A DNA stretch of 64,000 nt from Synechococcus sp. A15-62 (GTDB lineage: Bacteria; Cyanobacteriota; Cyanobacteriia; PCC-6307; Cyanobiaceae): assembly GCF_014280075.1 (NCBI RefSeq), contig NZ_CP047950.1, positions 1,426,001 through 1,490,000 of the forward strand, given 5' to 3'. The notes beneath the pieces were generated by a model. It saw nothing but the letters and a program-made list of their open reading frames with translations, was not told where the DNA came from and made no database searches. Numbering within the stretch: position 1 is the first letter of the stretch; every line of letters begins with the position of its first letter. Both the position numbers and the translations under genes were made by a program. Below are positions 1 to 64,000 of the stretch, piece by piece.

Positions 1-345
1 GCAAATAAGAAGCAAAGATATACTAATTTATAGATTGAATGGGTCATATTCTTTTTGAAAAGCAATTTTTCCTATAGGACAAATACTAATGCTTATAACG
101 CGAGTATTCCTTCATTAAAGCTAATAAACAAAAACAAATCTAAATCCAAAACCGGCTTGTAGGTTTATCGTTGGATTCTACTGCTTTGCTTTGCTTTGCT
201 AACACTTTGGTTGATCACGCCAAGTCGGTCGCTAAAGTAAAATAAACAAGAGAAAACCATGTCAGCAAAAAAACTATCTGTATTGGATAAGAAAATATAA
301 GATAATGGCACCAAATTCAATAATATTCGAGGGTTCTTCATTGCT
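1..345. other. AT-rich stretch without a gene
   Basis: No convincing coding region is seen. It contains a short tandem run of TTTGC units near 184-200. The downstream glycosyltransferase begins right after it, so any promoter for that pair would lie here, but I cannot point to clear -35 and -10 boxes in such AT-rich DNA. Confidence 0.5.
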
Positions 346-1185
346 GTGCTAAGTCTTACAATTGCAATACCTGTTCGTAATGAAGAGAAAAATCTTGGAC
401 TTTGTTTGCAAGCAATTGGTAATGGGTTTGCAGACTCCGTCGTTGTAATTGATTCGACAAGTGATGACAAAACAGCAGATATTGCTAATCAGCATAACGT
501 GAAGATAATTGATTTTAAGTGGAATGGCCAATTCCCAAAGAAGCGGAACTGGTTCCTTAGAGAACACAGGCCGAGCACTGACTGGGTATTGTTTCTTGAT
601 GCGGATGAAATCCTGACGCAAAAAGTGAAGCGTGAAATAGCAGTGGCCTTACCAAGATCAACACACCAAGGATATCTACTCAGCTACACGAATTATTTTC
701 TAGGAAAAAGACTCAAAGGTGGTTATCCATTACGGAAAATCGCACTTTTTCGTGTGGGAGAAGTTGAATATGAACGTATCGAGGAAAATCGCTGGTCTCA
801 ATGCGATATGGAAGTACATGAGCATCCGTTGCTGACTGGAACTATGGGTGTAATCCAAAGCCGTATTGACCACCGGGATTATCGAGGAATAGATTCATAC
901 ATAAATAAACATAATGAGTACGCTACATGGGAGGCAAAACGTCTTTTTCATTATCGAAGAACGCAACACACGAATTCAACGTGGAAGCCCCACCAGCGCC
1001 TTAAATACAGTCTCCTCACTTCACCATGGGGCGGACTTGCATTTTTTTTTGGGAGCTTCTTTGGAATGGGAGGGTGGCGTGATGGGTCAATAGGTTTTGC
1101 CTTTTGCCTTTTGAAAGCCTCCTACTTCACTCAAATCGCCTGTAAATTACGCGAGCTAGAGTTAAAAGGAAAGGAGATTGCGTAG
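346..1185 (+). CDS. Glycosyltransferase family 2
   Basis: This 279-residue protein opens with the GT2 nucleotide-sugar fold (IAIPVRNEEKN near residues 6-16). It has the metal-binding D-x-D type motif LDADE at about residues 84-88, typical of inverting GT-A enzymes that add a sugar to a lipid-linked or LPS acceptor. A C-terminal hydrophobic stretch (GGLAFFFGSFFGMGG) suggests membrane association. The start is a GTG because the GT2 beta strand follows at once. The next glycosyltransferase overlaps its stop codon by one base, so the two are probably translated together. The family is clear; donor and acceptor are unknown. Confidence 0.85.
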   Translation: MLSLTIAIPVRNEEKNLGLCLQAIGNGFADSVVVIDSTSDDKTADIANQHNVKIIDFKWNGQFPKKRNWFLREHRPSTDWVLFLDADEILTQKVKREIAVALPRSTHQGYLLSYTNYFLGKRLKGGYPLRKIALFRVGEVEYERIEENRWSQCDMEVHEHPLLTGTMGVIQSRIDHRDYRGIDSYINKHNEYATWEAKRLFHYRRTQHTNSTWKPHQRLKYSLLTSPWGGLAFFFGSFFGMGGWRDGSIGFAFCLLKASYFTQIACKLRELELKGKEIA

Positions 1186-2435
1186 TGAAAATTCTTCTAT
1201 ACGGCATAAACTACTCACCAGAATGTGTTGGCATCGGTAAATACAACGATGAATTAACACAATGGTTATCAGCTAAAGGCCATGAAGTTCGTGTAATTAC
1301 AGCTCAGCCTTATTTCCCTGCGTGGAAATTAGCAGTTGGTTATCGGAATCGATACAAACGTGAATTGCATAATGACGTGAAAGTACAACGCTGCCCGCTA
1401 TGGGTGCCGCGTCACCCAAATGGAGTGAAGAGACTTTTGCATTTATGTAGCTTCGCACTATCAAGCCTAGGTCCACTTGCATCACAACTGGCATGGTGCC
1501 CAGACGTAGTTCTTACCATTGCCCCTGCCTTTTTCTGCACACCAGGTGCTCTTTTACTAGGTAATCTCTGTGGCAAACGTACTATCACATGGCTGCATAT
1601 CCAAGATTTTGAACTGGATGCTGCCTTCGAACTTGGATTGCTAAAGGGGCGGCTCTTGCGATACATGGCAGAAGTATGGGAACGTCAAATCCTTCGAAGT
1701 TTTGGCCATGTCAGTAGCATTAGTACTGCTATGGTGGCTAGGCTTAGAGATAAAGGTGTAAAACGACCTAACAGTTATTTATTGCCTAATTGGGTAGATC
1801 TAGATTTTATAAAACCACAATCAGAGACAGACAGGGAAAAGAACACTTATCGACGTAATTTGCTAATTAATAAAGACCAGATAGTGCTGATGTATTCGGG
1901 TTCAATGAACAAAAAGCAGGGTCTTGATTTGCTGGTAAAGGCAATTCATCAACTTTCCGATCTCCCAAATCTTGTCTGGCTACTTGCTGGAGAAGGTCCG
2001 ACAAAAGAAGAATTGGTTACTGCCACAATTGGGCTGCCTCAGGTTCACCATTTGCCCTTGCAACCAAAGGAAAGCCTAGACGAATGGCTAAATGCCGCAG
2101 ATATTCATTTGCTGCCCCAGAAGTCTGAAGCAGCTGATTTAGTTTTACCGTCTAAACTGTTAGGGATTATCGCCAGTGGGCGGCCTGTTGTCGCTACATC
2201 CACACCGGGTAGCGAACTTGCCTGTATCGCTGGCAAAACTGGGTTTTGTGTCGAACCTGACGATGTAACAGCATTTTCCGCATGTATTCGAAAATTAGTT
2301 ACTGATAGTAAATTAAGGCTACATCTGGGCAAATGTGCCAGGAATATCGCTGAACAACATTTTGAGAAAGATATAATTCTTGGGCACCTTGAGCAAGAAC
2401 TAACAAAATTAATTTCATACAACCAGGCCAATTAA
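1185..2435 (+). CDS. WcaI-like glycosyltransferase (GT4)
   Basis: This 416-residue GT-B enzyme begins MKILLYGINYSPE, like colanic acid glycosyltransferase WcaI and relatives. The C-terminal donor-binding half carries YSGSMNKKQGLDLL and LLPQKSEAADLVLPSKLL, followed by GRPVVAT, the usual GT4 sugar-nucleotide region. Such enzymes add a hexose or fucose residue to a growing exopolysaccharide repeat unit at the cytoplasmic face of the inner membrane. The GTG start overlaps the preceding TAG by one base. The exact sugar is not readable from sequence. Confidence 0.85.
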   Translation: MKILLYGINYSPECVGIGKYNDELTQWLSAKGHEVRVITAQPYFPAWKLAVGYRNRYKRELHNDVKVQRCPLWVPRHPNGVKRLLHLCSFALSSLGPLASQLAWCPDVVLTIAPAFFCTPGALLLGNLCGKRTITWLHIQDFELDAAFELGLLKGRLLRYMAEVWERQILRSFGHVSSISTAMVARLRDKGVKRPNSYLLPNWVDLDFIKPQSETDREKNTYRRNLLINKDQIVLMYSGSMNKKQGLDLLVKAIHQLSDLPNLVWLLAGEGPTKEELVTATIGLPQVHHLPLQPKESLDEWLNAADIHLLPQKSEAADLVLPSKLLGIIASGRPVVATSTPGSELACIAGKTGFCVEPDDVTAFSACIRKLVTDSKLRLHLGKCARNIAEQHFEKDIILGHLEQELTKLISYNQAN

Positions 2436-2744
2436 CACACCATATTTTACAAAACGATGGATATGCAAATATAACAATACGTCTACATGCAGGAAATAAG
2501 GCCGCTGAAGAAAAATTTAGTATAGCGGAATGTTCACAACTCAACGAATAAATTGACAGCAATTATGAATAGTGATTGGTATAATCAAAGGTGCAGAAGT
2601 GAAGGCCATCAAAAATCAGTATAATTGGAAGATTAAAGGAAAAAAACAACGATAAACAAAAGAGACAGAGAAATATAAAAGATAGATAAGCTCACATAGA
2701 AAACAAGCGAAGTGGAAAGAAAGAAAGTAGATGATATGAAATTC
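2436..2744. other. Intergenic, between convergent genes
   Basis: AT-rich DNA between two converging transcription units. I see neither a credible gene nor a strong hairpin with a T-tract, although a terminator would be expected here. Confidence 0.5.
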
Positions 2745-3512
2745 CTAACGACGAAGCCTTCGCATAAGGCTTCTCACAAAAGGCATCATGGACAAAGGTA
2801 TAAGTGAAGCAATGGAACGAGTGACAATTGAAGAAATTGAGGAACGTTGTAAATATAAATAAGGATGGACACAATTCATAAATTCGATATGATCAATAGG
2901 ATTGATACCTGCTTGAACGAGTACATTATGAAGAGAACTAGAAGTACTTACATAAAGAAATGTATTTTGACGGTAGCAAAAGTCAACTGATGAATTGCCC
3001 CAGAAGAAAGGGCGGAATAAATCAAAAGGAACAAAACCAAAATGAAGAAATTTGAGGGCCCAATAGCTGTGGAGTTGCTCATTTATATGATTGTCCCCAC
3101 CTTGATTAGAAAAAGCTGCACTGAAGAGTACAACATCTGAAAGACTGGTTAAAAACTCGACAAAATTGTCAGAGGATGATTCTGGTAAATGCTCAGCAAC
3201 CTCGAGGGACATCGCAAGGTCCCAATCAGAATCAACAGGAAAGGAAGGTTGGGATAAGTCAGTTGGATAGAACTTAATCGTATTAGAAAGCATTTTTTTC
3301 TGTGAATTCCAAACTCCGTCTAATCCGACACATCTAGTTGCACCATGCTCTTCAAAAGCTTTAAGCCAAGTACCACGACCACAGCCAACATCAATGATTG
3401 AGGAAGGCCTAAAGTATTTTAATAAATGGAAAATATAAATATTTGCAGACTCATAAGATCGAGCAACTTGATCATCATAGAAAAATTCATCGTAAAGAAA
3501 AGAATTGTTCAT
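2745..3512 (-). CDS. SAM-dependent methyltransferase (class I)
   Basis: This 255-residue protein has the SAM-binding glycine-rich loop DVGCGRGTW at residues 41-49 and a motif-II-like acidic region (DWDLAMSLEVAEHLPE), as in Methyltransf_11/23 type enzymes. In glycan loci such proteins commonly methylate a sugar of the repeat unit or cap the chain. It is the last gene of a minus-strand run that includes an acetyltransferase 8 bp upstream and two GT4 enzymes. Substrate is inferred from neighbours only. Confidence 0.8.
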   Translation of the reverse strand: MNNSFLYDEFFYDDQVARSYESANIYIFHLLKYFRPSSIIDVGCGRGTWLKAFEEHGATRCVGLDGVWNSQKKMLSNTIKFYPTDLSQPSFPVDSDWDLAMSLEVAEHLPESSSDNFVEFLTSLSDVVLFSAAFSNQGGDNHINEQLHSYWALKFLHFGFVPFDLFRPFFWGNSSVDFCYRQNTFLYVSTSSSLHNVLVQAGINPIDHIEFMNCVHPYLYLQRSSISSIVTRSIASLIPLSMMPFVRSLMRRLRR

Positions 3513-3520
3513 GGTGGAAA

Positions 3521-4072
3521 TTAGGAATTTAAGATACGAGCAGGGTTACCAACAACAGTTGATCTTGGTGGAACATTTTTGCTTACAACAGAGCATGCAC
3601 CTACAACAGCTCCTTCACCAATAATGATACCAGGAAGAATAAATGCTCTAGCACCTATAAATGCACCAGAGCAAATAGTAATGGGCCTAGTGAGAAGAGA
3701 CATAGAGGGATCATTGAAATCGTGAGTAGCAGTACAAACATATACCTCCTGTGCAACACAAGCATCGGAATGAACCTCAATATGACCTAAACAGTACAAA
3801 TGAGAACGGTCGCCAATGCTGGAATTGGAATGCAAGATTAAATTCCAGGGATGCTCAATTCGAGCACGTTGATGGACAAACGGTCTGCCAAAAATGACCG
3901 CTCCAAAACAGCGCAAAACGAATAGACGCCAGAGGTAGAAATGTTTTGGAGTCCAACTGCACAATAGAGGCCAACAATACTCCCACAAGAGCATTCTCAA
4001 ACGATACTGAAAAGTCCAAGGGCTGGAAAGTCTCGAAACCTGAAAGTATTTTTTAGTCATCAAAGAAATCAA
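3521..4072 (-). CDS. WcaF-like sugar O-acetyltransferase
   Basis: This 183-residue left-handed beta-helix acyltransferase has a run of hexapeptide repeats ([15 protein letters not shown] through [15 protein letters not shown]) and the family ending [13 protein letters not shown]. It resembles putative colanic acid acetyltransferases (WcaF and WcaB type) that transfer acetyl from acetyl-CoA to a sugar hydroxyl. Its start overlaps the stop of the upstream GT4 gene by 4 nt, so they are co-translated. The acceptor sugar is unknown. Confidence 0.82.
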
Positions 4073-5202
4073 ATAAGTGGTTGATTAAGCATTTGATCAA
4101 AACATTGCAAGAATTCGTGAGCAACATTTTGAGGGTGATGTCTAATCGTGGATAAACGTGCAGATGTAGCCAAAGTAGATAAATACTCGGGACGATTAGT
4201 AAGAGAAATGATTGCTTGGGCTAATTCAAGCACTGGATCTGATACTTTATGATTAAAGATAATCCCATTTTTAAACGGCTCAATATAGTCCCGAAAACAT
4301 TCTAAATTGCTAACAATAGGAACGGCACCGTTAGCCATTGCCTCCAATGGTGCAACAGGTAAAGCTTCACCATACTCCGCGAGGGAAGGATATACAAATA
4401 TTGCCGACCGTTGATAGTGAGCTATCAATTCATCTTGATCATAAATAGGGCCGAGCCACTCAATAGAAAACTTTGAGGAGAAATAGGGATTGATTAGAGA
4501 TTCAAGCCAGTGTTCGCCTCCTCCACCCGAACTAATTTCAGCTGGACCTACTAAGCGAAGAGACCAATCGGTGAGCCCTAATTTAGAAGCATGAATAAAA
4601 GAGTCAATCAAAAGCGAGATACCTTTTTCAGGGTGCATTCGTCCACAATATAGAATAACATTTTCCTTTGGAGGAACAGGAAATTCAGAAGGAGAAAATG
4701 GAAGTGGATTAAGTATTTTTTCGACCATATTTAGCCTATCAGGCACTTCATTATTAATGGCGCGAAACACTGATGTACTACATGCACGAAGGCAACAAGA
4801 ATTCCTGTACAAACGCATTTGCCCCTTGGGCATTCGTTCCACACTCACCATTATTCGGCCAAAACGGGATTGATTGGAAGAAGCTAATAGTGGCATCCAG
4901 AATGTATTGGTAATAAGAATATCAGCATCTGGAAGTTTACATAAAGCTCTTCGCGAATAAAGAAAATCAAGAGCCTTTAATCGCAATCTACCAGACGGAA
5001 TATCGTAACCCTTAATTCGAATATGATGCACACCATCAATGTATTCATCATCTGGGAGACCTGGAAAGGAACGAGATATATGAAAAACATGGTGACCAAG
5101 TTTACTGAACTCTTTACCGAGTTGAAACCATAGTTTTTCAACTGCACCACCACGTAATGGAGGTACAGGGAGAAAAGCACCTTGCAGTATTGTAATTCGC
5201 AT
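4069..5202 (-). CDS. Glycosyltransferase family 4
   Basis: This is a 377-residue GT-B enzyme. The N-terminal acceptor domain starts [15 protein letters not shown]. The C-terminal domain has [17 protein letters not shown] and the E-x7-E retaining-GT motif in [19 protein letters not shown]. It lies in a tight minus-strand cluster, 2 bp from the upstream GT4 and overlapping the downstream acetyltransferase by 4 nt. It probably adds one sugar of the repeat unit; specificity cannot be read. Confidence 0.87.
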
Positions 5203-5204
5203 AA

Positions 5205-6359
5205 TTAGTTAAGTTCTGCTTTAAGGATAGAAACAAGATTGCCTGCAACAGAGGCAAAGTTAAACATAGAGTCAAATAAATCGATAGAATTGCGACTCAT
5301 CTGCACACGAGAACTGTATGACATCTGAAGCCAATGGTGGAGAGCAGCTTTTGTCCCTTCAACAGTCGGAGAGTGAACGATTCCTGCACATGCAGAGGCA
5401 ACATCAGGTGCAATATTCACAGAATCAGAAATAGAAACAGGTAAGCCACAGGCCAATGATTCAGCAACCACAATGCCAAAGTTTTCCTGATATGACGGCA
5501 AACAAAACAGCTCAGCACTGCGAAAGGCACCCCACTTAAGATCACCAGATAACATCCCAGTCCAAGTAATACGATCAGCAATACCTAATGCATTTGCTCT
5601 GAGAGTTAAGTCTCCCTGCAAACCAACCTGATCGGGTCCAGCAATAACCAGATGCAATGCCGAATTGCTAGAAGCAACGGAGGAAAAGGCATCCAACAAG
5701 AGATCAATACCTTTTTTGGGGTGGATACGGCTTAGAAATAGCAAAAGACGCTTGTCTGATAGATGAGGAAAATGATTAAGAAACACTTCTCGTTGTAAAG
5801 CTGCTTCAGAAGGGGGTATTGACGTACCAAATCCCACAACCTCTTCATTAGCTCGATACAGGGAGAAAGACTGTTTTGCAAGAAGCCGCTCTTGTTCAGT
5901 AGTAAAAAGTACCGCTGAGGCATCCCGTAAAACTCGATAGTCGGCCCAAGGCCAGTAACACCATTTCTTCAGGTGTTTAAGCGGATAAGCATGCTTAAAC
6001 CAAGGATCAAGCATACCGTGCGGATAAACAAAATAAGGAATACCAGTAGATCTCAGCGCCCTCCACGTGGCAAACGCGTGATATTGCCAAAGCCCCTCAA
6101 TGATGACGCAATCGTGTTGTTGCGCTATTGCGCGAATGCAGTCTGGAAGATTTCTACGATACCCATAGCTACCCAAAACAGGGCCTAGACCCTTTGAATG
6201 GAAAGTCTGGCCTTGCAACCAAGGAGAATCAGGCGAATCAAGACTTGCAACAGTGGTATCAATGCCAAGTGCCGTAAGGTGAGATGTGATTTGACGAATT
6301 CCCTCAGCTGGCCCACCACCAATCGGATCTAGCGAGCGAATTATGCGGAGAAGCTTCAA
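5205..6359 (-). CDS. Glycosyltransferase family 4
   Basis: A 384-residue GT-B enzyme starting MKLLRIIRSLDPIGGGPAEG, a loop typical of GT4 acceptor domains. The donor domain has FLSRIHPKKGIDLLLDAF and the E-x7-E region NFGIVVAESLACGLPV. It is the first gene of the four-gene minus-strand run ending at 2745. A 445-bp gap separates it from the next gene upstream, so the promoter of the run should lie there. Confidence 0.87.
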   Translation of the reverse strand: MKLLRIIRSLDPIGGGPAEGIRQITSHLTALGIDTTVASLDSPDSPWLQGQTFHSKGLGPVLGSYGYRRNLPDCIRAIAQQHDCVIIEGLWQYHAFATWRALRSTGIPYFVYPHGMLDPWFKHAYPLKHLKKWCYWPWADYRVLRDASAVLFTTEQERLLAKQSFSLYRANEEVVGFGTSIPPSEAALQREVFLNHFPHLSDKRLLLFLSRIHPKKGIDLLLDAFSSVASSNSALHLVIAGPDQVGLQGDLTLRANALGIADRITWTGMLSGDLKWGAFRSAELFCLPSYQENFGIVVAESLACGLPVSISDSVNIAPDVASACAGIVHSPTVEGTKAALHHWLQMSYSSRVQMSRNSIDLFDSMFNFASVAGNLVSILKAELN

Positions 6360-6804
6360 AGGAGCATAACTTTATATATCAAGATAGGCCATATTTACGA
6401 TGCAACTGTTAAAAAAATATTGACATGAAGGGTGCTGGTTTAAGCATATCAAAGAAGAAAGAAAGCAGAAAAAGAAGAATCTCTGTAAATATCAACCGAT
6501 CACAAATGAAGGGGCACCCTCAATAAAGAGAATAAAGAAATGAGAAACATAGAAATAAGCACTATAACGAATCAAATAATCTAAGATTTAAGGGCTGAAT
6601 AGAAATAATTGACAAAGAATTAAGGGCTATTTATCTGTAAAATGATTGATGTAAAAGCAATAATATATCAACAGCTGGCAATGCAAGAGCAGGGCATTAA
6701 TCGGATTATAAGGTGGCAAGAAACGGTAACATCCGATAGATTGACGGAAAACCTAGGAGAGGGAATTGATTCTCAAGCAGAACTAAAGGCAGATTTTGCA
6801 AGTA
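6360..6804. other. AT-rich gap, no gene seen
   Basis: A non-coding stretch with many stops in all frames. It would hold the promoter for the minus-strand genes below 6359 and the 3' end of the unit ending at 6805. I see no clear terminator hairpin and no RNA gene. Confidence 0.5.
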
Positions 6805-7839
6805 CTAAATAGAGGAAAAGCCATAGAACGATTTACAAGCATCGATCAAAACAGATAAATATTGCCCACCAATAAAGTTCGAGGTATGATGTAATAAATG
6901 ATGTTGTACATTAGAACGTAATTGTTGTCTAAGACTTTCATCATCAACAAGCAACTGAAGCTTTTGATTCAAATCATTTTGATTACCCTTTATAAACTGA
7001 AAGCCAGCTGATCCGATAGCATCAGGCAACCCACCACCATCAGAAACTAACATCGCACAGCCACAAGCCATTCCCTCAAGAGCTACAACACCGAAAGGTT
7101 CATTCCATCGAGAAGGAATAACCATTATCTCATGTTGATTTAATTCTTCAACCAGAATGTCTCCTTTTAAAAAGCCCTTAAAATTGACATAAGGTTCTAG
7201 ATCGTAGCTTAAAGAAAGATTTTCAAGAAAGGTTCTTTGGGGGCCATCTCCAATAATCGTTAAAGACCAGTCTCTATTTTTCAAAGTTGAAAAAGCATTC
7301 AGAAGCATGTCTGCTCCCTTATCAGAAACTAGTCGACCTAAAAATACAATAGATTTTTTCCTAACAGCATCCGAGGTTACACGAAAGAGTTTATCATCAT
7401 AGGGATTACCAATAACAAGGGATCTTGGATGGGAATCCTGTTTTACAGCATCACTACAGGCAATAGTCCGTGTAGCGAGACGAAGGGACAGTAATTTTAA
7501 TAAGTGAATAAATGATCTTTTTGAATCAATAGAACGAATCCACGTTTGTAAGCCAATAACAACTGGTTTCTTAACTAGCAAAAGAGGCCAAAGTCGCCTA
7601 ACCTCCAAGTTGTTCTGTAAAATAATGTCAGCCCAACTATAAATATGCAGAAGATCTTTATTAGATGGATTTCTATGCACCGAAAAATTAAAATTGTCAT
7701 CAAATTCATTACATACTGAACCCGTAACGACACGGACTTGGTGACCTTCTCCAACAAAAAAATTGGCAAGGACCTCAGTAATTGTCTCTATACCACCTAT
7801 GTCAGGATAAAAACGATGCGACGTGATAACAATATTCAT
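6805..7839 (-). CDS. Glycosyltransferase family 4
   Basis: This 344-residue GT-B protein begins MNIVITSHRFYPDIGGIET, the classic GT4 N-terminus with the GG acceptor loop. The C-terminal half has FLGRLVSDKGADMLLNAF and the E-x7-E segment EPFGVVALEGMACGCAMLV, followed by GGLPDAIG. It stands alone between two AT-rich gaps of more than 400 bp. Its role is probably one linkage of the surface polysaccharide made by this locus. Confidence 0.87.
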   Translation of the reverse strand: MNIVITSHRFYPDIGGIETITEVLANFFVGEGHQVRVVTGSVCNEFDDNFNFSVHRNPSNKDLLHIYSWADIILQNNLEVRRLWPLLLVKKPVVIGLQTWIRSIDSKRSFIHLLKLLSLRLATRTIACSDAVKQDSHPRSLVIGNPYDDKLFRVTSDAVRKKSIVFLGRLVSDKGADMLLNAFSTLKNRDWSLTIIGDGPQRTFLENLSLSYDLEPYVNFKGFLKGDILVEELNQHEIMVIPSRWNEPFGVVALEGMACGCAMLVSDGGGLPDAIGSAGFQFIKGNQNDLNQKLQLLVDDESLRQQLRSNVQHHLLHHTSNFIGGQYLSVLIDACKSFYGFSSI

Positions 7840-8328
7840 GATAAAAAGAGGTCAGTTTAATAAACGCAAGGCATAAGTTTAATAAGTCCATAATTCAATA
7901 AAGCAAATACTGGTAAATATAATTGGTAGAATATCATCATCGGAAGCACACGAATAAACTGATTAGAAGCACATTAAACGAAATTAAAATCCATGCGCGG
8001 AAGAAAATAAAAAATTAAACCCTAGCATAAAAATTACTTATATACACATCGAGTCGGAGTAAGACAAGTGAAAACATATATCAGATTTATATTAACTCGA
8101 AGTAGTGCTAATTAGAAAGATATATAGGGGCTGACGTGAGATCTACTTCACAGGAACGAAAAAGAAATGATAAGGCAGAGTTCACTTATTAAAAGCATTA
8201 AAATCAAGCAAAAAAAACAAATAATTAGAACGATGATAGATTGACAAGCAAAGAAGTCATAAATAATGCATGAAACAACGAAGGAAAGTCCATTGAAAGA
8301 ATAAAATATCAGAATTAACGTTGATAAA
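7840..8328. other. AT-rich gap, no gene seen
   Basis: Very AT-rich DNA with only short, low-complexity open frames, the longest coding a Leu/Ile/Phe-rich stretch that I consider spurious. No terminator or RNA gene was recognised. Confidence 0.45.
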
Positions 8329-9456
8329 TTACACAGATATATCAAAGATGAATTGCTTTGAAGTCTCCCTTAACTGATCTACATTTGAATTGTAAAGATT
8401 TTGAATGGAAAGTCTTTCTTCAAAGAGTTCATCCATCTGAATATAGTGATGAGCATTATTCTCAATGTGACAAGACTTAGACAACTTTTGAGAAATATTT
8501 GTGATTATTATCGGAAGATTATGTGCAACCATAGCCGCAACTCCACTACTCTTATCTACAAGATGGTCTGGCATTGTAGTAACACCAAAATTAGCCAATT
8601 GAAGAAAACGTGATATTTGAGATTCATGAAGATAGCCATAACGGATAAATTCAAAACAAAAAGGGATTTTCTCTTGTTTGAACTTTAGCCACAAAGCATC
8701 AGCAAATTCACCACAATTTCCCAGTAAACAGAAACGACACAGTTCAATGCCATATTTAGAACGAGCCAAATTGACCCTACGAAAGAATTCTGAGTATCGC
8801 CAAGATGGAGATAAAGTACCAAAGAAAACAAAATTCCAAACATTATCATCCTTCTTAAGGTTTAAGATTTGAGTTACTGGTATATGGGAAAATAAAGGAA
8901 GGACGGTAGATGAAATGCCACAAGCCAAAAGCATATCCCTATAATAGAAGTTTGATACATGAACAACTTGTGGTCTTAATAGTTTAAGTAAATTGATGGT
9001 GATTAGTTTTTGAAAAAGAGATACAAGCCGCTTAATAAGTCCCTTGTCAGGCATTGTCCAAAGCTCATGGGCCATTATATGCCACTTAGTATGATCAACA
9101 AGTTGCATTACTGTCAAAAAAAGATGATAAGGAAGACCTTTGTCATCAAACGAATAAGGAACATATTGCAGAGAAGTAATATTAGGCTTAAAATCATTTA
9201 TGATCTTCTTTAATTGTTTCAGCCTGAATCTCCAAGACAATGAGGAGGAATATCTATAAAAACTATAACCTGCTGATTCATTTACGCAACATGCTGTAAA
9301 ACTTTTGCGTGAAATATACCTATCATTAATTGCCACACATAAGCAAATATGTCCATCCTTGCTAAGTCTTTCAACAAGCAAATGTACATAGTCAGATACG
9401 CCACATTTAGATTGTTCCAAAGAACCTACTAAAAATAATATTTTTTGAGTTGACAT
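8329..9456 (-). CDS. Glycosyltransferase-like protein (GT-B fold)
   Basis: I set the start at the ATG before STQKILFLVGSLE because this gives a normal GT4 N-terminal strand with the loop SKCGVSDYV; an upstream in-frame ATG adds only a hydrophobic, unlikely leader. The C-terminal half contains NFVFFGTLSPSWRYSEF and DKSSGVAAMVAHNLPIIIT, a divergent donor-binding region lacking the standard E-x7-E. It probably takes part in building the surface glycan, but it is more divergent than its neighbours. Confidence 0.68.
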   Translation of the reverse strand: MSTQKILFLVGSLEQSKCGVSDYVHLLVERLSKDGHICLCVAINDRYISRKSFTACCVNESAGYSFYRYSSSLSWRFRLKQLKKIINDFKPNITSLQYVPYSFDDKGLPYHLFLTVMQLVDHTKWHIMAHELWTMPDKGLIKRLVSLFQKLITINLLKLLRPQVVHVSNFYYRDMLLACGISSTVLPLFSHIPVTQILNLKKDDNVWNFVFFGTLSPSWRYSEFFRRVNLARSKYGIELCRFCLLGNCGEFADALWLKFKQEKIPFCFEFIRYGYLHESQISRFLQLANFGVTTMPDHLVDKSSGVAAMVAHNLPIIITNISQKLSKSCHIENNAHHYIQMDELFEERLSIQNLYNSNVDQLRETSKQFIFDISV

Positions 9457-9593
9457 AATTTCAAAGATTTGAAAAAAAAGGACCATCAAAGTTTGTATTT
9501 TATACAATCAATGAGGACGGAATCTAAGAGCAAATATAATTAAGATCTTTAATATTCTATCATAGAAATGACCATAAACAGATTCAAGAATAA

Positions 9594-11414
9594 CTAAGGC
9601 TCATTGCCCTTTGCCAACACAAGACTTCTGAAGGTGGAGTTATTCTCGATTAAATCTTCGTAACAACCTATACCACTTATTATACCTTTATCCAACACCA
9701 GAATACGGTCACAGTGTAATATTGTTGAAAGGCGATGAGCAATTACGCACATAGTAACTCTGCTCCTTAATTTCTTTATTGAGTTCATCACGAGTTTCTC
9801 TGTAAAGTTATCTAAGGCACTTGTAGCCTCATCGAGTATCAATAAATCTGATTGTTTGTATAAAGCTCGGGCAATACCAATTCGTTGACGTTGACCTCCA
9901 CTTAACGAAACTCCTCTTTCACCGACAGAAGTTTGATAACCATTCGACAAACTACTGATATAGTCGTCTATAGAAGCTTGCTTAGCGGCTAGAAGTAATC
10001 TTGAATGATTAATATCATGCGGAGAGACACCATAAGCTATATTTGACTCAATATTAGAATCAGTTAAATAAATAGATTGAGGAACATGCGAAATACGTTG
10101 CTGCCATTTCTTGAGAATAGAATCATCACAATGAATATCAGTATTATCTACCAATATATTGCCATGGTATGGCTTTAAAAGACCAAGAATAATGTCGGAA
10201 AGAGTTGATTTTCCGGAACCTGTTACGCCAACAATTGCAATAAACTCACCCTTATAAATTGATAAATTTATATTCCGAAGAATCATATTATCACTATTTT
10301 TATATTTAAAGCTCACGTCTTTTAAACTCACAAGGGGAACTTCACCAGTTCCTTCTGAGATGTAACTTAGTGCATTTATCGAACTAGAAACAGTTGGATT
10401 AGGCGCGTTAATAAAATCTAGAAGTTTTTCAAGGGAAGATTGATTTGCTTGTAATACACCAAGGGTGGTGAAACATGCCTGTACTGGCTGCATTAGTTTG
10501 TATGCACCTAAACTGACAGCGGCTAAAGATGGCAATAAGTTATTCAATTCATTACCCATTAATACGTAAAATAATGCTATACCAGTAATTAATATTATCA
10601 GAAAACCTTCTACCAGATATCGTGGAATAGTTGCTTTAACAAGTATTCCTGAATCATTTAAAAGACGCTGTCTATTAAACGTATCATAAGTATCAACAAA
10701 TAAATCATAATGCTTGCCCAGAATTATTTCGCGAATACCACCCAAGCTTTCCTGCAAAACTTTGACACTCTGTTGAAAGTTGTAAGTTCGATTCTTCCCT
10801 GATTCACGAAAAGCCCTACGAAAAACAATAAATAAAATTAGATAGAAAATTCCTAGAGACAAACTAGCTGCAAGCATAATTTGCAGAGAAGTAAAAAATA
10901 AAAAGCCACCTACAATACCTATAAGAATAGAATTTACACAAAGCATTAGAATTCCTTTGACGATAGCACCAACTCTTTCTACATCTTGGGTTAATAGACT
11001 GATGATTTTGCTACTTTTACTCCGCAAATGCCACTCATAAGATTTATTTAATATAATATTAAAAGTACTTTTGCCTAAGTCAGCATTTATTAATGAGCCT
11101 AGCCGTGTTTGGTTTCTAATGGTAAGACTTCTTATACTGGAACTCGTTATAATCATAAACATAAAGCACAATGCTAATGCAGGTAATATAAAATTAGTTG
11201 GAATAAAATTAAATATACTTCCCAAAAATCCCGATTGATATATGGTTTTGTCGGGTTCTGAAAGAATTCCTAAAAACGGAATCAATAGTCCTATGTTAGC
11301 AGTTTCACAAATTGCAGAAATAATACTCAATATGAATAGATAAAAAATTTGAACTCTTCTCCTACTTGACAAAATCTGAAATAGGCAAAAATAATGTTTG
11401 AGTGAAATTTTCAT
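9594..11414 (-). CDS. ABC exporter, MsbA-like (lipid/oligosaccharide flippase)
   Basis: A 606-residue half-transporter with a six-helix membrane domain fused to an ATPase domain. The ATPase shows Walker A GVTGSGKST near residues 396-404, signature LSGGQRQR near 504 and Walker B LLILDEATSALD near 524, then the H-loop IAHRLS. Such proteins work as homodimers to flip lipid-linked oligosaccharides or lipid A. It lies between glycosyltransferases and a polymerase-like gene, which fits export of lipid-linked glycan. PglK-type function is equally possible. Confidence 0.85.
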   Translation of the reverse strand: MKISLKHYFCLFQILSSRRRVQIFYLFILSIISAICETANIGLLIPFLGILSEPDKTIYQSGFLGSIFNFIPTNFILPALALCFMFMIITSSSIRSLTIRNQTRLGSLINADLGKSTFNIILNKSYEWHLRSKSSKIISLLTQDVERVGAIVKGILMLCVNSILIGIVGGFLFFTSLQIMLAASLSLGIFYLILFIVFRRAFRESGKNRTYNFQQSVKVLQESLGGIREIILGKHYDLFVDTYDTFNRQRLLNDSGILVKATIPRYLVEGFLIILITGIALFYVLMGNELNNLLPSLAAVSLGAYKLMQPVQACFTTLGVLQANQSSLEKLLDFINAPNPTVSSSINALSYISEGTGEVPLVSLKDVSFKYKNSDNMILRNINLSIYKGEFIAIVGVTGSGKSTLSDIILGLLKPYHGNILVDNTDIHCDDSILKKWQQRISHVPQSIYLTDSNIESNIAYGVSPHDINHSRLLLAAKQASIDDYISSLSNGYQTSVGERGVSLSGGQRQRIGIARALYKQSDLLILDEATSALDNFTEKLVMNSIKKLRSRVTMCVIAHRLSTILHCDRILVLDKGIISGIGCYEDLIENNSTFRSLVLAKGNEP

Positions 11415-11830
11415 TTTCTATGTACAATAAAGCAATGAATATTGATCGTCAACAAGCATATGTAAGATATGTTCAGTATTTTCATGAAAATCCCCAAAAC
11501 ATGTTAATTGGAATAAATGAAATATATACTTGTGAATTTAAAATATTAGGAATTGTTTTTAATGCGCGATCAAGGAAATGAACACCATGTAGTCTTATGA
11601 TGTTTAAACTATTTCCCACACTTTAACATGCCGTATAGGTAAATGGTAGCCATTGCGCGGGATATTACTGGGTTTGTATCTTTAAATACATTAAAGGCTC
11701 AAATACCCGTAAATACTATTGTTCATAAAAATGTGACAAGATAGATGTTCCAGATACTCGCTGGGTTAAATTTAACACAATTAAAAAAGCGTCTAAGAAG
11801 CATATAAGCCTGCATTTCTTAAAGCTCATG
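11415..11830. other. AT-rich gap, no gene seen
   Basis: Only very short open frames occur here. The region would contain the end of the polymerase-like unit and the promoter of the ABC exporter. I identified no specific site. Confidence 0.45.
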
Positions 11831-13189
11831 TCATAATTGTTGTTTATCCTTTATTGATGAAGCTAAAGTTAAACCAGTTGTACCAACTATGAACCCAAGT
11901 GCTGAGGATTGTCCAAGTTGTCCGTTCAAGATTCCCCACACAGAAGCTGCAGCAAGTATTAATGTTATTCTATTGTTGTGTTGAAAAGATTCCCTTAAAG
12001 AAATTTTTATAACGTGTATTGAAATTGCTATTCTCCATAGAATAAATAACGTACCAATAAATAAACCTAACTCATCCATCTGTTTTCCCCAGGACGATTC
12101 AGCCAAAAGGAAACCTTTTGTTCCTGTTAATCTTACTGCTCCAATATTACTTCCCATTCCGATTCCACGGCCAAGAAGCGGGTAACTATCTCTATGTTTA
12201 AAGGGTTCTGTATATTGCCCTAGTACTCGACCTCTCAATTGACTTTCTACGATCTCAACATTCCCTTTATCAGTTTTAGCTGCGCCTGCAGCCAATTGCC
12301 ACCTAAGGGAAAAGGCGTCTGCAGCTTCTTGGACAACTGGTATTCTTAAAACCATTGTTGCTATAAAGTAAACTACAAACAAACCAACAATAAGTGAATT
12401 AATCTTTGACCTGGTAAAGATCAAAACCATAATAGTTGCAGCAAAAACAACAGCGTAATTTGCGAGTAATCCTCTGCTAATTGAAACCGGCAAGGCCACG
12501 ACTAGAGAAATAATTGCTAATATAATTACAAGACTTTTTAAACCATTATATTTATTTTTATTTGAATTAAGTTTGATTTTTGGTGAGTTTGCTGATGAAG
12601 TGCCATACACAACTGCCATTAGTGACGCAGCACTAAACGTGAAAAAAGTTGTTACTGAATTGGTAAAGCTAAAAATTCCAGAAGGTCTGAACTTTCCCCC
12701 AGCCCCATCAAATGCAGATGACCCGGTTCCACCTACAGCAATATTCAAAATGTGCGACGGTGGTGTAGAAGACTGTAAAGTAATTAATATCACCATAGGG
12801 ATACTAATTATAATCGAAGCCCATAAAGCACGTAAAACATCCTTTACAGTAAATACCAGTGGGAATACGAAGATAAGCGGTAATTGAATCCAAAATATTC
12901 TTAATCCATAGAGTGCTGTAAACCAATCTCTATGGCCAACATATAATGTCAAAATGGTAGCGATTAGTCCAATAAAGATGATATCTCTAACCCTTGACCA
13001 ATAAATGGATTTTAAAAGTAATGGCCAAGCCCAAAATAAAGCAAGTAGTGCTATGGGCTCGCGGACTAACAGCAAAGGAGTAGAAAGAAAAGGTAGAAAC
13101 CACTTTCGCAAAGCGCCTTCAAATATCAATAGAACAAGATATGACCATAGAAGAAATTTCACTTTATCTCTTCTTGAACCTAAAAGCAT
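11831..13189 (-). CDS. Wzy/O-antigen-ligase-like membrane protein
   Basis: A 452-residue polytopic protein with about ten hydrophobic helices and a long loop around residues 290-360 (including LLGRGIGMGSNIG), the layout of Wzy polymerases and WaaL-type ligases. Families of this kind are poorly conserved, so assignment rests on topology, the loop and its place between a GT4 gene and the ABC exporter. It starts 2 bp after the stop of the upstream GT4 gene, indicating co-transcription. Confidence 0.62.
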   Translation of the reverse strand: MLLGSRRDKVKFLLWSYLVLLIFEGALRKWFLPFLSTPLLLVREPIALLALFWAWPLLLKSIYWSRVRDIIFIGLIATILTLYVGHRDWFTALYGLRIFWIQLPLIFVFPLVFTVKDVLRALWASIIISIPMVILITLQSSTPPSHILNIAVGGTGSSAFDGAGGKFRPSGIFSFTNSVTTFFTFSAASLMAVVYGTSSANSPKIKLNSNKNKYNGLKSLVIILAIISLVVALPVSISRGLLANYAVVFAATIMVLIFTRSKINSLIVGLFVVYFIATMVLRIPVVQEAADAFSLRWQLAAGAAKTDKGNVEIVESQLRGRVLGQYTEPFKHRDSYPLLGRGIGMGSNIGAVRLTGTKGFLLAESSWGKQMDELGLFIGTLFILWRIAISIHVIKISLRESFQHNNRITLILAAASVWGILNGQLGQSSALGFIVGTTGLTLASSIKDKQQL

Positions 13190-13191
13190 TT

Positions 13192-14418
13192 TTATTTGAT
13201 GATATTATTCAGAAAAGCAGACAATTGTTTTTTATATAAATCAAAACTTAGAGACTTCGACCGCTGAATGCATGACTCTTTCATATATTGGAGCTTTTCT
13301 CTGTCGTTATCTAATTCATCTAAGTGTGAAATGATAGAGCTAGTATCTCGTATTGGCACTATAAAACCATCTATTCCATGACGGATGCATTCGGGACCTC
13401 CTGAGTTCATAGTTGTGATAACAGGTATCCCTTGTGACAAAGCTTCAGTTATAACAAGGCCAAATCCATCAAACAAAGTTGGAAAAAGCAAGACGTCATG
13501 ATTCTGCATTTGTTGCAGAATCTGATTATGAGGCAAAGATGAAAACCAAGTATGCTTTTCGAGAGCTTTATTTAATGGCTCACAATCCTGAGTTACTTTT
13601 TGTCCAATAATTGTAAGTGTGAACCTGTCATTTAATGCATTAATGGCATCCAATGCATAAGACAGACCCTTGCGTTGCGTTAGTGACCCGACAAAGAGAA
13701 CACGCAGTTTTCCCTTATTATATTTTGGCTTATTCAATATTTTATTTGAAGGTGTGCAATATGGAATTACATATATATTTTTATCAGCAAGAAAGTTATT
13801 TCTTAAGGTTGTTTCCACAAATTTACTTGCAACCACAATTGAGTCAGCTAATTCGAGTTCGTCATCTTTTCTTCTTAGCTTATTAGCGCTATCCTTTAAC
13901 CCAGGTAATGTATTAGCCCATTCTGGATTTATTTCCGTCTCTTCCTCAAATATTTTTCGAGCAGTTTTCCAATATCCAATTGGCAGTTCATAAATACATT
14001 GTATGCCTTTTTTTTTCGCCTCAATAAAAGTTTGTTTGGCTCCATCCTCGTAACAGTAGACTGCTTTTGCATAATTATTTTTTTTGAGTATACGGGATAC
14101 CTGTTGATCAAAGTTTTTATAGAGTGAAAAATCAGACATAGGATGAGTCTCTTTCATATCTCGAATTAAGCCTGATCGAAAGCAGACCTGCCTCAAAAAC
14201 TCTCTCTTTGGGTGGCTGACTTGTTTTGATTCAGGTATTTCTGTGAAGACTCGCCTAAAATATTCATCTTTAATATTGCCACCAAGGAAGTCAATAAAGG
14301 GATTATTTTTTGGAAAACTAATGCAAGTATGGAATTCCTCCAATAGGCCACATTCGTACAATGCCTTAGAAGTCATTCGTACATTAAAATTACCGGTAGG
14401 ATGAGATAGAATAATCAT
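13192..14418 (-). CDS. Glycosyltransferase family 4
   Basis: This 408-residue GT-B enzyme has the donor-domain hallmarks FVGSLTQRKGLSYALDAI and FDGFGLVITEALSQGIPVI followed by NSGGPECI. The N-terminus MIILSHPTGNFNVRMTSKA resembles glycosyltransferases of exopolysaccharide clusters. It heads a two-gene unit with the polymerase-like membrane protein downstream. Sugar specificity is unknown. Confidence 0.87.
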   Translation of the reverse strand: MIILSHPTGNFNVRMTSKALYECGLLEEFHTCISFPKNNPFIDFLGGNIKDEYFRRVFTEIPESKQVSHPKREFLRQVCFRSGLIRDMKETHPMSDFSLYKNFDQQVSRILKKNNYAKAVYCYEDGAKQTFIEAKKKGIQCIYELPIGYWKTARKIFEEETEINPEWANTLPGLKDSANKLRRKDDELELADSIVVASKFVETTLRNNFLADKNIYVIPYCTPSNKILNKPKYNKGKLRVLFVGSLTQRKGLSYALDAINALNDRFTLTIIGQKVTQDCEPLNKALEKHTWFSSLPHNQILQQMQNHDVLLFPTLFDGFGLVITEALSQGIPVITTMNSGGPECIRHGIDGFIVPIRDTSSIISHLDELDNDREKLQYMKESCIQRSKSLSFDLYKKQLSAFLNNIIK

Positions 14419-14506
14419 TCAATTAATGCACTAAAATAATAATTGAGTAAAAATAAAATCATTGTCAATGTATTATGTTCATAGTAGTTGACTTTTAATG
14501 TGATCA

Positions 14507-15685
14507 TTATGGAGCTCCACTAGGGCCTTCATCTTCCCTGTCAAACAGAACAAAATTTTCCTTAAGTTTAAGATTAAAGGTATCGTCAGCCATATTGTAT
14601 AGAGAAATTGCCGTCATAATATCTGTCATTGGTCCTGAGACCTCGTCTAACACATCTGTCGATTTAGCAAAAAGGTTTCTTTTGACTCGTATAGTATCCC
14701 CATTCTTTAATATTGGATTTCTTTCGGGAGATACTCCTTCCTTTAAATTCAACTTATATCTTTTTAGAGTTGCAGTTCCACCTCTACTCATCCTAACAAG
14801 CTCGATCTTTCGTTCATTTGCTCTATATTGATGTGTTCCCCCTGCAATCAAGATTGCCTGTGTCAAAGTTGTATTTGAATTAACCTTCAACCGCCCCGGT
14901 TTCTCAACCTCACCGATTACGTTGACTTCGATAGTTTGTGGTGATAAATTAATTGCTGCAATTTTAATAATATCGGCTGATAGTTTTTTGTCTTTAGGTA
15001 TCTCAATCACATCTCCATCATATAGGAATAGATTTTGTGTTTGATTTCCATTCATCATTAAATCAACCAAGTCGAGTGTCTTTTTACTGTATTGATCGGT
15101 TTTATTTTGAGTTCTTCGTTTTAAAATAACTCCGTTTAGCTTTGCCTCTTGTGTAATTCCTCCACCCTTTTGTATTGCATCTACAATTGTTGGTAATCCA
15201 TTGACCGAAACTCTCACAGCACCTTCTGTACCCAAAGTCTCTCGTGTTCCCAAGGTATATAAACCAGGTTGTTCAACTTCGCCAATTAAAGCAATACGAA
15301 CGGGCCTTGGTGTCATGAGAGTAAGGGTTATATCAGGTCTGAGCAATATTTTCCCTAAATTTAATCTGATTTTATCTATAACCTGATTAATTGTTAGCCC
15401 CTCAACATTAATAGATCCTACAAATGGCAAAGATATGGAGCCATCATTTAGAACCTCTAGTCTTCCCGACAATTCTTTGGCATCAAATACTTTCAAATTA
15501 AAAACATCACCGGGACCAGCTAAATACTGCCCTCTCTCAAACGTTGCTGAAGTTAAACTAACATTGCTCGTATTGGTTGGTACTTGACTTTTACCCTGGG
15601 CGAATGCCCTTATTTCAAAAACAAAAGTATTTGTTGCTACAATTGAAAAAGCTAGGATTCCCCTGGCAAAATCACTTCTCGGCAT
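14507..15685 (-). CDS. Wza-like polysaccharide export protein (SLBB domains)
   Basis: I choose the ATG at 15685 because it leaves a proper signal peptide (a hydrophobic core followed by AFAQ). An upstream in-frame ATG at 15748 would bury it and crowd the divergent gene. The mature part has the export domain (YLAGPGDVFNLKVFDAKE, IALIGEVEQPGLYTL) and then SLBB repeats including VNVIGEVEKPGRLKV. Wza-type proteins form the outer-membrane channel for capsule or exopolysaccharide. It is divergent from the Wzc-type kinase, its usual partner, and shares an AT-rich 74-bp promoter region with it. Confidence 0.87.
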   Translation of the reverse strand: MPRSDFARGILAFSIVATNTFVFEIRAFAQGKSQVPTNTSNVSLTSATFERGQYLAGPGDVFNLKVFDAKELSGRLEVLNDGSISLPFVGSINVEGLTINQVIDKIRLNLGKILLRPDITLTLMTPRPVRIALIGEVEQPGLYTLGTRETLGTEGAVRVSVNGLPTIVDAIQKGGGITQEAKLNGVILKRRTQNKTDQYSKKTLDLVDLMMNGNQTQNLFLYDGDVIEIPKDKKLSADIIKIAAINLSPQTIEVNVIGEVEKPGRLKVNSNTTLTQAILIAGGTHQYRANERKIELVRMSRGGTATLKRYKLNLKEGVSPERNPILKNGDTIRVKRNLFAKSTDVLDEVSGPMTDIMTAISLYNMADDTFNLKLKENFVLFDREDEGPSGAP

Positions 15686-15759
15686 CGAATGGACTTTTGA
15701 ATCATATCTGTTAATATAGCAAATATATTTATTGTGGTCCACACGCAATACATTCGCCG

Positions 15760-18147
15760 ATGAGCACGGATATTCCCGAAGAGGATCTTGGCAAGTCTAT
15801 TTCTCTATCAGAAATAGCATTTGCATTAAAACGACGTTGGAAGGTTGTTGCTATATCATTCAGCTTTCTTTATATATTGAATGTAGCATACACACTTTAC
15901 AATTGGAACTTCAATCGAATTTATAGAGGTGGAGTCAAGCTACTTATTGTTGATCCTTTCGGAGAAAATAGCGCTGCTTCAGGGGGTTTACCTAGTGGAG
16001 GAGGCTTAGATAATCAATTTTTCGAGGAACTAGCGAGAAACGACACCGCAACTAATATTCCTACATTAATTGAAGTGCTTAAAAGCAAATCCGTACTTGG
16101 AAAATTATCAGCTTCTAATGATATTTTCTATGAAAAATTAGTAAAATCTATAACAATCACGCCTAAAGGTGAAAACTCAGGTGGTGGTGGGCTTGCAGCA
16201 ATGCGTGGAGGCGGTGGTGATGCTGGCATTTTAGAGATATCTTTAAATTGGCATGATCCATCTGAGGGCAAAAAAATTCTTGGGTTGTTCACCGATACTA
16301 TACTGAATTTTTCTCAAAAAGAAAAGCAATTACGGCTAGTCAAGGGTATTAATTTTCTTGATAGCCAATCGCCAGAATTAGAAAAAGATGTAGAAAAGAT
16401 GCAATTAAAGCTAGCTGAATTTAGGCGCGTTAACTCTATGGTTGATCCTCTTAGAACAGGTCAGAATCTAAAGAGGAATGAAGATAAAATACGTGATGAA
16501 GTTTTGGAGATTGAAAAAACTAGAGATCGACTTTTGCAAGCTCGCTCTGAAATTGTTGCTGGTAATGTTTCTGCTTTAGGCTATCAAGAAGGTATTACGG
16601 ACAGAGGCTCAGGTGCTCGTCTAACAATCTCTGATGTAGACCAAAGCCTTTTAAAAGAAATGCAGAAAGTTGAGTCTCAATTGGCTGCTGCAAGATCTAC
16701 TTACCAGCCCGATTCGTTAATGGTGAGAGGCTTATCAAAGCGACTAGAAAATTTGCGCCCGTTGTTGATTTCAAACCAGCTAGATGCTGTCGATGCTGCT
16801 CTAGCGCTGAATAAAGGACGACTGATGAATGCTAAAAAACGTGCAGAAGATGTTGAAGAAAAATTTCTCTTTACTCAAAACATCATACGAGAATATGAAG
16901 GTCTGCAAGAACGCTTAGCTCAAGCAAGATCTAAGCTTAGTGGGTTGACAAGTGCTCGAGAGGCATTTGAATTTGATAATGCACAAAATAGTGTTCCATG
17001 GCGCATCATTTCGCCTCCAGGAATGTCGAGCATCCCTTTTTCACCCAGACCAAAGCGTGACCTTTTAGTAGGTTTTGTTTTTTCTCTGGTTTCCAGTGCA
17101 GTAATTGCATATTTCCTAGATCTACGCCAAAATGTATTCTACTCTTCAAAGTCAGTATTTTCTAGCATAAAACTTCCGGGCATCATTCACATTCCGTTCT
17201 TGCCAGTCCTGAATAATCTCAAATCCTTTACTTTCTCAAGAGTTAAAATTGATCAAGATAATCTAAATCAACGAGTAATGATCAACCTCTCTGATTTACC
17301 CGAAGATGTTGATTCATTGGTTGAGTTTGAGAACTCCTTCCGAAAGCTTTACAGCATTATCAAATTCGTACACTACGACAAGGATTTAAAGTCAATTGTC
17401 TTTACAAGTTCAGTAACTTCAGAAGGTAAATCGCTACTTGTTTCATCATTTGCAATATTTCTGTCACAACTAGGGCGAAAAGTCTTATTAATTGATGGAG
17501 ATTTACGAAAGCCTCGGCTTCATACTTTATTGAATCTAAAATTAGAGAAAGGTTTTTCCGACTTATTAGATGATGACAACTACAACTTAGCGAAGGTTAC
17601 AAAGAAGATCGGGGATGTTGAGAACCTTGATTTTATATCGGCAGGATTATCATTGACTGAACCAACCATTTTGTTTAGCTCTCCTCGCCTTCAACTTTTA
17701 ATCAATTCGATTAATGAATCTTCCTCATATGATTACATCCTAATTGATACACCTCCCTCGCTAATTTGTTCTGATGCTTCCCTGATCACACGATGCTGTT
17801 CAACCTCTCTTTATATTGTATCTCTAAGGAATGTCAAAAAAAATATGGCAATCGAGGCCTTAAAAAGTTTTACAGAATCAAATGATAAATGCTTGGGAAT
17901 AATTTCTAATTCCACTAAATTTGAATTAAATTCCGTTGATAGCTACTCGAAAGCCTATTCCAGTTATTATAATAATTCATCATTGTTCAATGCACCTAAT
18001 GCCAAATCTGTTTTGACTAAAACTTCTAAATTTCCATCAATCCTGAAAAGCCTGGTTTATAATAAACGAACCCCAATAATTGTCAGAAAGGCTATCGAAT
18101 CATCATCACGATTCTACTATAATATCAAGGAGTGGTTTATTGACTAG
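15760..18147 (+). CDS. Wzc-like polysaccharide copolymerase and BY-kinase
   Basis: A 795-residue protein with a Wzz-type N-terminal transmembrane segment near residues 30-50, a long periplasmic coiled-coil region and a second membrane segment near 430-452. The cytoplasmic bacterial tyrosine kinase domain has Walker A TSEGKS near 550, Walker A' LLIDGDLRKPR near 577 and Walker B YILIDTPPS near 658. A Tyr-rich tail (SYSKAYSSYYNN, later RFYYN) is the expected autophosphorylation cluster. It controls chain length and export together with the Wza-type protein. Confidence 0.9.
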   Translation: MSTDIPEEDLGKSISLSEIAFALKRRWKVVAISFSFLYILNVAYTLYNWNFNRIYRGGVKLLIVDPFGENSAASGGLPSGGGLDNQFFEELARNDTATNIPTLIEVLKSKSVLGKLSASNDIFYEKLVKSITITPKGENSGGGGLAAMRGGGGDAGILEISLNWHDPSEGKKILGLFTDTILNFSQKEKQLRLVKGINFLDSQSPELEKDVEKMQLKLAEFRRVNSMVDPLRTGQNLKRNEDKIRDEVLEIEKTRDRLLQARSEIVAGNVSALGYQEGITDRGSGARLTISDVDQSLLKEMQKVESQLAAARSTYQPDSLMVRGLSKRLENLRPLLISNQLDAVDAALALNKGRLMNAKKRAEDVEEKFLFTQNIIREYEGLQERLAQARSKLSGLTSAREAFEFDNAQNSVPWRIISPPGMSSIPFSPRPKRDLLVGFVFSLVSSAVIAYFLDLRQNVFYSSKSVFSSIKLPGIIHIPFLPVLNNLKSFTFSRVKIDQDNLNQRVMINLSDLPEDVDSLVEFENSFRKLYSIIKFVHYDKDLKSIVFTSSVTSEGKSLLVSSFAIFLSQLGRKVLLIDGDLRKPRLHTLLNLKLEKGFSDLLDDDNYNLAKVTKKIGDVENLDFISAGLSLTEPTILFSSPRLQLLINSINESSSYDYILIDTPPSLICSDASLITRCCSTSLYIVSLRNVKKNMAIEALKSFTESNDKCLGIISNSTKFELNSVDSYSKAYSSYYNNSSLFNAPNAKSVLTKTSKFPSILKSLVYNKRTPIIVRKAIESSSRFYYNIKEWFID

Positions 18148-18409
18148 TTGATATATTTGCTGGGCAAATATCTTCTTAATCTTAAAAATAACTTACCTTC
18201 CTTGATTCATTCAAATTTCTAGCAAAGTATATTTTGCACGAGTACAAAATGAACAATTAATGAGCCCATACAAAATTGGCATTTATTAGTTGAGGCAATA
18301 CTGACTTCTTGATAGGTAGCTGATACTAATTATCTAAACAGGGTATGCGTCAGTAGGTTTAACGTTCCGGTCAAGATTGTAAATCCACCCGGAAATAGCG
18401 AGGTTCTTC

Positions 18410-18964
18410 TCATCCTGGATAGCCCGCCGGCAAACTAATCCAGCCATGCGCAAGCGCTAGGGACGTCAGCAATTCGCCGGCGATCATGAGAACGGCCAAT
18501 CCGGCCAAGAGCTGATACGTCCAGGGCGGCGTAAGTCGGCCGATGCCATTGGTCGACACAGTGGTGTTAGTGGCCAGAAGCTCCAGGAATCGATCGAAGC
18601 GCTCGATGCGTTGAGGCAGGAGCTGGTGGCGCAGATCGACTGCCTTCACGTAGTACACCGTCCCCCCCTGACTGGTGCCAACGGGAACCAGAGCCCGAAT
18701 ATCCTGCCAACGCATAGTCCAGCCGCGCCGCAGCAACCAGCGAATCCAGGCGGGGTACAGCACTTGGATGCCTTCAGCATCGGTCTCCACCCGTTCACTC
18801 AACAGACCGATCACCAACACCAAGCCCAGAAGCAAACCTGCCACCATCAGCCAGCGCGACTCCGCAGGGGCGAGCAACGGCAAGGGAAGCACCAATGCCC
18901 CATACAGGCTGAGCAAGGTGAAGCGGATCAGGGGCGATAAGCCAAAGCGTTCGATGCCGTTCAT
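18410..18964 (-). CDS. Conserved membrane protein, unknown function
   Basis: A 184-residue protein with two N-terminal membrane helices (residues about 14-55), a PH-like beta-rich middle (RWQDIRALVPVG) and a C-terminal helix. The GC-rich codon use contrasts with the polysaccharide locus and marks the return to core genome. Its start overlaps the stop of the upstream small gene by 4 nt, so the two are coupled. I do not recognise the family with certainty. Confidence 0.75.
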   Translation of the reverse strand: MNGIERFGLSPLIRFTLLSLYGALVLPLPLLAPAESRWLMVAGLLLGLVLVIGLLSERVETDAEGIQVLYPAWIRWLLRRGWTMRWQDIRALVPVGTSQGGTVYYVKAVDLRHQLLPQRIERFDRFLELLATNTTVSTNGIGRLTPPWTYQLLAGLAVLMIAGELLTSLALAHGWISLPAGYPG

Positions 18965-19245
18965 CGGTCGTCCGGAGAACCCGGCAGCGGTTCAATCAGT
19001 TCAGCCGGTTGGTAGGTGCCACCAAAAACCTCCTGTTCACGGCCTTTCCAGAACTGACCGAGCCGCATCAGATCGGCATGGGCTTCCTGCACCTTCTCGA
19101 GGTACAGCTGGGGATCCATCGAGTCCTTGGCTTCCTTGAGCTTCTTGAGCCGCAGCATCTGCAGATTCCAGGGCTTGGTCAGCTCGCCCCTCTGCTCGAG
19201 GTAGCGGGCCAGATCGTCCGACGACGGCTGAAACTCAGGCGGCAT
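18961..19245 (-). CDS. Conserved hypothetical protein
   Basis: A 94-residue soluble, charged, mostly helical protein (EFQPSSDDLARYLEQRGEL then LRLKKLKEAKDSMDPQLYL). It precedes and overlaps the membrane protein gene by 4 nt and follows the carotene isomerase gene by about 35 bp on the same strand. No catalytic motif or known domain was recognised. Confidence 0.75.
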   Translation of the reverse strand: MPPEFQPSSDDLARYLEQRGELTKPWNLQMLRLKKLKEAKDSMDPQLYLEKVQEAHADLMRLGQFWKGREQEVFGGTYQPAELIEPLPGSPDDR

Positions 19246-19280
19246 CCCAACTCCTAAGGACCATCACGCTAGGCAGAAGA

Positions 19281-20837
19281 TCAGGCCGGCAGCGCCCAGG
19301 GGTTCAGGCCCAGGTCGGCCCCAACCCGATGGGCACAGGCAAACCCACTGAAGGCCACAGCGTTGAGGCCCTGGCCGGGGAAACAGGAATCACCAACGCA
19401 GTAGAGGTTTTTCAGGCCCGTGCGGTTGAACGGCATCGGCAGCAGTCCCGGAAGCTGCATCGCCGGAATCGGGCCGTAGCTTCCCTGAAAGCGGCCCAGA
19501 AAACGCCGGTGGCTGCGAGGCGTGCCTATCTCTTTGTGGGTGATGGCATCGGCGAGGCCGGGAAGGATGGCCTCCAGGCGCTGAATCAACCGTGCCGCAT
19601 CCGCCTCCTTTTTCTCGCGGTACTGACTGGGGGTCAGACCTTGCCAGGCCTCCATCGATGAGGGCGTGAAGGTGTGAACGATGTGATGCCCCGCCGGGGC
19701 CAGATCCGGATCCAGCAGCGAGGGCATCGACACAAAGATCACCCCCTGCTCGTCCTCCATCCGGTTCCAGTCTTCGAGCAGGAGGTGATGGCAGTGGGTG
19801 CCGGCCGGAATCAGGTCAGCCCGAACCCCCAGATGCAGCGACAGGAACGAGGGGGAAGGCACATAACGCTTGCGCCAGAACTGCTCCTTGCCAGGGGTGT
19901 GGGCGGCATCCACTAGGGATTGGCCTGAGCGGCGCTGCTCATCACCCGCTCCGGAGAAGGTGTCCCAGCGGGTGGCATTGGAGATCACACGCTTGGCGCG
20001 GATGATCTCGCCATCGGCCAGCTTCACGCCCACCGCCTGATCGTTCTCGATCAACACCTCGGTGACTCGGGCCTTGTAGCGGATGGCGCCGCCGTGGCGT
20101 TCCAATCCCTTCACCAGCTTTTCGGCGATCACGCCGACGCCTCCCTTGGGGTAGTTGATCCCCCCCGCATGCCGATCGGAAAACACCATGCCGGCGTTGA
20201 TCATCGGCGTGCGATCCGCCGGCATAACCGACCAGCAGAAACACTCTATATCAATGAACTTGAGCAGCTGCTCGTCCTTGATGTGCTCGCGGGCCACCGC
20301 CCCGACGTTGAACGGCAGCCAGCGGGCCAGCCCCAAACAGGCCAGTGGTGCCTTAAAGAACACCTTGGTGAGGTATGCCGGATCCTCTAGCGAGAGAAGC
20401 GGCATGGCATCGAGGCAATTGAACACCTGCCAGCAGGTGTCGTAGAAGCGGCGGATCCCCTCAGCCTCATGGGGAAACCGCGCCGTGAGATCGGCGATGA
20501 ACTGCTCGTAGTCGCGATCCACGGCGATGCGCAGCCGACCGGGCATGTGGTACTCGAGCTGGGCGGGGTCGGGGATGGTGTCGCAGTGCTCCCCCACATC
20601 AGCAAGGGCACGGGTGAGCAGGTTGGTGAAACCCTTCTTGCCAAAGCCGAAGATCATCGAAGCCCCCACATCGAAGGTGTAGCCCTCGCGTTTGAAGGCA
20701 CCACCACTGCCGCCGGGGATCAGATACCGCTCCAAAACGAGGGTCTTGGCTCCCTTGGCCGCCAACTGACTGGCGGTGATCAAACCACCGATGCCGGAAC
20801 CGATCACAACGGCATCCCACTGCTGGTTCTCGCTCAT
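19281..20837 (-). CDS. crtH: Carotene cis-trans isomerase CrtISO (CrtH)
   Basis: A 518-residue FAD-dependent enzyme with the dinucleotide-binding motif VVIGSGIGGLITASQL at residues 10-25 and the family motif LERYLIPGGSGGAF. It follows with FDVGASMIFGFG, as in CrtH/CrtISO rather than phytoene desaturases. It isomerises poly-cis lycopene to the all-trans form at thylakoid or cytoplasmic membranes, feeding beta-carotene and zeaxanthin synthesis. The C-terminal LYCVGDSCFPGQGLNAVAFSG is the family's second FAD motif. Assignment is strong. Confidence 0.9.
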   Translation of the reverse strand: MSENQQWDAVVIGSGIGGLITASQLAAKGAKTLVLERYLIPGGSGGAFKREGYTFDVGASMIFGFGKKGFTNLLTRALADVGEHCDTIPDPAQLEYHMPGRLRIAVDRDYEQFIADLTARFPHEAEGIRRFYDTCWQVFNCLDAMPLLSLEDPAYLTKVFFKAPLACLGLARWLPFNVGAVAREHIKDEQLLKFIDIECFCWSVMPADRTPMINAGMVFSDRHAGGINYPKGGVGVIAEKLVKGLERHGGAIRYKARVTEVLIENDQAVGVKLADGEIIRAKRVISNATRWDTFSGAGDEQRRSGQSLVDAAHTPGKEQFWRKRYVPSPSFLSLHLGVRADLIPAGTHCHHLLLEDWNRMEDEQGVIFVSMPSLLDPDLAPAGHHIVHTFTPSSMEAWQGLTPSQYREKKEADAARLIQRLEAILPGLADAITHKEIGTPRSHRRFLGRFQGSYGPIPAMQLPGLLPMPFNRTGLKNLYCVGDSCFPGQGLNAVAFSGFACAHRVGADLGLNPWALPA

Positions 20838-20861
20838 GGCATCGCTTCTTTGGGGGTGACG

Positions 20862-21827
20862 CTAAGGGGCCGTCTGCGGCCTTGGATCCTGGCGGTGAAT
20901 CGGCGGCATCACCGTGAGGATCACCTCAGAGCGCACCGGACGTCCGAGTTCGGCACTGCAGCGGGCATCGATGTGATGGCGCAACCCATCAATCACCCGA
21001 CTTTCCTGGGGCTGCAGCGGATTGATATAAACCACGACAAAGGCCGTGCGGCCGAGCTGCTGCACCGTGAAATCCATCATCTGCAGCTGAAGCCCCACCA
21101 GCTCCTGCATCAACACCATGCGGGTGCGCTGGAGCACATCCGGGTCAGCAGCACAGCCCGCGGCCTGGGCCATGGCATCCCGCAGCGCCGCCAGCGGTTC
21201 GCGCAGCAAGGCCAGGCTCACCGCCAGCACCAGCAGGGCATCGGTGATCGGCGCAAGGACAGACAACGACGTTGCCAAGAGCAGCGGCGACGCCAGCAAG
21301 GCCAGACCCGTGGCCAGGGTGATCACCGCATCGATCAGAGCATTGCGGGCCTCTGTGAGCAGCAGCAGCGAAACCCGACCCGTACGGCGCCAATCCCGGC
21401 GGTGCCGCCAGGCCAGCAGTCCACAAAGCGCCGTCATCAAAGCGGTGTAGAGCGCCACCGGCTCCAGATGCAGCGGCGCAATGCTGTTCCTCCGCCACCA
21501 ATCGATCAAGGTGGAGCAGGAGCTGCCGACGCCAAAGCCGATCACCCCGAGCAGCACCAGGGAGCGAAACAGCACATAGAGGGCTTCCTGGCCTTCGTAG
21601 CCGTAGGGCCAGGCTCGATCCGGCGGCCGCACCACGTTGCAGCTGATGCGACTGGCAATCAAGGACGACCCCACCAACACGGCGGAATAAAGGCCGTCCA
21701 GCAGCAGGGCCGAGGATCCGGTGAGCACATGGGCGGAAAAGCCAGCCAGGGCCATCACTGCGTTGGCTCCAACACCGAAGCGCAGGGAGCGCTGTTCGAT
21801 CCGGCGAGCCTCCGCAGGGATTGTCAT
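20862..21827 (-). CDS. Cation diffusion facilitator-type transporter
   Basis: A 321-residue protein with about five to six membrane helices and a soluble C-terminal domain ending with a His-containing tail. The segment [17 protein letters not shown] resembles the CDF transmembrane helix II metal site (normally HS-x-x-D-x-x-D), but the usual His is missing, so metal specificity is doubtful. CDF proteins export Zn, Fe, Mn or Co in exchange for protons. The gene overlaps trmFO by 4 nt. Confidence 0.7.
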
Positions 21828-23194
21828 GGCGTCACGGTCTGGGGTTGGAGGGCCCGCATCGGTTCCAGATCCTGCAGGGCACGATCGCGGTAGGCGCCAT
21901 AGCGCGCTCGCTTGTCGCGAATGCGTTCCGGCAGCTCCGGCAACAAACCGAAATTGGGGGGCATCGGCTGGAACTTGGCCGTTGGTGCCTCGCTGACGAA
22001 ATGGGTGAGGGCTCCACTCATGCAGGTGGCCGGCAGATCAATGGGCTCCAGGCCCAGGGCCAGCCGGCCCGCATTGGTGCCGGCCAACCAGCCACCGGCC
22101 ACGGCGGCGGCATAGCCCTCGGTGCCTGTGATCTGGCCGGCCGCCAGGAGGTTGGGGCGCTGGCGGAACTGCAAGGTGGGCTGCAGCAGCTGCGGCGACT
22201 CCAGGAAGGTGTTGCGGTGCATCACCCCGAAGCGCACGAATTCAGCCTGGCCCAGCCCGGGAATCATCTGCAGAACTCGCTTCTGCTCTCCCCATTTGAG
22301 GTTCGTCTGGAAGCCCACCAGATTCCAGAGGCGCCCGTCCTTGTCTTCCTGCCGTAGCTGCACCACCGCATAGGCGCGCTTGGCCCGGCGTACATCGCGA
22401 TCGTTTACATCGCCCCAACGGGGATCCCAGAGCCCGATCGGCTTTAGGGGGCCATAACGCATGGTGTCTTCACCACGACGCGCCAACTCCTCTATCGGCA
22501 GGCACCCCTCAAAGAAGGTGGCGTCGTTCTTGTCGAAGTCTTTGAGTTCCGCCTGCTCGGCTTCCAGCAGGGCCTGGCGAAAGGCCAGGTACTGCTCCTT
22601 GTCCATCGGACAGTTGATGTAATCCGCATCGCCCTTGTCGTAGCGGCTGGCGCGGAAGGCCACCGACAGATCGATGCTGTCCCCATGCACGATCGGGCTG
22701 GCCGCATCAAAGAAGTGGCAGTCGGCGCGGCCGGTGAACTGGCGCAGATCTTCCGCCAGCGGTTCACTCGTAAGTGGCCCCGTCGCCAAAACGGTAATCG
22801 CCTCCACCGGCGGCAAAGTTTGCTGCTCGCGCCGTTCAATCGTGACCAGGGGATGCTGGTCAAGAGCCTCAGTAAGGGCAGCGCTGTAACGACCGCGATC
22901 CACGGCCAAGGCTCCGCCGGCCGGCACAGCGTGGGTGTCAGCCGTGCCGATCACCAACGAGCCAAGCCTGCGCAGTTCCTCCTGCAGCAAGCCCGCGGCG
23001 CGGTCGCTGCTCAGAGCGCCAAAGCTGTTGCTGCACACCAGTTCAGCGAAATCGCTGCTGTGGTGCGCAGGGGAGCGCCGGATCGGACGCATCTCCACCA
23101 GGGTGACCGCAACCCCTGCTCGGGCGATCTGCCATGCCGCCTCAGTGCCGGCGAGACCGGCACCAAGAACGGTGACATGGCGAGATTGAGACAA
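21824..23194 (-). CDS. trmFO: TrmFO, folate-dependent tRNA U54 methyltransferase
   Basis: A 456-residue FAD protein with the Rossmann motif [19 protein letters not shown] at residues 9-27. It has the family-specific [18 protein letters not shown] and ELVCSNSFG, and a C-terminal [16 protein letters not shown]. It methylates U54 of tRNA using methylenetetrahydrofolate and FADH2, giving ribothymidine in the T-loop. Length and motifs are fully normal. Formerly called Gid. Confidence 0.93.
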
Positions 23195-23241
23195 CCGGCA
23201 GCATCAAGCAGCCTTCAGCCTACGAAGCTGGCTTACCTGGA

Positions 23242-23454
23242 TCAGGCGCGGCTGCGCTTGAGCATCAGCTGCAGCTGACCCACAGCCGCACGGCCGATGT
23301 TGAAAGCAGCCCAGCTGACGGCGGCCAGGATCGGGGCAACCACCAGGAACAGGCGGGCATCGATACCCAGAACTTGGCCCGTGGTGATCACGCTGAAGGC
23401 CGAGTAACCGACGATCACCAGGATGAGGACCAGACCGATGGCAACTCGGACCAT
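23242..23454 (-). CDS. psbY: PsbY-like photosystem II small protein
   Basis: The C-terminal 40 residues (DARLFLVVAPILAAVSWAAF then NIGRAAVGQLQLMLKRSRA) match the PsbY layout: one membrane helix followed by a basic tail. As read from the ATG at 23454 the protein is 70 residues with a second, N-terminal helix (VAIGLVLILVIVGYSAF), longer than the usual 35-40 residue subunit. No standard start codon lies directly before DARLF, though a GTG before ITTGQVLG would give 49 residues. PsbY sits at the edge of PSII near cytochrome b559. Confidence 0.6.
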   Translation of the reverse strand: MVRVAIGLVLILVIVGYSAFSVITTGQVLGIDARLFLVVAPILAAVSWAAFNIGRAAVGQLQLMLKRSRA

Positions 23455-23557
23455 TCTTGAAAACGGAAATCTGTGTCGCCGATCTTACGGACTTCTTCGT
23501 TGATCCCACGACCTTCCTTGAAAGCTGATCGAATTCGCAGCAATCAGAGGAGTGCGT

Positions 23558-24070
23558 TCACGGCCTGATCTGGGCATGGGATGCCGCCAATTGCGCGTAG
23601 CGCCGGGCATGGCAGCGCTGTTCATCAATCGCCTCAGGCGATAACTCCCGCTTCACCGCCGCTGGCGCGCCCATCACCAGGGTTCCGGGAGGCACATCCT
23701 TGGTGACAACAGAACCAGCAGCCACCAGGGCGCCTGCACCGACGGTGACGCCATTGAGAACGATGGCACCAATTCCCACCAGGCATCCATCCTCGAGCGT
23801 GGCGCCGTGGATGACAGCCCTGTGCCCCACGGTGACATCAGCACCGAGGCGAACCGGCTGCCCCGGATCGCCATGGAGCACGGCACCGTCTTGAACATTG
23901 CTGCCTGCTCCGATGCTGATCTGCTCGAGATCGCCGCGCGCAACCGCTGTGGGCCAGAGGCTGCTGCCCGCTGCCATCTGCACATCACCAATCACGACGG
24001 CGGATTCAGCAACCCAGGCGGCGGCATCGATCTGAGGATCGTGCCAGGGCTTGGAGCCAGTCATGGCCAT
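23558..24070 (-). CDS. Gamma-carbonic-anhydrase-like hexapeptide protein
   Basis: A 170-residue left-handed beta-helix protein. [22 protein letters not shown] and [20 protein letters not shown] supply the three histidines that bind zinc between subunits of the gamma-CA (YrdA/CaiE-like) trimer. Many relatives are inactive as carbonic anhydrases or are acyltransferases. The alternative start MAMTG versus MTG is undecided. It is transcribed away from the adjacent tRNA-Lys. Confidence 0.82.
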
Positions 24071-24149
24071 GGTTCAGCAGCCACCAGTCTCCCCGGCGAC
24101 CTGAGTGATAACCTCATTTGGTGCCGAAATGGCATGCCCAAGCGGGCAC

Positions 24150-24221
24150 GGGTCGCTAGCTCAGCGGTAGAGCATCCGGCTTTTAACCGGCTGGTCCTGA
24201 GTTCGAATCTCAGGCGACCCA
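24150..24221 (+). tRNA. trnK: tRNA-Lys (UUU)
   Basis: A 72-nt cloverleaf. The acceptor stem GGGTCGC pairs with GCGACCC plus discriminator A, the D arm contains GCTC-AGCGGTA-GAGC, the anticodon stem-loop is CCGGC-TTTTAAC-CGG with anticodon TTT, and the T arm carries GTTCGAATC. CCA is not encoded. Confidence 0.95.
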
Positions 24222-24234
24222 TATCAACGAATTG

Positions 24235-24408
24235 ATGTCGTCTCGTGACTCAACAGAGCCGACGAGCCAACGGCTGTTAGAAAGCCGTGAATCTCTGATC
24301 AAGCCAACAGTTCAGATGGCGTATTTCGCATTTTTTGGCGTCACGATTCTTCTGGCATTGCTGGGTGGTTTGTTTTCTCGAGTGGCCGCAGAGCGCTACT
24401 GGATGTGA
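24235..24408 (+). CDS. Small single-helix membrane protein
   Basis: A 57-codon frame beginning ATG TCG TCT CGT. The N-terminal 28 residues are hydrophilic, followed by one membrane helix (YFAFFGVTILLALLGGLFS) and a short tail ending RYWM. An internal ATG at 24316 would give a 30-residue helix-only peptide like tiny photosynthetic subunits, but I do not recognise it as one. It lies between tRNA-Lys and an oxidoreductase gene on the same strand. Confidence 0.55.
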   Translation: MSSRDSTEPTSQRLLESRESLIKPTVQMAYFAFFGVTILLALLGGLFSRVAAERYWM

Positions 24409-24417
24409 TCAGCGGCG

Positions 24418-25584
24418 GTGGCTTCAGCAAACGTGGCTGAGGTTGATCTCGCCGTTATCGGTGCAGGACTGGCTGGCTGCAGCCTGATTGGCCGGCTCCA
24501 GCAGCTGGGATCGAATCTCAACATCGCTTTGATTGAGGCTGGCCGGGGGCCAGGTGGGCGCACGGCCACGCGCAGGAGACGGGAGCAGAGCGGCTGGCTG
24601 CTCAACCATGGAGCACCGGGCTTTGGCCTGAGTGAATCCATGTCGGAGGAAATGGAAGCTCTGCTTGCACCGTTGCGCTCGGCGGGTGTTCTTCAGCGTG
24701 ACGAGCGAGCTGTGCTTTCTCTCAACGCTCAGGCGGATTTGTCTCCGGCCAACAGCCCCGACGCCTTTCCGGAAGGGGGCTGGTGGCATGGTGTTCCCAG
24801 CATGGCCAGCATCTGCGAGGCGCTGCTCGATGCAGCTGGTTCCGCGCAACTGAGCTGCAAGTTCGAAACCCGTGTGCGCTGGCTGGAGCGCCGCCGGGAT
24901 CACTGGCTGCTGGAGAACGAGAATCGAACCTGGAGCCTCAGGTCCAAGCGCCTTGTGCTCAGTGGGACACTGCTTGCCCATCCCCGTTCCCTGAAGATGT
25001 TGGCCTGGAACGACGTCCCTCTGCGCACAGCCGTTGCAGAAGGCATGGATGACGACCTCGACAAGGCACTGAGCCTGCTGCAACACAGCCAAGCCGAGGT
25101 GCGCTGGAACCTGATGGTGGATCTGGGTGTACTCGCGCTCAACAGTGAACAGCTGCCGGCTCAGATCTGGTTGGACGACAACGCCAAGACACGCTGGAAG
25201 GTGGAACGCCTCGTGCTGCAGCCACAAAGCGATGGTCGCTGGGGGCTTGTGGTGCATGGCTTGGATTCCGGGGAAGCAATCACGCCCGAAAGCCAGAGGC
25301 GCCTGATGGCTCTAGAGCAACGGCGCCTGGTGGAGCTGTTGCCCGAACTGATGCAAGCCCTGCCGGTTGTTTCGGCTGCAATAAACCAGGCGACACCGCT
25401 GGGTGTGATGCGCTGGGGAGCCTCACGGCCCCTCAACAATCCCTTGCCACAAGAGCTGCAATGGTGCCCCACCAGCGCCGTGGGATTCTGCGGCGACTGG
25501 ATCGAAGGGCCTGGCTTCGGGAGAGCAGAGGGAGCGATCAGCAGCGGCGTCAACCTGGCTGAACGTCTGCACGTCGACCGCTAA
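24418..25584 (+). CDS. FAD/NAD(P)-dependent oxidoreductase, renalase-like
   Basis: A 388-residue flavoprotein with the dinucleotide fold VDLAVIGAGLAGCSLIGRL near residue 8, an acidic strand end (LIEAGRGPGGRTATRR) and the C-terminal FAD contact VGFCGDWIEGPGFGRAEGAI. This pattern is shared by the amine-oxidase/renalase-like family common in cyanobacteria. The start is a GTG 10 bp after the stop of the preceding small gene. Its substrate is unknown. Confidence 0.8.
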   Translation: MASANVAEVDLAVIGAGLAGCSLIGRLQQLGSNLNIALIEAGRGPGGRTATRRRREQSGWLLNHGAPGFGLSESMSEEMEALLAPLRSAGVLQRDERAVLSLNAQADLSPANSPDAFPEGGWWHGVPSMASICEALLDAAGSAQLSCKFETRVRWLERRRDHWLLENENRTWSLRSKRLVLSGTLLAHPRSLKMLAWNDVPLRTAVAEGMDDDLDKALSLLQHSQAEVRWNLMVDLGVLALNSEQLPAQIWLDDNAKTRWKVERLVLQPQSDGRWGLVVHGLDSGEAITPESQRRLMALEQRRLVELLPELMQALPVVSAAINQATPLGVMRWGASRPLNNPLPQELQWCPTSAVGFCGDWIEGPGFGRAEGAISSGVNLAERLHVDR

Positions 25585-25597
25585 TCTCTAAAAGCAC

Positions 25598-25671
25598 CGG
25601 GGAGTGGCGCAGTTTGGTAGCGCGCTTGCTTTGGGAGCAAGATGCCGCAGGTTCGAATCCTGTCTCCCCGA
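25598..25671 (+). tRNA. trnP: tRNA-Pro (UGG)
   Basis: A 74-nt cloverleaf. CGGGGAG pairs with CTCCCCG plus A, the D arm is GCGC-AGTTTGGTA-GCGC, the anticodon stem-loop CTTGC-TTTGGGA-GCAAG has anticodon TGG, and the T loop is GTTCGAATC. A tyrosine integrase gene lies less than 200 bp downstream, the arrangement of elements that insert at tRNA 3' ends. Confidence 0.95.
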
Positions 25672-25701
25672 TGCCCATCAGTCCCCAGCTGATACCTGAG
25701 A

Positions 25702-25726
25702 CCTCAGTCAATGACTGGGGTTTTTT
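25702..25726 (+). terminator. Rho-independent terminator after tRNA-Pro
   Basis: An 8-bp stem (CCTCAGTC with GACTGGGG, one G-U pair) and a 3-nt loop are followed by six T residues. It should end the tRNA-Pro transcript, and perhaps that of the oxidoreductase upstream, before the integrase gene. Confidence 0.85.
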
Positions 25727-25859
25727 ATTACCTTGACATAGGCACAGCGTCCCTACTCACCCGGTCACAAATGGCCGAGAGGGGTCCCGTTTGGGCTGTT
25801 TAGTGTCGATTCTGGTAACGTTTGGGAGTCAGGTAAGCAAGACGTTCAGTAGATGAGCG

Positions 25860-27083
25860 ATGGGCGTCCACAAATCAGGCGCAGCCTGGGAGGTTGCATT
25901 ACGAGGAAAGGTTCAAAAGCTGAACCCACGACTGCGGATCCTGAAGGCCAAGTCAGGAAAGACACAGGTCCGATTCACCTTTGCCCCTGGTGACGTAGCC
26001 AGTGCAACTCTCAAAATCGACTGGGATCTCCTCTCTGATTCGTCGATCTGGGAAACCGTTCAGCGGCTGGACAGCCTCATGAAGGACGGGATGCCTCTAA
26101 AGACAGCAGCAGCGGCAGCGCAGGCAGGAGCCACCGGCAGCGGTACTGAGGCCTGCGGAACGGATTGGCTTTCAGGCTCCCGTGCTTTCGAAAAGCAGCT
26201 GGAAGCAGGTGGCGTTTCAACCACCACTTGGAATCAGCAATACCGGGCACCGATCAGAACAGTGGTCGAAATCATGACCAGTGAGCACCCAGCACTGAGC
26301 AGCGATGAGCTGATGGGCCGGGTTCTGGCTGAGCACGAATGGGAACGCAATACCCCACGAGCATTCACAGCCTCGAATGCCATCAACCGGTTCTCTGACT
26401 TCATGGCGAGAGAACAGGGGGCAGGGCCGTCATTCAATCGACTCTCACCTGCTGGTCTCGAGAAGCACCGAGGCAAGAGAAGAGAAGCTCAGGGGAACAA
26501 GTCATCAACCCTGGAAGACACAGAGATCCTTTGGTTCCTGGAGAAGCACCAAGACAACCCATACATGGAGAGCCTGCGGGTGATGGCTGTCTACGGGCTA
26601 CGGCCTGAAGAACTTCGTCACCTCTCTGTCAAAACCCAGGGTGGTGAATCCTTCCTGTGGTGCAGCTACGAAAAGAAGTCAAGCCGGGGTGATGCCACCA
26701 AGCCACGCCGGGTGGAGCCATGCCAGCTGAGGGACGCTGAAGGGGATGTGGTCGATTGGAAGCTCCTAGCCCGATTGAAGTCAGGTGATCTGGAGCTACC
26801 GCACTTCCCGTCTGCCGGCTCAGTGTCTGACCGGATCAACACCATGCTCCGTGGATCAGCTGCATGGCTGGCTCTCCTAGCGGCGAAGCAGAAGGAAGAC
26901 CCCAACGCAAACCTCACTGCCTACTGCTTCCGCCACAGCTATTCACTCCGAGCCCACCACCGTGGAATTGGTGTGGAGGATGCCGCTGCATCGATGGGTC
27001 ACAGCCCGATCACGCATGTGAAGGCCTACCCGTGGTGCAGCCAGCGAAAAGTCACCAGCGCCTTTGCTAGGGCTAATGGATAA
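25860..27083 (+). CDS. Tyrosine recombinase (integrase 1)
   Basis: A 407-residue phage-type integrase. The catalytic domain has the first Arg in YGLRPEELRHL near residue 248, the H-x-x-R box in CFRHSYSLR near 357-363, the second His in MGHSPITH and the nucleophile Tyr in VKAYPW near 390. It is homologous over the catalytic domain to the integrase at 51177: both share YGLRPEELR, a PRRVEP/PRRLHP region and LxxYxFRHxY. It sits just after tRNA-Pro, a likely attachment gene. All catalytic residues are present, so it may be active although its element looks decayed. Confidence 0.9.
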   Translation: MGVHKSGAAWEVALRGKVQKLNPRLRILKAKSGKTQVRFTFAPGDVASATLKIDWDLLSDSSIWETVQRLDSLMKDGMPLKTAAAAAQAGATGSGTEACGTDWLSGSRAFEKQLEAGGVSTTTWNQQYRAPIRTVVEIMTSEHPALSSDELMGRVLAEHEWERNTPRAFTASNAINRFSDFMAREQGAGPSFNRLSPAGLEKHRGKRREAQGNKSSTLEDTEILWFLEKHQDNPYMESLRVMAVYGLRPEELRHLSVKTQGGESFLWCSYEKKSSRGDATKPRRVEPCQLRDAEGDVVDWKLLARLKSGDLELPHFPSAGSVSDRINTMLRGSAAWLALLAAKQKEDPNANLTAYCFRHSYSLRAHHRGIGVEDAAASMGHSPITHVKAYPWCSQRKVTSAFARANG

Positions 27084-27293
27084 ATAGGGACTAGAACCTG
27101 ATTGAAAAATTGCTGGGTAAAAGTCTCACCGAATAACCACAAAGCTGGTCAGATCCAGTTACAGTTAGTCAAGCAACTCCACATCCGGGCGTCATTGCGC
27201 AGTGTCCCGGCTGCAAGTGCTGATAACTAAGCCAGTGACACAGCCGGAAGGCTGCTAGTCACAGCCCACTTACCTTTATCTAGAAGACCAGAA

Positions 27294-27572
27294 GTGCAGA
27301 AACTGCATGAGTTCGTCTCGCGTGCCGAGGCAGAAGCTCTTTTTTCCGTATCCACTAAGACCTTGCAGCGCTTGCGCAATGAAGGGTTCCTTCGCAAGGG
27401 AATCGAGTGGCGACACAAGTTCCCTAATCGGAAAGTTTCAGCAGTTATCTATCACCTACCGAGCTGCGAGAAGCGTATGCAACAACTGTCCAAGCAAAGG
27501 CCCAATCAAAGGAGGAAAACAGCAGAAAAGGGGATTCGCAGGGAAGGCACTGAAATTTGGTACACCAATTAA
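27294..27572 (+). CDS. Excisionase-like HTH protein
   Basis: A 92-residue protein with GTG start. Its N-terminal half is a MerR/Xis-type helix-turn-helix (FVSRAEAEALFSVSTKTLQR) followed by a wing-like segment (GIEWRHKFPNRKVSAVIY). The same pattern occurs in the protein at 62931 in the second element (WVAESEAAELLAIKNSTIRT, then PNGPVTYN). Next to an integrase, such a protein is probably the directionality factor or a small repressor. Confidence 0.6.
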   Translation: MQKLHEFVSRAEAEALFSVSTKTLQRLRNEGFLRKGIEWRHKFPNRKVSAVIYHLPSCEKRMQQLSKQRPNQRRKTAEKGIRREGTEIWYTN

Positions 27573-27713
27573 AAGAGGGCTACAAGGAGACACAACAGCC
27601 TTAAGACCAAGCGATCAGAGGTGGAAACCTTCTACACAAGCGATTAGTAGATATATCCGCGGATCAGGAACAGAACACAGCAAAACAGTAAATCACCAAA
27701 ACAACAAGTACAA

Positions 27714-28379
27714 GTGAAAAAACAGCTTCCAAAGACAAAGAAAAAGAAAAAGCCAGAGATCAACTCAGTCATTTTGGACGGACCTCCACCCATACAAAGA
27801 ATCATCAAAGACATTGAATCAGTATCTGCCCAAACAATTGCTGTGTATGCACATCTTTGGGAATCCGCCTATTGGGATCAAAATCTAGACAGGGCCGACA
27901 GAGAATTCTGGTCAGACAAGCGAGACACAGGTGGAATAACATATTGGAGCATCGACGGTCTAGCGAAACAACTGCACATCGGACATACAACAGCGGAGAA
28001 GGCAATTAACACCTTGATCAAGCATGGTTTTATTCGTGTACTCCATTTCATACCGACAAAAAAGGGGAAGAAAAAGAGAAAAATTCAAATCATTCATCCT
28101 TCTCAAATCAACAATGTCCGAGAGTCGCTTGAGATACTTGAAGAACCCTATGGCTTATGCCCACACACGACAGCAAAGCAGATTGTTGAACCTATTGACT
28201 TTGAGTTTGAATCATTTCTAGAAGCAGAAGAAGAGAAGTTCACACGCAGCAAATGGCCTTATGGACCACTCCAGATCGAATGGACCAACTTTACTCAGCT
28301 ACTAAATAAACACTTTAAATACTTAGACCTGCTAGCAAAGGAAGAATGCCGATATTCCAACCTCGTTGAAGGCCATTAA
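27714..28379 (+). CDS. Winged-helix DNA-binding protein, replication-initiator-like
   Basis: A 221-residue protein with a very basic N-terminus (LPKTKKKKKPEINS) and a central winged-helix segment (YWSIDGLAKQLHIGHTTAEK then AINTLIKHGFIRVLHF), as in HTH_36 or DnaD/Rep-type proteins of plasmids and integrative elements. The C-terminal third has no recognised domain. The GTG start follows an AAACAACAAG-rich leader. Its place after integrase and Xis-like genes suggests a replication or regulation role; function is inferred. Confidence 0.55.
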   Translation: MKKQLPKTKKKKKPEINSVILDGPPPIQRIIKDIESVSAQTIAVYAHLWESAYWDQNLDRADREFWSDKRDTGGITYWSIDGLAKQLHIGHTTAEKAINTLIKHGFIRVLHFIPTKKGKKKRKIQIIHPSQINNVRESLEILEEPYGLCPHTTAKQIVEPIDFEFESFLEAEEEKFTRSKWPYGPLQIEWTNFTQLLNKHFKYLDLLAKEECRYSNLVEGH

Positions 28380-28507
28380 GTTACTGATGTGAATTTAGTG
28401 AGCATGGCCACGCATCACTCTGCCCTTATAAAACCAAATATCTAAAATGTGTCTCTACAAAATAAAGGGAACCTTTTGGTTGTCACGCCTCGCAGAGGAC
28501 AGCTCAC

Positions 28508-28588
28508 ATGGACACGATCTTCAACAAAGCACAAGGTGCTATTCAAGCAAAAAAGACTCTTGAGCCTGAGACTGATCTAGAAGACTAA
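28508..28588 (+). CDS. Possible 26-residue peptide
   Basis: A short ATG-started frame coding a hydrophilic peptide ending EPETDLED. No strong ribosome site is visible. It is listed because it falls in an otherwise empty 260-bp gap; it may be chance. Confidence 0.22.
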   Translation: MDTIFNKAQGAIQAKKTLEPETDLED

Positions 28589-28640
28589 TATTTCTACCAA
28601 AACCCTAAAGACTTGGTATCAACACACCGTCCACACTCGC

Positions 28641-28877
28641 TTGCTCATTCGCTTAGACCAAACAGGAGAAATTGCTTCACCATGTTTGCCAGTACCTCAA
28701 CCAGAAGATCTTAGAAGAAAAGAGCTTCCTGAACTCTTTGATGCATTGAACTATGTCTTGAAGAAGTTTAAGTTCAAAACAGGAGCGAATGATCAATACA
28801 TTTACATGGTCTTGGGAGCATTGATGAATGAATACAAGAAGAGTGCCCAGAAAGAGAGTGATGCTACTTGGAAATAA
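28641..28877 (+). CDS. Hypothetical protein
   Basis: A 78-residue soluble protein read from a TTG start (LIRLDQTGEIASPCLPVPQP) with a helical, lysine-rich C-terminal half (LFDALNYVLKKFKFKTG). No family was recognised. Codon use is AT-rich like the neighbouring element genes. Confidence 0.45.
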   Translation: MLIRLDQTGEIASPCLPVPQPEDLRRKELPELFDALNYVLKKFKFKTGANDQYIYMVLGALMNEYKKSAQKESDATWK

Positions 28878-28962
28878 GTTTGCCAATGAGTGATGGCTTA
28901 TGACTTCAACTGACTTCTAATGGTTGTCTAGATGACAGAACCTTTATACCGTTGCAACTGAA

Positions 28963-29184
28963 TTGAGGCACTTGCCATTTCTGGTCGTGAGCTATTGGGA
29001 ACAGAACTGGAGAAAGAACCTGAAGCTCATCACTGTGGACGAGACACAAAAGGTTCAGCAGATACAGGTGTCTAACTGGTTAAAAGTTAGATGTGAACAC
29101 TTACTGGATACATCCAGTGACCTCGAAGCAGAGTGCCTGTTTCAAGAGTTTGATACCTATGATTATCAAGACTCCTGTTGTTAG
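28963..29184 (+). CDS. Hypothetical protein, weak
   Basis: A 73-residue frame from a TTG codon with an acidic, Cys-ended tail (DYQDSCC). There is no motif and the start is weak. It stops just before a small membrane protein gene, so it could be the upstream partner of a short operon. Confidence 0.3.
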   Translation: MRHLPFLVVSYWEQNWRKNLKLITVDETQKVQQIQVSNWLKVRCEHLLDTSSDLEAECLFQEFDTYDYQDSCC

Positions 29185-29186
29185 TC

Positions 29187-29357
29187 ATGAGATTTAAGTT
29201 CAACTACAGATCCTTGCTATGGACTCTGCTAGCAGATGGTTTGGTGGTGCTTGCTTTAAAAGTTTTCTTCCCTGGCTACATGAGTGATAATTCCATTATT
29301 TATCTCTTCATTGCCTCTTTCATTCTCTGGGTTTGGGATTGCAAACAGAAGGCATAG
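29187..29357 (+). CDS. Small membrane protein
   Basis: A 56-residue protein with two membrane helices (LLWTLLADGLVVLALKVFF and IIYLFIASFILWVW) and a short basic tail. Its two-helix plan resembles the minus-strand genes at 29996 and 30298, suggesting one family of tiny inner-membrane proteins. The ATG starts 2 bp after the stop of the preceding frame. Confidence 0.5.
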   Translation: MRFKFNYRSLLWTLLADGLVVLALKVFFPGYMSDNSIIYLFIASFILWVWDCKQKA

Positions 29358-29995
29358 GCCTGCATCCCCTCTTAGGGGCCTCTGTAGTTGTCTGCGAGGG
29401 GTCTATTTGTTGTCTTAGATAGTATGTAGTGTTGACAATAGTTAGGCCTCTTGTAGAGCCTTTTCCTCAGATTTTTGTCAAAAAAGTGTGAAACCTATTA
29501 TTGAGGGTGCAGGGACGCAAACACCCCCCCATGGGGTTCCTTAATTTGTAGCCAAGGGCCTACCCAGGCACAGAAAAAAGCCTGTGTCTTGGTACCCAAG
29601 CAACAGAGAAGCCAGACACTGCAATTGCTCTGAGCCAGCCGGCTACCAAACTAGCTACCAAGAAAGATGCATCGACCACACTAACAGTGCAAATCAGAGG
29701 AGAGATGTTGTCTCAGTCAGCCTCACACAGAAGTCTCGCAGATAAACATCTGACCACATCTGTTCGTTTTTGTTTTCTCTCAAACGGTAAGGGGAGACAA
29801 CAGAACAGACACACAGCCCATCAGCTCAGCCCGAGATCAGCGAACGATATAAGCAGCAACCAGTTCAGCCTTACGAACACGACGACGCGACCCAGTGAGT
29901 TGTCGGAGAGAGGCGCAGGTCAACGTCTCAAGCTTAGTGACGAGCATCTCCAAGTTCAACGAAGAAGATTAAACAACGACAAAAAGAGTGTTCAC
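29358..29995. other. Long non-coding stretch
   Basis: No credible gene. It contains small inverted repeats (CCCCTCTTAGGGG near 29368 and a C7/G4 stretch around 29523) and several low-quality frames. An open frame running into the minus-strand membrane protein is taken as chance. It may be decayed element DNA. Confidence 0.4.
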
Positions 29996-30196
29996 TTAAG
30001 AACCACCCTCCTTGCTTTTCTTATCCATCTTGCTATCAATCCATCTAGAGAAGACATAAACACAGATAAACATTGGCGCATAGATAACCCACATATTCTC
30101 TAACTGGTAACCACTATTGTTAACAAGCACTAAGCCTAAATAACTGAGCACCATATAGATGGACACTCTTCTGATTACTGGAAACTTGCCGAGCAT
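29996..30196 (-). CDS. Small membrane protein
   Basis: A 66-residue protein with helices VSIYMVLSYLGLVLV and MWVIYAPMFICVYVFSRWI and a basic C-terminus (DSKMDKKSKEGGS). It is a paralogue of the next gene upstream on the same strand: both have IRR at the start, a short polar loop and a W-I-(D/E)-x-K after the second helix. Function unknown. Confidence 0.55.
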   Translation of the reverse strand: MLGKFPVIRRVSIYMVLSYLGLVLVNNSGYQLENMWVIYAPMFICVYVFSRWIDSKMDKKSKEGGS

Positions 30197-30297
30197 TCAT
30201 CCTTGACATCAATACTCACCATAGCAAGATCAATCGGATTTGATCTCTTCTCTAGTCTTGCTTTTTTCGAATGCCGCGTGCTGAAGGCGTAAAAGCT

Positions 30298-30546
30298 TTA
30301 TGACTTGAATCCTTTGGTTGAAATTTCAATTCTTTTTTTGGCAGTCTTAACAGCAGGAATGACACCCGATTCATCCTTGAAAACTTTTCCTTCTATCCAA
30401 ATAGTTAACGCATAGACAAGTATCAATGCTGGTACAAGGACAAGCCATTCATTGTCAAATTCATAAGGAATCTGTCTTACGCTAAAGACAGTCAAGTATC
30501 CAGTAGCAAGCGTGAGAATGAGCCGCCTTATTGTTCCGGAATTCAA
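30298..30546 (-). CDS. Small membrane protein, paralogue of the gene at 29996
   Basis: An 82-residue two-helix protein (LILTLATGYLTVFSV and WLVLVPALILVYALTIWI) with a longer basic tail (VKTAKKRIEISTKGFKS). The conserved motif W-I-E-G-K corresponds to W-I-D-S-K in the downstream paralogue. No catalytic residues and no known family. Confidence 0.55.
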   Translation of the reverse strand: MNSGTIRRLILTLATGYLTVFSVRQIPYEFDNEWLVLVPALILVYALTIWIEGKVFKDESGVIPAVKTAKKRIEISTKGFKS

Positions 30547-30662
30547 CTTCCCGACGCATGAAGACTCATTCTATTGAGAAAGGAGGGCGATGACAGACGA
30601 CAGCGGGGAACTCTTAAGGCAGTCAAGACTGCTCCATTACCCGCTTCACGCGCTGAGACCCC

Positions 30663-30887
30663 TCAAGATCCAAGAAAGTCGAACACCTGCTGGATGCCAG
30701 AGACAGTCTTTTTATAGAACTCTGTGTAGCCGCACTCCGTGCACGAAACAGCGTTGTACCGCTTGTTGCCTACATCAAAGAAGCTGCTCCAGAAACCACC
30801 AGAGACACGAATCTGCCCCATTTCATAGGTTTGGCTTCCGCATTTAGGGCAGGTGTAAGTCTTCGGGAATGAATCAGGAAAGGCCAT
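30663..30887 (-). CDS. Zinc-ribbon protein (DUF2082-like)
   Basis: A 74-residue protein with two CxxC knuckles, YTCPKCGS near residue 11 and VSCTECGYTEFY near 48, separated by GQIRVSGGFWSSFFDV. This is the pattern of small nucleic-acid-binding Zn-ribbon proteins of the DUF2082 type, widespread in bacteria. Length is normal for the family. The biological role is not established. Confidence 0.8.
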   Translation of the reverse strand: MAFPDSFPKTYTCPKCGSQTYEMGQIRVSGGFWSSFFDVGNKRYNAVSCTECGYTEFYKKTVSGIQQVFDFLGS

Positions 30888-31013
30888 TCAAGCTAAAGCG
30901 ATGATCTTCTTTAGCAGCGCTTGCCTGGGTTCGGTTGATACTGAGGGGTATGGCAGAAGGAAGTGGGCTCTGTTCCTGAGGCGAGCTAAAAGAACACAAC
31001 AGAGAACAGGGAA

Positions 31014-31151
31014 ATGGCAGCTATCCCCGTGAGGACAGTGATCGGAGCCGTTGTGGTTCTGGTGTTGGTCCAGACCTATTGCTCCTTCATGACGCCATGG
31101 ATTGCTCTGCTCTTCTTGGCGTGGGTCCTGGGAGGCAGCAGGCTCACGTGA
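31014..31151 (+). CDS. Small membrane protein
   Basis: A 45-residue frame coding two short hydrophobic helices (VIGAVVVLVLVQTY and WIALLFLAWVLGG) ending SRLT. It is preceded by a purine-rich GAGAACAGGGAA sequence that can serve as ribosome site. It runs antisense to a longer, low-complexity frame that I rejected. Confidence 0.45.
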   Translation: MAAIPVRTVIGAVVVLVLVQTYCSFMTPWIALLFLAWVLGGSRLT

Positions 31152-31197
31152 GCGAGCAACGCTTTTTCTTTTCTGAGCAGAGGGGGGAACACTCAAG

Positions 31198-31226
31198 CAA
31201 AAAGAAACCCCCGCCGAAGGCAGGGG
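31198..31226 (-). terminator. Terminator of the DUF3303 gene
   Basis: On the minus strand CCCCTGCC and GGCGGGGG form a stem around a TTC loop (one G-U pair), followed by TTTCTTTTTG. It lies about 35 bp past the stop of the DUF3303 gene. Confidence 0.75.
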
Positions 31227-31259
31227 CTGCACAAGCACTTTTCAGGGCTTGAGCCTGAA

Positions 31260-31574
31260 TCAGGCACCCATCATCTCGAACAACTCCTTGTGGCATGCAC
31301 AGGCTTCCTCATCGGTGAAAGCAGGCTGCATATCGAATTCAACGCCGAACATCGCGCGCCAGGGAGCGAAGTGCTTGAACAGAACCATGCTGCTTTCCGC
31401 TTTGCAGATCACTACGCCACTGCCTGTTTGAGGGCAGTGCGTGCGACTGATCAACTCGAAGCCGTCAATGTGATCACCTTCAGCGCCGCTAGCCATGTAC
31501 TCAATCAACTTGGCGTAAGCAGCCTTTTGCCCTTCGATCTCGGGGAACTGCCAAGTGACGTTGTAGAGCTGCAT
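31260..31574 (-). CDS. DUF3303 family protein
   Basis: A 104-residue protein beginning MQLYNVTWQFPEIEGQKAAY with the family features GFELISRTHCPQTGSGVVI and FAPWRAMFGVEFDMQPAFTD. DUF3303 proteins are short ferredoxin-like alpha/beta barrels common in marine cyanobacteria; no function is established. A strong terminator follows. It lies 117 bp after the DUF3764 gene on the same strand, perhaps in one transcript. Confidence 0.82.
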   Translation of the reverse strand: MQLYNVTWQFPEIEGQKAAYAKLIEYMASGAEGDHIDGFELISRTHCPQTGSGVVICKAESSMVLFKHFAPWRAMFGVEFDMQPAFTDEEACACHKELFEMMGA

Positions 31575-31690
31575 CGGATCTCAAAAGTGAAGTCGTCTCC
31601 TAGCACTGAAACCCTGAACACCATGCAGCGCATGCGACCTCAGCCAGCATCAGGCGCCCAGCCCATCTCGTTCATGCTCTTTAAGAGCTG

Positions 31691-31969
31691 TCACGCAAGC
31701 CAACGGGTGATCATGGTGCCTTCATAGACATGCCCAGAAGCTTCAACAATTGGCTTGGTCTCTGGGTTCGTGAAGATGTTGTAGAGGACGTCCTCGGGTC
31801 CTTGAAACATCACTGTCGCTCTTTGGGGGTCGTCCTTGCAGACACCGATAAAGAAGGTCTTGACTCCCATCTCGGCAAACATCGCTTGCTGCTCAGGAGC
31901 ATTCATATGTGCGCGATATTCCTCAAACGTGTTGCTGAGCTTGAAGTCCAAAACAGTTGTCTCGGTCAT
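31691..31969 (-). CDS. DUF3764 family protein
   Basis: A 92-residue protein with the pattern TTVLDFKLSNTFEEYRAHMN, then MGVKTFFIGVCKDDPQRATVMF and a tail EGTMITRWLA, as in the DUF3764 family restricted largely to picocyanobacteria. It is probably a small alpha/beta-barrel dimer. Neighbouring DUF3303 has a similar predicted fold. Function unknown. Confidence 0.75.
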   Translation of the reverse strand: MTETTVLDFKLSNTFEEYRAHMNAPEQQAMFAEMGVKTFFIGVCKDDPQRATVMFQGPEDVLYNIFTNPETKPIVEASGHVYEGTMITRWLA

Positions 31970-32098
31970 GGCTTAGCGGACGTTCATTCGTGACAGATCT
32001 CTTTTAGCCCGCTTCTGTAGTCCAGCCACTTGCTGCTGCCAGGTGGGTGCCCAAAGATTACAGCGCTACTTTAAGTGCTGAGCATCTGTGCTACCCAA

Positions 32099-32710
32099 TC
32101 ACTTCTTCAGTGGGTCGGCTTCCAACTTGATGCGCTGCTTTTGAGCAGCTTCAGGATTGCTTTCAGCCCATGCCTTCATGCCTGGGTTTGCCTCTAGATA
32201 GGCGTTCCAGTCGCACTCGAACGGAACCAGTCTCTTAGAGCACTTAGGGCGCTTGGCTTCGGCTTCAATAGCTCGCCAGTTGTCTTCAGCATGCTCACAA
32301 CTGGAGTTCCAATCTTCTTGCGGGGCAATTGATGGACAGTCAGAAGTTTGCTCAACCTTGACGGTGGCACCAAGGCGCAGGATTCCAACCTGCAGCTCGT
32401 CCTTCCAGAAGTTGTAGTTATTCCCGCAGCGCCAGGTGGACTTACCAGCAACCAGCGGTTCGTGGTGACCTCCGCCCAGCCCAACCCAGTCGCAATAGAC
32501 ACGTTGGCATTTGCCTTCGCCTACGTAGGCGTGATTTTCAGGGCACTTGTTGCCGAGGTACTCAGGGGTTCCAGCCTGGGCTTCAACACAGCCGCGATAG
32601 TCAGCAGCCTGCAAGCACAGCTGATGAATGTCAGGGGCGACTTCACCAGCAGCAGAAACTGGAATTGCTCCAGCAATCAGAGCAATCGTTGCGAGAGACG
32701 TACGAATCAT
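32099..32710 (-). CDS. Secreted Cys-rich hypothetical protein
   Basis: A 203-residue protein with a clear signal peptide (RTSLATIALIAGAIPVSAAG). The mature part contains about twelve cysteines, among them CLQAADYRGCVEAQ, CPENHAYVGEGKCQRVYC and CSKRLVPFECDW, suggesting disulfides in the periplasm or outside. A related short secreted protein with GKACLEGW/CPLGYV motifs occurs at 52711 in the second element. Function unknown. Confidence 0.65.
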   Translation of the reverse strand: MIRTSLATIALIAGAIPVSAAGEVAPDIHQLCLQAADYRGCVEAQAGTPEYLGNKCPENHAYVGEGKCQRVYCDWVGLGGGHHEPLVAGKSTWRCGNNYNFWKDELQVGILRLGATVKVEQTSDCPSIAPQEDWNSSCEHAEDNWRAIEAEAKRPKCSKRLVPFECDWNAYLEANPGMKAWAESNPEAAQKQRIKLEADPLKK

Positions 32711-32735
32711 TGGCCAATTGTGGTCTCAAATCGCC

Positions 32736-32867
32736 TCAGGTGCAGAGCCCACTTGCTTCTGCCACGTCGGTGCCCAACGCTTGAAGCGCTTTTAGGCGCT
32801 GACCCTGCTGCAGGCGAAGCATTCGCCTACGGGTTTGCGGGACTGGCGGGCGGGGCGGAACCCAGCT
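32736..32867 (-). pseudogene. DUF1651-like fragment (copy 1)
   Basis: The minus strand codes SWVPPRPPVPQTRRRMLR, the same block found at 40537 where it continues into a DUF1651-like C-terminus. Here the following residues diverge and the frame runs into unrelated sequence; another frame reads KRWAPTWQKQVG. No start codon or N-terminal domain is present, so this is a remnant. Family naming is from memory and moderately certain. Confidence 0.45.
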
Positions 32868-33210
32868 TGAAGAGCGCACACAAAACAACACTCTCTGTAA
32901 TCGCAGCAAAGAGTTCTTATTGATACTGCTTGACCAGATATGGGCCAAGCCATGGGCGACGTAAGCAAGGAGCAGGAACAAGCCATTGCTCGGTCAACGA
33001 TGTATCTGGTCGCAGCACTCCTGAGCATCCTGATGATTTTCATTGCAGGACTGTTTCTTTCTGCGGAACTTGAACAGCAAGCCCTGCAGAAAGCAGAGAC
33101 GGCACAGCAGATCGCACGTCAACAGGAGGTCACTCCTCAAGCCCAGCGGCCATGGACTCTGTGGAGAAGGCACGCTGATCAGGAAACCTAGGGATACAGC
33201 AGTAACAACC
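32815..33210. repeat. 396-bp duplication, copy 1
   Basis: It aligns without gaps to 40610-41005 with only about a dozen to twenty scattered differences by eye. It contains a DUF1651-like 3' fragment and an entire small membrane-protein gene. Similarity continues weakly into a hairpin region around 33225-33255. Confidence 0.85.
32940..33191 (+). CDS. Small single-helix membrane protein (copy 1)
   Basis: An 83-residue protein with N-terminal SKEQEQAIARSTMY, one membrane helix (LVAALLSILMIFIAGLFLS) and a helical Q/A-rich tail (LEQQALQKAETAQQIARQQE) that may form a coiled coil. The copy at 40735 differs at about four residues. Retention of the frame in both copies suggests coding selection or a recent duplication. 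Confidence 0.6.
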   Translation: MGQAMGDVSKEQEQAIARSTMYLVAALLSILMIFIAGLFLSAELEQQALQKAETAQQIARQQEVTPQAQRPWTLWRRHADQET

Positions 33211-33431
33211 ACCCCTCACCACCCGGTTTTTGTTGTGGTGGGGGATTGGTGGCGCGGTCTTTGTTCGCCATGGCGTGGAGTCTCTATTGATCCCACCAAA
33301 TGGGTTCGAAGACCCACCCGTTCGCTGTGAGTAGCCAGTTGTACTGAAAACGAATTAATGAGAGATTGATGGAACGCTCCTCGTTTGGCATGGGCAGTTT
33401 CTAGCCAAACTGGTGAAGTTCCGAGGTTTCT

Positions 33432-33872
33432 GTGTTGAGAAGGCTGCTGCTGTTCCTGTGCCCACTGGTCTTGGCAGAAACAGCCATTGCCTTTGATGGA
33501 GGCGGCTATGAAATAGAGAAAAAAGCCGAGCTTTCTACCAATCAATTAAAAACAAAAACTCTTGCTGAATATTCAGAATTCCACCAATCTTGCATGGACA
33601 CCCAGATTACCATGTGGGGAGAAGTTGCAGAGCTAATGGAAGATCTTGCTACAGCACATTGCTACTGCGAGTATACGAAACTTGAGGGTTTGGATGCTAT
33701 TACCTGGGAAGACGAGAATGCCGCTGATGTTGCCTGCGCTCAGGAGGGAACGATTAAAAAAAAGAAGCTTTTATTTGGTGGGCTCTTCCACTACACCGTC
33801 AACGGCTCGATGACAACCAGCAATAGCCCCTGTCCACTCCACAGCCTTCATGATGACGTTTCGCGCCGATAA
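33432..33872 (+). CDS. Secreted hypothetical protein
   Basis: A 146-residue protein with a GTG start, a signal peptide (LRRLLLFLCPLVLAETAIA) and a mature part with five to six cysteines (HQSCMDT, HCYCEY, VACAQEG). The last 25 residues (CPLHSLHDDVSRR) look unlike the rest and may result from a frameshift. No family recognised. Confidence 0.5.
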   Translation: MLRRLLLFLCPLVLAETAIAFDGGGYEIEKKAELSTNQLKTKTLAEYSEFHQSCMDTQITMWGEVAELMEDLATAHCYCEYTKLEGLDAITWEDENAADVACAQEGTIKKKKLLFGGLFHYTVNGSMTTSNSPCPLHSLHDDVSRR

Positions 33873-33929
33873 CCAAGGCATATGTGCTTGGCACTATGGC
33901 CCGACTTTTAGCAACTACCGAAATTTGTC

Positions 33930-34073
33930 TTACTGGTGCTTGGGTGTTCCGATGGGACAATGCGAAACAGCCATTTGTCGCATGATTGCTGCTATGGCGC
34001 TTTGATTGTTGAATGCGCGATAGACAGCGAGTTGTTTGCTCAATTCGTGGCATTCCTTTTGTTGGGAGTCCAT
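33930..34073 (-). CDS. Small Cys-containing hypothetical protein
   Basis: A 47-residue frame beginning MDSQQKECHELSKQLAVY and ending CPIGTPKHQ. It is a compact helical peptide with regular codon use and an acceptable ATG. It lies within a longer frame on the same strand in another phase that I consider spurious. Confidence 0.42.
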   Translation of the reverse strand: MDSQQKECHELSKQLAVYRAFNNQSAIAAIMRQMAVSHCPIGTPKHQ

Positions 34074-34270
34074 GAGTAAACCCTTGACATGGAAATAATG
34101 GCCTCAGCAAGCATGGCGTGATTGTGCCAAGTGCCACAAAATGACATTGCCATGAATCGAAGACCTGAACGACCAGCCTAAGCATTAATACTCCTAAAAG
34201 TTTCATGTGATCAATGATGCAGAGGCTGCGAAATCAGCCTATTAATATTTTATCGATACAGGAGATGACT

Positions 34271-34354
34271 ATGGGATTTACTATTCCAGCGCTCTCAATC
34301 GGGATCGTTATGTATCTATTTTTTCACTTTTTACTGCGAGGCGTGTTCGTCTAA
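34271..34354 (+). CDS. Possible 27-residue membrane peptide
   Basis: The ATG is preceded by GGAGATGACT, giving a ribosome site about 7 bp away, and codes one hydrophobic helix (IPALSIGIVMYLFFHFLL). An ATG six bases earlier is also possible. It resembles other tiny helix proteins in this window but has no recognised family. Confidence 0.35.
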   Translation: MGFTIPALSIGIVMYLFFHFLLRGVFV

Positions 34355-34646
34355 TTAATGAAGCCTGGCTTATAAGTCAGACGTTGACTGCTGCCACGAG
34401 GTCAGCGTTGACCCAGTTGATGTTGTCTCATCGAGTTTCATCTTCAAGCCTGGTGAAACGTGCAGGGCGTACATCAGAGGCGATTAGCGCATAAAAAAGG
34501 CGGGTCGTGCATTACCCACCTGATCTGAATTCTCCAGTCGAGCAGTCCGGAGAAGTCGCAAACTTTGCGATAATTAAATGTAAAAAATCCTTTGGCACCA
34601 CTGTGGGCTCAGCGCCCAAGATGAGAATTAATACCCAGGGCTGTAG

Positions 34647-34991
34647 TTACGCAGCGGCGGCGGGACCGGTTTCCGCCTGATGCACGGCCTTCCAGTTGCG
34701 GCAGCAATGCGTTAGGTGCTGCCCTTGCTGAAGCTGCACCTCCTGCAGGGCGCACCCCACGACTGTGTGGCAGTGACCGTCCATCCCGTAGGTGAACCAC
34801 GCGCACGAGATGCAGACCTGTTCGGTGTACGACCTCTGCATCACCCGGTCATCAGCGTGCAGCCACACCTCCATTGCCTCCATCGATCCCCAGCAGTTAC
34901 AGATGTACTTGCTGGGGAGTCGTAAAGAGTTCAACGGCACCGCCTGAAGAAAACAGGAGGCTTCGGCGCAGCGCTCAGATGGCAAGCGCAT
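34647..34991 (-). CDS. Conserved-looking Cys/Trp-rich protein
   Basis: The 114 residues starting MRLPSERCAEASCFLQAVPL contain KYICNCWGSMEAMEVWLHAD, QVCISCAWFTYG and CRNWKAVHQAET, a pattern of paired cysteines and aromatic residues that looks like a genuine small protein, possibly metal-binding. The same frame is open for another 180 codons upstream, but that part is low-complexity Ser/Gly/Cys-rich and is probably not coding. No family recognised. Confidence 0.45.
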   Translation of the reverse strand: MRLPSERCAEASCFLQAVPLNSLRLPSKYICNCWGSMEAMEVWLHADDRVMQRSYTEQVCISCAWFTYGMDGHCHTVVGCALQEVQLQQGQHLTHCCRNWKAVHQAETGPAAAA

Positions 34992-35125
34992 GTTGACCCT
35001 GCAGGCCAAGAGGGGTCTGTACCTGGGAGTCGAGGACCACTTGGCCTCTTCCCTAACAACAGGGGATCGAGGGCCGGAAGGACCCTTCCCCGCACCATTC
35101 AGGCAAACGTGGTCGAGTAACGGGG

Positions 35126-35350
35126 CTAGCGGTCCCAGCGGCGCCTTAGTTGCGGAATAACTAGAAAATCCATCACCGCAAAGCTGATAAGACACGGCAC
35201 AAATCCCTTCTCCACGACACCGCACACCAGCCGACACGGATCCAACACGCAGACCACCAACTGAGCAATCCAAAAGATCGTCGCCTTCACAGCAAAGGAA
35301 GTGAGGGCGAAACGCCTTTCCGCTGCACTGAGACGAAACACAGTCAGCAT
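35126..35350 (-). CDS. Possible small membrane protein
   Basis: A 74-residue frame with hydrophobic segments ATIFWIAQLVVCVLD and FVPCLISFAVMDFLVI and a basic tail QLRRRWDR. The start is ATG. Composition fits a two-helix membrane protein, but there is no homologous pattern that I know. Confidence 0.38.
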   Translation of the reverse strand: MLTVFRLSAAERRFALTSFAVKATIFWIAQLVVCVLDPCRLVCGVVEKGFVPCLISFAVMDFLVIPQLRRRWDR

Positions 35351-35890
35351 TCAGCACGCCGGTCCCACAATCGACCGATTCACCCCCAGAAGGCAATGAG
35401 CAGGACAGCTGATTGCCTGATGCCCCACCGCTCCCGAGAGTGTGTGCATCGAGATCGGAGGAGCCCATGACGGCCGACACTCCACCTGAGCAAATCGCAG
35501 AAGCAGCCTGACTTTTCTGGCCCCTGCTCCAACTTTTCAACCCAACCGTGAGCGCCTCGTCTGTGACGACACTGATGTGCGTCTGATCAGTCGATACTCC
35601 TCTGCACCGTTCGTCTAGGTGCCCCGTAGGAGTCCCGCTTCACACCTGGTCCAAATGGCCCCAGGGTTGCCACAAGCCAGACGCTTCGACCTTCCTCTTT
35701 CAGTCCCATTGCCAAGGAGATCCCCAAAGGCAACACGTACTGACTAGGTCGACCGCAATGCATAAACGAGCGAGTTAGGCCGTCTTTCCACCGGGAAGGG
35801 CGGCCTTCCTCTTTGGCGGAGATTTAGGCATTAAGCCCTAACCATCGGCCAGAGAAAAAACAGCAGACTCATACGACTTATCGAGGCTGC
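35351..35890. other. Non-coding, decayed sequence
   Basis: No gene seen. Around 35648-35690 the DNA (CCAGGGTTGCC, then AGCCAGACGCTTCGACC) is a diverged copy of 38378-38410, one of several small repeated fragments in this island. An inverted repeat (GGCCGTCTTTCCACCGGGAAGGCGGCC-like, near 35780-35805) resembles a terminator without a T-tract. Confidence 0.4.
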
Positions 35891-35983
35891 ATGAAAGGAC
35901 TCCACACGAACGTTGCTTACTTCGGTGGCACCCTCGCGATTGCAGTCCTTGTCATGACTTTCATTTTCAAAGCGACGGCCTAA
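35891..35983 (+). CDS. 30-residue single-helix membrane protein
   Basis: The ATG follows TCGAGGCTGC, a plausible ribosome site, and codes KGLHTNVAYFGGTLAIAVLV followed by MTFIFKATA. One helix and a short hydrophilic start resemble small photosystem or Hlip-associated peptides in form, but no match was recognised. Confidence 0.42.
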   Translation: MKGLHTNVAYFGGTLAIAVLVMTFIFKATA

Positions 35984-36113
35984 GAGCTTTACTTTCGGCA
36001 GGCGCGATCGTTAAGCCAACCAAGGATTTGTGACGAGAGGAACCTTTTGTCTCGAGTTACTCAGCCAGGACCCACCCTGCTGCCTACTTATTGGATTAGC
36101 AGGGATAACGAAC

Positions 36114-36287
36114 ATGAGAGCGACCAAACTCACCACGGCTCCACAGGGCATCGAGTACTACAGGGTCTGCAACCAACAGGGTGTCTGCCGCGTCGTCAGA
36201 GGTATGTGGGCAGCACAGCACCTCGTTGAGAACAGCCCCGACCTCAGCGCGACCAGGACACGGCTCTATCCAGCGGAATGGAGTTAG
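36114..36287 (+). CDS. Hypothetical protein
   Basis: A 57-residue protein starting MRATKLTTAPQGIEYYRVC with a central NQQGVCRVVRGMWAAQHLVE. I prefer this ATG to an upstream GTG because the extra segment has no protein-like character. It overlaps, on the opposite strand, a truncated coiled-coil gene remnant. Confidence 0.5.
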   Translation: MRATKLTTAPQGIEYYRVCNQQGVCRVVRGMWAAQHLVENSPDLSATRTRLYPAEWS

Positions 36288-36414
36288 TGCCCTCATCAGC
36301 CAGGGCCTGCTCCAGCTGATCAACGCCCTTCCGCAGTTCCTCGCCCCGCTGTTGCAGCTCTTGCTCGCGGGCGTGCTCAACCTCATCCATCTGCTGGCGG
36401 CCAGCGTTCATCAT
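36244..36414 (-). pseudogene. 5'-truncated coiled-coil paralogue
   Basis: The 56 residues starting MMNAGRQQMDEVEHAREQEL match MMNGGRQQMAEAEHVREQQL of the gene at 38612, which has an additional N-terminal segment. Here a TAG stop lies four codons before the Met pair, so only the coiled-coil half survives. It could still be translated from the Met pair, but truncation is the simpler reading. Confidence 0.55.
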
Positions 36415-36507
36415 TTCGGTGTTTCGCTAAGCCAAACTTCAGTCAAAGCCTCCGATCTGTGGTCATACTGCGGCAGTAAGGCAAAACACTGAAGGAGAAC
36501 CACAGCA

Positions 36508-36882
36508 GTGTTCCGCCCAAAGAAGATTGGAGGCAAAGACTCGATAAACCTCAAGCAATTTCTTGTATGGATGGCTCTGGGTGTGGTGTTCGCCCTGCTC
36601 TGGGCCTTCATTGATCCAGCCTTGGCAATAGTTCTTGGCATCTTTGCTGTTGGCACCCTGCTGCTGGCGAAAAGCCAGCGCATTGGGATTGTCGAGGCAA
36701 TGGGCGTGCCATTGGTAGGACTGCGTTTCAACCCACGCTGGATCAAAGCCTTTTGGGCGTGGTGCATCCGATTCGGTCAGGACCCTTATTCCATCCGTTG
36801 GTGGAGCTTTGTAGAAGCCGAAAGGCAGAGGGAAGTCGAAAGGCTGAGGGAGACAGAGAAGAAGGAAGAGAAGAAGGATTGA
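36508..36882 (+). CDS. Membrane protein, paralogue of the gene at 42850
   Basis: A 124-residue protein with two membrane helices (FLVWMALGVVFALLWAFID and LAIVLGIFAVGTLLLA), a conserved RFNPRWIKAFWAWCIRFGQD segment and a charged tail rich in Glu and Lys. The 85-residue protein at 42850 shares LIALGVVFALI and RPRWIKAFWTWCIDVGQN. GTG start. The family appears confined to this window as far as I can tell; function unknown. Confidence 0.6.
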   Translation: MFRPKKIGGKDSINLKQFLVWMALGVVFALLWAFIDPALAIVLGIFAVGTLLLAKSQRIGIVEAMGVPLVGLRFNPRWIKAFWAWCIRFGQDPYSIRWWSFVEAERQREVERLRETEKKEEKKD

Positions 36883-36905
36883 TCACCTAAGAGTCAGGCC
36901 ATCCA

Positions 36906-37106
36906 TCAGTTCTGCACCGCCAGGGCTTCCTGCTCCAGCTCGTCCAACTGCAGGTTCAGCGTCAGCTGATGCAGGGCAATGAGGGCAAAATCGCGGGCAA
37001 CGCCCTGCGAGGCATAACGGCCGATGGTTTCCTGCTAGCAGCCGACCAGTTCGTGGTCAGCCAGGTAGGTGAACTCGAGGGCCGCAAGGACTCTTCCCCG
37101 CACCAT
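36906..37106 (-). pseudogene. Gene broken by an in-frame TAG
   Basis: From an ATG at 37106 the frame codes MVRGRVLAALEFTYLADHEL then VGC, a TAG stop, and continues in the same frame with QETIGRYASQGVARDFALIA and LHQLTLNLQLDELEQEALAV to a TGA. Both parts look protein-like, so this reads as one helical protein cut by a nonsense mutation. Its first codons (MVRGRVL) are repeated near 35095, another fragment. Confidence 0.55.
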
Positions 37107-37123
37107 TCGCCTTGACGACGGGG

Positions 37124-37366
37124 CTAGCGGTTCATCGAAAGTCGGTTGTGATCAACCAACTTCTCGTCGGTAGTCAGTGATACCAGCGAAATAGAGGCAC
37201 ACGAAAGAAATTCTTGATCCCAAAGGGCTCCGAAAAATAGTGTGCGGTGCCACAGGAGAGTCTCTATTAATGGTTCCTGCGGCACTTCCTCATACGGCTG
37301 AGTGAGGCATCGCAGCAGCACGGGAGAGCGACCCGTTGGCTGGCAGACAATCCAGTCCCAGTACAC
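37124..37366 (-). CDS. Hypothetical protein, weak
   Basis: An 80-residue frame from a GTG (YWDWIVCQPTGRSPVLLRCL). Composition is plausible for a small globular protein but no motif is seen. It is adjacent to a broken gene, so it may be a remnant too. Confidence 0.35.
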   Translation of the reverse strand: MYWDWIVCQPTGRSPVLLRCLTQPYEEVPQEPLIETLLWHRTLFFGALWDQEFLSCASISLVSLTTDEKLVDHNRLSMNR

Positions 37367-37614
37367 GGCAAGCGTGATGGGGCTGGCTTTCTGCGCTTAA
37401 CCCCGTCTTCCAACAACGGGAAAGATTTAGTGCATCGAACCGAAATACGTAACGCCTCATCAAAGTTATGGAACGGCAACCGCATCGCTCGGGGAGAACG
37501 CTGTTCTCCTCGCGGTTCCGTCGCCCCACATCATTGCTTCGGCCAAGGCTGTTGGAAGTCAGCCCGACTGATAGAAGGGGCTGCGCCGCATCAAGAAGAC
37601 GAGCATCTCGGAAA

Positions 37615-37842
37615 TCACCGCACGTAGCGTGCGTAGCTCGGCAGTCGTTTCAATCGAATTTGAGTCGAGTAACCCGTCGGCGTGATGATGTTGACCACTT
37701 CAGGAGCAGGGAGACTCAGCGTGTAACCACGATCGGTCAGCTTCTCCCAGGATTGTTTGAGCAGTTCAGTGTCCATAAGCTCTGGATAACACATCTCATC
37801 AGGATTCCGCCAATCGAGGACATTATGTGCCACTTGATGCAT
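37615..37842 (-). CDS. Hypothetical protein
   Basis: A 75-residue protein starting MHQVAHNVLDWRNPDEMCYP with a C-terminal beta-rich stretch (VVNIITPTGYSTQIRLKRLP). ATG start and balanced composition support coding. No family recognised. Confidence 0.5.
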   Translation of the reverse strand: MHQVAHNVLDWRNPDEMCYPELMDTELLKQSWEKLTDRGYTLSLPAPEVVNIITPTGYSTQIRLKRLPSYARYVR

Positions 37843-37887
37843 TTAAGAGCGGGTTATTAACCGACCATCAGACAAAACGGAAGTGAG

Positions 37888-38058
37888 ATGATCCAAGAAT
37901 TCAGCACAATTTCGCGACCTCCGCCGATGGTCCATCAGCTTGATGACAAGCGCTTTGTAGTGTGCGTGTCGAGTGGGCTTTGCCTGGAATTTGCTGACCG
38001 ATGGGATGCCGAGTGCTGCTTGAAAAGCCTTCAGGCTTCAAGTGTTTTAGCTAAGTAG
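37888..38058 (+). CDS. Hypothetical protein
   Basis: A 56-residue protein (IQEFSTISRPPPMVHQLDDK, then RFVVCVSSGLCLEFADRWDA). The ATG is preceded by GGAAGTGAG, a reasonable ribosome site. Two cysteines lie in DAECCLKSL. It is probably a real small protein of unknown role. Confidence 0.5.
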   Translation: MIQEFSTISRPPPMVHQLDDKRFVVCVSSGLCLEFADRWDAECCLKSLQASSVLAK

Positions 38059-38149
38059 CTATTAATACATTGACAGACAAGGGTTAAGCATTTTTGGCTA
38101 CTGCACAACTTCAGGATTGCGGCATTGTCGGTTGACTCACAGCGGGCAG

Positions 38150-38299
38150 ATGTCTCCAGAAGAGAAGTACATCCTCTTAATGGAAGCTGCGTACACCGCC
38201 ACAGACAAAGATACCTACTACAAATTGATGCAAAAGGCTGATCAGGTCTTTAAAGACACTCAGGTAACCGCAGACAACATTGAAGCAGAGGCTGCTTAA
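38150..38299 (+). CDS. Small helical protein
   Basis: 49 residues starting MSPEEKYILLMEAAYTATDK and continuing DTYYKLMQKADQVFKDTQVT, a compact acidic helical hairpin. I chose this ATG over an upstream GTG/ATG because the upstream part is not protein-like. Unknown family. Confidence 0.55.
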   Translation: MSPEEKYILLMEAAYTATDKDTYYKLMQKADQVFKDTQVTADNIEAEAA

Positions 38300-38340
38300 A
38301 GACCTCAGCGACCTTCCTCAAACATCAGAAACAGCTCACC

Positions 38341-38526
38341 GTGGGTCAGTCAGCTGATAGTTGCTGGATCCATTGGCTCCAGGGTTGCCTTAAGCCAGAT
38401 GCTTCGACCCTTCTCTTTGAGCCCTCACTTGGTCAGATGGTCGTTGGCTCGAATTTCGACAACCCCGAGAAGGTCGCTGCCGCCCACCGGCATGTGCCAG
38501 TCAGAAACTCGGAATTTAGGCAATGA
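38341..38526 (+). CDS. Possible hypothetical protein
   Basis: A 61-residue GTG-started frame (PDASTLLFEPSLGQMVVGSN, FDNPEKVAAAHRHVPVRNSE). The segment around 38378-38410 is related to DNA near 35650, so it may be part of a repeated fragment. Weak support. Confidence 0.3.
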   Translation: MGQSADSCWIHWLQGCLKPDASTLLFEPSLGQMVVGSNFDNPEKVAAAHRHVPVRNSEFRQ

Positions 38527-38611
38527 AAAAAATCGCATAATTCTCGCCAGCACTGACGACAGAGGAGCGATCACTATTCTTCAGGTATGGCTACCTGCTT
38601 TTAGCCACCAA

Positions 38612-38821
38612 TTACGGACTGGCGCTTTCGATACCGCCCTTAAGTGATTTCTCAAGCCAATCAACATCCCTCTCCAGGTCTTCGACCCGCTGCTGCAGCT
38701 GTTGCTCGCGGACGTGCTCGGCTTCAGCCATCTGCTGACGGCCGCCGTTCATCATCTCGGTGTAGGTCAACGCTCTGGGCTTCATCGGCTCTTCTGGGGA
38801 GGGGATTGCTGGGTCAGTCAT
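38612..38821 (-). CDS. Coiled-coil protein
   Basis: 69 residues starting MTDPAIPSPEEPMKPRALTY, then a heptad-rich coiled coil (REQQLQQRVEDLERDVDWLE). The ATG lies inside the last codons of the upstream membrane gene (ATGACTGA overlap), the usual sign of coupled translation, so I prefer it to a TTG further upstream. A truncated paralogue lies at 36244. Unknown function. Confidence 0.55.
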   Translation of the reverse strand: MTDPAIPSPEEPMKPRALTYTEMMNGGRQQMAEAEHVREQQLQQRVEDLERDVDWLEKSLKGGIESASP

Positions 38822-38999
38822 CAGAGCCCTTGCCAGCGGTAAGCCGACCAGCGACAAAACCAACGCCACCAGCAACGACTGCAGCCTGAAGTTGCCACAC
38901 CAGACGCCTATGGCGCCATGTCATGCGGTTGAGCCAGAACCCAGCACCGACGGCCACAACCAGCAGGAAGACCAGACTTGTCTGGGTGAAGGTTTTCAT
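38814..38999 (-). CDS. Small two-helix membrane protein
   Basis: 61 residues starting MKTFTQTSLVFLLVVAVGAG with a second helix (VWQLQAAVVAGGVGFVAGRL) and an acidic end KGSDD. It is the middle gene of a three-gene minus-strand run (39151 to 38612), 8 bp from the upstream gene and overlapping the downstream coiled-coil gene. Confidence 0.55.
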   Translation of the reverse strand: MKTFTQTSLVFLLVVAVGAGFWLNRMTWRHRRLVWQLQAAVVAGGVGFVAGRLTAGKGSDD

Positions 39000-39007
39000 A
39001 GCTTCCC

Positions 39008-39151
39008 TCACTTCTCCAGCGCAGCCTTCAAGGCGGTTAGTCCCTCTTCCAACTGCGAGTAGTTGTCTGGATCTGCATCCCAGGCATCGACCAACTTCTG
39101 CGCGATTTCGATGAACTCCTTCATCTCGTCGCAAGCCTTCAGAAGATCCAT
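39008..39151 (-). CDS. Small helical protein
   Basis: 47 residues starting MDLLKACDEMKEFIEIAQKL and ending LEEGLTALKAALEK: an acidic amphipathic helical protein. The upstream extension of this frame is not protein-like. First gene of a three-gene run. Confidence 0.5.
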   Translation of the reverse strand: MDLLKACDEMKEFIEIAQKLVDAWDADPDNYSQLEEGLTALKAALEK

Positions 39152-39523
39152 GGCGCAGAAGCCGAGGAGGGCGAAAAACTTACTGCCATCGCAAAGGACA
39201 AGAAAGCCCCCTGGAGGTTTCAGTTCCAGGGGTGCAGCTCTTCTCGCAGACCTCAAGTTGATGCACCCACAGGACCAGGGTGTGGTCAGAACGCTTGGGG
39301 TTGATGACCAGATGCAACTCGTTGGCTGACCCCACTTCGGGAGCCCAGCCCGTCAATGACGCATGATGCTTTTTGGCTGAGTATTGGTAGTGACCACCGA
39401 GCCGAAAACGCTGTTCAGCTGGAAGTACGCAGGAATCTTGGTGGGAGTCAAGCTTGCGGTGGTTGCCCTTGTCTTCGGTCTATCCCGTGCTGGCCTCGAT
39501 CCCGGTTGGCTTTCGCTTGGGGG

Positions 39524-39640
39524 CTAACCCGCTTTGGATGCCCAACCAACTTCCTTTTGCCAGGTCGGCACCCAGAGCTTGCATCGCCGCCAGCCTGTTC
39601 TGAGCACGCTGGCCTCTTGCGCAGGAGACGTCAGCCGATA
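39524..39640 (-). pseudogene. DUF1651-like C-terminal fragment
   Basis: The minus strand reads LRTGWRRCKLWVPTWQKEVG then WASKAG and a stop. The part GWRRC corresponds to the AWRRC of the fragment at 40537, and KLWVPTWQKEVGW recurs in related forms near 32020, 32780, 41215 and 52380. No start codon or N-terminal half is present. Confidence 0.4.
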
Positions 39641-39661
39641 GACAGGTTCATCTGCGCATGG

Positions 39662-39687
39662 GCCGGGTGTGATGACCCGGCTTTTTT
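39662..39687 (+). terminator. Rho-independent terminator
   Basis: A perfect 7-bp stem (GCCGGGT with ACCCGGC) and 6-nt loop are followed by six T residues on the plus strand. No intact plus-strand gene ends just upstream, so it may serve a small RNA or a lost gene. Confidence 0.75.
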
Positions 39688-39705
39688 GTGCCTCTGCTCA
39701 GGCAA

Positions 39706-39740
39706 TAAAAAACCCAGGCAGCTCTCAACACCACCTGGGT
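39706..39740 (-). terminator. Terminator of the gene at 39818
   Basis: On the minus strand ACCCAGG pairs with CCTGGGT around a 15-nt loop and is followed by TTTTTTATT. It lies about 80 bp downstream of the stop of the small secreted or membrane protein gene. Confidence 0.65.
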
Positions 39741-39817
39741 CGTATTCCTCGCTGCCCCGCCAGTCAAAGAGCTTTCGACCGGTTTGTTCTGAGGTTCAGC
39801 TGAGAGTTATGCGCTCC

Positions 39818-40075
39818 TCAGTCTGAGAGAGCAGAAAGCGTCAGGAAGTTGGTGATGTGACCGCCGTTGCAGTAGTGGACAGCAACAGGACGCTCAAGGA
39901 ATCCAGGCTTGCCGTCCTTGTCGAGAAACTCAACCCCAGTCAGCTTGACGATGGCGTCTTCAGAGTTCTTGACGCAGTTCACGAACTCCTTGGACTGCTT
40001 GGCCATTGGGGCAAGCAAGACGAGGGCTCCAAGGACAGCAGCCCCAATCAGACCCTTCTCAATTTTGGAGTTCAT
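39818..40075 (-). CDS. Small membrane-anchored protein (paralogue of 53505)
   Basis: 85 residues: MNSKIEKGLIGAAVLGALVL, a membrane or signal-anchor helix, then KEFVNCVKNSEDAIVKLTGV, FLDKDGKPGFLERPVAVHYC and a C-terminal NGGHITNFLTL. The protein at 53505 in the second element is the same family (KGLIGAAVLGALVLMAPMAK, RPVAVHWCNGGDISKYLNL). Two conserved cysteines could form a disulfide. It is unrecognised but clearly coding because it is conserved between two loci. Confidence 0.7.
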   Translation of the reverse strand: MNSKIEKGLIGAAVLGALVLLAPMAKQSKEFVNCVKNSEDAIVKLTGVEFLDKDGKPGFLERPVAVHYCNGGHITNFLTLSALSD

Positions 40076-40146
40076 GCTGTTTGCGCGGTTGGCTCAAAGG
40101 TTTTAAGGGACAGGAGCCACATTCGCCAGAGAAGATTTGGGCAGAA

Positions 40147-40336
40147 GTGACCACTGCAGCAGCTCATTTGATCGCTGCCATCGCGTCATTTGGAACGTCA
40201 CTGCACCCATCGCCTCCGCGATGGTGTCACCGGAAGTTCAGTCGCATGAATTTTCCATCCAATGGAGCGAAACCATTGGGCGCTGATAACACCACTGACT
40301 CCTCTTTCATGAGCGATGCGAGGAGTCAGATCAGCG
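40147..40336. repeat. Structured repeat, copy A
   Basis: About 190 bp related to copy B directly downstream and to copy C, inverted, at 59415-59600. Shared blocks are CATCGCGTCATTTGGAACGT, CACCCATCGC-N4-GCGATGG, CGGAAGTT, CATCCAATGG, ATTGGGCGCTG and a terminal hairpin CTGACTCCT...AGGAGTCAG at 40295-40329 followed by ATCAGCG. Confidence 0.75.
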
Positions 40337-40362
40337 TTTTCAGTTGCCACAACATTCCTGCG

Positions 40363-40536
40363 ACTCATTTGGTCGCCGCTGTCGCCTCATTGGAACTGGA
40401 CTGCACGACAGCCGGGGTGAGGGTGTCTTCGGAAGTTCTGCCGTTAGGGCTTTCATTTCAATGGTCCCTCCAATGGCCATTGGGCGCTGTCCAAAAAGGC
40501 TGACTCCTCTTCTGACCGGGGGGAGTCAGTTCAGCG
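40363..40536. repeat. Structured repeat, copy B
   Basis: The second copy is in tandem with A and more diverged (TCATTTGGTCGCCGCTGTCG, GGAAGTTCTGCCGTTAGGGC, CCATTGGGCGCTG). It ends in the hairpin CTGACTCC...GGAGTCAG at 40500-40529 followed by TTCAGCGTTA, as in copy C. Confidence 0.7.
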
Positions 40537-40662
40537 TTACCTCACTGGCGGCCTGCATCGCCGCCAGGCTGTTTTCAGCACCTTGTCCCACGCCTCTATG
40601 GCGTTGTGCCGAAGCATTCGTCTGCGGGTTTGCGGGACTGGCGGGCGGGGCGGAACCCAGCT
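40537..40662 (-). pseudogene. DUF1651-like C-terminal fragment (copy 2)
   Basis: The minus strand codes WVPPRPPVPQTRRRMLRHNA followed by IEAWDKVLKTAWRRCRPPVR and a stop. The pattern R-x-x-M-x-R-x-x-A-I-x-x-W, then GW/AW-RRC-x-P, fits the end of DUF1651 proteins of marine picocyanobacteria. The upstream frame does not look like the rest of that domain, so I call it a fragment. Stop abuts repeat copy B. Confidence 0.5.
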
Positions 40663-41005
40663 TGAAGAGCGCACACAAAACAACACTCTCTGTAATCGCA
40701 GCAAAGAGTTCAAACTGATACAGCTTGACCAGATATGGGCCAAGCCATGGGCGACTTCAGCAAGGAGCAGGAACAAGCCATCGCTCGGTCAACGATGTAT
40801 CTGGTCGCAGCACTCCTGAGCATCCTGATGATTTTCATTGCAGGACTGTTTCTTTCTGCGGAACTTGAACAGCAAGCCCTGCAGAAAGCAGAGACGGCAC
40901 AGCAGATCGCACGTCAACAGGAGGTCACTCCTCAAGCCAAGCGGCCATGGACTCTGTGGAGAAGGCACGCTGATCAGGAAACCTAGGGATACAGCGGTAA
41001 CAACC
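40610..41005. repeat. 396-bp duplication, copy 2
   Basis: The gap-free partner of 32815-33210. The duplicated unit covers the 3' part of a DUF1651-like gene and the complete small membrane-protein gene. Beyond it both copies continue with a hairpin, with different stem sequences (CCTCACCAC with GTGGTGGGG in copy 1, CCAATCC with GGATTGG in copy 2). Confidence 0.85.
40735..40986 (+). CDS. Small single-helix membrane protein (copy 2)
   Basis: 83 residues nearly identical to the protein at 32940 (GDFSKEQEQ here, GDVSKEQEQ there; AKRPWT here, AQRPWT there). One helix (LVAALLSILMIFIAGLFLS) and a Q-rich coiled tail. Function unknown. Confidence 0.6.
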   Translation: MGQAMGDFSKEQEQAIARSTMYLVAALLSILMIFIAGLFLSAELEQQALQKAETAQQIARQQEVTPQAKRPWTLWRRHADQET

Positions 41006-41280
41006 AATCCTCACCACCAGGCTTCTCCGGCGGGGGATTGGTGGCGGATGGGTGAGAGCTGGACCCGAGGCATCAGGCAACGGCCTACTCAGCGATGGTG
41101 ATCTCTGCTGTTGACGGGATGCAACAGCTGAGCGGATGGCTGGCAAAGGAGCCACTCAGGGTGGAAGCCCGACAACACCCACCAAGGGGAAGCACCTAAC
41201 GAAGCGCTGCAAGCTCCGGTCACCGACGTGGCAGAAGGAAGTGGGCTGGGCGCATTAGGCGAGCTGATTAGCGGGGATTA

Positions 41281-41673
41281 CTACTGCACTGAGAGAAAAA
41301 AACTGCAATTGTTTCCTTGTAAACGAATACTTTGCCGCTTGGAAACAAGGTTGAAGATCTGCTGATTGCTAGGTTTACATCCATTAGACCTCGAACCACC
41401 TACAGAAGATGAGTTGTTGGCAGATAGCAATTCTGGGCATTGCTCAAATTTCGAATCAATAAGCGGTCCCACGCCATATTCGTCTATGTAATTGTGATAC
41501 TCGGGAAATCTCTTATATGACATTGCGGTGATTTTTTCTTTGGGCGTCCCTTTACGGAGTTGGTCGCATTCATAGGAAGCCATATTGTACGCCCACTGTG
41601 GTCCAGCATTGATAGTGGCTGGCAGCAAAAAGGTACTTACCGAAATGAAACCAAATACTGAAAAAACTTTCAT
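41281..41673 (-). CDS. Secreted hypothetical protein
   Basis: 130 residues with a signal peptide (KVFSVFGFISVSTFLLPATI, cleavage near NAG). The mature part has QWAYNMASYECDQLRKGTPK, four cysteines and a Ser/Asn-rich linker SANNSSSVGGSRSNG. The DNA is AT-rich compared with the PfkB gene that follows, consistent with the edge of the island lying between them. Confidence 0.55.
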   Translation of the reverse strand: MKVFSVFGFISVSTFLLPATINAGPQWAYNMASYECDQLRKGTPKEKITAMSYKRFPEYHNYIDEYGVGPLIDSKFEQCPELLSANNSSSVGGSRSNGCKPSNQQIFNLVSKRQSIRLQGNNCSFFLSVQ

Positions 41674-41867
41674 TTGAAAACAAGTCTTTTTTTATTTTAA
41701 AGCTTGGATTGATAGTTATGGGTGAATGTGCGCTAAGGAGATAGTTAGTGTTCTCTGAACACCCTTGGCTAAACCACGTCAGTAGTCCATGCCCCAAAAA
41801 GCAGGAAACACCTAAGTCAGTCACGCCGAAGCCAAGATCCGCGAGCAGCAAGAACCGACCCAGACAC

Positions 41868-42695
41868 CTAGCCATAAGGTCCAAATCGCGTCGCACAAGC
41901 AGCACCACACTGGGCACCCAAGGCAATGGCCCTCGCCAATGACCAGCGCGCAGCAAGGGCAGTGACCACCCCGGCCGCAAAGCTGTCGCCGCAGCCATAA
42001 CTCTCTACTAACGGCCCAGGCAGAGCTGCAGGGTCATAACGACCACCCGGAAGACTGATCCCCCCTGCGGCACCTTCCGTACGAATGAGCGCACAGGGAG
42101 CAGGGTTCAACTGCTCCGGCTCCACCCGTTCACCTGGATCAAGGCCACTGCCAATCAATGCATCGAGTTGCACCCCCGCCTGCTGAAGCACAGGCAAACG
42201 AACCCGCGGGGTCGCGGCCAAAACTGCAGCAGAACGGCAGGCTTTCAACAGAGGCGCATCGGCAGCCGTGACGAAGAGGCCGTCGCATTCGCCGAGGGCC
42301 TCCCAGGGCAGGTCATCATCCAGTGATGGGGTCAGTCGCTCGCCGATCACTGTGATCGCCCGATCCCCCTCGCCATCGACCATGCTCACGCCCCGACGGG
42401 TTGGTGCCTCCCTCCAGGCGACATGAACCTCCAGGCCCAGATCCTTGAGCCTCTTGACGCAGGCTTCGCCGACCGAATCACGACCTAAAGCCGTAAAGAA
42501 CTGAACGGGTTGTTGCTGCAACCGTGCCATCTGCACAGCAACGACAGCACCACCACCAGCAGGTTCTTGCAGGGTCCGCAAGGCATGACCTATCGCCCCG
42601 GGACGGGGGAGCTGATCCACCGCAAGAAATTCAACCCACTCAACATGGCCAACGACGGCCAAACGCAAAGGCGGCAGTGCTGAAGCGGAAGACAA
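41868..42695 (-). CDS. PfkB-family carbohydrate kinase
   Basis: 275 residues of the ribokinase/PfkB fold: VVGHVEWVEFLAVDQLPRPG at the N-terminus, GGGAVVAVQMARL with the first PfkB signature glycines, and the C-terminal catalytic signature YGCGDSFAAGVVTALA with the base Asp of GxGD. The substrate could be a sugar, nucleoside or similar alcohol. GC-rich, host-like coding; it marks the return to backbone. Confidence 0.82.
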   Translation of the reverse strand: MSSASALPPLRLAVVGHVEWVEFLAVDQLPRPGAIGHALRTLQEPAGGGAVVAVQMARLQQQPVQFFTALGRDSVGEACVKRLKDLGLEVHVAWREAPTRRGVSMVDGEGDRAITVIGERLTPSLDDDLPWEALGECDGLFVTAADAPLLKACRSAAVLAATPRVRLPVLQQAGVQLDALIGSGLDPGERVEPEQLNPAPCALIRTEGAAGGISLPGGRYDPAALPGPLVESYGCGDSFAAGVVTALAARWSLARAIALGAQCGAACATRFGPYG

Positions 42696-42849
42696 CGGCT
42701 ATTCCGAACGGCTGGAGTCCCATCCTCTCCACACGTCGATGGAAAGTTCCTCAAAGATTGCAGGGGCCTGCTTGATCGGATGGTGCTAACAGGTCGAACA
42801 GCGTCGAACTAAAACGACGCACAGGCAGCGTTCTGTTCAGGTCATCTCG

Positions 42850-43107
42850 ATGGAGTTAGACAACAAAAACCTGAGGACGATCGGCGACAAAGACCCGATG
42901 ACCCTTGTTCAATTTCTTCTGTTGATCGCTCTGGGTGTGGTATTCGCCCTGATCTGCATCTGGATCGGTCCAGTTCTGGAAGTTGTGCTCAGCCTTGGGA
43001 CCACTGGCATCGTTCTGGTGCTGGTTCGGCGCTTCAGGCCCCGCTGGATCAAAGCCTTTTGGACCTGGTGCATCGATGTTGGCCAGAATCTCCGCCCACG
43101 CCCGTAA
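42850..43107 (+). CDS. Membrane protein, paralogue of the gene at 36508
   Basis: 85 residues with two helices (FLLLIALGVVFALICIWIG and LEVVLSLGTTGIVLVLV) and the shared RPRWIKAFWTWCIDVGQN motif. It lacks the charged tail of the 124-residue paralogue. ATG start preceded by GTCATCTCG; function unknown. Confidence 0.6.
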   Translation: MELDNKNLRTIGDKDPMTLVQFLLLIALGVVFALICIWIGPVLEVVLSLGTTGIVLVLVRRFRPRWIKAFWTWCIDVGQNLRPRP

Positions 43108-43147
43108 AAGATCTGATCGATCGCAAAAGTTGCCTACGGCTCGTGTG

Positions 43148-43249
43148 ATGAGCCTGCCTTGTGGCTCTTCTTCAAGAAAGGAACCCACCGAGGACTGTCT
43201 GATGTGCAGTGCCAGCAACCTGCAGTACGGCTTGGAAACCAATCGTTGA
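43148..43249 (+). CDS. Possible 33-residue Cys peptide
   Basis: ATG-started frame SLPCGSSSRKEPTEDCLMCS ending YGLETNR. It could be a small CxxC peptide, but the evidence is only an open frame of modest length. Confidence 0.28.
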   Translation: MSLPCGSSSRKEPTEDCLMCSASNLQYGLETNR

Positions 43250-43334
43250 CTTGACCACATCCTTGAGGCTGATGCTCATCACATCACCAAGGTCTTTTGC
43301 AATGTGGGTGTGATTGCTCGCCTAGAAGTGCTGA

Positions 43335-43619
43335 TCAGGCCAGCGTCACACCCTTGTTTCGGTAGAAGGCAAAGCGCTCGCGAATGGATTCAGCCTCAGG
43401 ATTCGGGGTGTCGTAGGCCCACACCGCATTGGTGATGACCTGATCGCCCACCACCACATCCCAATAACGGGCCGTGCCCTTCCAGCCACATACGGTGCTG
43501 TGGCTCGATTCACGAAAAAACTCCGTGTTCATCGCTTCACGGGGGAAGTAGGGATTGCCATCCACCTTCACGATGTCATCGCTCTCCGCAAGCACCGTGC
43601 CGTTGAAGATTGCCTGCAT
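43335..43619 (-). CDS. DUF427 protein
   Basis: 94 residues from the ATG before QAIFNGTVLAESDDIVKVDG, the typical DUF427 start, followed by NPYFPREAMNTEFFRESSHS, TVCGWKGTARYWDV and VWAYDTPNPEAESIRERFAFY. DUF427 proteins are small beta-rich proteins of unproven function, common in cyanobacteria. A second, more diverged member lies at 49538. Confidence 0.85.
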   Translation of the reverse strand: MQAIFNGTVLAESDDIVKVDGNPYFPREAMNTEFFRESSHSTVCGWKGTARYWDVVVGDQVITNAVWAYDTPNPEAESIRERFAFYRNKGVTLA

Positions 43620-43820
43620 GATCGCTGAATCGGGCTTAATCGGCACAGACCCTAAACAGAGCTGGGCTGCTCAGTGATCGAACGACTGACTCCTGTGGCC
43701 AGACCACTTGCTTCTCCCATCGAAGTGCAACAGTCATCAGCCCATCATTTTTACGATCACGCCACCGGTGAGGTCCTTATGAAATCCATCACCGGGACCG
43801 CGGGCACCTAGGGATTTTCA

Positions 43821-44063
43821 ATGCATCCACTCGACCTGTTCGATCGTTTTCGACGCTGGTTTGGCTGGGCTTTACCTGGTCGTCAGAGCTGGGATCGCAA
43901 GCCTGAGCAAGTGGCTCCAGAGCGCCCTGATGACTGGCTTCTGGAGCCCCCGAGTCTGGAAGAAGCCCGTTTGTTGTTTCCGCAATTGGATGAGGAGCGG
44001 GCCCTGCTTCGCTACCAACAACTCCGCCTGGAAATGCGGGAGCGTGACGGACGTGGTTTCTGA
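43821..44063 (+). CDS. Hypothetical protein
   Basis: 80 residues: a basic aromatic N-terminus (HPLDLFDRFRRWFGWALPGR) followed by an acidic helical half (SLEEARLLFPQLDEERALLR). Regular codon use supports coding. No known domain. Confidence 0.6.
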   Translation: MHPLDLFDRFRRWFGWALPGRQSWDRKPEQVAPERPDDWLLEPPSLEEARLLFPQLDEERALLRYQQLRLEMRERDGRGF

Positions 44064-44080
44064 TTGTGAGCTAGCCAGCC

Positions 44081-44191
44081 TCAGATGATCTCTTTACGGC
44101 CAGCATTGATCTTGGCTTTGGCTGATACGAGACCAAAAATCAGCAGGATGAGAAGGCCTGCATTCACGCCAACGAAAAACAATGTGTCCAT
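44081..44191 (-). CDS. 36-residue single-helix membrane protein
   Basis: MDTLFFVGVNAGLLILLIFG followed by LVSAKAKINAGRKEII: one membrane helix and a basic tail, with a clean ATG. The form resembles small photosynthetic-complex peptides but no match is recognised. Confidence 0.45.
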   Translation of the reverse strand: MDTLFFVGVNAGLLILLIFGLVSAKAKINAGRKEII

Positions 44192-44315
44192 GACATCAAA
44201 ATGGCTTTGCTCGTCATAAGGAAAGAGAGCAAAAGATCCCATCCGCCAAAAGACTTATTCAATCCCGGAGAAAAAAGAAGTGTTGGGCTGATTTGGGGCG
44301 ATCTGGCGAAACCAA

Positions 44316-44567
44316 CTACGACTGCAAACCGCCGTCACGATCGGTTAGGTCCTGACCTTGCTGCTGTCGAAGCCGTTCGAGGAGCTCAGGATCACCAACA
44401 ATCTGACGACGGCATCCGTCTTCACCCATGTAAGTGAGACGTCCATCGGCATCGATGACCAGGGCCGTCATGGGGGTGACTGGAGATGACTCGTCGATGG
44501 CGAAATACTCCTCATTCAGATCACCATTCTGCGTCCTCTCAGCACTCCAGCCCGAAGCCATCTCCAA
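44316..44567 (-). CDS. Hypothetical protein
   Basis: 83 residues containing NEEYFAIDESSPVTPMTALV and IDADGRLTYMGEDGCRRQIV, a beta-rich globular pattern, then a helical tail. Start is TTG, or the ATG two codons later. Unknown family. Confidence 0.55.
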   Translation of the reverse strand: MEMASGWSAERTQNGDLNEEYFAIDESSPVTPMTALVIDADGRLTYMGEDGCRRQIVGDPELLERLRQQQGQDLTDRDGGLQS

Positions 44568-44619
44568 ACAGGCAGGGGGGCAACAGCCTTATCGGCAGCT
44601 TTGCTCTATGAAGGGTGGG

Positions 44620-44805
44620 ATGAATGGGATTCTTTCCAAACGCGTGACTGACCAACAAGGCAAAGACAAGACCTACTGGATTGATGAGATCGCGTTCCTC
44701 GAGGCTCGCTTGAACGGCAGCCAGGGTGACATCGACAGCGAAGACCGAGCGGCTTGCGAAGAAGCCCTGAAGGCAGCCAAAGCAAACTTGGCAGCATCGC
44801 GCTGA
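44620..44805 (+). CDS. Small hypothetical protein
   Basis: 61 residues starting MNGILSKRVTDQQGKDKTYW with IDEIAFLEARLNGSQGDIDS and an Ala/Lys-rich helical end. An ATG four codons earlier is possible. It is probably a small helical protein; no family known. Confidence 0.5.
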   Translation: MNGILSKRVTDQQGKDKTYWIDEIAFLEARLNGSQGDIDSEDRAACEEALKAAKANLAASR

Positions 44806-44929
44806 AGAGGGGGCTGCCGGATGTTCAGGCCAGACCTATGGTTTAAATGTGGGAGGGAGACCTCTTCGGGCGTGGTTGCTTGATTTGGTGGGTGGTGTCA
44901 CGACCTACTGCCTCTCTCACACCTCATGC

Positions 44930-45154
44930 TCAAGGCTGAGCCAGGCCCCTCTCCTTGGCATAACTCTTGTAATGACTCGGAAATTCATCAGCGAGTCGAA
45001 CCAGTGCATCGCTTGATGAGCCCATTTGCTCGTTGACTTCATCAAATACCGAAGCGAAACAGCTCTCACACCTGATTTCAAGACAGAGCTCTTCCCAGCT
45101 CGTTTTTTGTTGATTGAAACTGGCAACAAGCTCCTTAAAAGTCACGAGCAACAA
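44930..45154 (-). CDS. Small hypothetical protein
   Basis: 74 residues from a TTG (VTFKELVASFNQQKTSWEEL, CLEIRCESCFASVFDEVNEQ). Three cysteines lie close together in the middle. A GTG three codons into the frame is an alternative start. Unknown. Confidence 0.45.
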   Translation of the reverse strand: MLLVTFKELVASFNQQKTSWEELCLEIRCESCFASVFDEVNEQMGSSSDALVRLADEFPSHYKSYAKERGLAQP

Positions 45155-45268
45155 ACTCTTTGGGTTTGGGCAAGACTAAGGGCAATGGCATCAATCAATT
45201 TGAAGCCGAATGACGTCAGCGATGCCATCACCTGATGGTCCAAGGCTGTGATCACGCAAAATTAAAGG

Positions 45269-45394
45269 ATGAAACGACTGCTGCAACTGCTTCAGCGGTG
45301 GGCTGGTCAACGCCAGAAGCCGCCATTGCACACGCCTGAGGAGCTGGAGTGCTTTAAAACAGACGCGATCGACAACCGCGGCAAGCACTACTGA
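45269..45394 (+). CDS. 41-residue protein, coupled to the next gene
   Basis: KRLLQLLQRWAGQRQKPPLH followed by TPEELECFKTDAIDNRGKHY. The ATG is preceded by AAAGG. Its TGA overlaps the next ATG (TGATG), so the pair is translationally coupled. A basic helix followed by an acidic segment; unknown role. Confidence 0.5.
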   Translation: MKRLLQLLQRWAGQRQKPPLHTPEELECFKTDAIDNRGKHY

Positions 45395-45573
45395 TGCAGG
45401 GGGCCACTGAACTAGCACTACTCGCTCTGGCGTTTGTTGGGCTCCAGCTCTGGTGGCTCAGCAAGGTGTTTCTGAATCGACCCCGTCAGCCAAAACCGCT
45501 GGGCAAACCCATGCGGGCCAATTCGCTCCAAAACGAACGAAGCACCCTGCAAAAGATTTTTGATCAATCCTGA
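45394..45573 (+). CDS. 59-residue membrane-anchored protein
   Basis: An N-terminal helix (ATELALLALAFVGLQLWWLS) followed by a basic, Pro-containing tail (NRPRQPKPLGKPMRANSLQN). It overlaps the preceding small gene by one base. It is probably an inner-membrane-anchored peptide; unknown function. Confidence 0.5.
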   Translation: MQGATELALLALAFVGLQLWWLSKVFLNRPRQPKPLGKPMRANSLQNERSTLQKIFDQS

Positions 45574-45661
45574 TCAGCGCCATCATTGACGGCAACTAGG
45601 AGAAAACACCGATGTCTGTTGTGATCTGAACGATCAGCGTGGTGCATCAGCGACAACAGCC

Positions 45662-45829
45662 ATGGCCCTGATTTGTTGTGCGACCTGCGGTCACATGCAT
45701 TCGAGCCTTAGACGGACCTGCCCCCAGTGCAGCCAGCATGGAGGCAAGGTCACCCTCCAGCCGCTGACGAAATTGAACAAGACAAAGCAAGGCAACATCA
45801 AAAGCAGAGAGCTGCGTTTTGGTTGCTAA
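45662..45829 (+). CDS. Small zinc-ribbon protein
   Basis: 55 residues with two Cys pairs (LICCATCGHMHSS and RTCPQCSQHGG) and a basic tail, likely a mini zinc ribbon that binds nucleic acid or protein. ATG start. Family not identified. Confidence 0.5.
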   Translation: MALICCATCGHMHSSLRRTCPQCSQHGGKVTLQPLTKLNKTKQGNIKSRELRFGC

Positions 45830-45854
45830 CTGTTGAGTGAGTGAAGGAGGCACC

Positions 45855-46022
45855 ATGGCCCTTGAAGCCCCCCCAGCAGAGGGACGTCAGTGCATCAGCT
45901 GCGGTGACATCAAAACTCTGAATTTCTTTGGTTTGGATCAGCAGGAGTGCCGTAACTGTGAATCACGACGACGCCAACAGGTCATGAAACAAAATGCCAA
46001 TGATGCAGTCGAGGAGCCTTGA
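45855..46022 (+). CDS. Small zinc-finger-like protein
   Basis: 55 residues from the ATG before ALEAPPAEGRQCISCGDIKT, with a second pair QECRNCESRRRQQ. The C-x2-C...C-x2-C layout with FGLDQ between suggests one bound zinc, similar to small HNH-adjacent or zinc-ribbon peptides. An upstream in-frame TTG would add six residues. Possibly paired with the zinc-ribbon gene 25 bp upstream. Confidence 0.55.
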   Translation: MALEAPPAEGRQCISCGDIKTLNFFGLDQQECRNCESRRRQQVMKQNANDAVEEP

Positions 46023-46108
46023 ATCAAATTGAGCCTTAATAAGCATATGCACCAATGTTGAATTGATATCCATGGGCTATCACATGGGGAGAGTTGCAAA
46101 GACGTGTA

Positions 46109-46297
46109 ATGGGCAAGGTTCTTTCAGCAGCAAAATGGTCGCTCGATCTACTTGGCCAACGCATCACTGCCCTTCGTCTTACAAAGAGCTTTTCAGAATC
46201 AAGGATTTACAGCGACTGGGCTTATGACGAATCACAGATGAAAGAGGCCGATTTTGGCAAGCGTGAGCAGAAATCTCATCTTGAATACGATTGCTGA
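46109..46297 (+). CDS. Small hypothetical protein
   Basis: 62 residues from the ATG before GKVLSAAKWSLDLLGQRITA; a basic helical N-terminal half and an acidic C-terminal half (SDWAYDESQMKEADFGKREQ). No motif recognised. Confidence 0.45.
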   Translation: MGKVLSAAKWSLDLLGQRITALRLTKSFSESRIYSDWAYDESQMKEADFGKREQKSHLEYDC

Positions 46298-46469
46298 AGC
46301 CACAGGCTGAATCATCAAATTCAAACACCGTGGCTTAGAAGGCGCCAAACCATGGCCTTCAACGGCGAACTGATCACTTAAGGATGGCGGTTGGCAATTT
46401 GGGTCCAAGTCCCCTAGAACGCTGTTGAGCACCGTTGCACTGATGGCCTTGATTCCCCGCTGGCAGGTC

Positions 46470-46619
46470 ATGACTGACAGCAGCAAAGCCATGGTGAAGC
46501 GATCTGCGATCACAATTGTGGTCGTTCTGATTGGATTAACACTGCTGCGCGCAATCTTTCCTTGGATCCTGCTTGGCCTGGCCCTCTATGGTGCCTGGTG
46601 CCTGGCGAACCGGAAATAA
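46470..46619 (+). CDS. Small membrane protein
   Basis: 49 residues with a near-continuous hydrophobic region (ITIVVVLIGLTLLRAIFPWI, LLGLALYGAWCLA), probably two helices. An upstream TTG would add 15 residues. The next gene starts 3 bp after its stop, so they form an operon. Confidence 0.5.
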   Translation: MTDSSKAMVKRSAITIVVVLIGLTLLRAIFPWILLGLALYGAWCLANRK

Positions 46620-46622
46620 CCG

Positions 46623-46769
46623 ATGAGCGACGACTCAGCCCCAACCAGACGAACGCTCTATCTCTGGGCCTTAGGCCTCAACGTTGTCGCTTGGGGCGGA
46701 TACCTGGTTCTGACCAAGGTGATGGGAATCGATTTTGAATCGATTCGGCAAGCCAGATTGGCTGGTTAA
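46623..46769 (+). CDS. Small membrane protein
   Basis: 48 residues: SDDSAPTRRTLYLWALGLNV, then VAWGGYLVLTKVMGIDFESI, one helix and a short tail. It starts 3 bp after the previous small membrane gene and is probably co-translated with it. Confidence 0.5.
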   Translation: MSDDSAPTRRTLYLWALGLNVVAWGGYLVLTKVMGIDFESIRQARLAG

Positions 46770-46912
46770 TATCCCAGCCCCCATGATCGATCTGACTGTT
46801 CCGATCAGGTCGTTGCTCCAAGGAATCGGCAAGACCGGATAAGAATCGTCATTCCCCCTGCACAAATCAGCGAGATCACGTCATAACCTTCTCTTAACGA
46901 GATGGCTGTTTC

Positions 46913-47908
46913 GTGAATCGCCCCCTAACGCAAGGATCTGAGGCTCATCCGTCCTCAGAAGAGAGTCGATCCGAAATCTTGCTCAGGCAGACGACGGTGC
47001 AGCGCATCTGCGGCCAGGCCTTTGTGTGGTTTGGAGTCGTGGTTATGGGAGTTTCTCTTTATAAATTCATCAGTGCTTTCTGGACTGAGGCCTCCCCTTG
47101 GCCCGAGTTGCAACTTGGGGCTGCAGGTTTGATCGTGGTTGCGGCAGGACGCGGATTTCGAAGCTCGGCATTCATAACAACACTGCTTTCAGAAAACAGC
47201 CCTTCAGCACGAGCACGACGTTCCTTTCTCATGCTTGCTCTCGCATCCTTCATCATGGGCTGCGTTGTTTTACTGAAACTTTCCGTACAAGACATCTATC
47301 GCTACAAACGCTTGCTTGGAGAAGGAGGAATCCTTGAATATTTGCAAGCTCTGATTCTCTTTACATCCGCGTGGATATCGTGGCTCATCTCCAAAGATCT
47401 ACGCAGGCGCTTGTTCATGCGCCTGCATTCAGTGGTTTATGCGATCATTTCCTTCGTGATTCTGTTTGTGGGCCTAGAAGAAATTGCCTGGGGACAAATC
47501 CTATTCGGGTGGAAAACACCTGAGAACATCGCTGCAGTTAACGCCCAAAACCAGACAACCCTCCACAACCTTGATTTCTTCCAGAATTACCTTGACCTCA
47601 ATCTTTTCTTGGTCTCGGTCGTGCTTTTGGTGTTAGTGCTGTGGAGACCTTCAGTTCGATGGAAACGAACAACAACCCTTGATACAGATCAGATTTCCAA
47701 CGGCAACTTCTTCATACCGAGATACTTCTGGCCCCTCTTCCTCTGCGCTGCATTTCTGTCTTACTTTGTGGCGACAGAGTCGGGAACAGAACTGGTCATC
47801 AATATTGATCAGGAGTGGGCAGAGTTTCTTCTCTACTTGGCTGCAGGACTGAACCTATTGAGAACCTACATTCGTCTTGGCTTCGCACAACCGCGACCAA
47901 ACCATTGA
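46913..47908 (+). CDS. Polytopic membrane protein with EEIAWGQ motif
   Basis: 331 residues with about eight hydrophobic segments. The central motif GLEEIAWGQILFGWKTPE followed by NAQNQTTLHNLDFFQN belongs to a widespread uncharacterised membrane-protein group whose members carry GLEEISWGQ and N-x-Q-x5-HNL. The conserved Glu pair and His could form an active site. GTG start. Function not known. Confidence 0.7.
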   Translation: MNRPLTQGSEAHPSSEESRSEILLRQTTVQRICGQAFVWFGVVVMGVSLYKFISAFWTEASPWPELQLGAAGLIVVAAGRGFRSSAFITTLLSENSPSARARRSFLMLALASFIMGCVVLLKLSVQDIYRYKRLLGEGGILEYLQALILFTSAWISWLISKDLRRRLFMRLHSVVYAIISFVILFVGLEEIAWGQILFGWKTPENIAAVNAQNQTTLHNLDFFQNYLDLNLFLVSVVLLVLVLWRPSVRWKRTTTLDTDQISNGNFFIPRYFWPLFLCAAFLSYFVATESGTELVINIDQEWAEFLLYLAAGLNLLRTYIRLGFAQPRPNH

Positions 47909-48349
47909 AAAAATGCTCATTGCGCCCGGCCTCGGCATTGGACATCTCCAGGCAAGGGTTACAGGTGCAGATGCACAGCTGACCTGATCCAGCTGCAACG
48001 GGCTTGATCCACGAGTCACCAAGGGTATAAATCGTTCGGTGCAGACAAAAAACCGCCCCATCTCTGAGGCGGCTCAATAGCCAAGGCAATCCCCATCACC
48101 CGGCGATCTGCACCAATCCTTGATGCAATGAAAAAATAATACTCACACAACACCAGATGTAGTGGACGTCAACACTCACTTAAGACTCTGATGAACATGC
48201 GTGAAGAGCTCGAATGAAGCAACAGGGGCACTGCATCTAGTGCTTAGAAGCCTTAGCCAGCTTCATCACCAAAATTTCAAATCACGCACGCAACAAGCCT
48301 GGCGTGAAGGAAACACCACATCTGGAGCAAGAGGCCTAAAAACCTCGAC
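47909..48349. other. Gene-free stretch with a minus-strand terminator
   Basis: No good gene is seen. A terminator hairpin on the minus strand near 48047-48072 has no annotated gene upstream of it on that strand, so a small RNA transcribed leftward from about 48100-48200 is possible. Confidence 0.4.
48047..48072 (-). terminator. Rho-independent terminator on minus strand
   Basis: CCGCCTC and GGGGCGG pair around AGAGAT and are followed by TTTTTTG on the minus strand. It could also serve the plus-strand membrane gene as a bidirectional hairpin, though the T-tract is on the minus side. Confidence 0.65.
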
Positions 48350-48568
48350 ATGGCGATGCTTCATGCTGAAGACATCCTTAAGGGAGAAGCCATGATTTCT
48401 GGCCCATCCTGCCCACTGCACTTGGGAGTTCTGGACAGTCCGGACTATTGGACTGATGACGCACTGATGTCTGCAGTGCGTCCATTGAATCCAGAGGAAC
48501 TGCACAACCTGGCCATCGGATCTCAGCAACAAAGGACCCGAGAACGCGGTCTTCGCACCACCCTCTGA
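48350..48568 (+). CDS. Hypothetical protein
   Basis: 72 residues containing CPLHLGVLDSPDYWTDDALM and RPLNPEELHNLAIGSQQQRT. ATG start. Balanced composition; no known domain. Confidence 0.5.
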   Translation: MAMLHAEDILKGEAMISGPSCPLHLGVLDSPDYWTDDALMSAVRPLNPEELHNLAIGSQQQRTRERGLRTTL

Positions 48569-48799
48569 TCAACTCCGGCGGCTGAACCCAGCCAGGAGTT
48601 GATGGAACGGCGCGAGCAGCCTGTCGAACCAGGCGCCTGAGCGTCGACCAGCAGGCCGCTGCAATGCCGAGGCATGCAGCATCGGCCCGCTGGGGCCATA
48701 CCCCTCAAAGGCAATCAAGGCGTCTTGAGCTCCCTGCAGCTCCTGGTCGATTCGACGGGAGGAAAAGCAGCTGTGGGCTCGGTTTCGCGACGTTGACAT
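48569..48799 (-). CDS. Hypothetical protein
   Basis: 76 residues from the ATG before STSRNRAHSCFSSRRIDQEL, with AQDALIAFEGYGPSGPMLHA and a basic hydrophobic end (WFDRLLAPFHQLLAGFSRRS). It is convergent with the preceding plus-strand gene with no gap. Unknown. Confidence 0.5.
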   Translation of the reverse strand: MSTSRNRAHSCFSSRRIDQELQGAQDALIAFEGYGPSGPMLHASALQRPAGRRSGAWFDRLLAPFHQLLAGFSRRS

Positions 48800-48943
48800 G
48801 TCCGGAGCGGATGCACCTACCTCCGGTCTGGCCACGGACCAGGCTGTTTGGCAGCAGTTGGTGATGCTTCTTAGGGAGCCAATGCGCCACCCATTTACAA
48901 ACCGTTACAAGAGCCTTAACATTTCGAAATCTCCAAGCAAGCG

Positions 48944-49141
48944 ATGGCTTCTTCCACTCCCAACGACGACTGGTTCCAAAACGCTGCAGCAGCTCAAATT
49001 CGCAGCGAGCGTTTCGAGCGTGCAGAGCTCCTCAATGGCCGTGTCGCCATGATCGGTTTTGTGGTGGGCGTGGTGACGGAAGCCTTGACAGGACATGGGA
49101 TCGTCAGCCAGATCACCTTTGGCCTGTTCGGCTGCAACTGA
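48944..49141 (+). CDS. hli: High-light-inducible protein (Hlip)
   Basis: 65 residues with the single chlorophyll-binding helix RFERAELLNGRVAMIGFVVG, the ExxNGRxAMIG signature of Hlip/SCP/LHC-like proteins, and a TGHGI motif after it. Hlips bind chlorophyll and carotenoids at PSII assembly intermediates and protect against excess light. Length and motif are standard. Confidence 0.93.
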   Translation: MASSTPNDDWFQNAAAAQIRSERFERAELLNGRVAMIGFVVGVVTEALTGHGIVSQITFGLFGCN

Positions 49142-49296
49142 ATCGGTCAGCTGCCAATGGCTTGAGGTGTGCGACTGAACCCTTGCACTCGAAGCGCATT
49201 GGCAGTTCACAGGTTCTGACAAGACTCCTTTTTTGGGTAAAACGCTTGATATTGCAGGCGTTTTGCGATAAAAGGTTATGAATCGGTTATGAAGAG

Positions 49297-49455
49297 ATGA
49301 AGACAAGCACCGCCCATTCGCGTCTCGAGTCCCTCCAGCTCGCAGCTGAAGAATGCCTGACCCGTGATGAAGCCCAAAAAATTCTGAGGAAAGCCGACAA
49401 GGCCCACGCCAAGCTCGAGTCTTCTGCAGCCCCCTTCCACCGTCCAAAGAACTGA
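49297..49455 (+). CDS. Small helical protein
   Basis: 52 residues (KTSTAHSRLESLQLAAEECL, TRDEAQKILRKADKAHAKLE): an amphipathic helical peptide with a GAAGAG sequence just before the ATG. Unknown function. Confidence 0.5.
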   Translation: MKTSTAHSRLESLQLAAEECLTRDEAQKILRKADKAHAKLESSAAPFHRPKN

Positions 49456-49537
49456 ATAGGTCACTCAGGTCCACAGAAGATGCACAGATAATTCTCCTTA
49501 GCCCATATCAGGTGTGAGTTCACTCACTCCAAATTCC

Positions 49538-50020
49538 TCAAATCAACTCGGGATGCTCGGGATCACCCTTGAAGGGTCCCTGGATCCATGGGCTGACCCA
49601 GCCGCCATAAAACTCGCCGGGCTGAGCCAGAGCGTCCTCTCCATCCAACCTGCAGCGATCCATGCGACGGGGATAAACACTGATCCAGCCGGCCAATAGA
49701 GAGAAGGCTTCCGTTGGCTTCGGGTAACTCCAGCCAGCGCGAACACGGCGATCGGTGCCATCAACAGCACTCAAATCCCAGTAAGACGCCACTCCTTTCC
49801 ATTCACAGAACGAAGGCCGTCCCGTTGAGGGGTGGAGCGTTCCGGGTTGAAACGCTGAAGGGTGCAGATAAATCGTGGGCGGATGGAAGGTTTCACAAAC
49901 GCGCACGTAGCGCTGATCCTGGGCGATCGCCTGTCCTGCAATCCAAATCTCCACAGAACCGGACACCAGCTCAATCAGAGGAGGACGGGGATAGCTCGCA
50001 ACAGCTTCAACAGATCGCAT
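49538..50020 (-). CDS. DUF427 protein (diverged)
   Basis: 160 residues with the DUF427 core: IWIAGQAIAQDQRYVRVCET at the N-terminus, CEWKGVASYWDLSAVDGTDR and AGWSYPKPTEAFSLLAGWIS. It carries a C-terminal extension with WVSPWIQGPFKGDPEHPELI not found in the shorter member at 43335. It follows the gene at 50024 by 3 bp, so the two are in one operon. Confidence 0.82.
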   Translation of the reverse strand: MRSVEAVASYPRPPLIELVSGSVEIWIAGQAIAQDQRYVRVCETFHPPTIYLHPSAFQPGTLHPSTGRPSFCEWKGVASYWDLSAVDGTDRRVRAGWSYPKPTEAFSLLAGWISVYPRRMDRCRLDGEDALAQPGEFYGGWVSPWIQGPFKGDPEHPELI

Positions 50021-50023
50021 GAA

Positions 50024-50422
50024 TCAACCCATATCGAGCAGGTAGTGCATGACGGCAACCCGATGGGACACAGCAATGCCTTCGGGGGAGTCAGGGCCGA
50101 TCAACGCCTTAGGGACACGATGAATGCGAGTGATGGGTTTGATCTCATAGGCCGTTCCCTCGGGAGCACCGGTGCCGCGACTGCGGTCCCAGATCCCGCT
50201 GGCGTCACCCTTGTAGTGCCCCGAAACCTGCGACAGGTGCGCATAGACGTTGGGCCCCATGCGACAGACCACGATGGCCAGACAGGCATCGAAATCGTCG
50301 GACGAGAGCACATTGATCCCATCACGGACAGCGCGTTCGTCAACCCCGAGAACCATGTCCTCGAGAGCAGTTTCACCCGTCAACTGCCAGCAACGAATGG
50401 TGACGGCGTCGTGTTGACTCAC
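50024..50422 (-). CDS. Conserved-looking hypothetical protein
   Basis: 132 residues (SQHDAVTIRCWQLTGETALE, DDFDACLAIVVCRMGPNVYA) with a beta-rich pattern. GTG start overlapping the TGA of the upstream tiny membrane gene by 4 nt. It is in a three-gene unit ending with a DUF427 protein. Family not recognised. Confidence 0.6.
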   Translation of the reverse strand: MSQHDAVTIRCWQLTGETALEDMVLGVDERAVRDGINVLSSDDFDACLAIVVCRMGPNVYAHLSQVSGHYKGDASGIWDRSRGTGAPEGTAYEIKPITRIHRVPKALIGPDSPEGIAVSHRVAVMHYLLDMG

Positions 50423-50544
50423 TTTCTGCGGGTGAGGTCGCCGAAATCATCGTCGTTGGGCTGCAGGAACTGCCAAACAACAGGGACTGTGAGGGCGACC
50501 GTCAGGCCAATGGTGACCCAGATCGCTGTTGTGTAATCACCCAT
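50419..50544 (-). CDS. 41-residue single-helix membrane protein
   Basis: GDYTTAIWVTIGLTVALTVP then VVWQFLQPNDDDFGDLTRRK: one helix and an acidic/basic tail. It heads a three-gene minus-strand unit and overlaps the next gene by 4 nt (GTGA). Similar in form to small thylakoid peptides, but unassigned. Confidence 0.5.
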   Translation of the reverse strand: MGDYTTAIWVTIGLTVALTVPVVWQFLQPNDDDFGDLTRRK

Positions 50545-50707
50545 GCCATGTCCCCAATCCAGCGGACCTTAACCAGTCCGGGTTGAAGAAGCAGCGAACA
50601 CCCGAGTCACACCTGGACATGCCTTTGCCACAACCTGCTCATCCTTCTCAGGGCCGCTGCCAGCACACTTGATTTGGGGGACGAGACACCCCTCACACAT
50701 GGACCAA

Positions 50708-50737
50708 GGGCTTCCAGAACACCTGGAGGCCCTTTTC
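50708..50737 (+). terminator. Strong hairpin terminator
   Basis: GGGCTTCCAG pairs with CTGGAGGCCC (10 bp, one G-U) around AACAC, followed by TTTTC. It separates the preceding region from the small gene at 50804. Confidence 0.75.
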
Positions 50738-50803
50738 AATAAGCCTTGACGAGTCCAGCACGCCTCACCATGAGATAATTAAGCAATCCTTAAGGGCTGC
50801 CGA

Positions 50804-51055
50804 ATGGGTCACTTCGCTAAGCAGCTCAGCGCGCAGGAGATCAAGCAGGGCTACTCCCTGCTCAACTTGATGGAACATCTCGACCGCGAGATGGATCTGC
50901 TCAATCAGCAGCGAATCCGCGTCGGGCCAACAACCCAGGAAGGGCAGCGACTCACCCAGATCAAGCAGAGCCATTTGCGCAAACTGCAGAGCTGCATTAG
51001 CGAACTGAACACCAGTGGCTTCAACGACTGGTTGCTGCACCAGCAGCCTGTATAA
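50804..51055 (+). CDS. Small host protein whose 3' end is the attachment site
   Basis: 83 residues (SAQEIKQGYSLLNLMEHLDR, EMDLLNQQRIRVGPTTQEGQ), helical and hydrophilic, ending NDWLLHQQPV. The last seven codons lie in the 20-bp repeat that is found again at 63779. There the sequence continues CC-TAA, so the undisturbed gene would end HQQPA. The element supplies G-TA-TAA instead, so only the last residue changes (Ala to Val). The gene itself is intact. Family not recognised. Confidence 0.75.
   Translation: MGHFAKQLSAQEIKQGYSLLNLMEHLDREMDLLNQQRIRVGPTTQEGQRLTQIKQSHLRKLQSCISELNTSGFNDWLLHQQPV
51031..51050 (+). repeat. attL core (20-bp direct repeat)
   Basis: GTTGCTGCACCAGCAGCCTG, identical to 63779-63798. 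Within it GCTGC-ACCA-GCAGC is an inverted repeat with a 4-nt centre, the layout of integrase core sites. It covers the last codons of the host gene. Confidence 0.88.
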
Positions 51056-51150
51056 CAAGGCCAACACTGGGGCTCTCCAGACGAGCACTCAGTTCTCGCG
51101 GTGTTAATTCGTCATCAAGTGTCGGCAGGTGTCAGCAGATGCTTGACACC

Positions 51151-51169
51151 TTTGGCACAGCTTTGGCAC
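51151..51169 (+). promoter_or_regulatory. Paired arm-type sites, left end
   Basis: TTTGGCAC occurs at 51151 and 51162, exactly one helical turn (11 bp) apart, between attL and the integrase start. The same pair with the same spacing occurs at the right end. A nearby inverted repeat GGTGTCA...TGACACC (51128-51150) abuts the pair. Proposed to bind the integrase N-terminal domain or a regulator. Confidence 0.65.
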
Positions 51170-51176
51170 GCTTCAG

Positions 51177-52370
51177 GTGGCAACCGGCCTCATTCACTTG
51201 CCCCGCGTTTCTGAGACAGAAAGCTGGATCAAGCCCTTCCGCCGTCAGATCGCAGAGACCTGCGGAGAGAGCTGGTACGTCCGCAACAACCGCGGCCGGA
51301 TTCGCTTAGTAGTCCGTGATGCGGGGACTGTTTCACTCCCGTTTGAGTGGACTGCGCGTGGTTCTGCGCTTGCGTTGCCCCGCATCCAACAGATCTTCAA
51401 GCGCTGGAACGGTGGACAGATCACCCTTGCCGCGGCCGCACAAAACGCCGACACCTCCAGCAGTCACCAGAAGCTGGATTTCAGTCAGTTAATCGAGACT
51501 TACCGGGAGTTCGTCCCCAACGCTGGCGACAAGACCTGGGAGGGCTTTTATCTGCCTGTGCTGCGCAACTGCGCCAAGGCATTCGAAGGCCGACCCCCAG
51601 TGGACGGTGAAGCGTTAGCGATGCAATGCCTGGCCCAATGGGAACAGGGCACAAGAATGCGCCAGATGTGCCGGCAGAAGCTCTACAGCTTCCTGAACTG
51701 GGCGGTGCAACGCGGACACCTAAAGCCCATTTACAGCCCCCCTGCGACGCTCCCAGAGACCCTGAAGCCAAAGCGCATCGGTTACCCCCTCAGTGATGCG
51801 CAGATCCTCCAGATCCTCGACAACCTGCCTCAGGGTGAAAAGCACAACCGCTGGCGGTTCGCCATTCAGCTCTGTTCCGTCTACGGCCTGCGCCCTGAGG
51901 AGTTGCGGTATCTCCGGATTAAGGACGGAGCAAACGGGGCAGAACTCTGGACGATTTATCAGAAGTCGATGGGGGGAACGAAGGGAGCCAAGACGCAACC
52001 GCGCAGGCTGCACCCCTTGTTGGTGCGCGATGCAGATGGGTCTGCGATCAACTGGAACCTACAAAGCCGATTGCAGGTGGGCGAGAAATTGCCGCCGTTG
52101 AACAGTGAAGGCAACGGCAGCGAGGCATTAAGTCGTTATCTGCGCCGGCGGACGGTTTGGTTGTCGATGCGTGAAGACGCCAAGCGACAGGGTGAGCAGC
52201 TCACCCCCTATTCATTCCGGCATCGCTACGCCAAGGGGATGCACGCTGCCAATATCCCCATCGCCAACATCAGCGAGGCAATGGGGCACACCATCGAAGT
52301 GCACCTGAAGAGCTACGCCCGGTTCAAGCCAAACGCGACGGCAGACCTCGTGGCAGCGGTCAACGCCTGA
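51177..52370 (+). CDS. Tyrosine recombinase (integrase 2)
   Basis: 397 residues. Catalytic residues: Arg in YGLRPEELRYL near 239, H-x-x-R in YSFRHRYAKG near 348, His in MGHTIEVH and nucleophile Tyr in LKSYARF near 379. The N-terminal part includes a SAM-like core-binding domain (LIETYREFVPNAGDKTWEGF). It is homologous to integrase 1 at 25860. It starts with GTG right after the arm sites and points into the element. All catalytic residues are present, so the element is probably mobile. Confidence 0.93.
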   Translation: MATGLIHLPRVSETESWIKPFRRQIAETCGESWYVRNNRGRIRLVVRDAGTVSLPFEWTARGSALALPRIQQIFKRWNGGQITLAAAAQNADTSSSHQKLDFSQLIETYREFVPNAGDKTWEGFYLPVLRNCAKAFEGRPPVDGEALAMQCLAQWEQGTRMRQMCRQKLYSFLNWAVQRGHLKPIYSPPATLPETLKPKRIGYPLSDAQILQILDNLPQGEKHNRWRFAIQLCSVYGLRPEELRYLRIKDGANGAELWTIYQKSMGGTKGAKTQPRRLHPLLVRDADGSAINWNLQSRLQVGEKLPPLNSEGNGSEALSRYLRRRTVWLSMREDAKRQGEQLTPYSFRHRYAKGMHAANIPIANISEAMGHTIEVHLKSYARFKPNATADLVAAVNA

Positions 52371-52498
52371 AGAAGAAGCGCAAGTTCTGGGCGCCGATGT
52401 GGCAGCAGGTGGAGCGTCTAAGCAATCGAAAGAAGAATGAATCCGTTTTGGAGCGGGTTCATCAGATCAAGGAAGAGGCACTCCGCAAAGAGGGGTGA
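52367..52498 (+). pseudogene. Open segment with K-F-W-A-P-M-W-Q-Q motif
   Basis: Overlapping the integrase stop in another frame, the DNA codes KKRKFWAPMWQQVERLSNRK followed by a helical tail ending ALRKEG. The W-A-P-x-W-Q-(K/Q) motif recurs in fragments at 32 and 39-41 kb. No ATG, GTG or TTG is found close by, so it may be a remnant or use an unusual start. Confidence 0.35.
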
Positions 52499-52674
52499 GG
52501 GTCTTGCTTTAGGCGGTTAGCAATGCACGCCTCGAAGTTCTTGAGCCAGACGTTGAAATCGTCGTTCTGCGCCACCACCTCTTCGCAGTGGGCAAGCTTC
52601 TCCTCAAACTCTCTTTTGGCATCCACACCAGTCGTGGTGGCCAACAGCATCAAAACGAGGAGAGCGGACTTCAC
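52462..52674 (-). CDS. Small secreted protein
   Basis: 70 residues with a signal peptide (KSALLVLMLLATTTGVDAKR) and a short helical mature part containing two cysteines (KLAHCEEVV, NFEACIANR), probably one disulfide. GTG start. First of several small secreted proteins on the element. Confidence 0.6.
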   Translation of the reverse strand: MKSALLVLMLLATTTGVDAKREFEEKLAHCEEVVAQNDDFNVWLKNFEACIANRLKQDPHPSLRSASSLI

Positions 52675-52710
52675 TGGTGGTCAAAGCTGTAGTGCCTCAA
52701 TGGGTGTTGA

Positions 52711-52965
52711 TCAGAGGATTCCGAGAGGACCCTTCTTCTTCTTGCAGTAGCCCATGCCGATGTTCATCCAGCCCTCAAGGCATGCCTTGCCGTGGGTTGG
52801 AGCTACCTCGTAGTAGATGGGCGAGACGCAGGTGTTTCCCAGCGTGTTGACGTAGCCCAGTGGGCACTGATCGTGGCCTTCAGCCTTGGGGATCTCCTTC
52901 TGGGCAAGCGCAGGTGAGGTCGACGCCAGCAATAGAGCAGCGGTAAGCAAAGCCTTCATCGTCAT
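52711..52965 (-). CDS. Small secreted Cys-rich protein
   Basis: 84 residues: signal peptide KALLTAALLLASTSPALAQ, then DQCPLGYVNTLGNTCVSPIY, GKACLEGWMNIGMGYCKKKK. The four cysteines in CPxGY-x-C / CxxGW-x-C repeats suggest an extracellular disulfide-rich module. Unknown family. Confidence 0.65.
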   Translation of the reverse strand: MTMKALLTAALLLASTSPALAQKEIPKAEGHDQCPLGYVNTLGNTCVSPIYYEVAPTHGKACLEGWMNIGMGYCKKKKGPLGIL

Positions 52966-53029
52966 CTTGAGGAAACAACTCGGATGATCACACCAAGGAT
53001 CGGGGCTATCAACCTGACCAGAACACCAA

Positions 53030-53344
53030 TCACTCTGTGATCTCAGGCCAAACGGCTCGGCAACCAGGGCTCCGCTCTAAGGCGATTTTCTTTGCCTGTC
53101 TCGCGAGGTCTTCGCCGAGATAGTCACCCTTGATCAGCGCCATCAGCCGAAGTAGCGCCTTGCTGGCTTGCTCTTCGCTGAGCCAACCAATGTCGTAAAA
53201 GGTGCAGGTGGAGTTCAGCCAACCCTGAGCCTCACCTCGGAGTTCGATCTCGAAGTCATCGAGAGGCGGAAGTGCCATTGCCGGGGAGACTCCCCACAAA
53301 GCAGAGGCCGCAACTAGCGAAGCAAGCTGAGCTTTCATCTTCAT
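53030..53344 (-). CDS. Secreted small protein
   Basis: 104 residues from the ATG before KMKAQLASLVAASALWGVSP (signal peptide). The mature part has EAQGWLNSTCTFYDIGWLSE and ALERSPGCRAVWPEITE, with two cysteines. This region resembles small cyanobacterial periplasmic proteins with a helical core. It is the last gene of a three-gene operon and overlaps the previous gene by one base. Confidence 0.6.
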   Translation of the reverse strand: MKMKAQLASLVAASALWGVSPAMALPPLDDFEIELRGEAQGWLNSTCTFYDIGWLSEEQASKALLRLMALIKGDYLGEDLARQAKKIALERSPGCRAVWPEITE

Positions 53345-53505
53345 CAGAAGAGGAAGTAGCCGATCAGCAAGCCAATGACGATGCCTTTCACCCAGACGAG
53401 AGCTGCCATTTGGTACTCCGTAAGGCCGAGCTTCTTCTTGATCCAAAGGAAGGCTTGCTCGTCAGCGAACAAGACTGCACGAATAGGCCGGACGATCCAA
53501 TCCAT
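53344..53505 (-). CDS. Small membrane protein
   Basis: 53 residues (DWIVRPIRAVLFADEQAFLW, IKKKLGLTEYQMAALVWVKG) ending with a helix IVIGLLIGYFLF. One-base TGATG overlaps with both neighbours show tight coupling in a three-gene run, 53756 to 53030. Confidence 0.6.
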   Translation of the reverse strand: MDWIVRPIRAVLFADEQAFLWIKKKLGLTEYQMAALVWVKGIVIGLLIGYFLF

Positions 53506-53756
53506 CACTGACCCGCCAGGTTGAGGTACTTGCTGATGTCGCCGCCGTTGCACCAGTGAACGGCCACAGGTCGCTCGATGAATCCGCCCTTCCCGTCTTC
53601 GTCGAGGAACTCAAAACCAGACAGGTTGACGATCCCTGTCTCTGCATTCTTCACGCAGTTCATGAACTCCTTGGACTGCTTCGCCATCGGTGCCATCAAG
53701 ACAAGAGCCCCAAGGACAGCCGCCCCGATCAGACCCTTTTCAACATTGAGCTGCAT
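53505..53756 (-). CDS. Membrane-anchored small protein (paralogue of 39818)
   Basis: 83 residues from the ATG before QLNVEKGLIGAAVLGALVLM, giving a signal anchor as in the paralogue, then KEFMNCVKNAETGIVNLSGF, FLDEDGKGGFIERPVAVHWC and NGGDISKYLNLAGQ. About 60 percent identical by eye to the protein at 39818, linking this element with the decayed island. Two conserved cysteines. Function unknown. Confidence 0.7.
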   Translation of the reverse strand: MQLNVEKGLIGAAVLGALVLMAPMAKQSKEFMNCVKNAETGIVNLSGFEFLDEDGKGGFIERPVAVHWCNGGDISKYLNLAGQ

Positions 53757-53860
53757 GCAAGTCGGCGATCGCTCCACAGGTTCTAGGGATTGAGTGCATG
53801 TATGACTACCTTCCTCTTGCCATGCGGAATTAACTGACACCACTCCCCAAAAGGCTTCCC

Positions 53861-54013
53861 TCAGTCGGGAAAGACTTCTTTCTCCAGAGCATCCAAGCGG
53901 TTCAGGTCGTCCTTAAGCACGCCTTTGGCAGCATCGGAGCAGCGTCTGTTCAGCCAGGAGTAACCCACCCAGGCATTTGATAAGCGCTTTGTGCCCCTTC
54001 GCGACGAATACAT
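53861..54013 (-). CDS. Small basic helical protein
   Basis: 50 residues (YSSRRGTKRLSNAWVGYSWL, NRRCSDAAKGVLKDDLNRLD) ending EKEVFPD. ATG start. It lies upstream of and in the same direction as the three-gene secreted/membrane operon. Unknown. Confidence 0.45.
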   Translation of the reverse strand: MYSSRRGTKRLSNAWVGYSWLNRRCSDAAKGVLKDDLNRLDALEKEVFPD

Positions 54014-54071
54014 GAATGCGGCATTACGCATTCAAAAGTCGTCCGTACCTTGAACTTCGAAGGAAAATTTC

Positions 54072-55307
54072 TTGGCTGTGACCGAACTCTCGCCCCTGGT
54101 TTCAACCACCACGGGTTTTCTGGTGTTGTTCGTTGGTAAACGCTTGAACCGCGAACTCAAGGTATTGCGGGACTATTCGATTCCAGAGCCTGTGTCCGGA
54201 GGACTTCTCGTCGCCATCCTTTTGACACTGCTTCACGTAATGGGCGGGCCCGAACTCAATTTCAACCTGGATTCGAGGGACTTTCTTCTTGTTTATTTCT
54301 TCACCACGGTGGGGATGAATGCCCGCTTCAGCGATTTAAGACGCGGCGGCCCGGCACTGTTCATTCTTTTGGGTCTGACCATCGGCTACATGACGTTGCA
54401 GAACATCATTGGCGTCACGATGGCGGGTTTGTTGGGGCTTCATCCCGCCACGGGATTGCTCGTAGGCACGGTGTCACTGATTGGTGGACACGGCACAACG
54501 ATTGCTTGGGCTCCCACCTTTGCAGAGAACTTCCAGATTGACAGCGCCCTGGAAATCGGAATTGCTGCTGCCACCTTTGGTCTCGTTCTTGCCAGTGCCA
54601 GCGGCGGTCCAATTGCCCAGTTCCTGATTCGTCGTTTTCAGATTCCCTGCCCCAGCACAAAGCCTGAAAATCAACCCCTGACGGACTCAGTCAAGGACAA
54701 GCAAGATCAGTTTTCTGGAAGGAAGCAGATCGACATGACCTCCTTCCTTGCAGCCCTCTTGGCCATCAATATCTGCATCATCTCCGGCATGGTGCTGAAC
54801 GGCGGCATCGCCCATATGGGCTTGAAGCTGCCTTTATTTGTGCCCTGTCTACTGGTCGGCATTCTCTATTCGAATCTGCTCCCAGAGAAACGTTCTGAGC
54901 GAGCCGTCTTCCATTGGCCAAAACATTCCACTTCGCTGGATTTGATCAGCGAACTTTCATTGGGAATCTTCTTGGCCATGTCCCTAATGAGCTTGCAACT
55001 TTGGACCTTGGTCGGCCTCGCCCTGCCTTTGCTGGTCATCCTCTTGACGCAGTTCATCGTCGCTCTGGCCGTCAATCTGCTGCTGGTATTCCGACTGATG
55101 GGAAGGTCCTATGACGCAGCTGTCATCTGCGCAGGCTTTGGCGGGATCGCTCTGGGGTCCACACCAACGGCCATGGCCAACATGACCGCAGTGACGCAGC
55201 AGTACGGCGCTTCGACGAGAGCATTCTTAATCGTTCCCTTGGTCTCTGCTTTTTTCCTGGATCTCGTCAATGCAGTCCTGATACCCGGTTTTATCGGGCA
55301 GCTCTAA
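54072..55307 (+). CDS. gltS: Sodium/glutamate symporter GltS
   Basis: 411 residues, about ten membrane helices. The family's two reentrant-loop halves show as VGTVSLIGGHGTTIAWAPTF in the N-half and CAGFGGIALGSTPTAMANMT in the C-half, each with the GG-x-x-T type motif. The middle linker is hydrophilic. GltS takes up glutamate with sodium across the inner membrane. The TTG start gives a slightly short N-terminus. On a mobile element this is a nutrient-uptake cargo gene. Confidence 0.9.
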   Translation: MAVTELSPLVSTTTGFLVLFVGKRLNRELKVLRDYSIPEPVSGGLLVAILLTLLHVMGGPELNFNLDSRDFLLVYFFTTVGMNARFSDLRRGGPALFILLGLTIGYMTLQNIIGVTMAGLLGLHPATGLLVGTVSLIGGHGTTIAWAPTFAENFQIDSALEIGIAAATFGLVLASASGGPIAQFLIRRFQIPCPSTKPENQPLTDSVKDKQDQFSGRKQIDMTSFLAALLAINICIISGMVLNGGIAHMGLKLPLFVPCLLVGILYSNLLPEKRSERAVFHWPKHSTSLDLISELSLGIFLAMSLMSLQLWTLVGLALPLLVILLTQFIVALAVNLLLVFRLMGRSYDAAVICAGFGGIALGSTPTAMANMTAVTQQYGASTRAFLIVPLVSAFFLDLVNAVLIPGFIGQL

Positions 55308-55406
55308 GAAGACGATCATCAATTAGCCATGCAGGCCCCCCGTCACGACACGGCAAAGCAAAAGCCAGTAATTGCAGTCGATTTGCAGAACTTCGGAAAC
55401 GTTGAA

Positions 55407-56108
55407 TTAAATGCCTGCTCTGATGGCAATGAGAGCAAGTTTCACTCTGTCTGTCTCGCCAACTTTTTGACGGATTGCTCGAAGGTGGCTCTTGCATGTC
55501 TCCTCTGAGATGAAAAGCTCTTCGGCTATATCGCTGTTGCCGAGTCCTCTGCCTACTTGAGTCAGCACCGCTCGTTCTTTGTCAGTCAGCTCGGCGATGG
55601 TGGCAAGAGCGCCTTTGTCGGCTCCGCTGTTGACGATGCAGCTCACGGCTGGAGATAGCCACACACCGCCTTGAGCAACAGTCGATATTGCCTGAAGAAA
55701 GCTGCCTTCTCCGCTGAGGCCGATACCGCTTCGGAAGACAAGTCCGTTAACTCCCGCATCTTCTGCCTCCATCACGAGGTCATTGTTTTCGCGTGAGGTG
55801 AGGACGAGCGTTTTCAGATGCCGGAACTCCATTGCAAGAGCGATGCCGCTTCCCGCTTCAGGAACATCGTCAGTGATGAGGAAGTCGGCGAACGTCTCGT
55901 TCAGCAGCTCCTTGGCCTCAGCCGTTGTCGTTGCTCCTCCAACCACGTGGTCTCTGATGGCTTCGACGTTGCAGAAGCTCGCCAGTTCAAGCTTCGAGCC
56001 GAGACACACGACGAGCTTCGAACTGCCGAGAGCCTCCTTCAGTCGTGAGGCAATAAGACCAGTTGTTTTGTCGTCGAGAGCGAGCTTCACCTTCAAGGCG
56101 ACTGACAC
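55407..56108 (-). CDS. LuxR-family transcriptional regulator
   Basis: 233 residues. The C-terminal HTH is canonical: LTDKERAVLTQVGRGLGNSD, IAEELFISEETCKSHLRAIR and QKVGETDRVKLALIAIRAG. The N-terminal part looks receiver-like (ADFLITDDVPEAGSGIALAM), so it is a NarL-type regulator; whether a true phospho-acceptor Asp is present is uncertain. It is convergent with gltS and divergent from the secreted-protein genes downstream, which it may control. Confidence 0.85.
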   Translation of the reverse strand: MSVALKVKLALDDKTTGLIASRLKEALGSSKLVVCLGSKLELASFCNVEAIRDHVVGGATTTAEAKELLNETFADFLITDDVPEAGSGIALAMEFRHLKTLVLTSRENNDLVMEAEDAGVNGLVFRSGIGLSGEGSFLQAISTVAQGGVWLSPAVSCIVNSGADKGALATIAELTDKERAVLTQVGRGLGNSDIAEELFISEETCKSHLRAIRQKVGETDRVKLALIAIRAGI

Positions 56109-56292
56109 ACCTCAAGGGTGGTGTTTCTTCCTCCTCACAGCCACCCCTTTTTGTGAAGGAGTGGCAGATCACCTCGCAGAGGTAGAGGCGGCCTTCAGAA
56201 CCCCTCCCGAAAGGGTCGATGAAAAGGCTTTGCCGAAAGACATTGATCTCACTGGCCCCAGAGGGTCAAACATACCCAAGAGGTACTCGCCC

Positions 56293-56991
56293 ATGGCCAA
56301 CCCCCTCTTCACCAAGACCGCCGCTCACGCCGCTGCAGCTGCATCTGCTGCTTTGGCTCTCAGCGCAGGTGCTCTCATAGCCAGTGCTCCGGCCAACGCT
56401 GGTGTGGGCTGCTTCTCCAAGGTCGAGGACAAGCTGATTCGCAAGGGAATGACCCTGGCCGAAACCCAGATCCCAGCTCAAGTGATCTGTCATTAATACG
56501 CCCAGAGCTTTTTTACCTACAAGCACAAAGCAACTGACGAACAGAAGGAGGAGGTGCTGGCTAATGCCATCGAGCAGGCAAAGGTCAGCCACTTGATCGG
56601 TCCTTATGACCTTTCTCTTCGCGGATGGAACGAGAAGACATCAGACCCTGCTCCTGTGTATTCCGCACCGTCTCCCACCTTTGTTGCCGCTAGTCCCAGC
56701 GCCACCAAGACGGCATCTGCATCTGATAGCCGTTGCCCTTCCGGCACCCGCTATGCCCACATCCAGTCAGGTGGTCTTCTTTTCAAGAAGACGCACTTCA
56801 AAGGCTGTGCTTCTTGGGAGGAAATTAATTTCTACGAGGCTCAAGCCGATAGGGCAGATCGCAATCGTTGGGCTCGCGCTCGTGCAATCAACGACGCAGC
56901 TCAGGAATACAACAGCGCGATTCAACAAAGCCAACCACGCTTCTGCACGACGAATGTCTTCGGCAGCACTGCCTACACCAACTGCTACTGA
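56293..56991 (+). pseudogene. Secreted protein gene interrupted by one in-frame TAA
   Basis: From ATG at 56293 the frame codes a signal peptide (ALALSAGALIASAPANA) and VGCFSKVEDKLIRKGMTLAE up to a TAA at 56494. The same frame then continues without interruption: YAQSFFTYKHKATDEQKEEV, ANAIEQAKVSHLIGPYDLSL and a Cys-bearing C-terminus ending TNCY. Both sides look like one secreted protein of about 232 residues, so this is most likely a single nonsense change; stop-codon readthrough or two short proteins (restart near 56554) are alternatives. Confidence 0.65.
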
Positions 56992-57006
56992 CTCGGAGAC
57001 TGAAAG

Positions 57007-57399
57007 ATGACCAACAAATTCATCACGATCGTCGGCTCTGCAGTCATCGGCACCGCCCTTCTGGCTGGTGGTTCTGCTGGTGATGCGGCAACAGTTGAAG
57101 TAGAGCCCAAGCGACAGCCGCTGTACTCATACCAAGAGGAGTCAGTGGTGAAGCAGGGACAAGTAATCAAGTTCACTGGCACCACCACGCTGCACAACAC
57201 CATCGGTATGGGCGCTGCAATCGGCGGCGTCTACACCTACGGAGGTGGCGGCTCTAAGACCCTCCAGTTCGACTACACCCTGAGCTGCGCAAACAAGGAC
57301 TTCGACCGCAAGGGCGACGCCAACTACGTCTACGAATACGGCTGGCGACCGATTACTGAAGACCCAACTGCTCAGGCAGTTCATGACCGCTACTGCTGA
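57007..57399 (+). CDS. Secreted hypothetical protein
   Basis: 130 residues with a signal peptide (TIVGSAVIGTALLAGGSAGD) and a mature beta-rich part (VVKQGQVIKFTGTTTLHNTI, GGVYTYGGGGSKTLQFDYTL). Two cysteines lie in LSCANKDF and the final C. It follows the interrupted secreted gene by 16 bp, likely in one transcript. Confidence 0.6.
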   Translation: MTNKFITIVGSAVIGTALLAGGSAGDAATVEVEPKRQPLYSYQEESVVKQGQVIKFTGTTTLHNTIGMGAAIGGVYTYGGGGSKTLQFDYTLSCANKDFDRKGDANYVYEYGWRPITEDPTAQAVHDRYC

Positions 57400-57405
57400 G
57401 AAGCC

Positions 57406-57549
57406 ATGACAGAACTGCTTCAACTAGCTGCCAGGGCTCTCCTGCTTTATCTGTTCTGGTTGTTCGGGTCGCACGTCTGCTGGAACAACCGGCAATGGGT
57501 TCTGTGGAGCGTGATTGCGTCTTTATTGCCCGTGGTTTATGGAGGCTGA
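57406..57549 (+). CDS. 47-residue membrane protein
   Basis: Two hydrophobic helices (LLQLAARALLLYLFWLFGSH, VLWSVIASLLPVVYGG). It begins 6 bp after the secreted protein gene and ends 3 bp before the next, so it is in the operon 56293-59430. Small size and position recall holin-like or membrane-anchor peptides, but nothing more can be said. Confidence 0.5.
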   Translation: MTELLQLAARALLLYLFWLFGSHVCWNNRQWVLWSVIASLLPVVYGG

Positions 57550-57552
57550 TCG

Positions 57553-57795
57553 ATGTTCAAGCAACTCAAAGCCTGGTATCTGAAAACCTTTCTGCCTTTT
57601 GAGGATCCGTCGCACCCTCTGTACTCAGACGGCTCCATCAAATACGACAACGAGCTGGAGCAAGAGATCGCTGACTTCGTTGACGAAGAGCTGGCCTTCG
57701 AAGACCTGATTGGTCCGAACTACTCCCGGCAGATGGGAGACAAGCCCGCGGAGTACGAGCGCTACGGCGACAAGTGGTACCGGAAGTCTCGTTAA
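57553..57795 (+). CDS. Acidic hypothetical protein
   Basis: 80 residues (KAWYLKTFLPFEDPSHPLYS, LEQEIADFVDEELAFEDLIG) with an aromatic/acidic composition and a basic end (YGDKWYRKSR). 42 bp upstream of the scaffold-like gene in the same direction. Unknown; a structural or adaptor role is only a guess from position. Confidence 0.55.
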   Translation: MFKQLKAWYLKTFLPFEDPSHPLYSDGSIKYDNELEQEIADFVDEELAFEDLIGPNYSRQMGDKPAEYERYGDKWYRKSR

Positions 57796-57837
57796 TCCCT
57801 CATCTCTCTTTATTCACCCCAACCCAACCCAAGAAAG

Positions 57838-58527
57838 ATGTCCAACCTCTTCACCAAAGTCCTTTTCCCCCACAAAGAAGAGACCTTCCGCAAATCCTCC
57901 TCACGGATGAGCCATCTGAATGAGCTGTTCTGTGAGGGATGGATGTATCTCGGTGGCTCAAAGGAAAACCTGCCGACCCTCAACTGGCTCTCCAATCAGG
58001 ACTCCAGCGTCAGCTTCCACTGGGAAGCCGAGCGGTACATCTCGTGCCACTACTCGATCAACAGGAGCAAGGTTTCCTGCCGGGAGTTCCCTGACGAGAA
58101 CCTCGACATCGATTTCGAGAACGACCTCGGGACTGCTGTCCAGCATCTGCACATGATCGCCACTCAAGCGGTGGACGATTGCTGGCCCTTTGTGTTGACC
58201 GAAGAGGAGCGCACCAGGCTGAACAGGTTCATCGCTCGCCATCTCAACGCTGAGTTTCGTGAGCTGCTGGACTTCACTGAAGACGTCCTCCCCCTTAAGG
58301 AAGAAACTGGCGACCTCTCCGATGAGGACTTCGCCTCCATCGTTGAGCTGGCTGGCGGTCAGGAGTCCTACAAGGACCTGATCGTGTGGGCTTCTGAGCG
58401 GCTGCCTCAAGCAGAGATCCAACGCTTCGATGACGTTGTCGAGAGCGGCAACACCGAGGCCATCAAGATCGGCGTGCGTGCTCTGCTCCAGCAGCGCCTC
58501 GCCGCTCAAGCAGTGGGGCAGGGCTGA
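57838..58527 (+). CDS. T7-type phage scaffolding-domain protein
   Basis: 229 residues. The C-terminal part FASIVELAGGQESYKDLIVW, ASERLPQAEIQRFDDVVESG and IKIGVRALLQQ matches the conserved end of T7-like scaffolding (capsid assembly) proteins: an AGG-x-E-x-(Y/F) motif, then a W-A helix, an acidic D/N turn and a K-x-x-(I/V) helix. The T7 protein itself has IEYAGGRERFDAL and TVKAIINLA in these places. The first 140 residues are unlike phage scaffolds. In T7-like phages scaffold binds the capsid protein, so a satellite copy could redirect or resize capsids. No other capsid gene is on the element. Confidence 0.7.
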   Translation: MSNLFTKVLFPHKEETFRKSSSRMSHLNELFCEGWMYLGGSKENLPTLNWLSNQDSSVSFHWEAERYISCHYSINRSKVSCREFPDENLDIDFENDLGTAVQHLHMIATQAVDDCWPFVLTEEERTRLNRFIARHLNAEFRELLDFTEDVLPLKEETGDLSDEDFASIVELAGGQESYKDLIVWASERLPQAEIQRFDDVVESGNTEAIKIGVRALLQQRLAAQAVGQG

Positions 58528-59237
58528 TGGATAAATGTGCTTTTTACCTCGTCCGGGATCACTACAGCGGTGCTATGAAGATCGGCATCTCGAAGCACCC
58601 TCAGAAGCGTCTCTCGCAGATTGCGGCTCATTACGCCGTTGGCAGGGTCAGCCTCATCAAGACCACTTGGTTTACTACGCGAGATGCGGCGCGTAGCTGG
58701 GAATCGAACTTCCATAAGCGCTACCGGATACACCGTTCACCGGAACAAGGCGGACGCGAATGGTTTGATCTCACTGATGCTCAGATTCAGGGCTTCGTCG
58801 AATGGATGGAAGCCAGCACTAATCAGCGTGCAATCAAGATCATCAAGGTCCAGGCAAAGGCTGAGAAGAGCGAAAAGGAATTATCTGCTGATCGATGGAG
58901 CGGATTTTGGAGCGGTGCACTCGTTTCACTTTTTACCGGCATCGTCCCAGGCATTGGCTACGCGATAACAGGTGGGCAACCCGTTGGGATATTCCTTGCT
59001 CCTGCAGCTGTTGGTGCATATGCGGCCTCTAGGACCAAGAAGATCAAGACGCTTTCGCAGGCTTATCAACTCGACGGTCAACCGTTGGGTTCGGTCGCTC
59101 TAGAGCGCGAATACAAGGTGATGGGGCTCTGGGACGAGCGCACTTACGCACTTAGTGGAGTGAAGTCGTCCACCTGGAAACTCCCTGAAGCAACTACTGC
59201 TGAACAAGCCCAGCGTTTCTTCGAGAGCAGCAGGTGA
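58527..59237 (+). CDS. GIY-YIG (T5orf172-like) domain fused to membrane domain
   Basis: 236 residues. Residues 5-95 carry a GIY-YIG variant: FYLVRDHYSGAMKIGISKHP with K-I-G-I-S, RLSQIAAHYAVG, a helix with W-E-S-N-F-H-K-R-Y, and REWFDLT, as in T5orf172/MUG113 nucleases. The C-terminal half has a Gly-rich membrane hairpin (LVSLFTGIVPGIGYAITGGQ, GIFLAPAAVGAYAA) and a soluble tail. Overlaps the scaffold-like gene by one base. A nuclease linked to a membrane segment suggests interference or defence, but this is inference. Confidence 0.72.
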   Translation: MDKCAFYLVRDHYSGAMKIGISKHPQKRLSQIAAHYAVGRVSLIKTTWFTTRDAARSWESNFHKRYRIHRSPEQGGREWFDLTDAQIQGFVEWMEASTNQRAIKIIKVQAKAEKSEKELSADRWSGFWSGALVSLFTGIVPGIGYAITGGQPVGIFLAPAAVGAYAASRTKKIKTLSQAYQLDGQPLGSVALEREYKVMGLWDERTYALSGVKSSTWKLPEATTAEQAQRFFESSR

Positions 59238-59292
59238 GATTGCAGCCCTCATGGAGGCCGTCAAGAACTTCTACTTCTAAGGACTGAAGCCA

Positions 59293-59430
59293 ATGACCAA
59301 GCCAAAGCAGCTCCCCTGCACCGTCTGCGGGGAACCCGTCACCGTCCCTGCCAAGTACGCCAGGGCCAAGTCAGCCACCTGCGAGAAGTGCGCAAGGCAG
59401 GAGGCAAAGCCTCAGCTAACGCTGAACTGA
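59293..59430 (+). CDS. 45-residue zinc-ribbon protein
   Basis: TKPKQLPCTVCGEPVTVPAK, then TCEKCARQEAKPQ: two C-x2-C pairs 22 residues apart, a mini zinc ribbon. Last gene of the long plus-strand run. Its stop lies in the start of repeat copy C. Confidence 0.55.
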   Translation: MTKPKQLPCTVCGEPVTVPAKYARAKSATCEKCARQEAKPQLTLN

Positions 59431-59600
59431 CTCCCCGACCGGAAAGAAAGGGAGTCAGCTCTTGGATCAGCGCCCAATAGTTAAAACGAAAAAAACCATT
59501 GGATGGAAGCCCTAACGACAGAAACTTCCGCGGAAACCATCGCTACTGCGATGGGTGCAGTGACGTTCCAAATGACGCGATGGCAGTGGTCAGATGATCA
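59415..59600. repeat. Structured repeat, copy C (inverted)
   Basis: The inverted third copy of the family at 40147-40536. On the minus strand it reads CATCGCGTCATTTGGAACGT, CCATCGC-AGTA-GCGATGG, GGAAGTTTCTGTCGTTAGGG, CCATCCAATGG, ATTGGGCGCTG, and ends in the hairpin at 59427-59458 and TTCAGCGTTA. The loop of the inner hairpin differs from copy A (CTCC) while the stem is kept. Confidence 0.75.
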
Positions 59601-59810
59601 TTTCTGCCCATAAACGTCGATCCAATCAATCGAGCCCCAGCCACCCTCCAGCAGTTCCCTGGTGCGACGACGGGCCTCGCAGTTCTCTCGTTCTGAATGG
59701 TTGCGGGCCTGCAGTTCCGTCTGCTCCTGCAGCCCGCTCCAGCGCTTTTCACTTAAAAGCCTGTCTTCAATCTCCCCGCGGCATGGCTTGCGGCGGCGCT
59801 TGGCAGCCAT
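59598..59810 (-). CDS. Small basic hypothetical protein
   Basis: 70 residues (AAKRRRKPCRGEIEDRLLSE, LQARNHSERENCEARRRTRE) ending GWGSIDWIDVYGQK: a basic helical protein. It starts one base inside the stop of the upstream gene (TGATG), so the two are coupled. Unknown. Confidence 0.5.
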   Translation of the reverse strand: MAAKRRRKPCRGEIEDRLLSEKRWSGLQEQTELQARNHSERENCEARRRTRELLEGGWGSIDWIDVYGQK

Positions 59811-60007
59811 CAGCGCATCCGTGTCATCAGCTGATTCATCAGCACCAAAAGATCCGCAAGCCGAACCTCAACCGGGTCGCCCATCCACGCCATTTCTGGA
59901 ATGCGCTCCAGCTGTTCCCGCACCCGCGACATGGTCCGCAGATTGGCGCTGGCCCGTAGCAGTGGATCGTCGTCAAGCCGGCCAAGAAACTCACGCAGAT
60001 CAGTCAT
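59810..60007 (-). CDS. Small hypothetical protein
   Basis: 65 residues from the ATG before TDLREFLGRLDDDPLLRASA, with RVREQLERIPEMAWMGDPVE and a hydrophobic helical end (LADLLVLMNQLMTRMR). The upstream extension of the frame is not protein-like. Coupled with the next gene. Confidence 0.5.
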   Translation of the reverse strand: MTDLREFLGRLDDDPLLRASANLRTMSRVREQLERIPEMAWMGDPVEVRLADLLVLMNQLMTRMR

Positions 60008-60306
60008 CAGTGACCCCTGGCCACTCATCACGTCCCAGGCGCTCCCTTGGTTAGTGAAGCCAGCACTGCCCCCAGTGCCAGCAGCAGCTAGTCGCCAGCG
60101 GTCACGCCGACATCTATTGGAAGTACGCGCATCAGTGCACCTGGACGCGATAAATACCCCCACTGGGGCAGGACAACTTGGCGCCCCCCCCCTAACGGGG
60201 GAGGAGGCCCTCGAATAAATCCCTCCACTAGGGGAAGTGATTCCCAGCTGAAACGGAGATGGTGTGTTCACGGGGCGAGAGCCCCACATATCGCAGAAGC
60301 GAGCCA
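60008..60306. other. Non-coding stretch with four G/C hairpins
   Basis: In 130 bp there are four small inverted repeats: CCCC-ACT-GGGG (60158-60168), CCCCC-TAAC-GGGGG (60188-60201), CCCT-N5-AGGG (60221-60233) and GGGGC-GAGA-GCCCC (60272-60285, a GNRA-type tetraloop). The last is in the leader of the gene at 60307. It could be an origin, a packaging site or an RNA leader; nothing decides between them. Confidence 0.45.
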
Positions 60307-60495
60307 ATGACTCTTATCAATTTCGACTACATCGCATTGCCGTCTCATTCAAATGAGGCGTGGCTCGAGCCTAAGGAGCAATTAATTCCTGCCAAGCCGC
60401 AACGAGATCCGCTTGGTCAGCTCTTGCGTGCTGCCGTTAGACCTTTCGCCTATGTGGCTGCCCTGTTCATCGTTCTTACCGGTATCGACCAATGA
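60307..60495 (+). CDS. Membrane-anchored small protein
   Basis: 62 residues from the ATG before TLINFDYIALPSHSNEAWLE, with a C-terminal helix AVRPFAYVAALFIVLTGI. I chose this start because the upstream part falls in the hairpin region. Its stop overlaps the next ATG by 4 nt (ATGA). Confidence 0.5.
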   Translation: MTLINFDYIALPSHSNEAWLEPKEQLIPAKPQRDPLGQLLRAAVRPFAYVAALFIVLTGIDQ

Positions 60496-60923
60496 CCAGC
60501 ATCAGAGAAGGCCAGTTCCCCTCAAATCCTTCGTCAGGTGAACTGCGTAAGAAGTACGGCGAACTTCGTGATGCCGCTCAATTCCTGAGCCGCAGCCGAG
60601 GCCAATACAGAGGTCAAGTGGTTCGGCTCACCTCACGCATCACCGAGATGGAAGTCGAGCTGCGCCAATTCGCGTCAGCTGCTGAGATGACGCTTCGCCA
60701 AAAGGCTGAGCTGGATAACGTGCTGCTCAAATATCACGACGTCTTCGAAGGCTTTGAAATTGCTGGTGATGAGTTGGAAAAAGCTTGGGACACTTATCAG
60801 GGTCGTCAGTGGCGTGGCAATGCCATTGGTGACCTGCTCAACGCCGTGACCCGCTTCATTCATTCCTGGCTGTCGGCCAAGAAGGCCAAGCGAGAGCTGG
60901 AGGGAAACAATGAATCTGCGTAA
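60492..60923 (+). CDS. Coiled-coil protein
   Basis: 143 residues, predicted mostly helical: ELRKKYGELRDAAQFLSRSR, RLTSRITEMEVELRQFASAA and a C-terminal basic helix (SWLSAKKAKRELEGNNES). It overlaps both neighbours, so it belongs to a three-gene run. Small coiled-coil proteins are common among phage accessory and scaffold factors, but there is no specific match. Confidence 0.55.
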   Translation: MTSIREGQFPSNPSSGELRKKYGELRDAAQFLSRSRGQYRGQVVRLTSRITEMEVELRQFASAAEMTLRQKAELDNVLLKYHDVFEGFEIAGDELEKAWDTYQGRQWRGNAIGDLLNAVTRFIHSWLSAKKAKRELEGNNESA

Positions 60924-61296
60924 CGTCATCGAGCGCTCTATCGAGGCAGATCGCACCTTGGCTCGTCTTGTCGGTCAGCACATTGACGACACTGCGCGAG
61001 GCTTGCGTGAGCTGCGGGAGATCAGCACCCAAGAGGAAACAGCTGAGACTTATCAACTGGTCGGGGCCGCTTTAGGCCCTGCCTCTTATGACACTCTGAA
61101 TTCGCTTACTGATAAACGTCTTCGTCAGATGCTCACTGCCCAGAAGATCCCTGGGCGTGGACGCAAAGGCATGAAAAAAGGCGACCGGATCCAATTGTTG
61201 ATGGATCACAAGGCACCAATGCTTCCAAGTTATGAGCAACTCTTGCGCTTCTGGTATGACCACAGCTCACCACAAGTCACAACTGAATACCAGTAG
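60910..61296 (+). CDS. SAP-like DNA-binding protein
   Basis: 128 residues. The C-terminal half (LTDKRLRQMLTAQKIPGRGR then KGMKKGDRIQLLMDH) has the SAP pattern: helix, short basic loop with G-x-G/K-K-G-D, helix. The N-terminal half is helical (VIERSIEADRTLARLVGQHI). SAP modules bind AT-rich DNA or accompany phage nucleases. It overlaps the coiled-coil gene by 14 nt. Confidence 0.5.
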   Translation: MNLRNVIERSIEADRTLARLVGQHIDDTARGLRELREISTQEETAETYQLVGAALGPASYDTLNSLTDKRLRQMLTAQKIPGRGRKGMKKGDRIQLLMDHKAPMLPSYEQLLRFWYDHSSPQVTTEYQ

Positions 61297-61376
61297 CCAT
61301 TTAAGCCATTCGCCACATGCTGAAGGGTAGGTGTGTCAGCACACCACCCAATCAATTGCGTCCCAGCCACACTCAA

Positions 61377-61703
61377 TTAATTACCCTTTAGCAGCCTTGT
61401 GAGTTGAGCCTGAAGCTTCAAGGCACCAACGGCATTTGAGTGATGCTTGCTTCGGATGCTGGCTTCGATGATTTCGTCCAGTAGGGCTAGACGCGTGCCA
61501 AGGAAGTCAGAACGCTCCACGCAATAATCCGCCTTGATGATCTCTCGGGCACGTTGCAGGTACGTCTCGGCTTGTCGCTTCTGTACCCCCCATTCTTCCG
61601 TGCAGAATCGCAGGATGTAGCTGTTTGTTTTCGCCGACGACAGCAGTTTGACGACGGTATGAATCCGCCGATCAATTTCTGCTTTGTCTGACTTTTTCAC
61701 CAT
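61377..61703 (-). CDS. Terminase small subunit-like protein
   Basis: 108 residues: AEIDRRIHTVVKLLSSAKTN, EWGVQKRQAETYLQRAREII, LGTRLALLDEIIEASIRSKH and AVGALKLQAQLTRLLKG. An N-terminal HTH with W-G-V-x-x-R-Q-x-x-x-Y, followed by an oligomerisation hairpin R-x-x-L-x-x-L-(D/E) and a final AL-x-L-x-x-x-L-x-x-L-L-x-G, is the layout of small terminases that recognise viral DNA for packaging. No large subunit is on the element, as in capsid-hijacking satellites. Some small regulators share this pattern, so it is not certain. Confidence 0.6.
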   Translation of the reverse strand: MVKKSDKAEIDRRIHTVVKLLSSAKTNSYILRFCTEEWGVQKRQAETYLQRAREIIKADYCVERSDFLGTRLALLDEIIEASIRSKHHSNAVGALKLQAQLTRLLKGN

Positions 61704-61707
61704 TGCT

Positions 61708-62934
61708 TCATTCTGTCAGGGAACAATTAGGCAGCGCGGTTGTTTCCGATAGGGGGGGTTGGGGGGAAGTACAAAAAGTCTTCTCTGCGTATGCATATTT
61801 CGGGCGACCACCAGTGGAGGCAAGGGTCTGTCTGCTGAGCTTGTCCTCTACGAACAAGCCCTTCAAAACCCGATAGGCGTGCCTTTCGGCGCAGCCCAGC
61901 TCGCGCTGGATGTCCTCAACCTTCCAGTAGCGGTCACTCCCTGCCATCAACGCCAGCGCCTGTTCCGCGAAATGGCTTCGTTGCTTTGGAGTCATGTCCC
62001 CCTCATTCGCTGAGCCTTTCAGAAGGAACGAGTAGTCCTCTTCGTTTCCCTCCAGATTCCATGCCGTGCCGTCCGCGCAGGTGCGTCCTTTCACGCACTG
62101 CAACCGCATCTGAATGTTCTGGTCCGGCTGCTGCTGATAAAGCCTCCAAATCCCCCAAACATCACTGGCGGCCCAGCCCTGACTGGCTGCGCCAAAGACG
62201 GAATCCAGGGTGATGGCGTTGGTCGTTGAGTCCTTGCTCTGCTTCCTGAGGTGGGCGCTCATCACCACGGCAACGCGGTTTTCAGAAGCCCATGTGTTCA
62301 GTGGATAGAGATCGAATCCAAACTCCGCATCGTTCATGCTCGGGCCATCTGGTCTGCCAGCACCCAAAAGCGTCGTGATGCTGTCCAGGACGATCAGGTC
62401 GTAGTGCTCTTGCTCCTGAAGAGCCCTGAGCTTGGAAACGTCTAAGAACTCCCAGTCAGTGAGCAGATGGAACTCAGCTTTGACACCCATGACCTTGAGC
62501 TTGTCGGCTGCGTTCTCGGGGCTTTCGTCGGACTGGATGAAACAGACCTTGCCTCTCTTGGTCGTGAGCTGACCCATGAAGTCCGAGCCGTTGGAGACGG
62601 CTTCCGCCAACCCATAGAGAAGCGAGCTTTTTCCTGACCCTGAAGCCCCAGCAAGCAAGGTCAGCCGACCACGCGGGATGAACTGGTCAGCAATCCAATC
62701 CGTGGCCTCGCGCGTCTTCAGGACGTCCTTGGCGGACTGGATGGGGACTTTTTGAACATCCCCCTGACACCCCCCATCAGACAAATGTCCCCTGGAAGTT
62801 TGGCGCGCTGTTTGAAGAGTCTTGGAATAAAAGCCCTCTTGCATTTTTGAAGGCGAGAGGAGCGCATCAGCAGGCAACTTCCCCATCTCAATCAACGTTT
62901 GAAAAGACGTTCTTTCATCTCCCTGATCCCTCAT
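61708..62934 (-). CDS. RepA/RecA-like helicase (AAA_25) with winged helix
   Basis: 408 residues. The ATPase core (about residues 75-280) has Walker A LLAGASGSGKSS and Walker B YDLIVLDSITTLLGAG, then a sensor region VVMSAHLRKQSKDSTT, as in RSF1010 RepA and satellite/phage RepA-like helicases. The C-terminal part (RYWKVEDIQRELGCAERHAY) is a winged helix. It is probably the replication helicase of the element. It lies 4 bp upstream of the TerS-like gene and overlaps the HTH gene by 4 nt. Confidence 0.85.
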   Translation of the reverse strand: MRDQGDERTSFQTLIEMGKLPADALLSPSKMQEGFYSKTLQTARQTSRGHLSDGGCQGDVQKVPIQSAKDVLKTREATDWIADQFIPRGRLTLLAGASGSGKSSLLYGLAEAVSNGSDFMGQLTTKRGKVCFIQSDESPENAADKLKVMGVKAEFHLLTDWEFLDVSKLRALQEQEHYDLIVLDSITTLLGAGRPDGPSMNDAEFGFDLYPLNTWASENRVAVVMSAHLRKQSKDSTTNAITLDSVFGAASQGWAASDVWGIWRLYQQQPDQNIQMRLQCVKGRTCADGTAWNLEGNEEDYSFLLKGSANEGDMTPKQRSHFAEQALALMAGSDRYWKVEDIQRELGCAERHAYRVLKGLFVEDKLSRQTLASTGGRPKYAYAEKTFCTSPQPPLSETTALPNCSLTE

Positions 62935-63233
62935 GACCCTGCCCTCACACTCGGGTCATTGCTGAAGGTCTCAATGGAATCCTGTTTTTCCTTTCTGAGA
63001 GCGGCACGACGCTGGGCTTCAGCCGCCACCATTTCCTTGGTGCGCTGCGCCATTGATTCACGGATGGCCGTGACGTTGTAAGTGACGGGACCGTTGGGGG
63101 TGCCGGTCGCGTAAATCCAATGCGTGCCAGGTTCCAACCTGCGATCACGCCGCATGGTGCGGATGGTGCTGTTTTTAATTGCCAGAAGCTCTGCTGCTTC
63201 GGACTCAGCCACCCATTGCTGGGGGGTATCCAT
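62931..63233 (-). CDS. Excisionase-like HTH protein
   Basis: 100 residues with an N-terminal helix-turn-helix (QQWVAESEAAELLAIKNSTI, RTMRRDRRLEPGTHWIYATG) and a basic coiled tail (QRTKEMVAAEAQRRAALRKE). The pattern WVAESEAAELL...GTHW...PNGPVTYN is shared with the protein at 27294. It is probably the directionality factor or repressor. First or second gene of the minus-strand replication operon. Confidence 0.65.
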   Translation of the reverse strand: MDTPQQWVAESEAAELLAIKNSTIRTMRRDRRLEPGTHWIYATGTPNGPVTYNVTAIRESMAQRTKEMVAAEAQRRAALRKEKQDSIETFSNDPSVRAGS

Positions 63234-63242
63234 TAAGAGGGC

Positions 63243-63707
63243 TCAGTTAGATCCCTTCGCCTTGGCAGCCATCCTGTCCAGCGTTTCCATGGTCACCTTG
63301 TTGGCGAGCAGGAATTCAGTGGGCTTTGCGTTAGCTGCAATGCACTTTTCCCAAGTCTCCTGAGAGACCTGGAAAGTCACGCCTTCCCACCGAAACAGTC
63401 GGAGGGATTTTTTGTGGTGACGAGAAGGACGAGGCAAGTTCTGAGCTTCCAGAGAAGGGGTGAACAGAACCGCCTTTGCAACTCCTAAAGCAGAGCCAGC
63501 GTCTTTTTCAACGCACCATCCGCATGGCTGGCAGATGGGTAGGGACCAGGGCCAAGACCCCGGCAAGCCACATATCAGGGAGCTGCCTAAGCAGTGCTTT
63601 AAGCGTGGACTATCAGTGAACCCATCGTCGAGCTGTCGCGTAGACGTGTCAACAGGTGGCAGAAAAGTCGTGCCAAAGGGATCAATTCTTCCAGCGGATT
63701 TTGGCAC
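63243..63707 (-). CDS. Hypothetical protein at the right end
   Basis: 154 residues read from a GTG at 63707 that lies inside an arm-type repeat. The C-terminal part (LRLFRWEGVTFQVSQETWEK, CIAANAKPTEFLLANKVTME) looks well folded, while the first 80 residues are low-complexity with many Cys, Pro and Ser; the true start may be further in. Probably the first gene of the minus-strand operon; unknown function. Confidence 0.5.
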   Translation of the reverse strand: MPKSAGRIDPFGTTFLPPVDTSTRQLDDGFTDSPRLKHCLGSSLICGLPGSWPWSLPICQPCGWCVEKDAGSALGVAKAVLFTPSLEAQNLPRPSRHHKKSLRLFRWEGVTFQVSQETWEKCIAANAKPTEFLLANKVTMETLDRMAAKAKGSN

Positions 63708-63718
63708 TTATTTGGCAC
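63670..63718 (+). promoter_or_regulatory. Arm-type sites, right end
   Basis: TTTGGCAC occurs at 63700 and 63711, again 11 bp apart, and once in reverse at 63670-63677. The pair mirrors the left-end pair at 51151 and 51162. Proposed integrase arm sites. Confidence 0.6.
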
Positions 63719-63737
63719 AAACGATCTGAGCAACTCA

Positions 63738-63766
63738 TCAGATCTCAGCTGTGTACTGAGATCTGA
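63738..63766. repeat. 11-bp inverted repeat beside attR
   Basis: TCAGATCTCAG and CTGAGATCTGA form a perfect 11-bp inverted repeat around CTGTGTA. Further copies of GATCTGAG/TGAGATCTG lie at 63723 and 63771. Probably an excisionase, repressor or host-factor binding cluster. Confidence 0.65.
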
Positions 63767-63778
63767 GGCGTGAGATCT

Positions 63779-63798
63779 GTTGCTGCACCAGCAGCCTG
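63779..63798 (+). repeat. attR core (20-bp direct repeat)
   Basis: Identical to 51031-51050. It is followed by CCTAA, which restores the ancestral end (Ala-stop) of the host gene at 50804 if the element is removed. Confidence 0.88.
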
Positions 63799-63842
63799 CC
63801 TAACCCTTGAATGGGCTGAGCCATCCCGGGTGAGACAACCCT

Positions 63843-64000
63843 TTGCCGCTTCCAGTCGTTTATCACCCGCATTACTCCGCGCCGCTGCCGAGCACCCATC
63901 GCTTTCCGATGGCGAAGTTCCGGCTGCTGCATCAACTCCTGCTGGAGCAGGGGGTCGTCCAGGCCGAGGAGGTGCATCGGCCCTTGAGCATCGCCCGCAG
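63843..64000 (+). CDS. Histone deacetylase-family protein (partial, 5' end)
   Basis: The open frame from a TTG codes PLPVVYHPHYSAPLPSTHRF and PMAKFRLLHQLLLEQGVVQA, EEVHRPLSIAR, the N-terminus of AcuC/HDAC-superfamily zinc amidohydrolases (the H-x-Y-S-x-P-L motif and F-P-M-x-K-x-x). It continues past the window end. Start codon is uncertain. It lies 45 bp after attR and would follow the small host gene directly in an unoccupied genome. Confidence 0.8.
   Translation, partial: MPLPVVYHPHYSAPLPSTHRFPMAKFRLLHQLLLEQGVVQAEEVHRPLSIAR

Follow-up and report, generated by a model that had tools for sequence, protein, structure and literature searches.

Among the described systems closest to the locus analysed here are the tycheposons, which the parts of the article covered describe as tRNA-bordered elements of 4-200 kb associated with seven tRNAs (Hackl et al. 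2023, Cell; via PMC10872708). Compared with that description, our element has a tyrosine recombinase, cargo, a picocyanobacterial host, and a length (12.75 kb) within the size range, but it is bordered by a protein-coding gene, here called gene83, and not by a tRNA gene. Picocyanobacterial integrases have also been reported near tRNA-Phe and tRNA-Cys; the available text of that report likewise describes tyrosine recombinase islands of Synechococcus and Prochlorococcus, but at other tRNAs and as a novel subgroup, and it is by this description that we set them apart (PMC10187409). Another paper names island integrases, and the part of its text covered gives no attachment site for them (PMC2441476).

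Integration at the end of a protein gene is itself known, as in the trmE, yicC, and dusA islands (PMC8409611, from the sections covered). As described there, SGI1-type islands also have a tyrosine integrase at the end of a protein gene, and the dusA island also restores the reading frame; the int genes of the SGI1, dusA, and yicC elements lack sequence similarity, so that the change of site in those islands came with another integrase, whereas the family described here appears to have changed site itself. Adaptation of attP is known as well: in the Sa3int staphylococcal phages, according to the portion of the source covered, bases of the attP core shift to match a new attB after secondary-site integration, within a single round, although that was seen in laboratory rounds and livestock isolates and the primary site lies in the hlb gene, not in a tRNA (PMC8649754). 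It has also been suggested that specificity can change by way of secondary sites (Rutkai 2006, cited by PMC8371274 in its covered text). A literature search, in which mostly the openings of abstracts were covered, returned neither the gene83 site nor a tRNA-to-protein-gene switch in picocyanobacteria; a probable natural switch of that kind is the new part of what follows.

The window analysed is a 64,000-nucleotide stretch of the genome of Synechococcus sp. A15-62 (contig NZ_CP047950.1, positions 1,426,001 to 1,490,000; genome G000, a 2.29-Mb single contig). The target gene, the ends of the element, and the native downstream neighbour lie as follows:

50804..51055, + strand: gene83, the 83-aa target gene, its last codon and stop coming from the element
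51031..51050, + strand: attL core GTTGCTGCACCAGCAGCCTG, an exact direct repeat
63779..63798, + strand: attR core, after which CC-TAA gives the original gene83 end
63843..64000, + strand: histone-deacetylase-family (HDAC) gene, the native downstream neighbour (Pfam Hist_deacetyl, 2.3e-55; the match continues past the window)

The original prediction placed a repeat in the 3' end of gene83 and proposed that the element replaces the final residue and supplies the stop codon, and both parts of it were borne out. The two cores are identical over 20 bp (92% agreement over 26 bases) and lie 12,748 bp apart, core to core; with the element, the 83-aa protein ends HQQPV, and without it, the protein would end HQQPA, as the right copy reads CCT GCC TAA with the HDAC gene directly after. 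Relatives without an element were expected to end in QQPA and a stop ahead of the HDAC gene, and this is how G033, G028, G022, and G030 read, with QQQPA in G008; the HDAC match begins 47-51 bases past the gene83 match in all five. When the window flanks were joined, they aligned with the empty sites of five relatives at 83-94% identity over 483-504 bases and with that of a sixth at 74% over 395 bases. A 20-base core probe allowing up to three mismatches matched twice in the window (mean of 0.00 in 100 shuffles) and four times in the whole genome, the attL and attR copies being the best matches. The locus thus has an integrase inside, flanking direct repeats, and intact empty sites in relatives, as expected of an integrative element with a tyrosine recombinase, and its core in the last codons and a frame completed by the element are those of a protein-gene 3'-end island of the trmE/yicC kind.

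gene83 has no match in Pfam, PHROGs, or NCBIfam. It is present in 24 of the 34 genomes of the genus; across the family, 400 genomes including these 34 were searched and 25 matched, with one weak match (E 9e-4) among the 366 genomes outside the genus. The QQPA ending is limited to a sub-group, other genomes ending in ERQMA, ERQLA, and similar. tRNA-Pro and the HDAC gene are present and a gene83 match is absent in five genomes (G001, G003, G029, G014, and G011), which suggests loss or rearrangement of gene83 there.

The contents of the window element that could be named are as follows:

51177..52370, + strand: tyrosine recombinase (integrase), 397 aa (Pfam Phage_integrase, 2e-10; phrog_1 integrase, 2.5e-24)
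52711..53843, - strand: cassette of small open reading frames
54072..55307, + strand: cargo, sodium/glutamate symporter GltS (TIGR00210, 8.8e-129, above cut-off; Pfam PF03616)
55407..56108, - strand: cargo, LuxR-type regulator (Pfam GerE, 5e-14)
58527..59237, + strand: cargo, T5orf172-domain protein (Pfam PF10544, 3.9e-9)
61377..61703, - strand: small element protein (phrog_34910; also in the tRNA-Pro elements of G030, 94%, and G001, 77%)
61708..62934, - strand: AAA_25 ATPase (Pfam AAA_25, 8.9e-22)
62931..63233, - strand: putative excisionase (Xis; weak profile match to phrog_539 excisionase, 9.1e-5)

The integrase and the putative Xis lie at opposite ends of the element (left and right, respectively); matches of the latter to Pfam HTH_17 and DUF1233 were both under cut-off. 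The usual first residue of the HxxR box is histidine; here the box reads YxxR (Y345, R348), as it does in all eight aligned relatives. The AAA_25 ATPase possibly has a role in replication of the element. The cassette of small open reading frames seems to move between different insertions, judging from its 52711-52965 protein, which is matched in the insert of G013 (87%) and next to the tRNA-Pro remnant in G001 (85%). No clear virion or packaging gene was found among the 19 open reading frames of the window element scanned against PHROGs, and in this it differs from a prophage or satellite; the C-terminal 64 aa of the open reading frame at 57838-58527 match head-assembly/scaffolding families (phrog_1052, 2.4e-12), and that frame has no Pfam match.

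We then compared the gene83-to-HDAC interval across the 24 genomes that have gene83. Thirteen are empty, with 41-106 bp between the two genes (341 bp in G024), and five carry att-bounded elements of 3.96 to 17.1 kb:

Element at gene83 in G000: 12.7 kb, integrase open
Element at gene83 in G002: 4.0 kb, no integrase hit
Element at gene83 in G015: 4.3 kb, integrase broken (5 stops), right core decayed and placed by eye
Element at gene83 in G023: 17.1 kb, with tape-measure protein, terminase, and primase-like protein
Element at gene83 in G027: 7.9 kb, integrase 99% identical to that of the window, other cargo

Of the remainder, two carry duplicative inserts (G004 and G013), one is split over contigs (G020), and three (G005, G006, and G019) have gaps of 1.3-2.5 kb between gene83 and the HDAC gene with no integrase hit. 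The contents of the five elements are largely different: GltS is found in the window element and DUF2252 in that of G015, and the elements of G027 and the window have only the integrase, xis, and pieces of three other proteins in common. The gene83 site is a hotspot of att-bounded elements. That part of the original prediction stands; its description of the site as unusual is overstated, given the trmE, yicC, and dusA islands (PMC8409611, in the part covered), and so is its description of gene83 as a conserved gene, this having been found in one genus only.

The inserts of G004 (~5.9 kb) and G013 (~1.4 kb) are flanked by duplications of the end of gene83 and the start of the HDAC gene (296 bp at 100% and 178 bp at 94%, respectively) and their left junctions are alike, both falling at codon 23-24 of the HDAC gene. 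We considered whether these two had used another att-like site within that gene and rejected the idea, as the left junction precedes that motif and the long duplications point to a different mechanism. Inserts of this sort do occur at the site, and the repeat and insert in the window might likewise have come from homologous recombination or duplication with no integrase involved; we find this scarcely credible, since the core of the window element is short and exact, arm repeats flank it, int and xis genes are present, and the same ends enclose different cargo in G027.

With an element in place, gene83 ends in QQPV (G000), QQPA (G002 and G027), QQMAV (G023), or QQPEPA (G015), and empty sites with the exact core (G022, G028, and G030) end in QQPA; in each genome the element brings gene83 to an end in a few codons. 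Selection for sparing gene83, from which the element may benefit, would fit this pattern; by our own estimate, a stop falls within four codons in about 17% of random sequence, and frame restoration is hence no proof of selection. Element presence and the exact core are associated in a Fisher test (5/10 with the core, 0/14 without; p 0.006), which was set aside as evidence, as the element carries part of the core and the test ignores kinship.

A point that the original prediction missed is that the other members of this integrase family, where the site can be read, lie at tRNA-Pro(UGG), which makes the gene83 site look like a derived switch. The window has one such gene:

25598..25671, + strand: tRNA-Pro(UGG), the attachment site of the integrase relatives; the only tRNA-Pro in the window, 25 kb from gene83

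No second tRNA-Pro half was found within the window. GC content falls to 43-45% near 27-31 kb in the ~25-kb interval between tRNA-Pro and gene83 (25700-50700). gene83 starts 0.45 kb from the end of the tRNA-Pro pattern in G021, and the spacing is 1.3 kb in G024, 2.4 kb in G020, 25 kb in G000, and 58 kb in G002.

With the integrase as query, 198 of the 400 family genomes had matches at E 1e-20, and the site was read at 30 fetched loci, these being among the stronger matches; with 21 further loci from a scan of named genomes, whose integrase relatives belong to Synechococcus and Prochlorococcus, 51 loci were read by their left flank. Thirty-six adjoin a tRNA-Pro 3' half, five rows (four of them distinct) lie at gene83, and 10 are truncated or broken with no assigned site. 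Thirty-one of the 36 were assigned by script and five were accepted by eye, three of which the script had marked doubtful and two of which it had missed (L069 and L103, with one changed base each in the loop region); a further doubtful locus, L110, was rejected. At the loci of the relatives, the half-tRNA is a match to the tRNA-Pro(UGG) of the window over its 3' half. G027 aside, the nearest full-length relatives read (G005, G002, G030, G007, G019, and G001; 73-82% identity) are all at tRNA-Pro, with no site assignable for partial relatives in G008 and G016 (78-80%), and so are all relatives at 39-58% identity where assigned, from genomes without a gene83 match. In pairwise comparison, the integrases of G000 and G005 (the latter at tRNA-Pro) are 82% identical, those of G000 and G023 about 60%, and those of G023 and MED650 73%. 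The family was looked for in viral data also: alignment gave no integrase relatives in IMG/VR, tblastn of 50,697 phage records gave no match, and gene83 was not found in viral contigs. The att core matched in nine viral contigs, all of which proved by eye to hold one unrelated prophage gene.

Five tRNA-Pro elements fetched whole (G005, G030, G007, G002b, and G001) measure 9.9-15.5 kb and share one layout, with a tRNA remnant and the integrase at one end and, at the other, a Xis homologue next to the intact tRNA. The Xis homologue lies 0.45-0.68 kb from tRNA-Pro in G001, G002, G005, G007, G017, G019, and G030; homologues were found in 15 of the 34 genomes, several of them being weak matches elsewhere than at tRNA-Pro. 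Within 44 kb of G002 (C1:1548433-1592626) there are three family integrase matches and three tRNA-Pro pattern matches, a run that looks like stacked tRNA-Pro elements. The window element thus resembles the tRNA-Pro(UGG) elements of G005, G002, G007, G030, and G001 in its integrase (73-82%), in a Xis homologue at the far end, in its half-sites, and, for G005 and G002b, in arm spacing; it differs in target, theirs being the tRNA anticodon loop with the centre CCCAA and not GCACC.

In the orientation of the integrase, the core reads CTTGC-TCCCAAA-GCAAG at the tRNA and GTTGC-TGCACCA-GCAGC at gene83, and the two cores point in opposite directions. The half-sites TTGCT and AGCA (TTGCT-N5-AGCA) are common to both, and the 5-bp centre is CCCAA in the tRNA versus GCACC in gene83. 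Differences at the junctions in G002 and G023 place the crossover at gene83 within GTTGCTGCACCA, which is equivalent to the loop. A 7-bp overlap with inverted half-sites is given as the reason why anticodon loops fit the classical att core (review PMC8371274, in the part covered), and, as far as its sequence tells, the gene83 end has that form.

Arm repeats flanking the core are the usual anatomy of a tyrosine-integrase att site. Putative arm-type sites were found on both sides of the window element:

51151..51158, + strand: putative arm-type site TTTGGCAC, left arm, first
51162..51169, + strand: putative arm-type site TTTGGCAC, left arm, second, 11 bp on
63670..63677, - strand: putative arm-type site TTTGGCAC, right arm, inverted
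63700..63707, + strand: putative arm-type site TTTGGCAC, right arm
63711..63718, + strand: putative arm-type site TTTGGCAC, right arm, 11 bp on

These five copies of TTTGGCAC are the only ones in 16.5 kb, and we infer that they, like the core, are bound by the integrase. Counted from the first T of TTGCT, they lie at +119 and +130 on the left and at -110 (inverted), -80, and -69 (direct) on the right. G027 has the same five repeats at equal distances; G023, the integrase of which is 59% identical, has TATGCCAC/TATGACAC in place of TTTGGCAC, with three copies to the left and two to the right. Among the tRNA-Pro elements, G005 (with TTTCGCAC) and G002b (with the window motif, TTTGGCAC) have arm repeats at +119/+130 or +118/+129, at -110 (inverted), and at -80; in G030, G007, and G001, the left repeats are in about the same place and the right repeats are further out.

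The likeness of the two cores might be due to chance, the element having descended from tRNA-Pro elements and evolved a new core specificity of its own for gene83 with no mimicry of the tRNA. The cores agree at 10 of 14 positions, which was equalled by 363 of 20,000 shuffles of the gene83 core (1.8%), and TTGCTN5AGCA matches 50 times in the genome (23 for the reversed control), so the half-sites alone do not explain why the site in use lies near tRNA-Pro; the half-site pattern arose in 6 of 200,000 shuffles, a count to be read knowing that the pattern was chosen after the match had been seen. We nevertheless consider a chance likeness unlikely, as the spacing between half-sites and arm repeats equals that in G005 and G002b and the crossover is confined to the loop-equivalent stretch.

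To place the target change within the family, a tree was built of 34 integrases, of which 28 are at tRNA-Pro, four are at gene83, and two have an unknown site (kept but not counted); the other 17 of the 51 loci were dropped beforehand as duplicates, near-copies, or short or unassigned pieces. The tree is unrooted. The gene83 users fall in two places, one holding G000, G027, and G015 and the other holding G023 with its sister MED650, which is at tRNA-Pro (support 100/100). Well-supported branches force at least two target changes, and parsimony gives two in each of three trees. When the gene83 users were constrained to a single clade, the log-likelihood fell by 140 units (p 1.4e-30) and, with the G015 pseudogene left out, by 129 (p 6e-57); without both MED650 and G015, two changes are still needed and the single clade is not rejected (32.5 units, p 0.12). 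The MED650 integrase is broken and was strung together from four matched pieces, and rejection of one origin depends on it. By part of the integrase, in domain trees of 16 of the 34 rows, the p value of the single clade was 7e-8 for the catalytic half, 0.023 for the N-terminal half, and 0.23 for the first quarter. Convergent residues in the two gene83 lineages were looked for and set aside: G000 shares six private residues with G023 and also six with MED650, at tRNA-Pro, so there is no clear excess, although 12 other control pairs share only 0-4.

These comparisons give good support to a switch from tRNA-Pro to gene83. Two switches are the simplest reading of the tree and probably the correct one, a single origin being less likely; we lean, somewhat beyond an even bet, toward the family having moved from the tRNA-Pro anticodon loop to the neighbouring gene83 on two independent occasions, because the gene83 end happens to hold the same half-sites around another 5-bp centre, so that only the centre of the core had to change. 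As the distant relatives with a readable site are all at tRNA-Pro, that is likely the older target. The opposite polarity, in which gene83 was ancestral or was gained once and the tRNA-Pro users among the close relatives are returns, draws on the unrooted tree giving no direction, on the two sites being neighbours, and on the single clade that survives removal of MED650 and G015. It is very improbable in our view: several returns would be needed, parsimony counts two changes in all three trees, and the relatives at 39-58% identity, with no gene83 found in their genomes, are at tRNA-Pro wherever assigned.

We regard it as probable that the window element descends from a tRNA-Pro(UGG) element and was retargeted to the gene83 end, a mimic of the anticodon stem-loop, by way of a secondary site and a changed attP centre. 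The ancestor would have integrated in the anticodon loop of tRNA-Pro(UGG) and, rarely, at gene83 as a secondary site. A later excision would have left an attP with a gene83-type centre (CCCAA to GCACC); since the gene83 end mimics the anticodon stem-loop, this changed centre would pair with gene83, which would from then on be preferred. The integrase would have kept its preference for the TTGCT/AGCA half-sites, the layout of its arm sites, and the int...xis architecture. Site-specific recombination would then place the element in the final codons of gene83, with bases of the element after the core completing the frame and gene83 left intact except for its last few residues.

Retargeting of this kind is compatible with the window element now being a dead, immobile remnant. 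The copies at gene83 in G002 and G015 have decayed (no integrase hit and five stops, respectively), and some weight is due to the idea, which we think doubtful for the window itself: its integrase is open, its cores are identical over 20 bp, it has five arm repeats, and an integrase 99% identical is found in G027 with other cargo. The element may still be mobile.

Changes of target by tyrosine integrases have so far been mostly inferred from laboratory work on secondary sites. In this family, close relatives survive on either side of the switch, and the empty sites, att ends, and arm sites can be read; with both sides readable, the proposal that the half-sites stay and the centre changes is directly testable. 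The gene83 site is, moreover, a hotspot of gene flux in Synechococcus that tRNA-anchored surveys would miss. If the reading given here is true, the family would provide a natural, repeated switch of target from a tRNA gene to a protein gene that needs only a change in the centre of the core.
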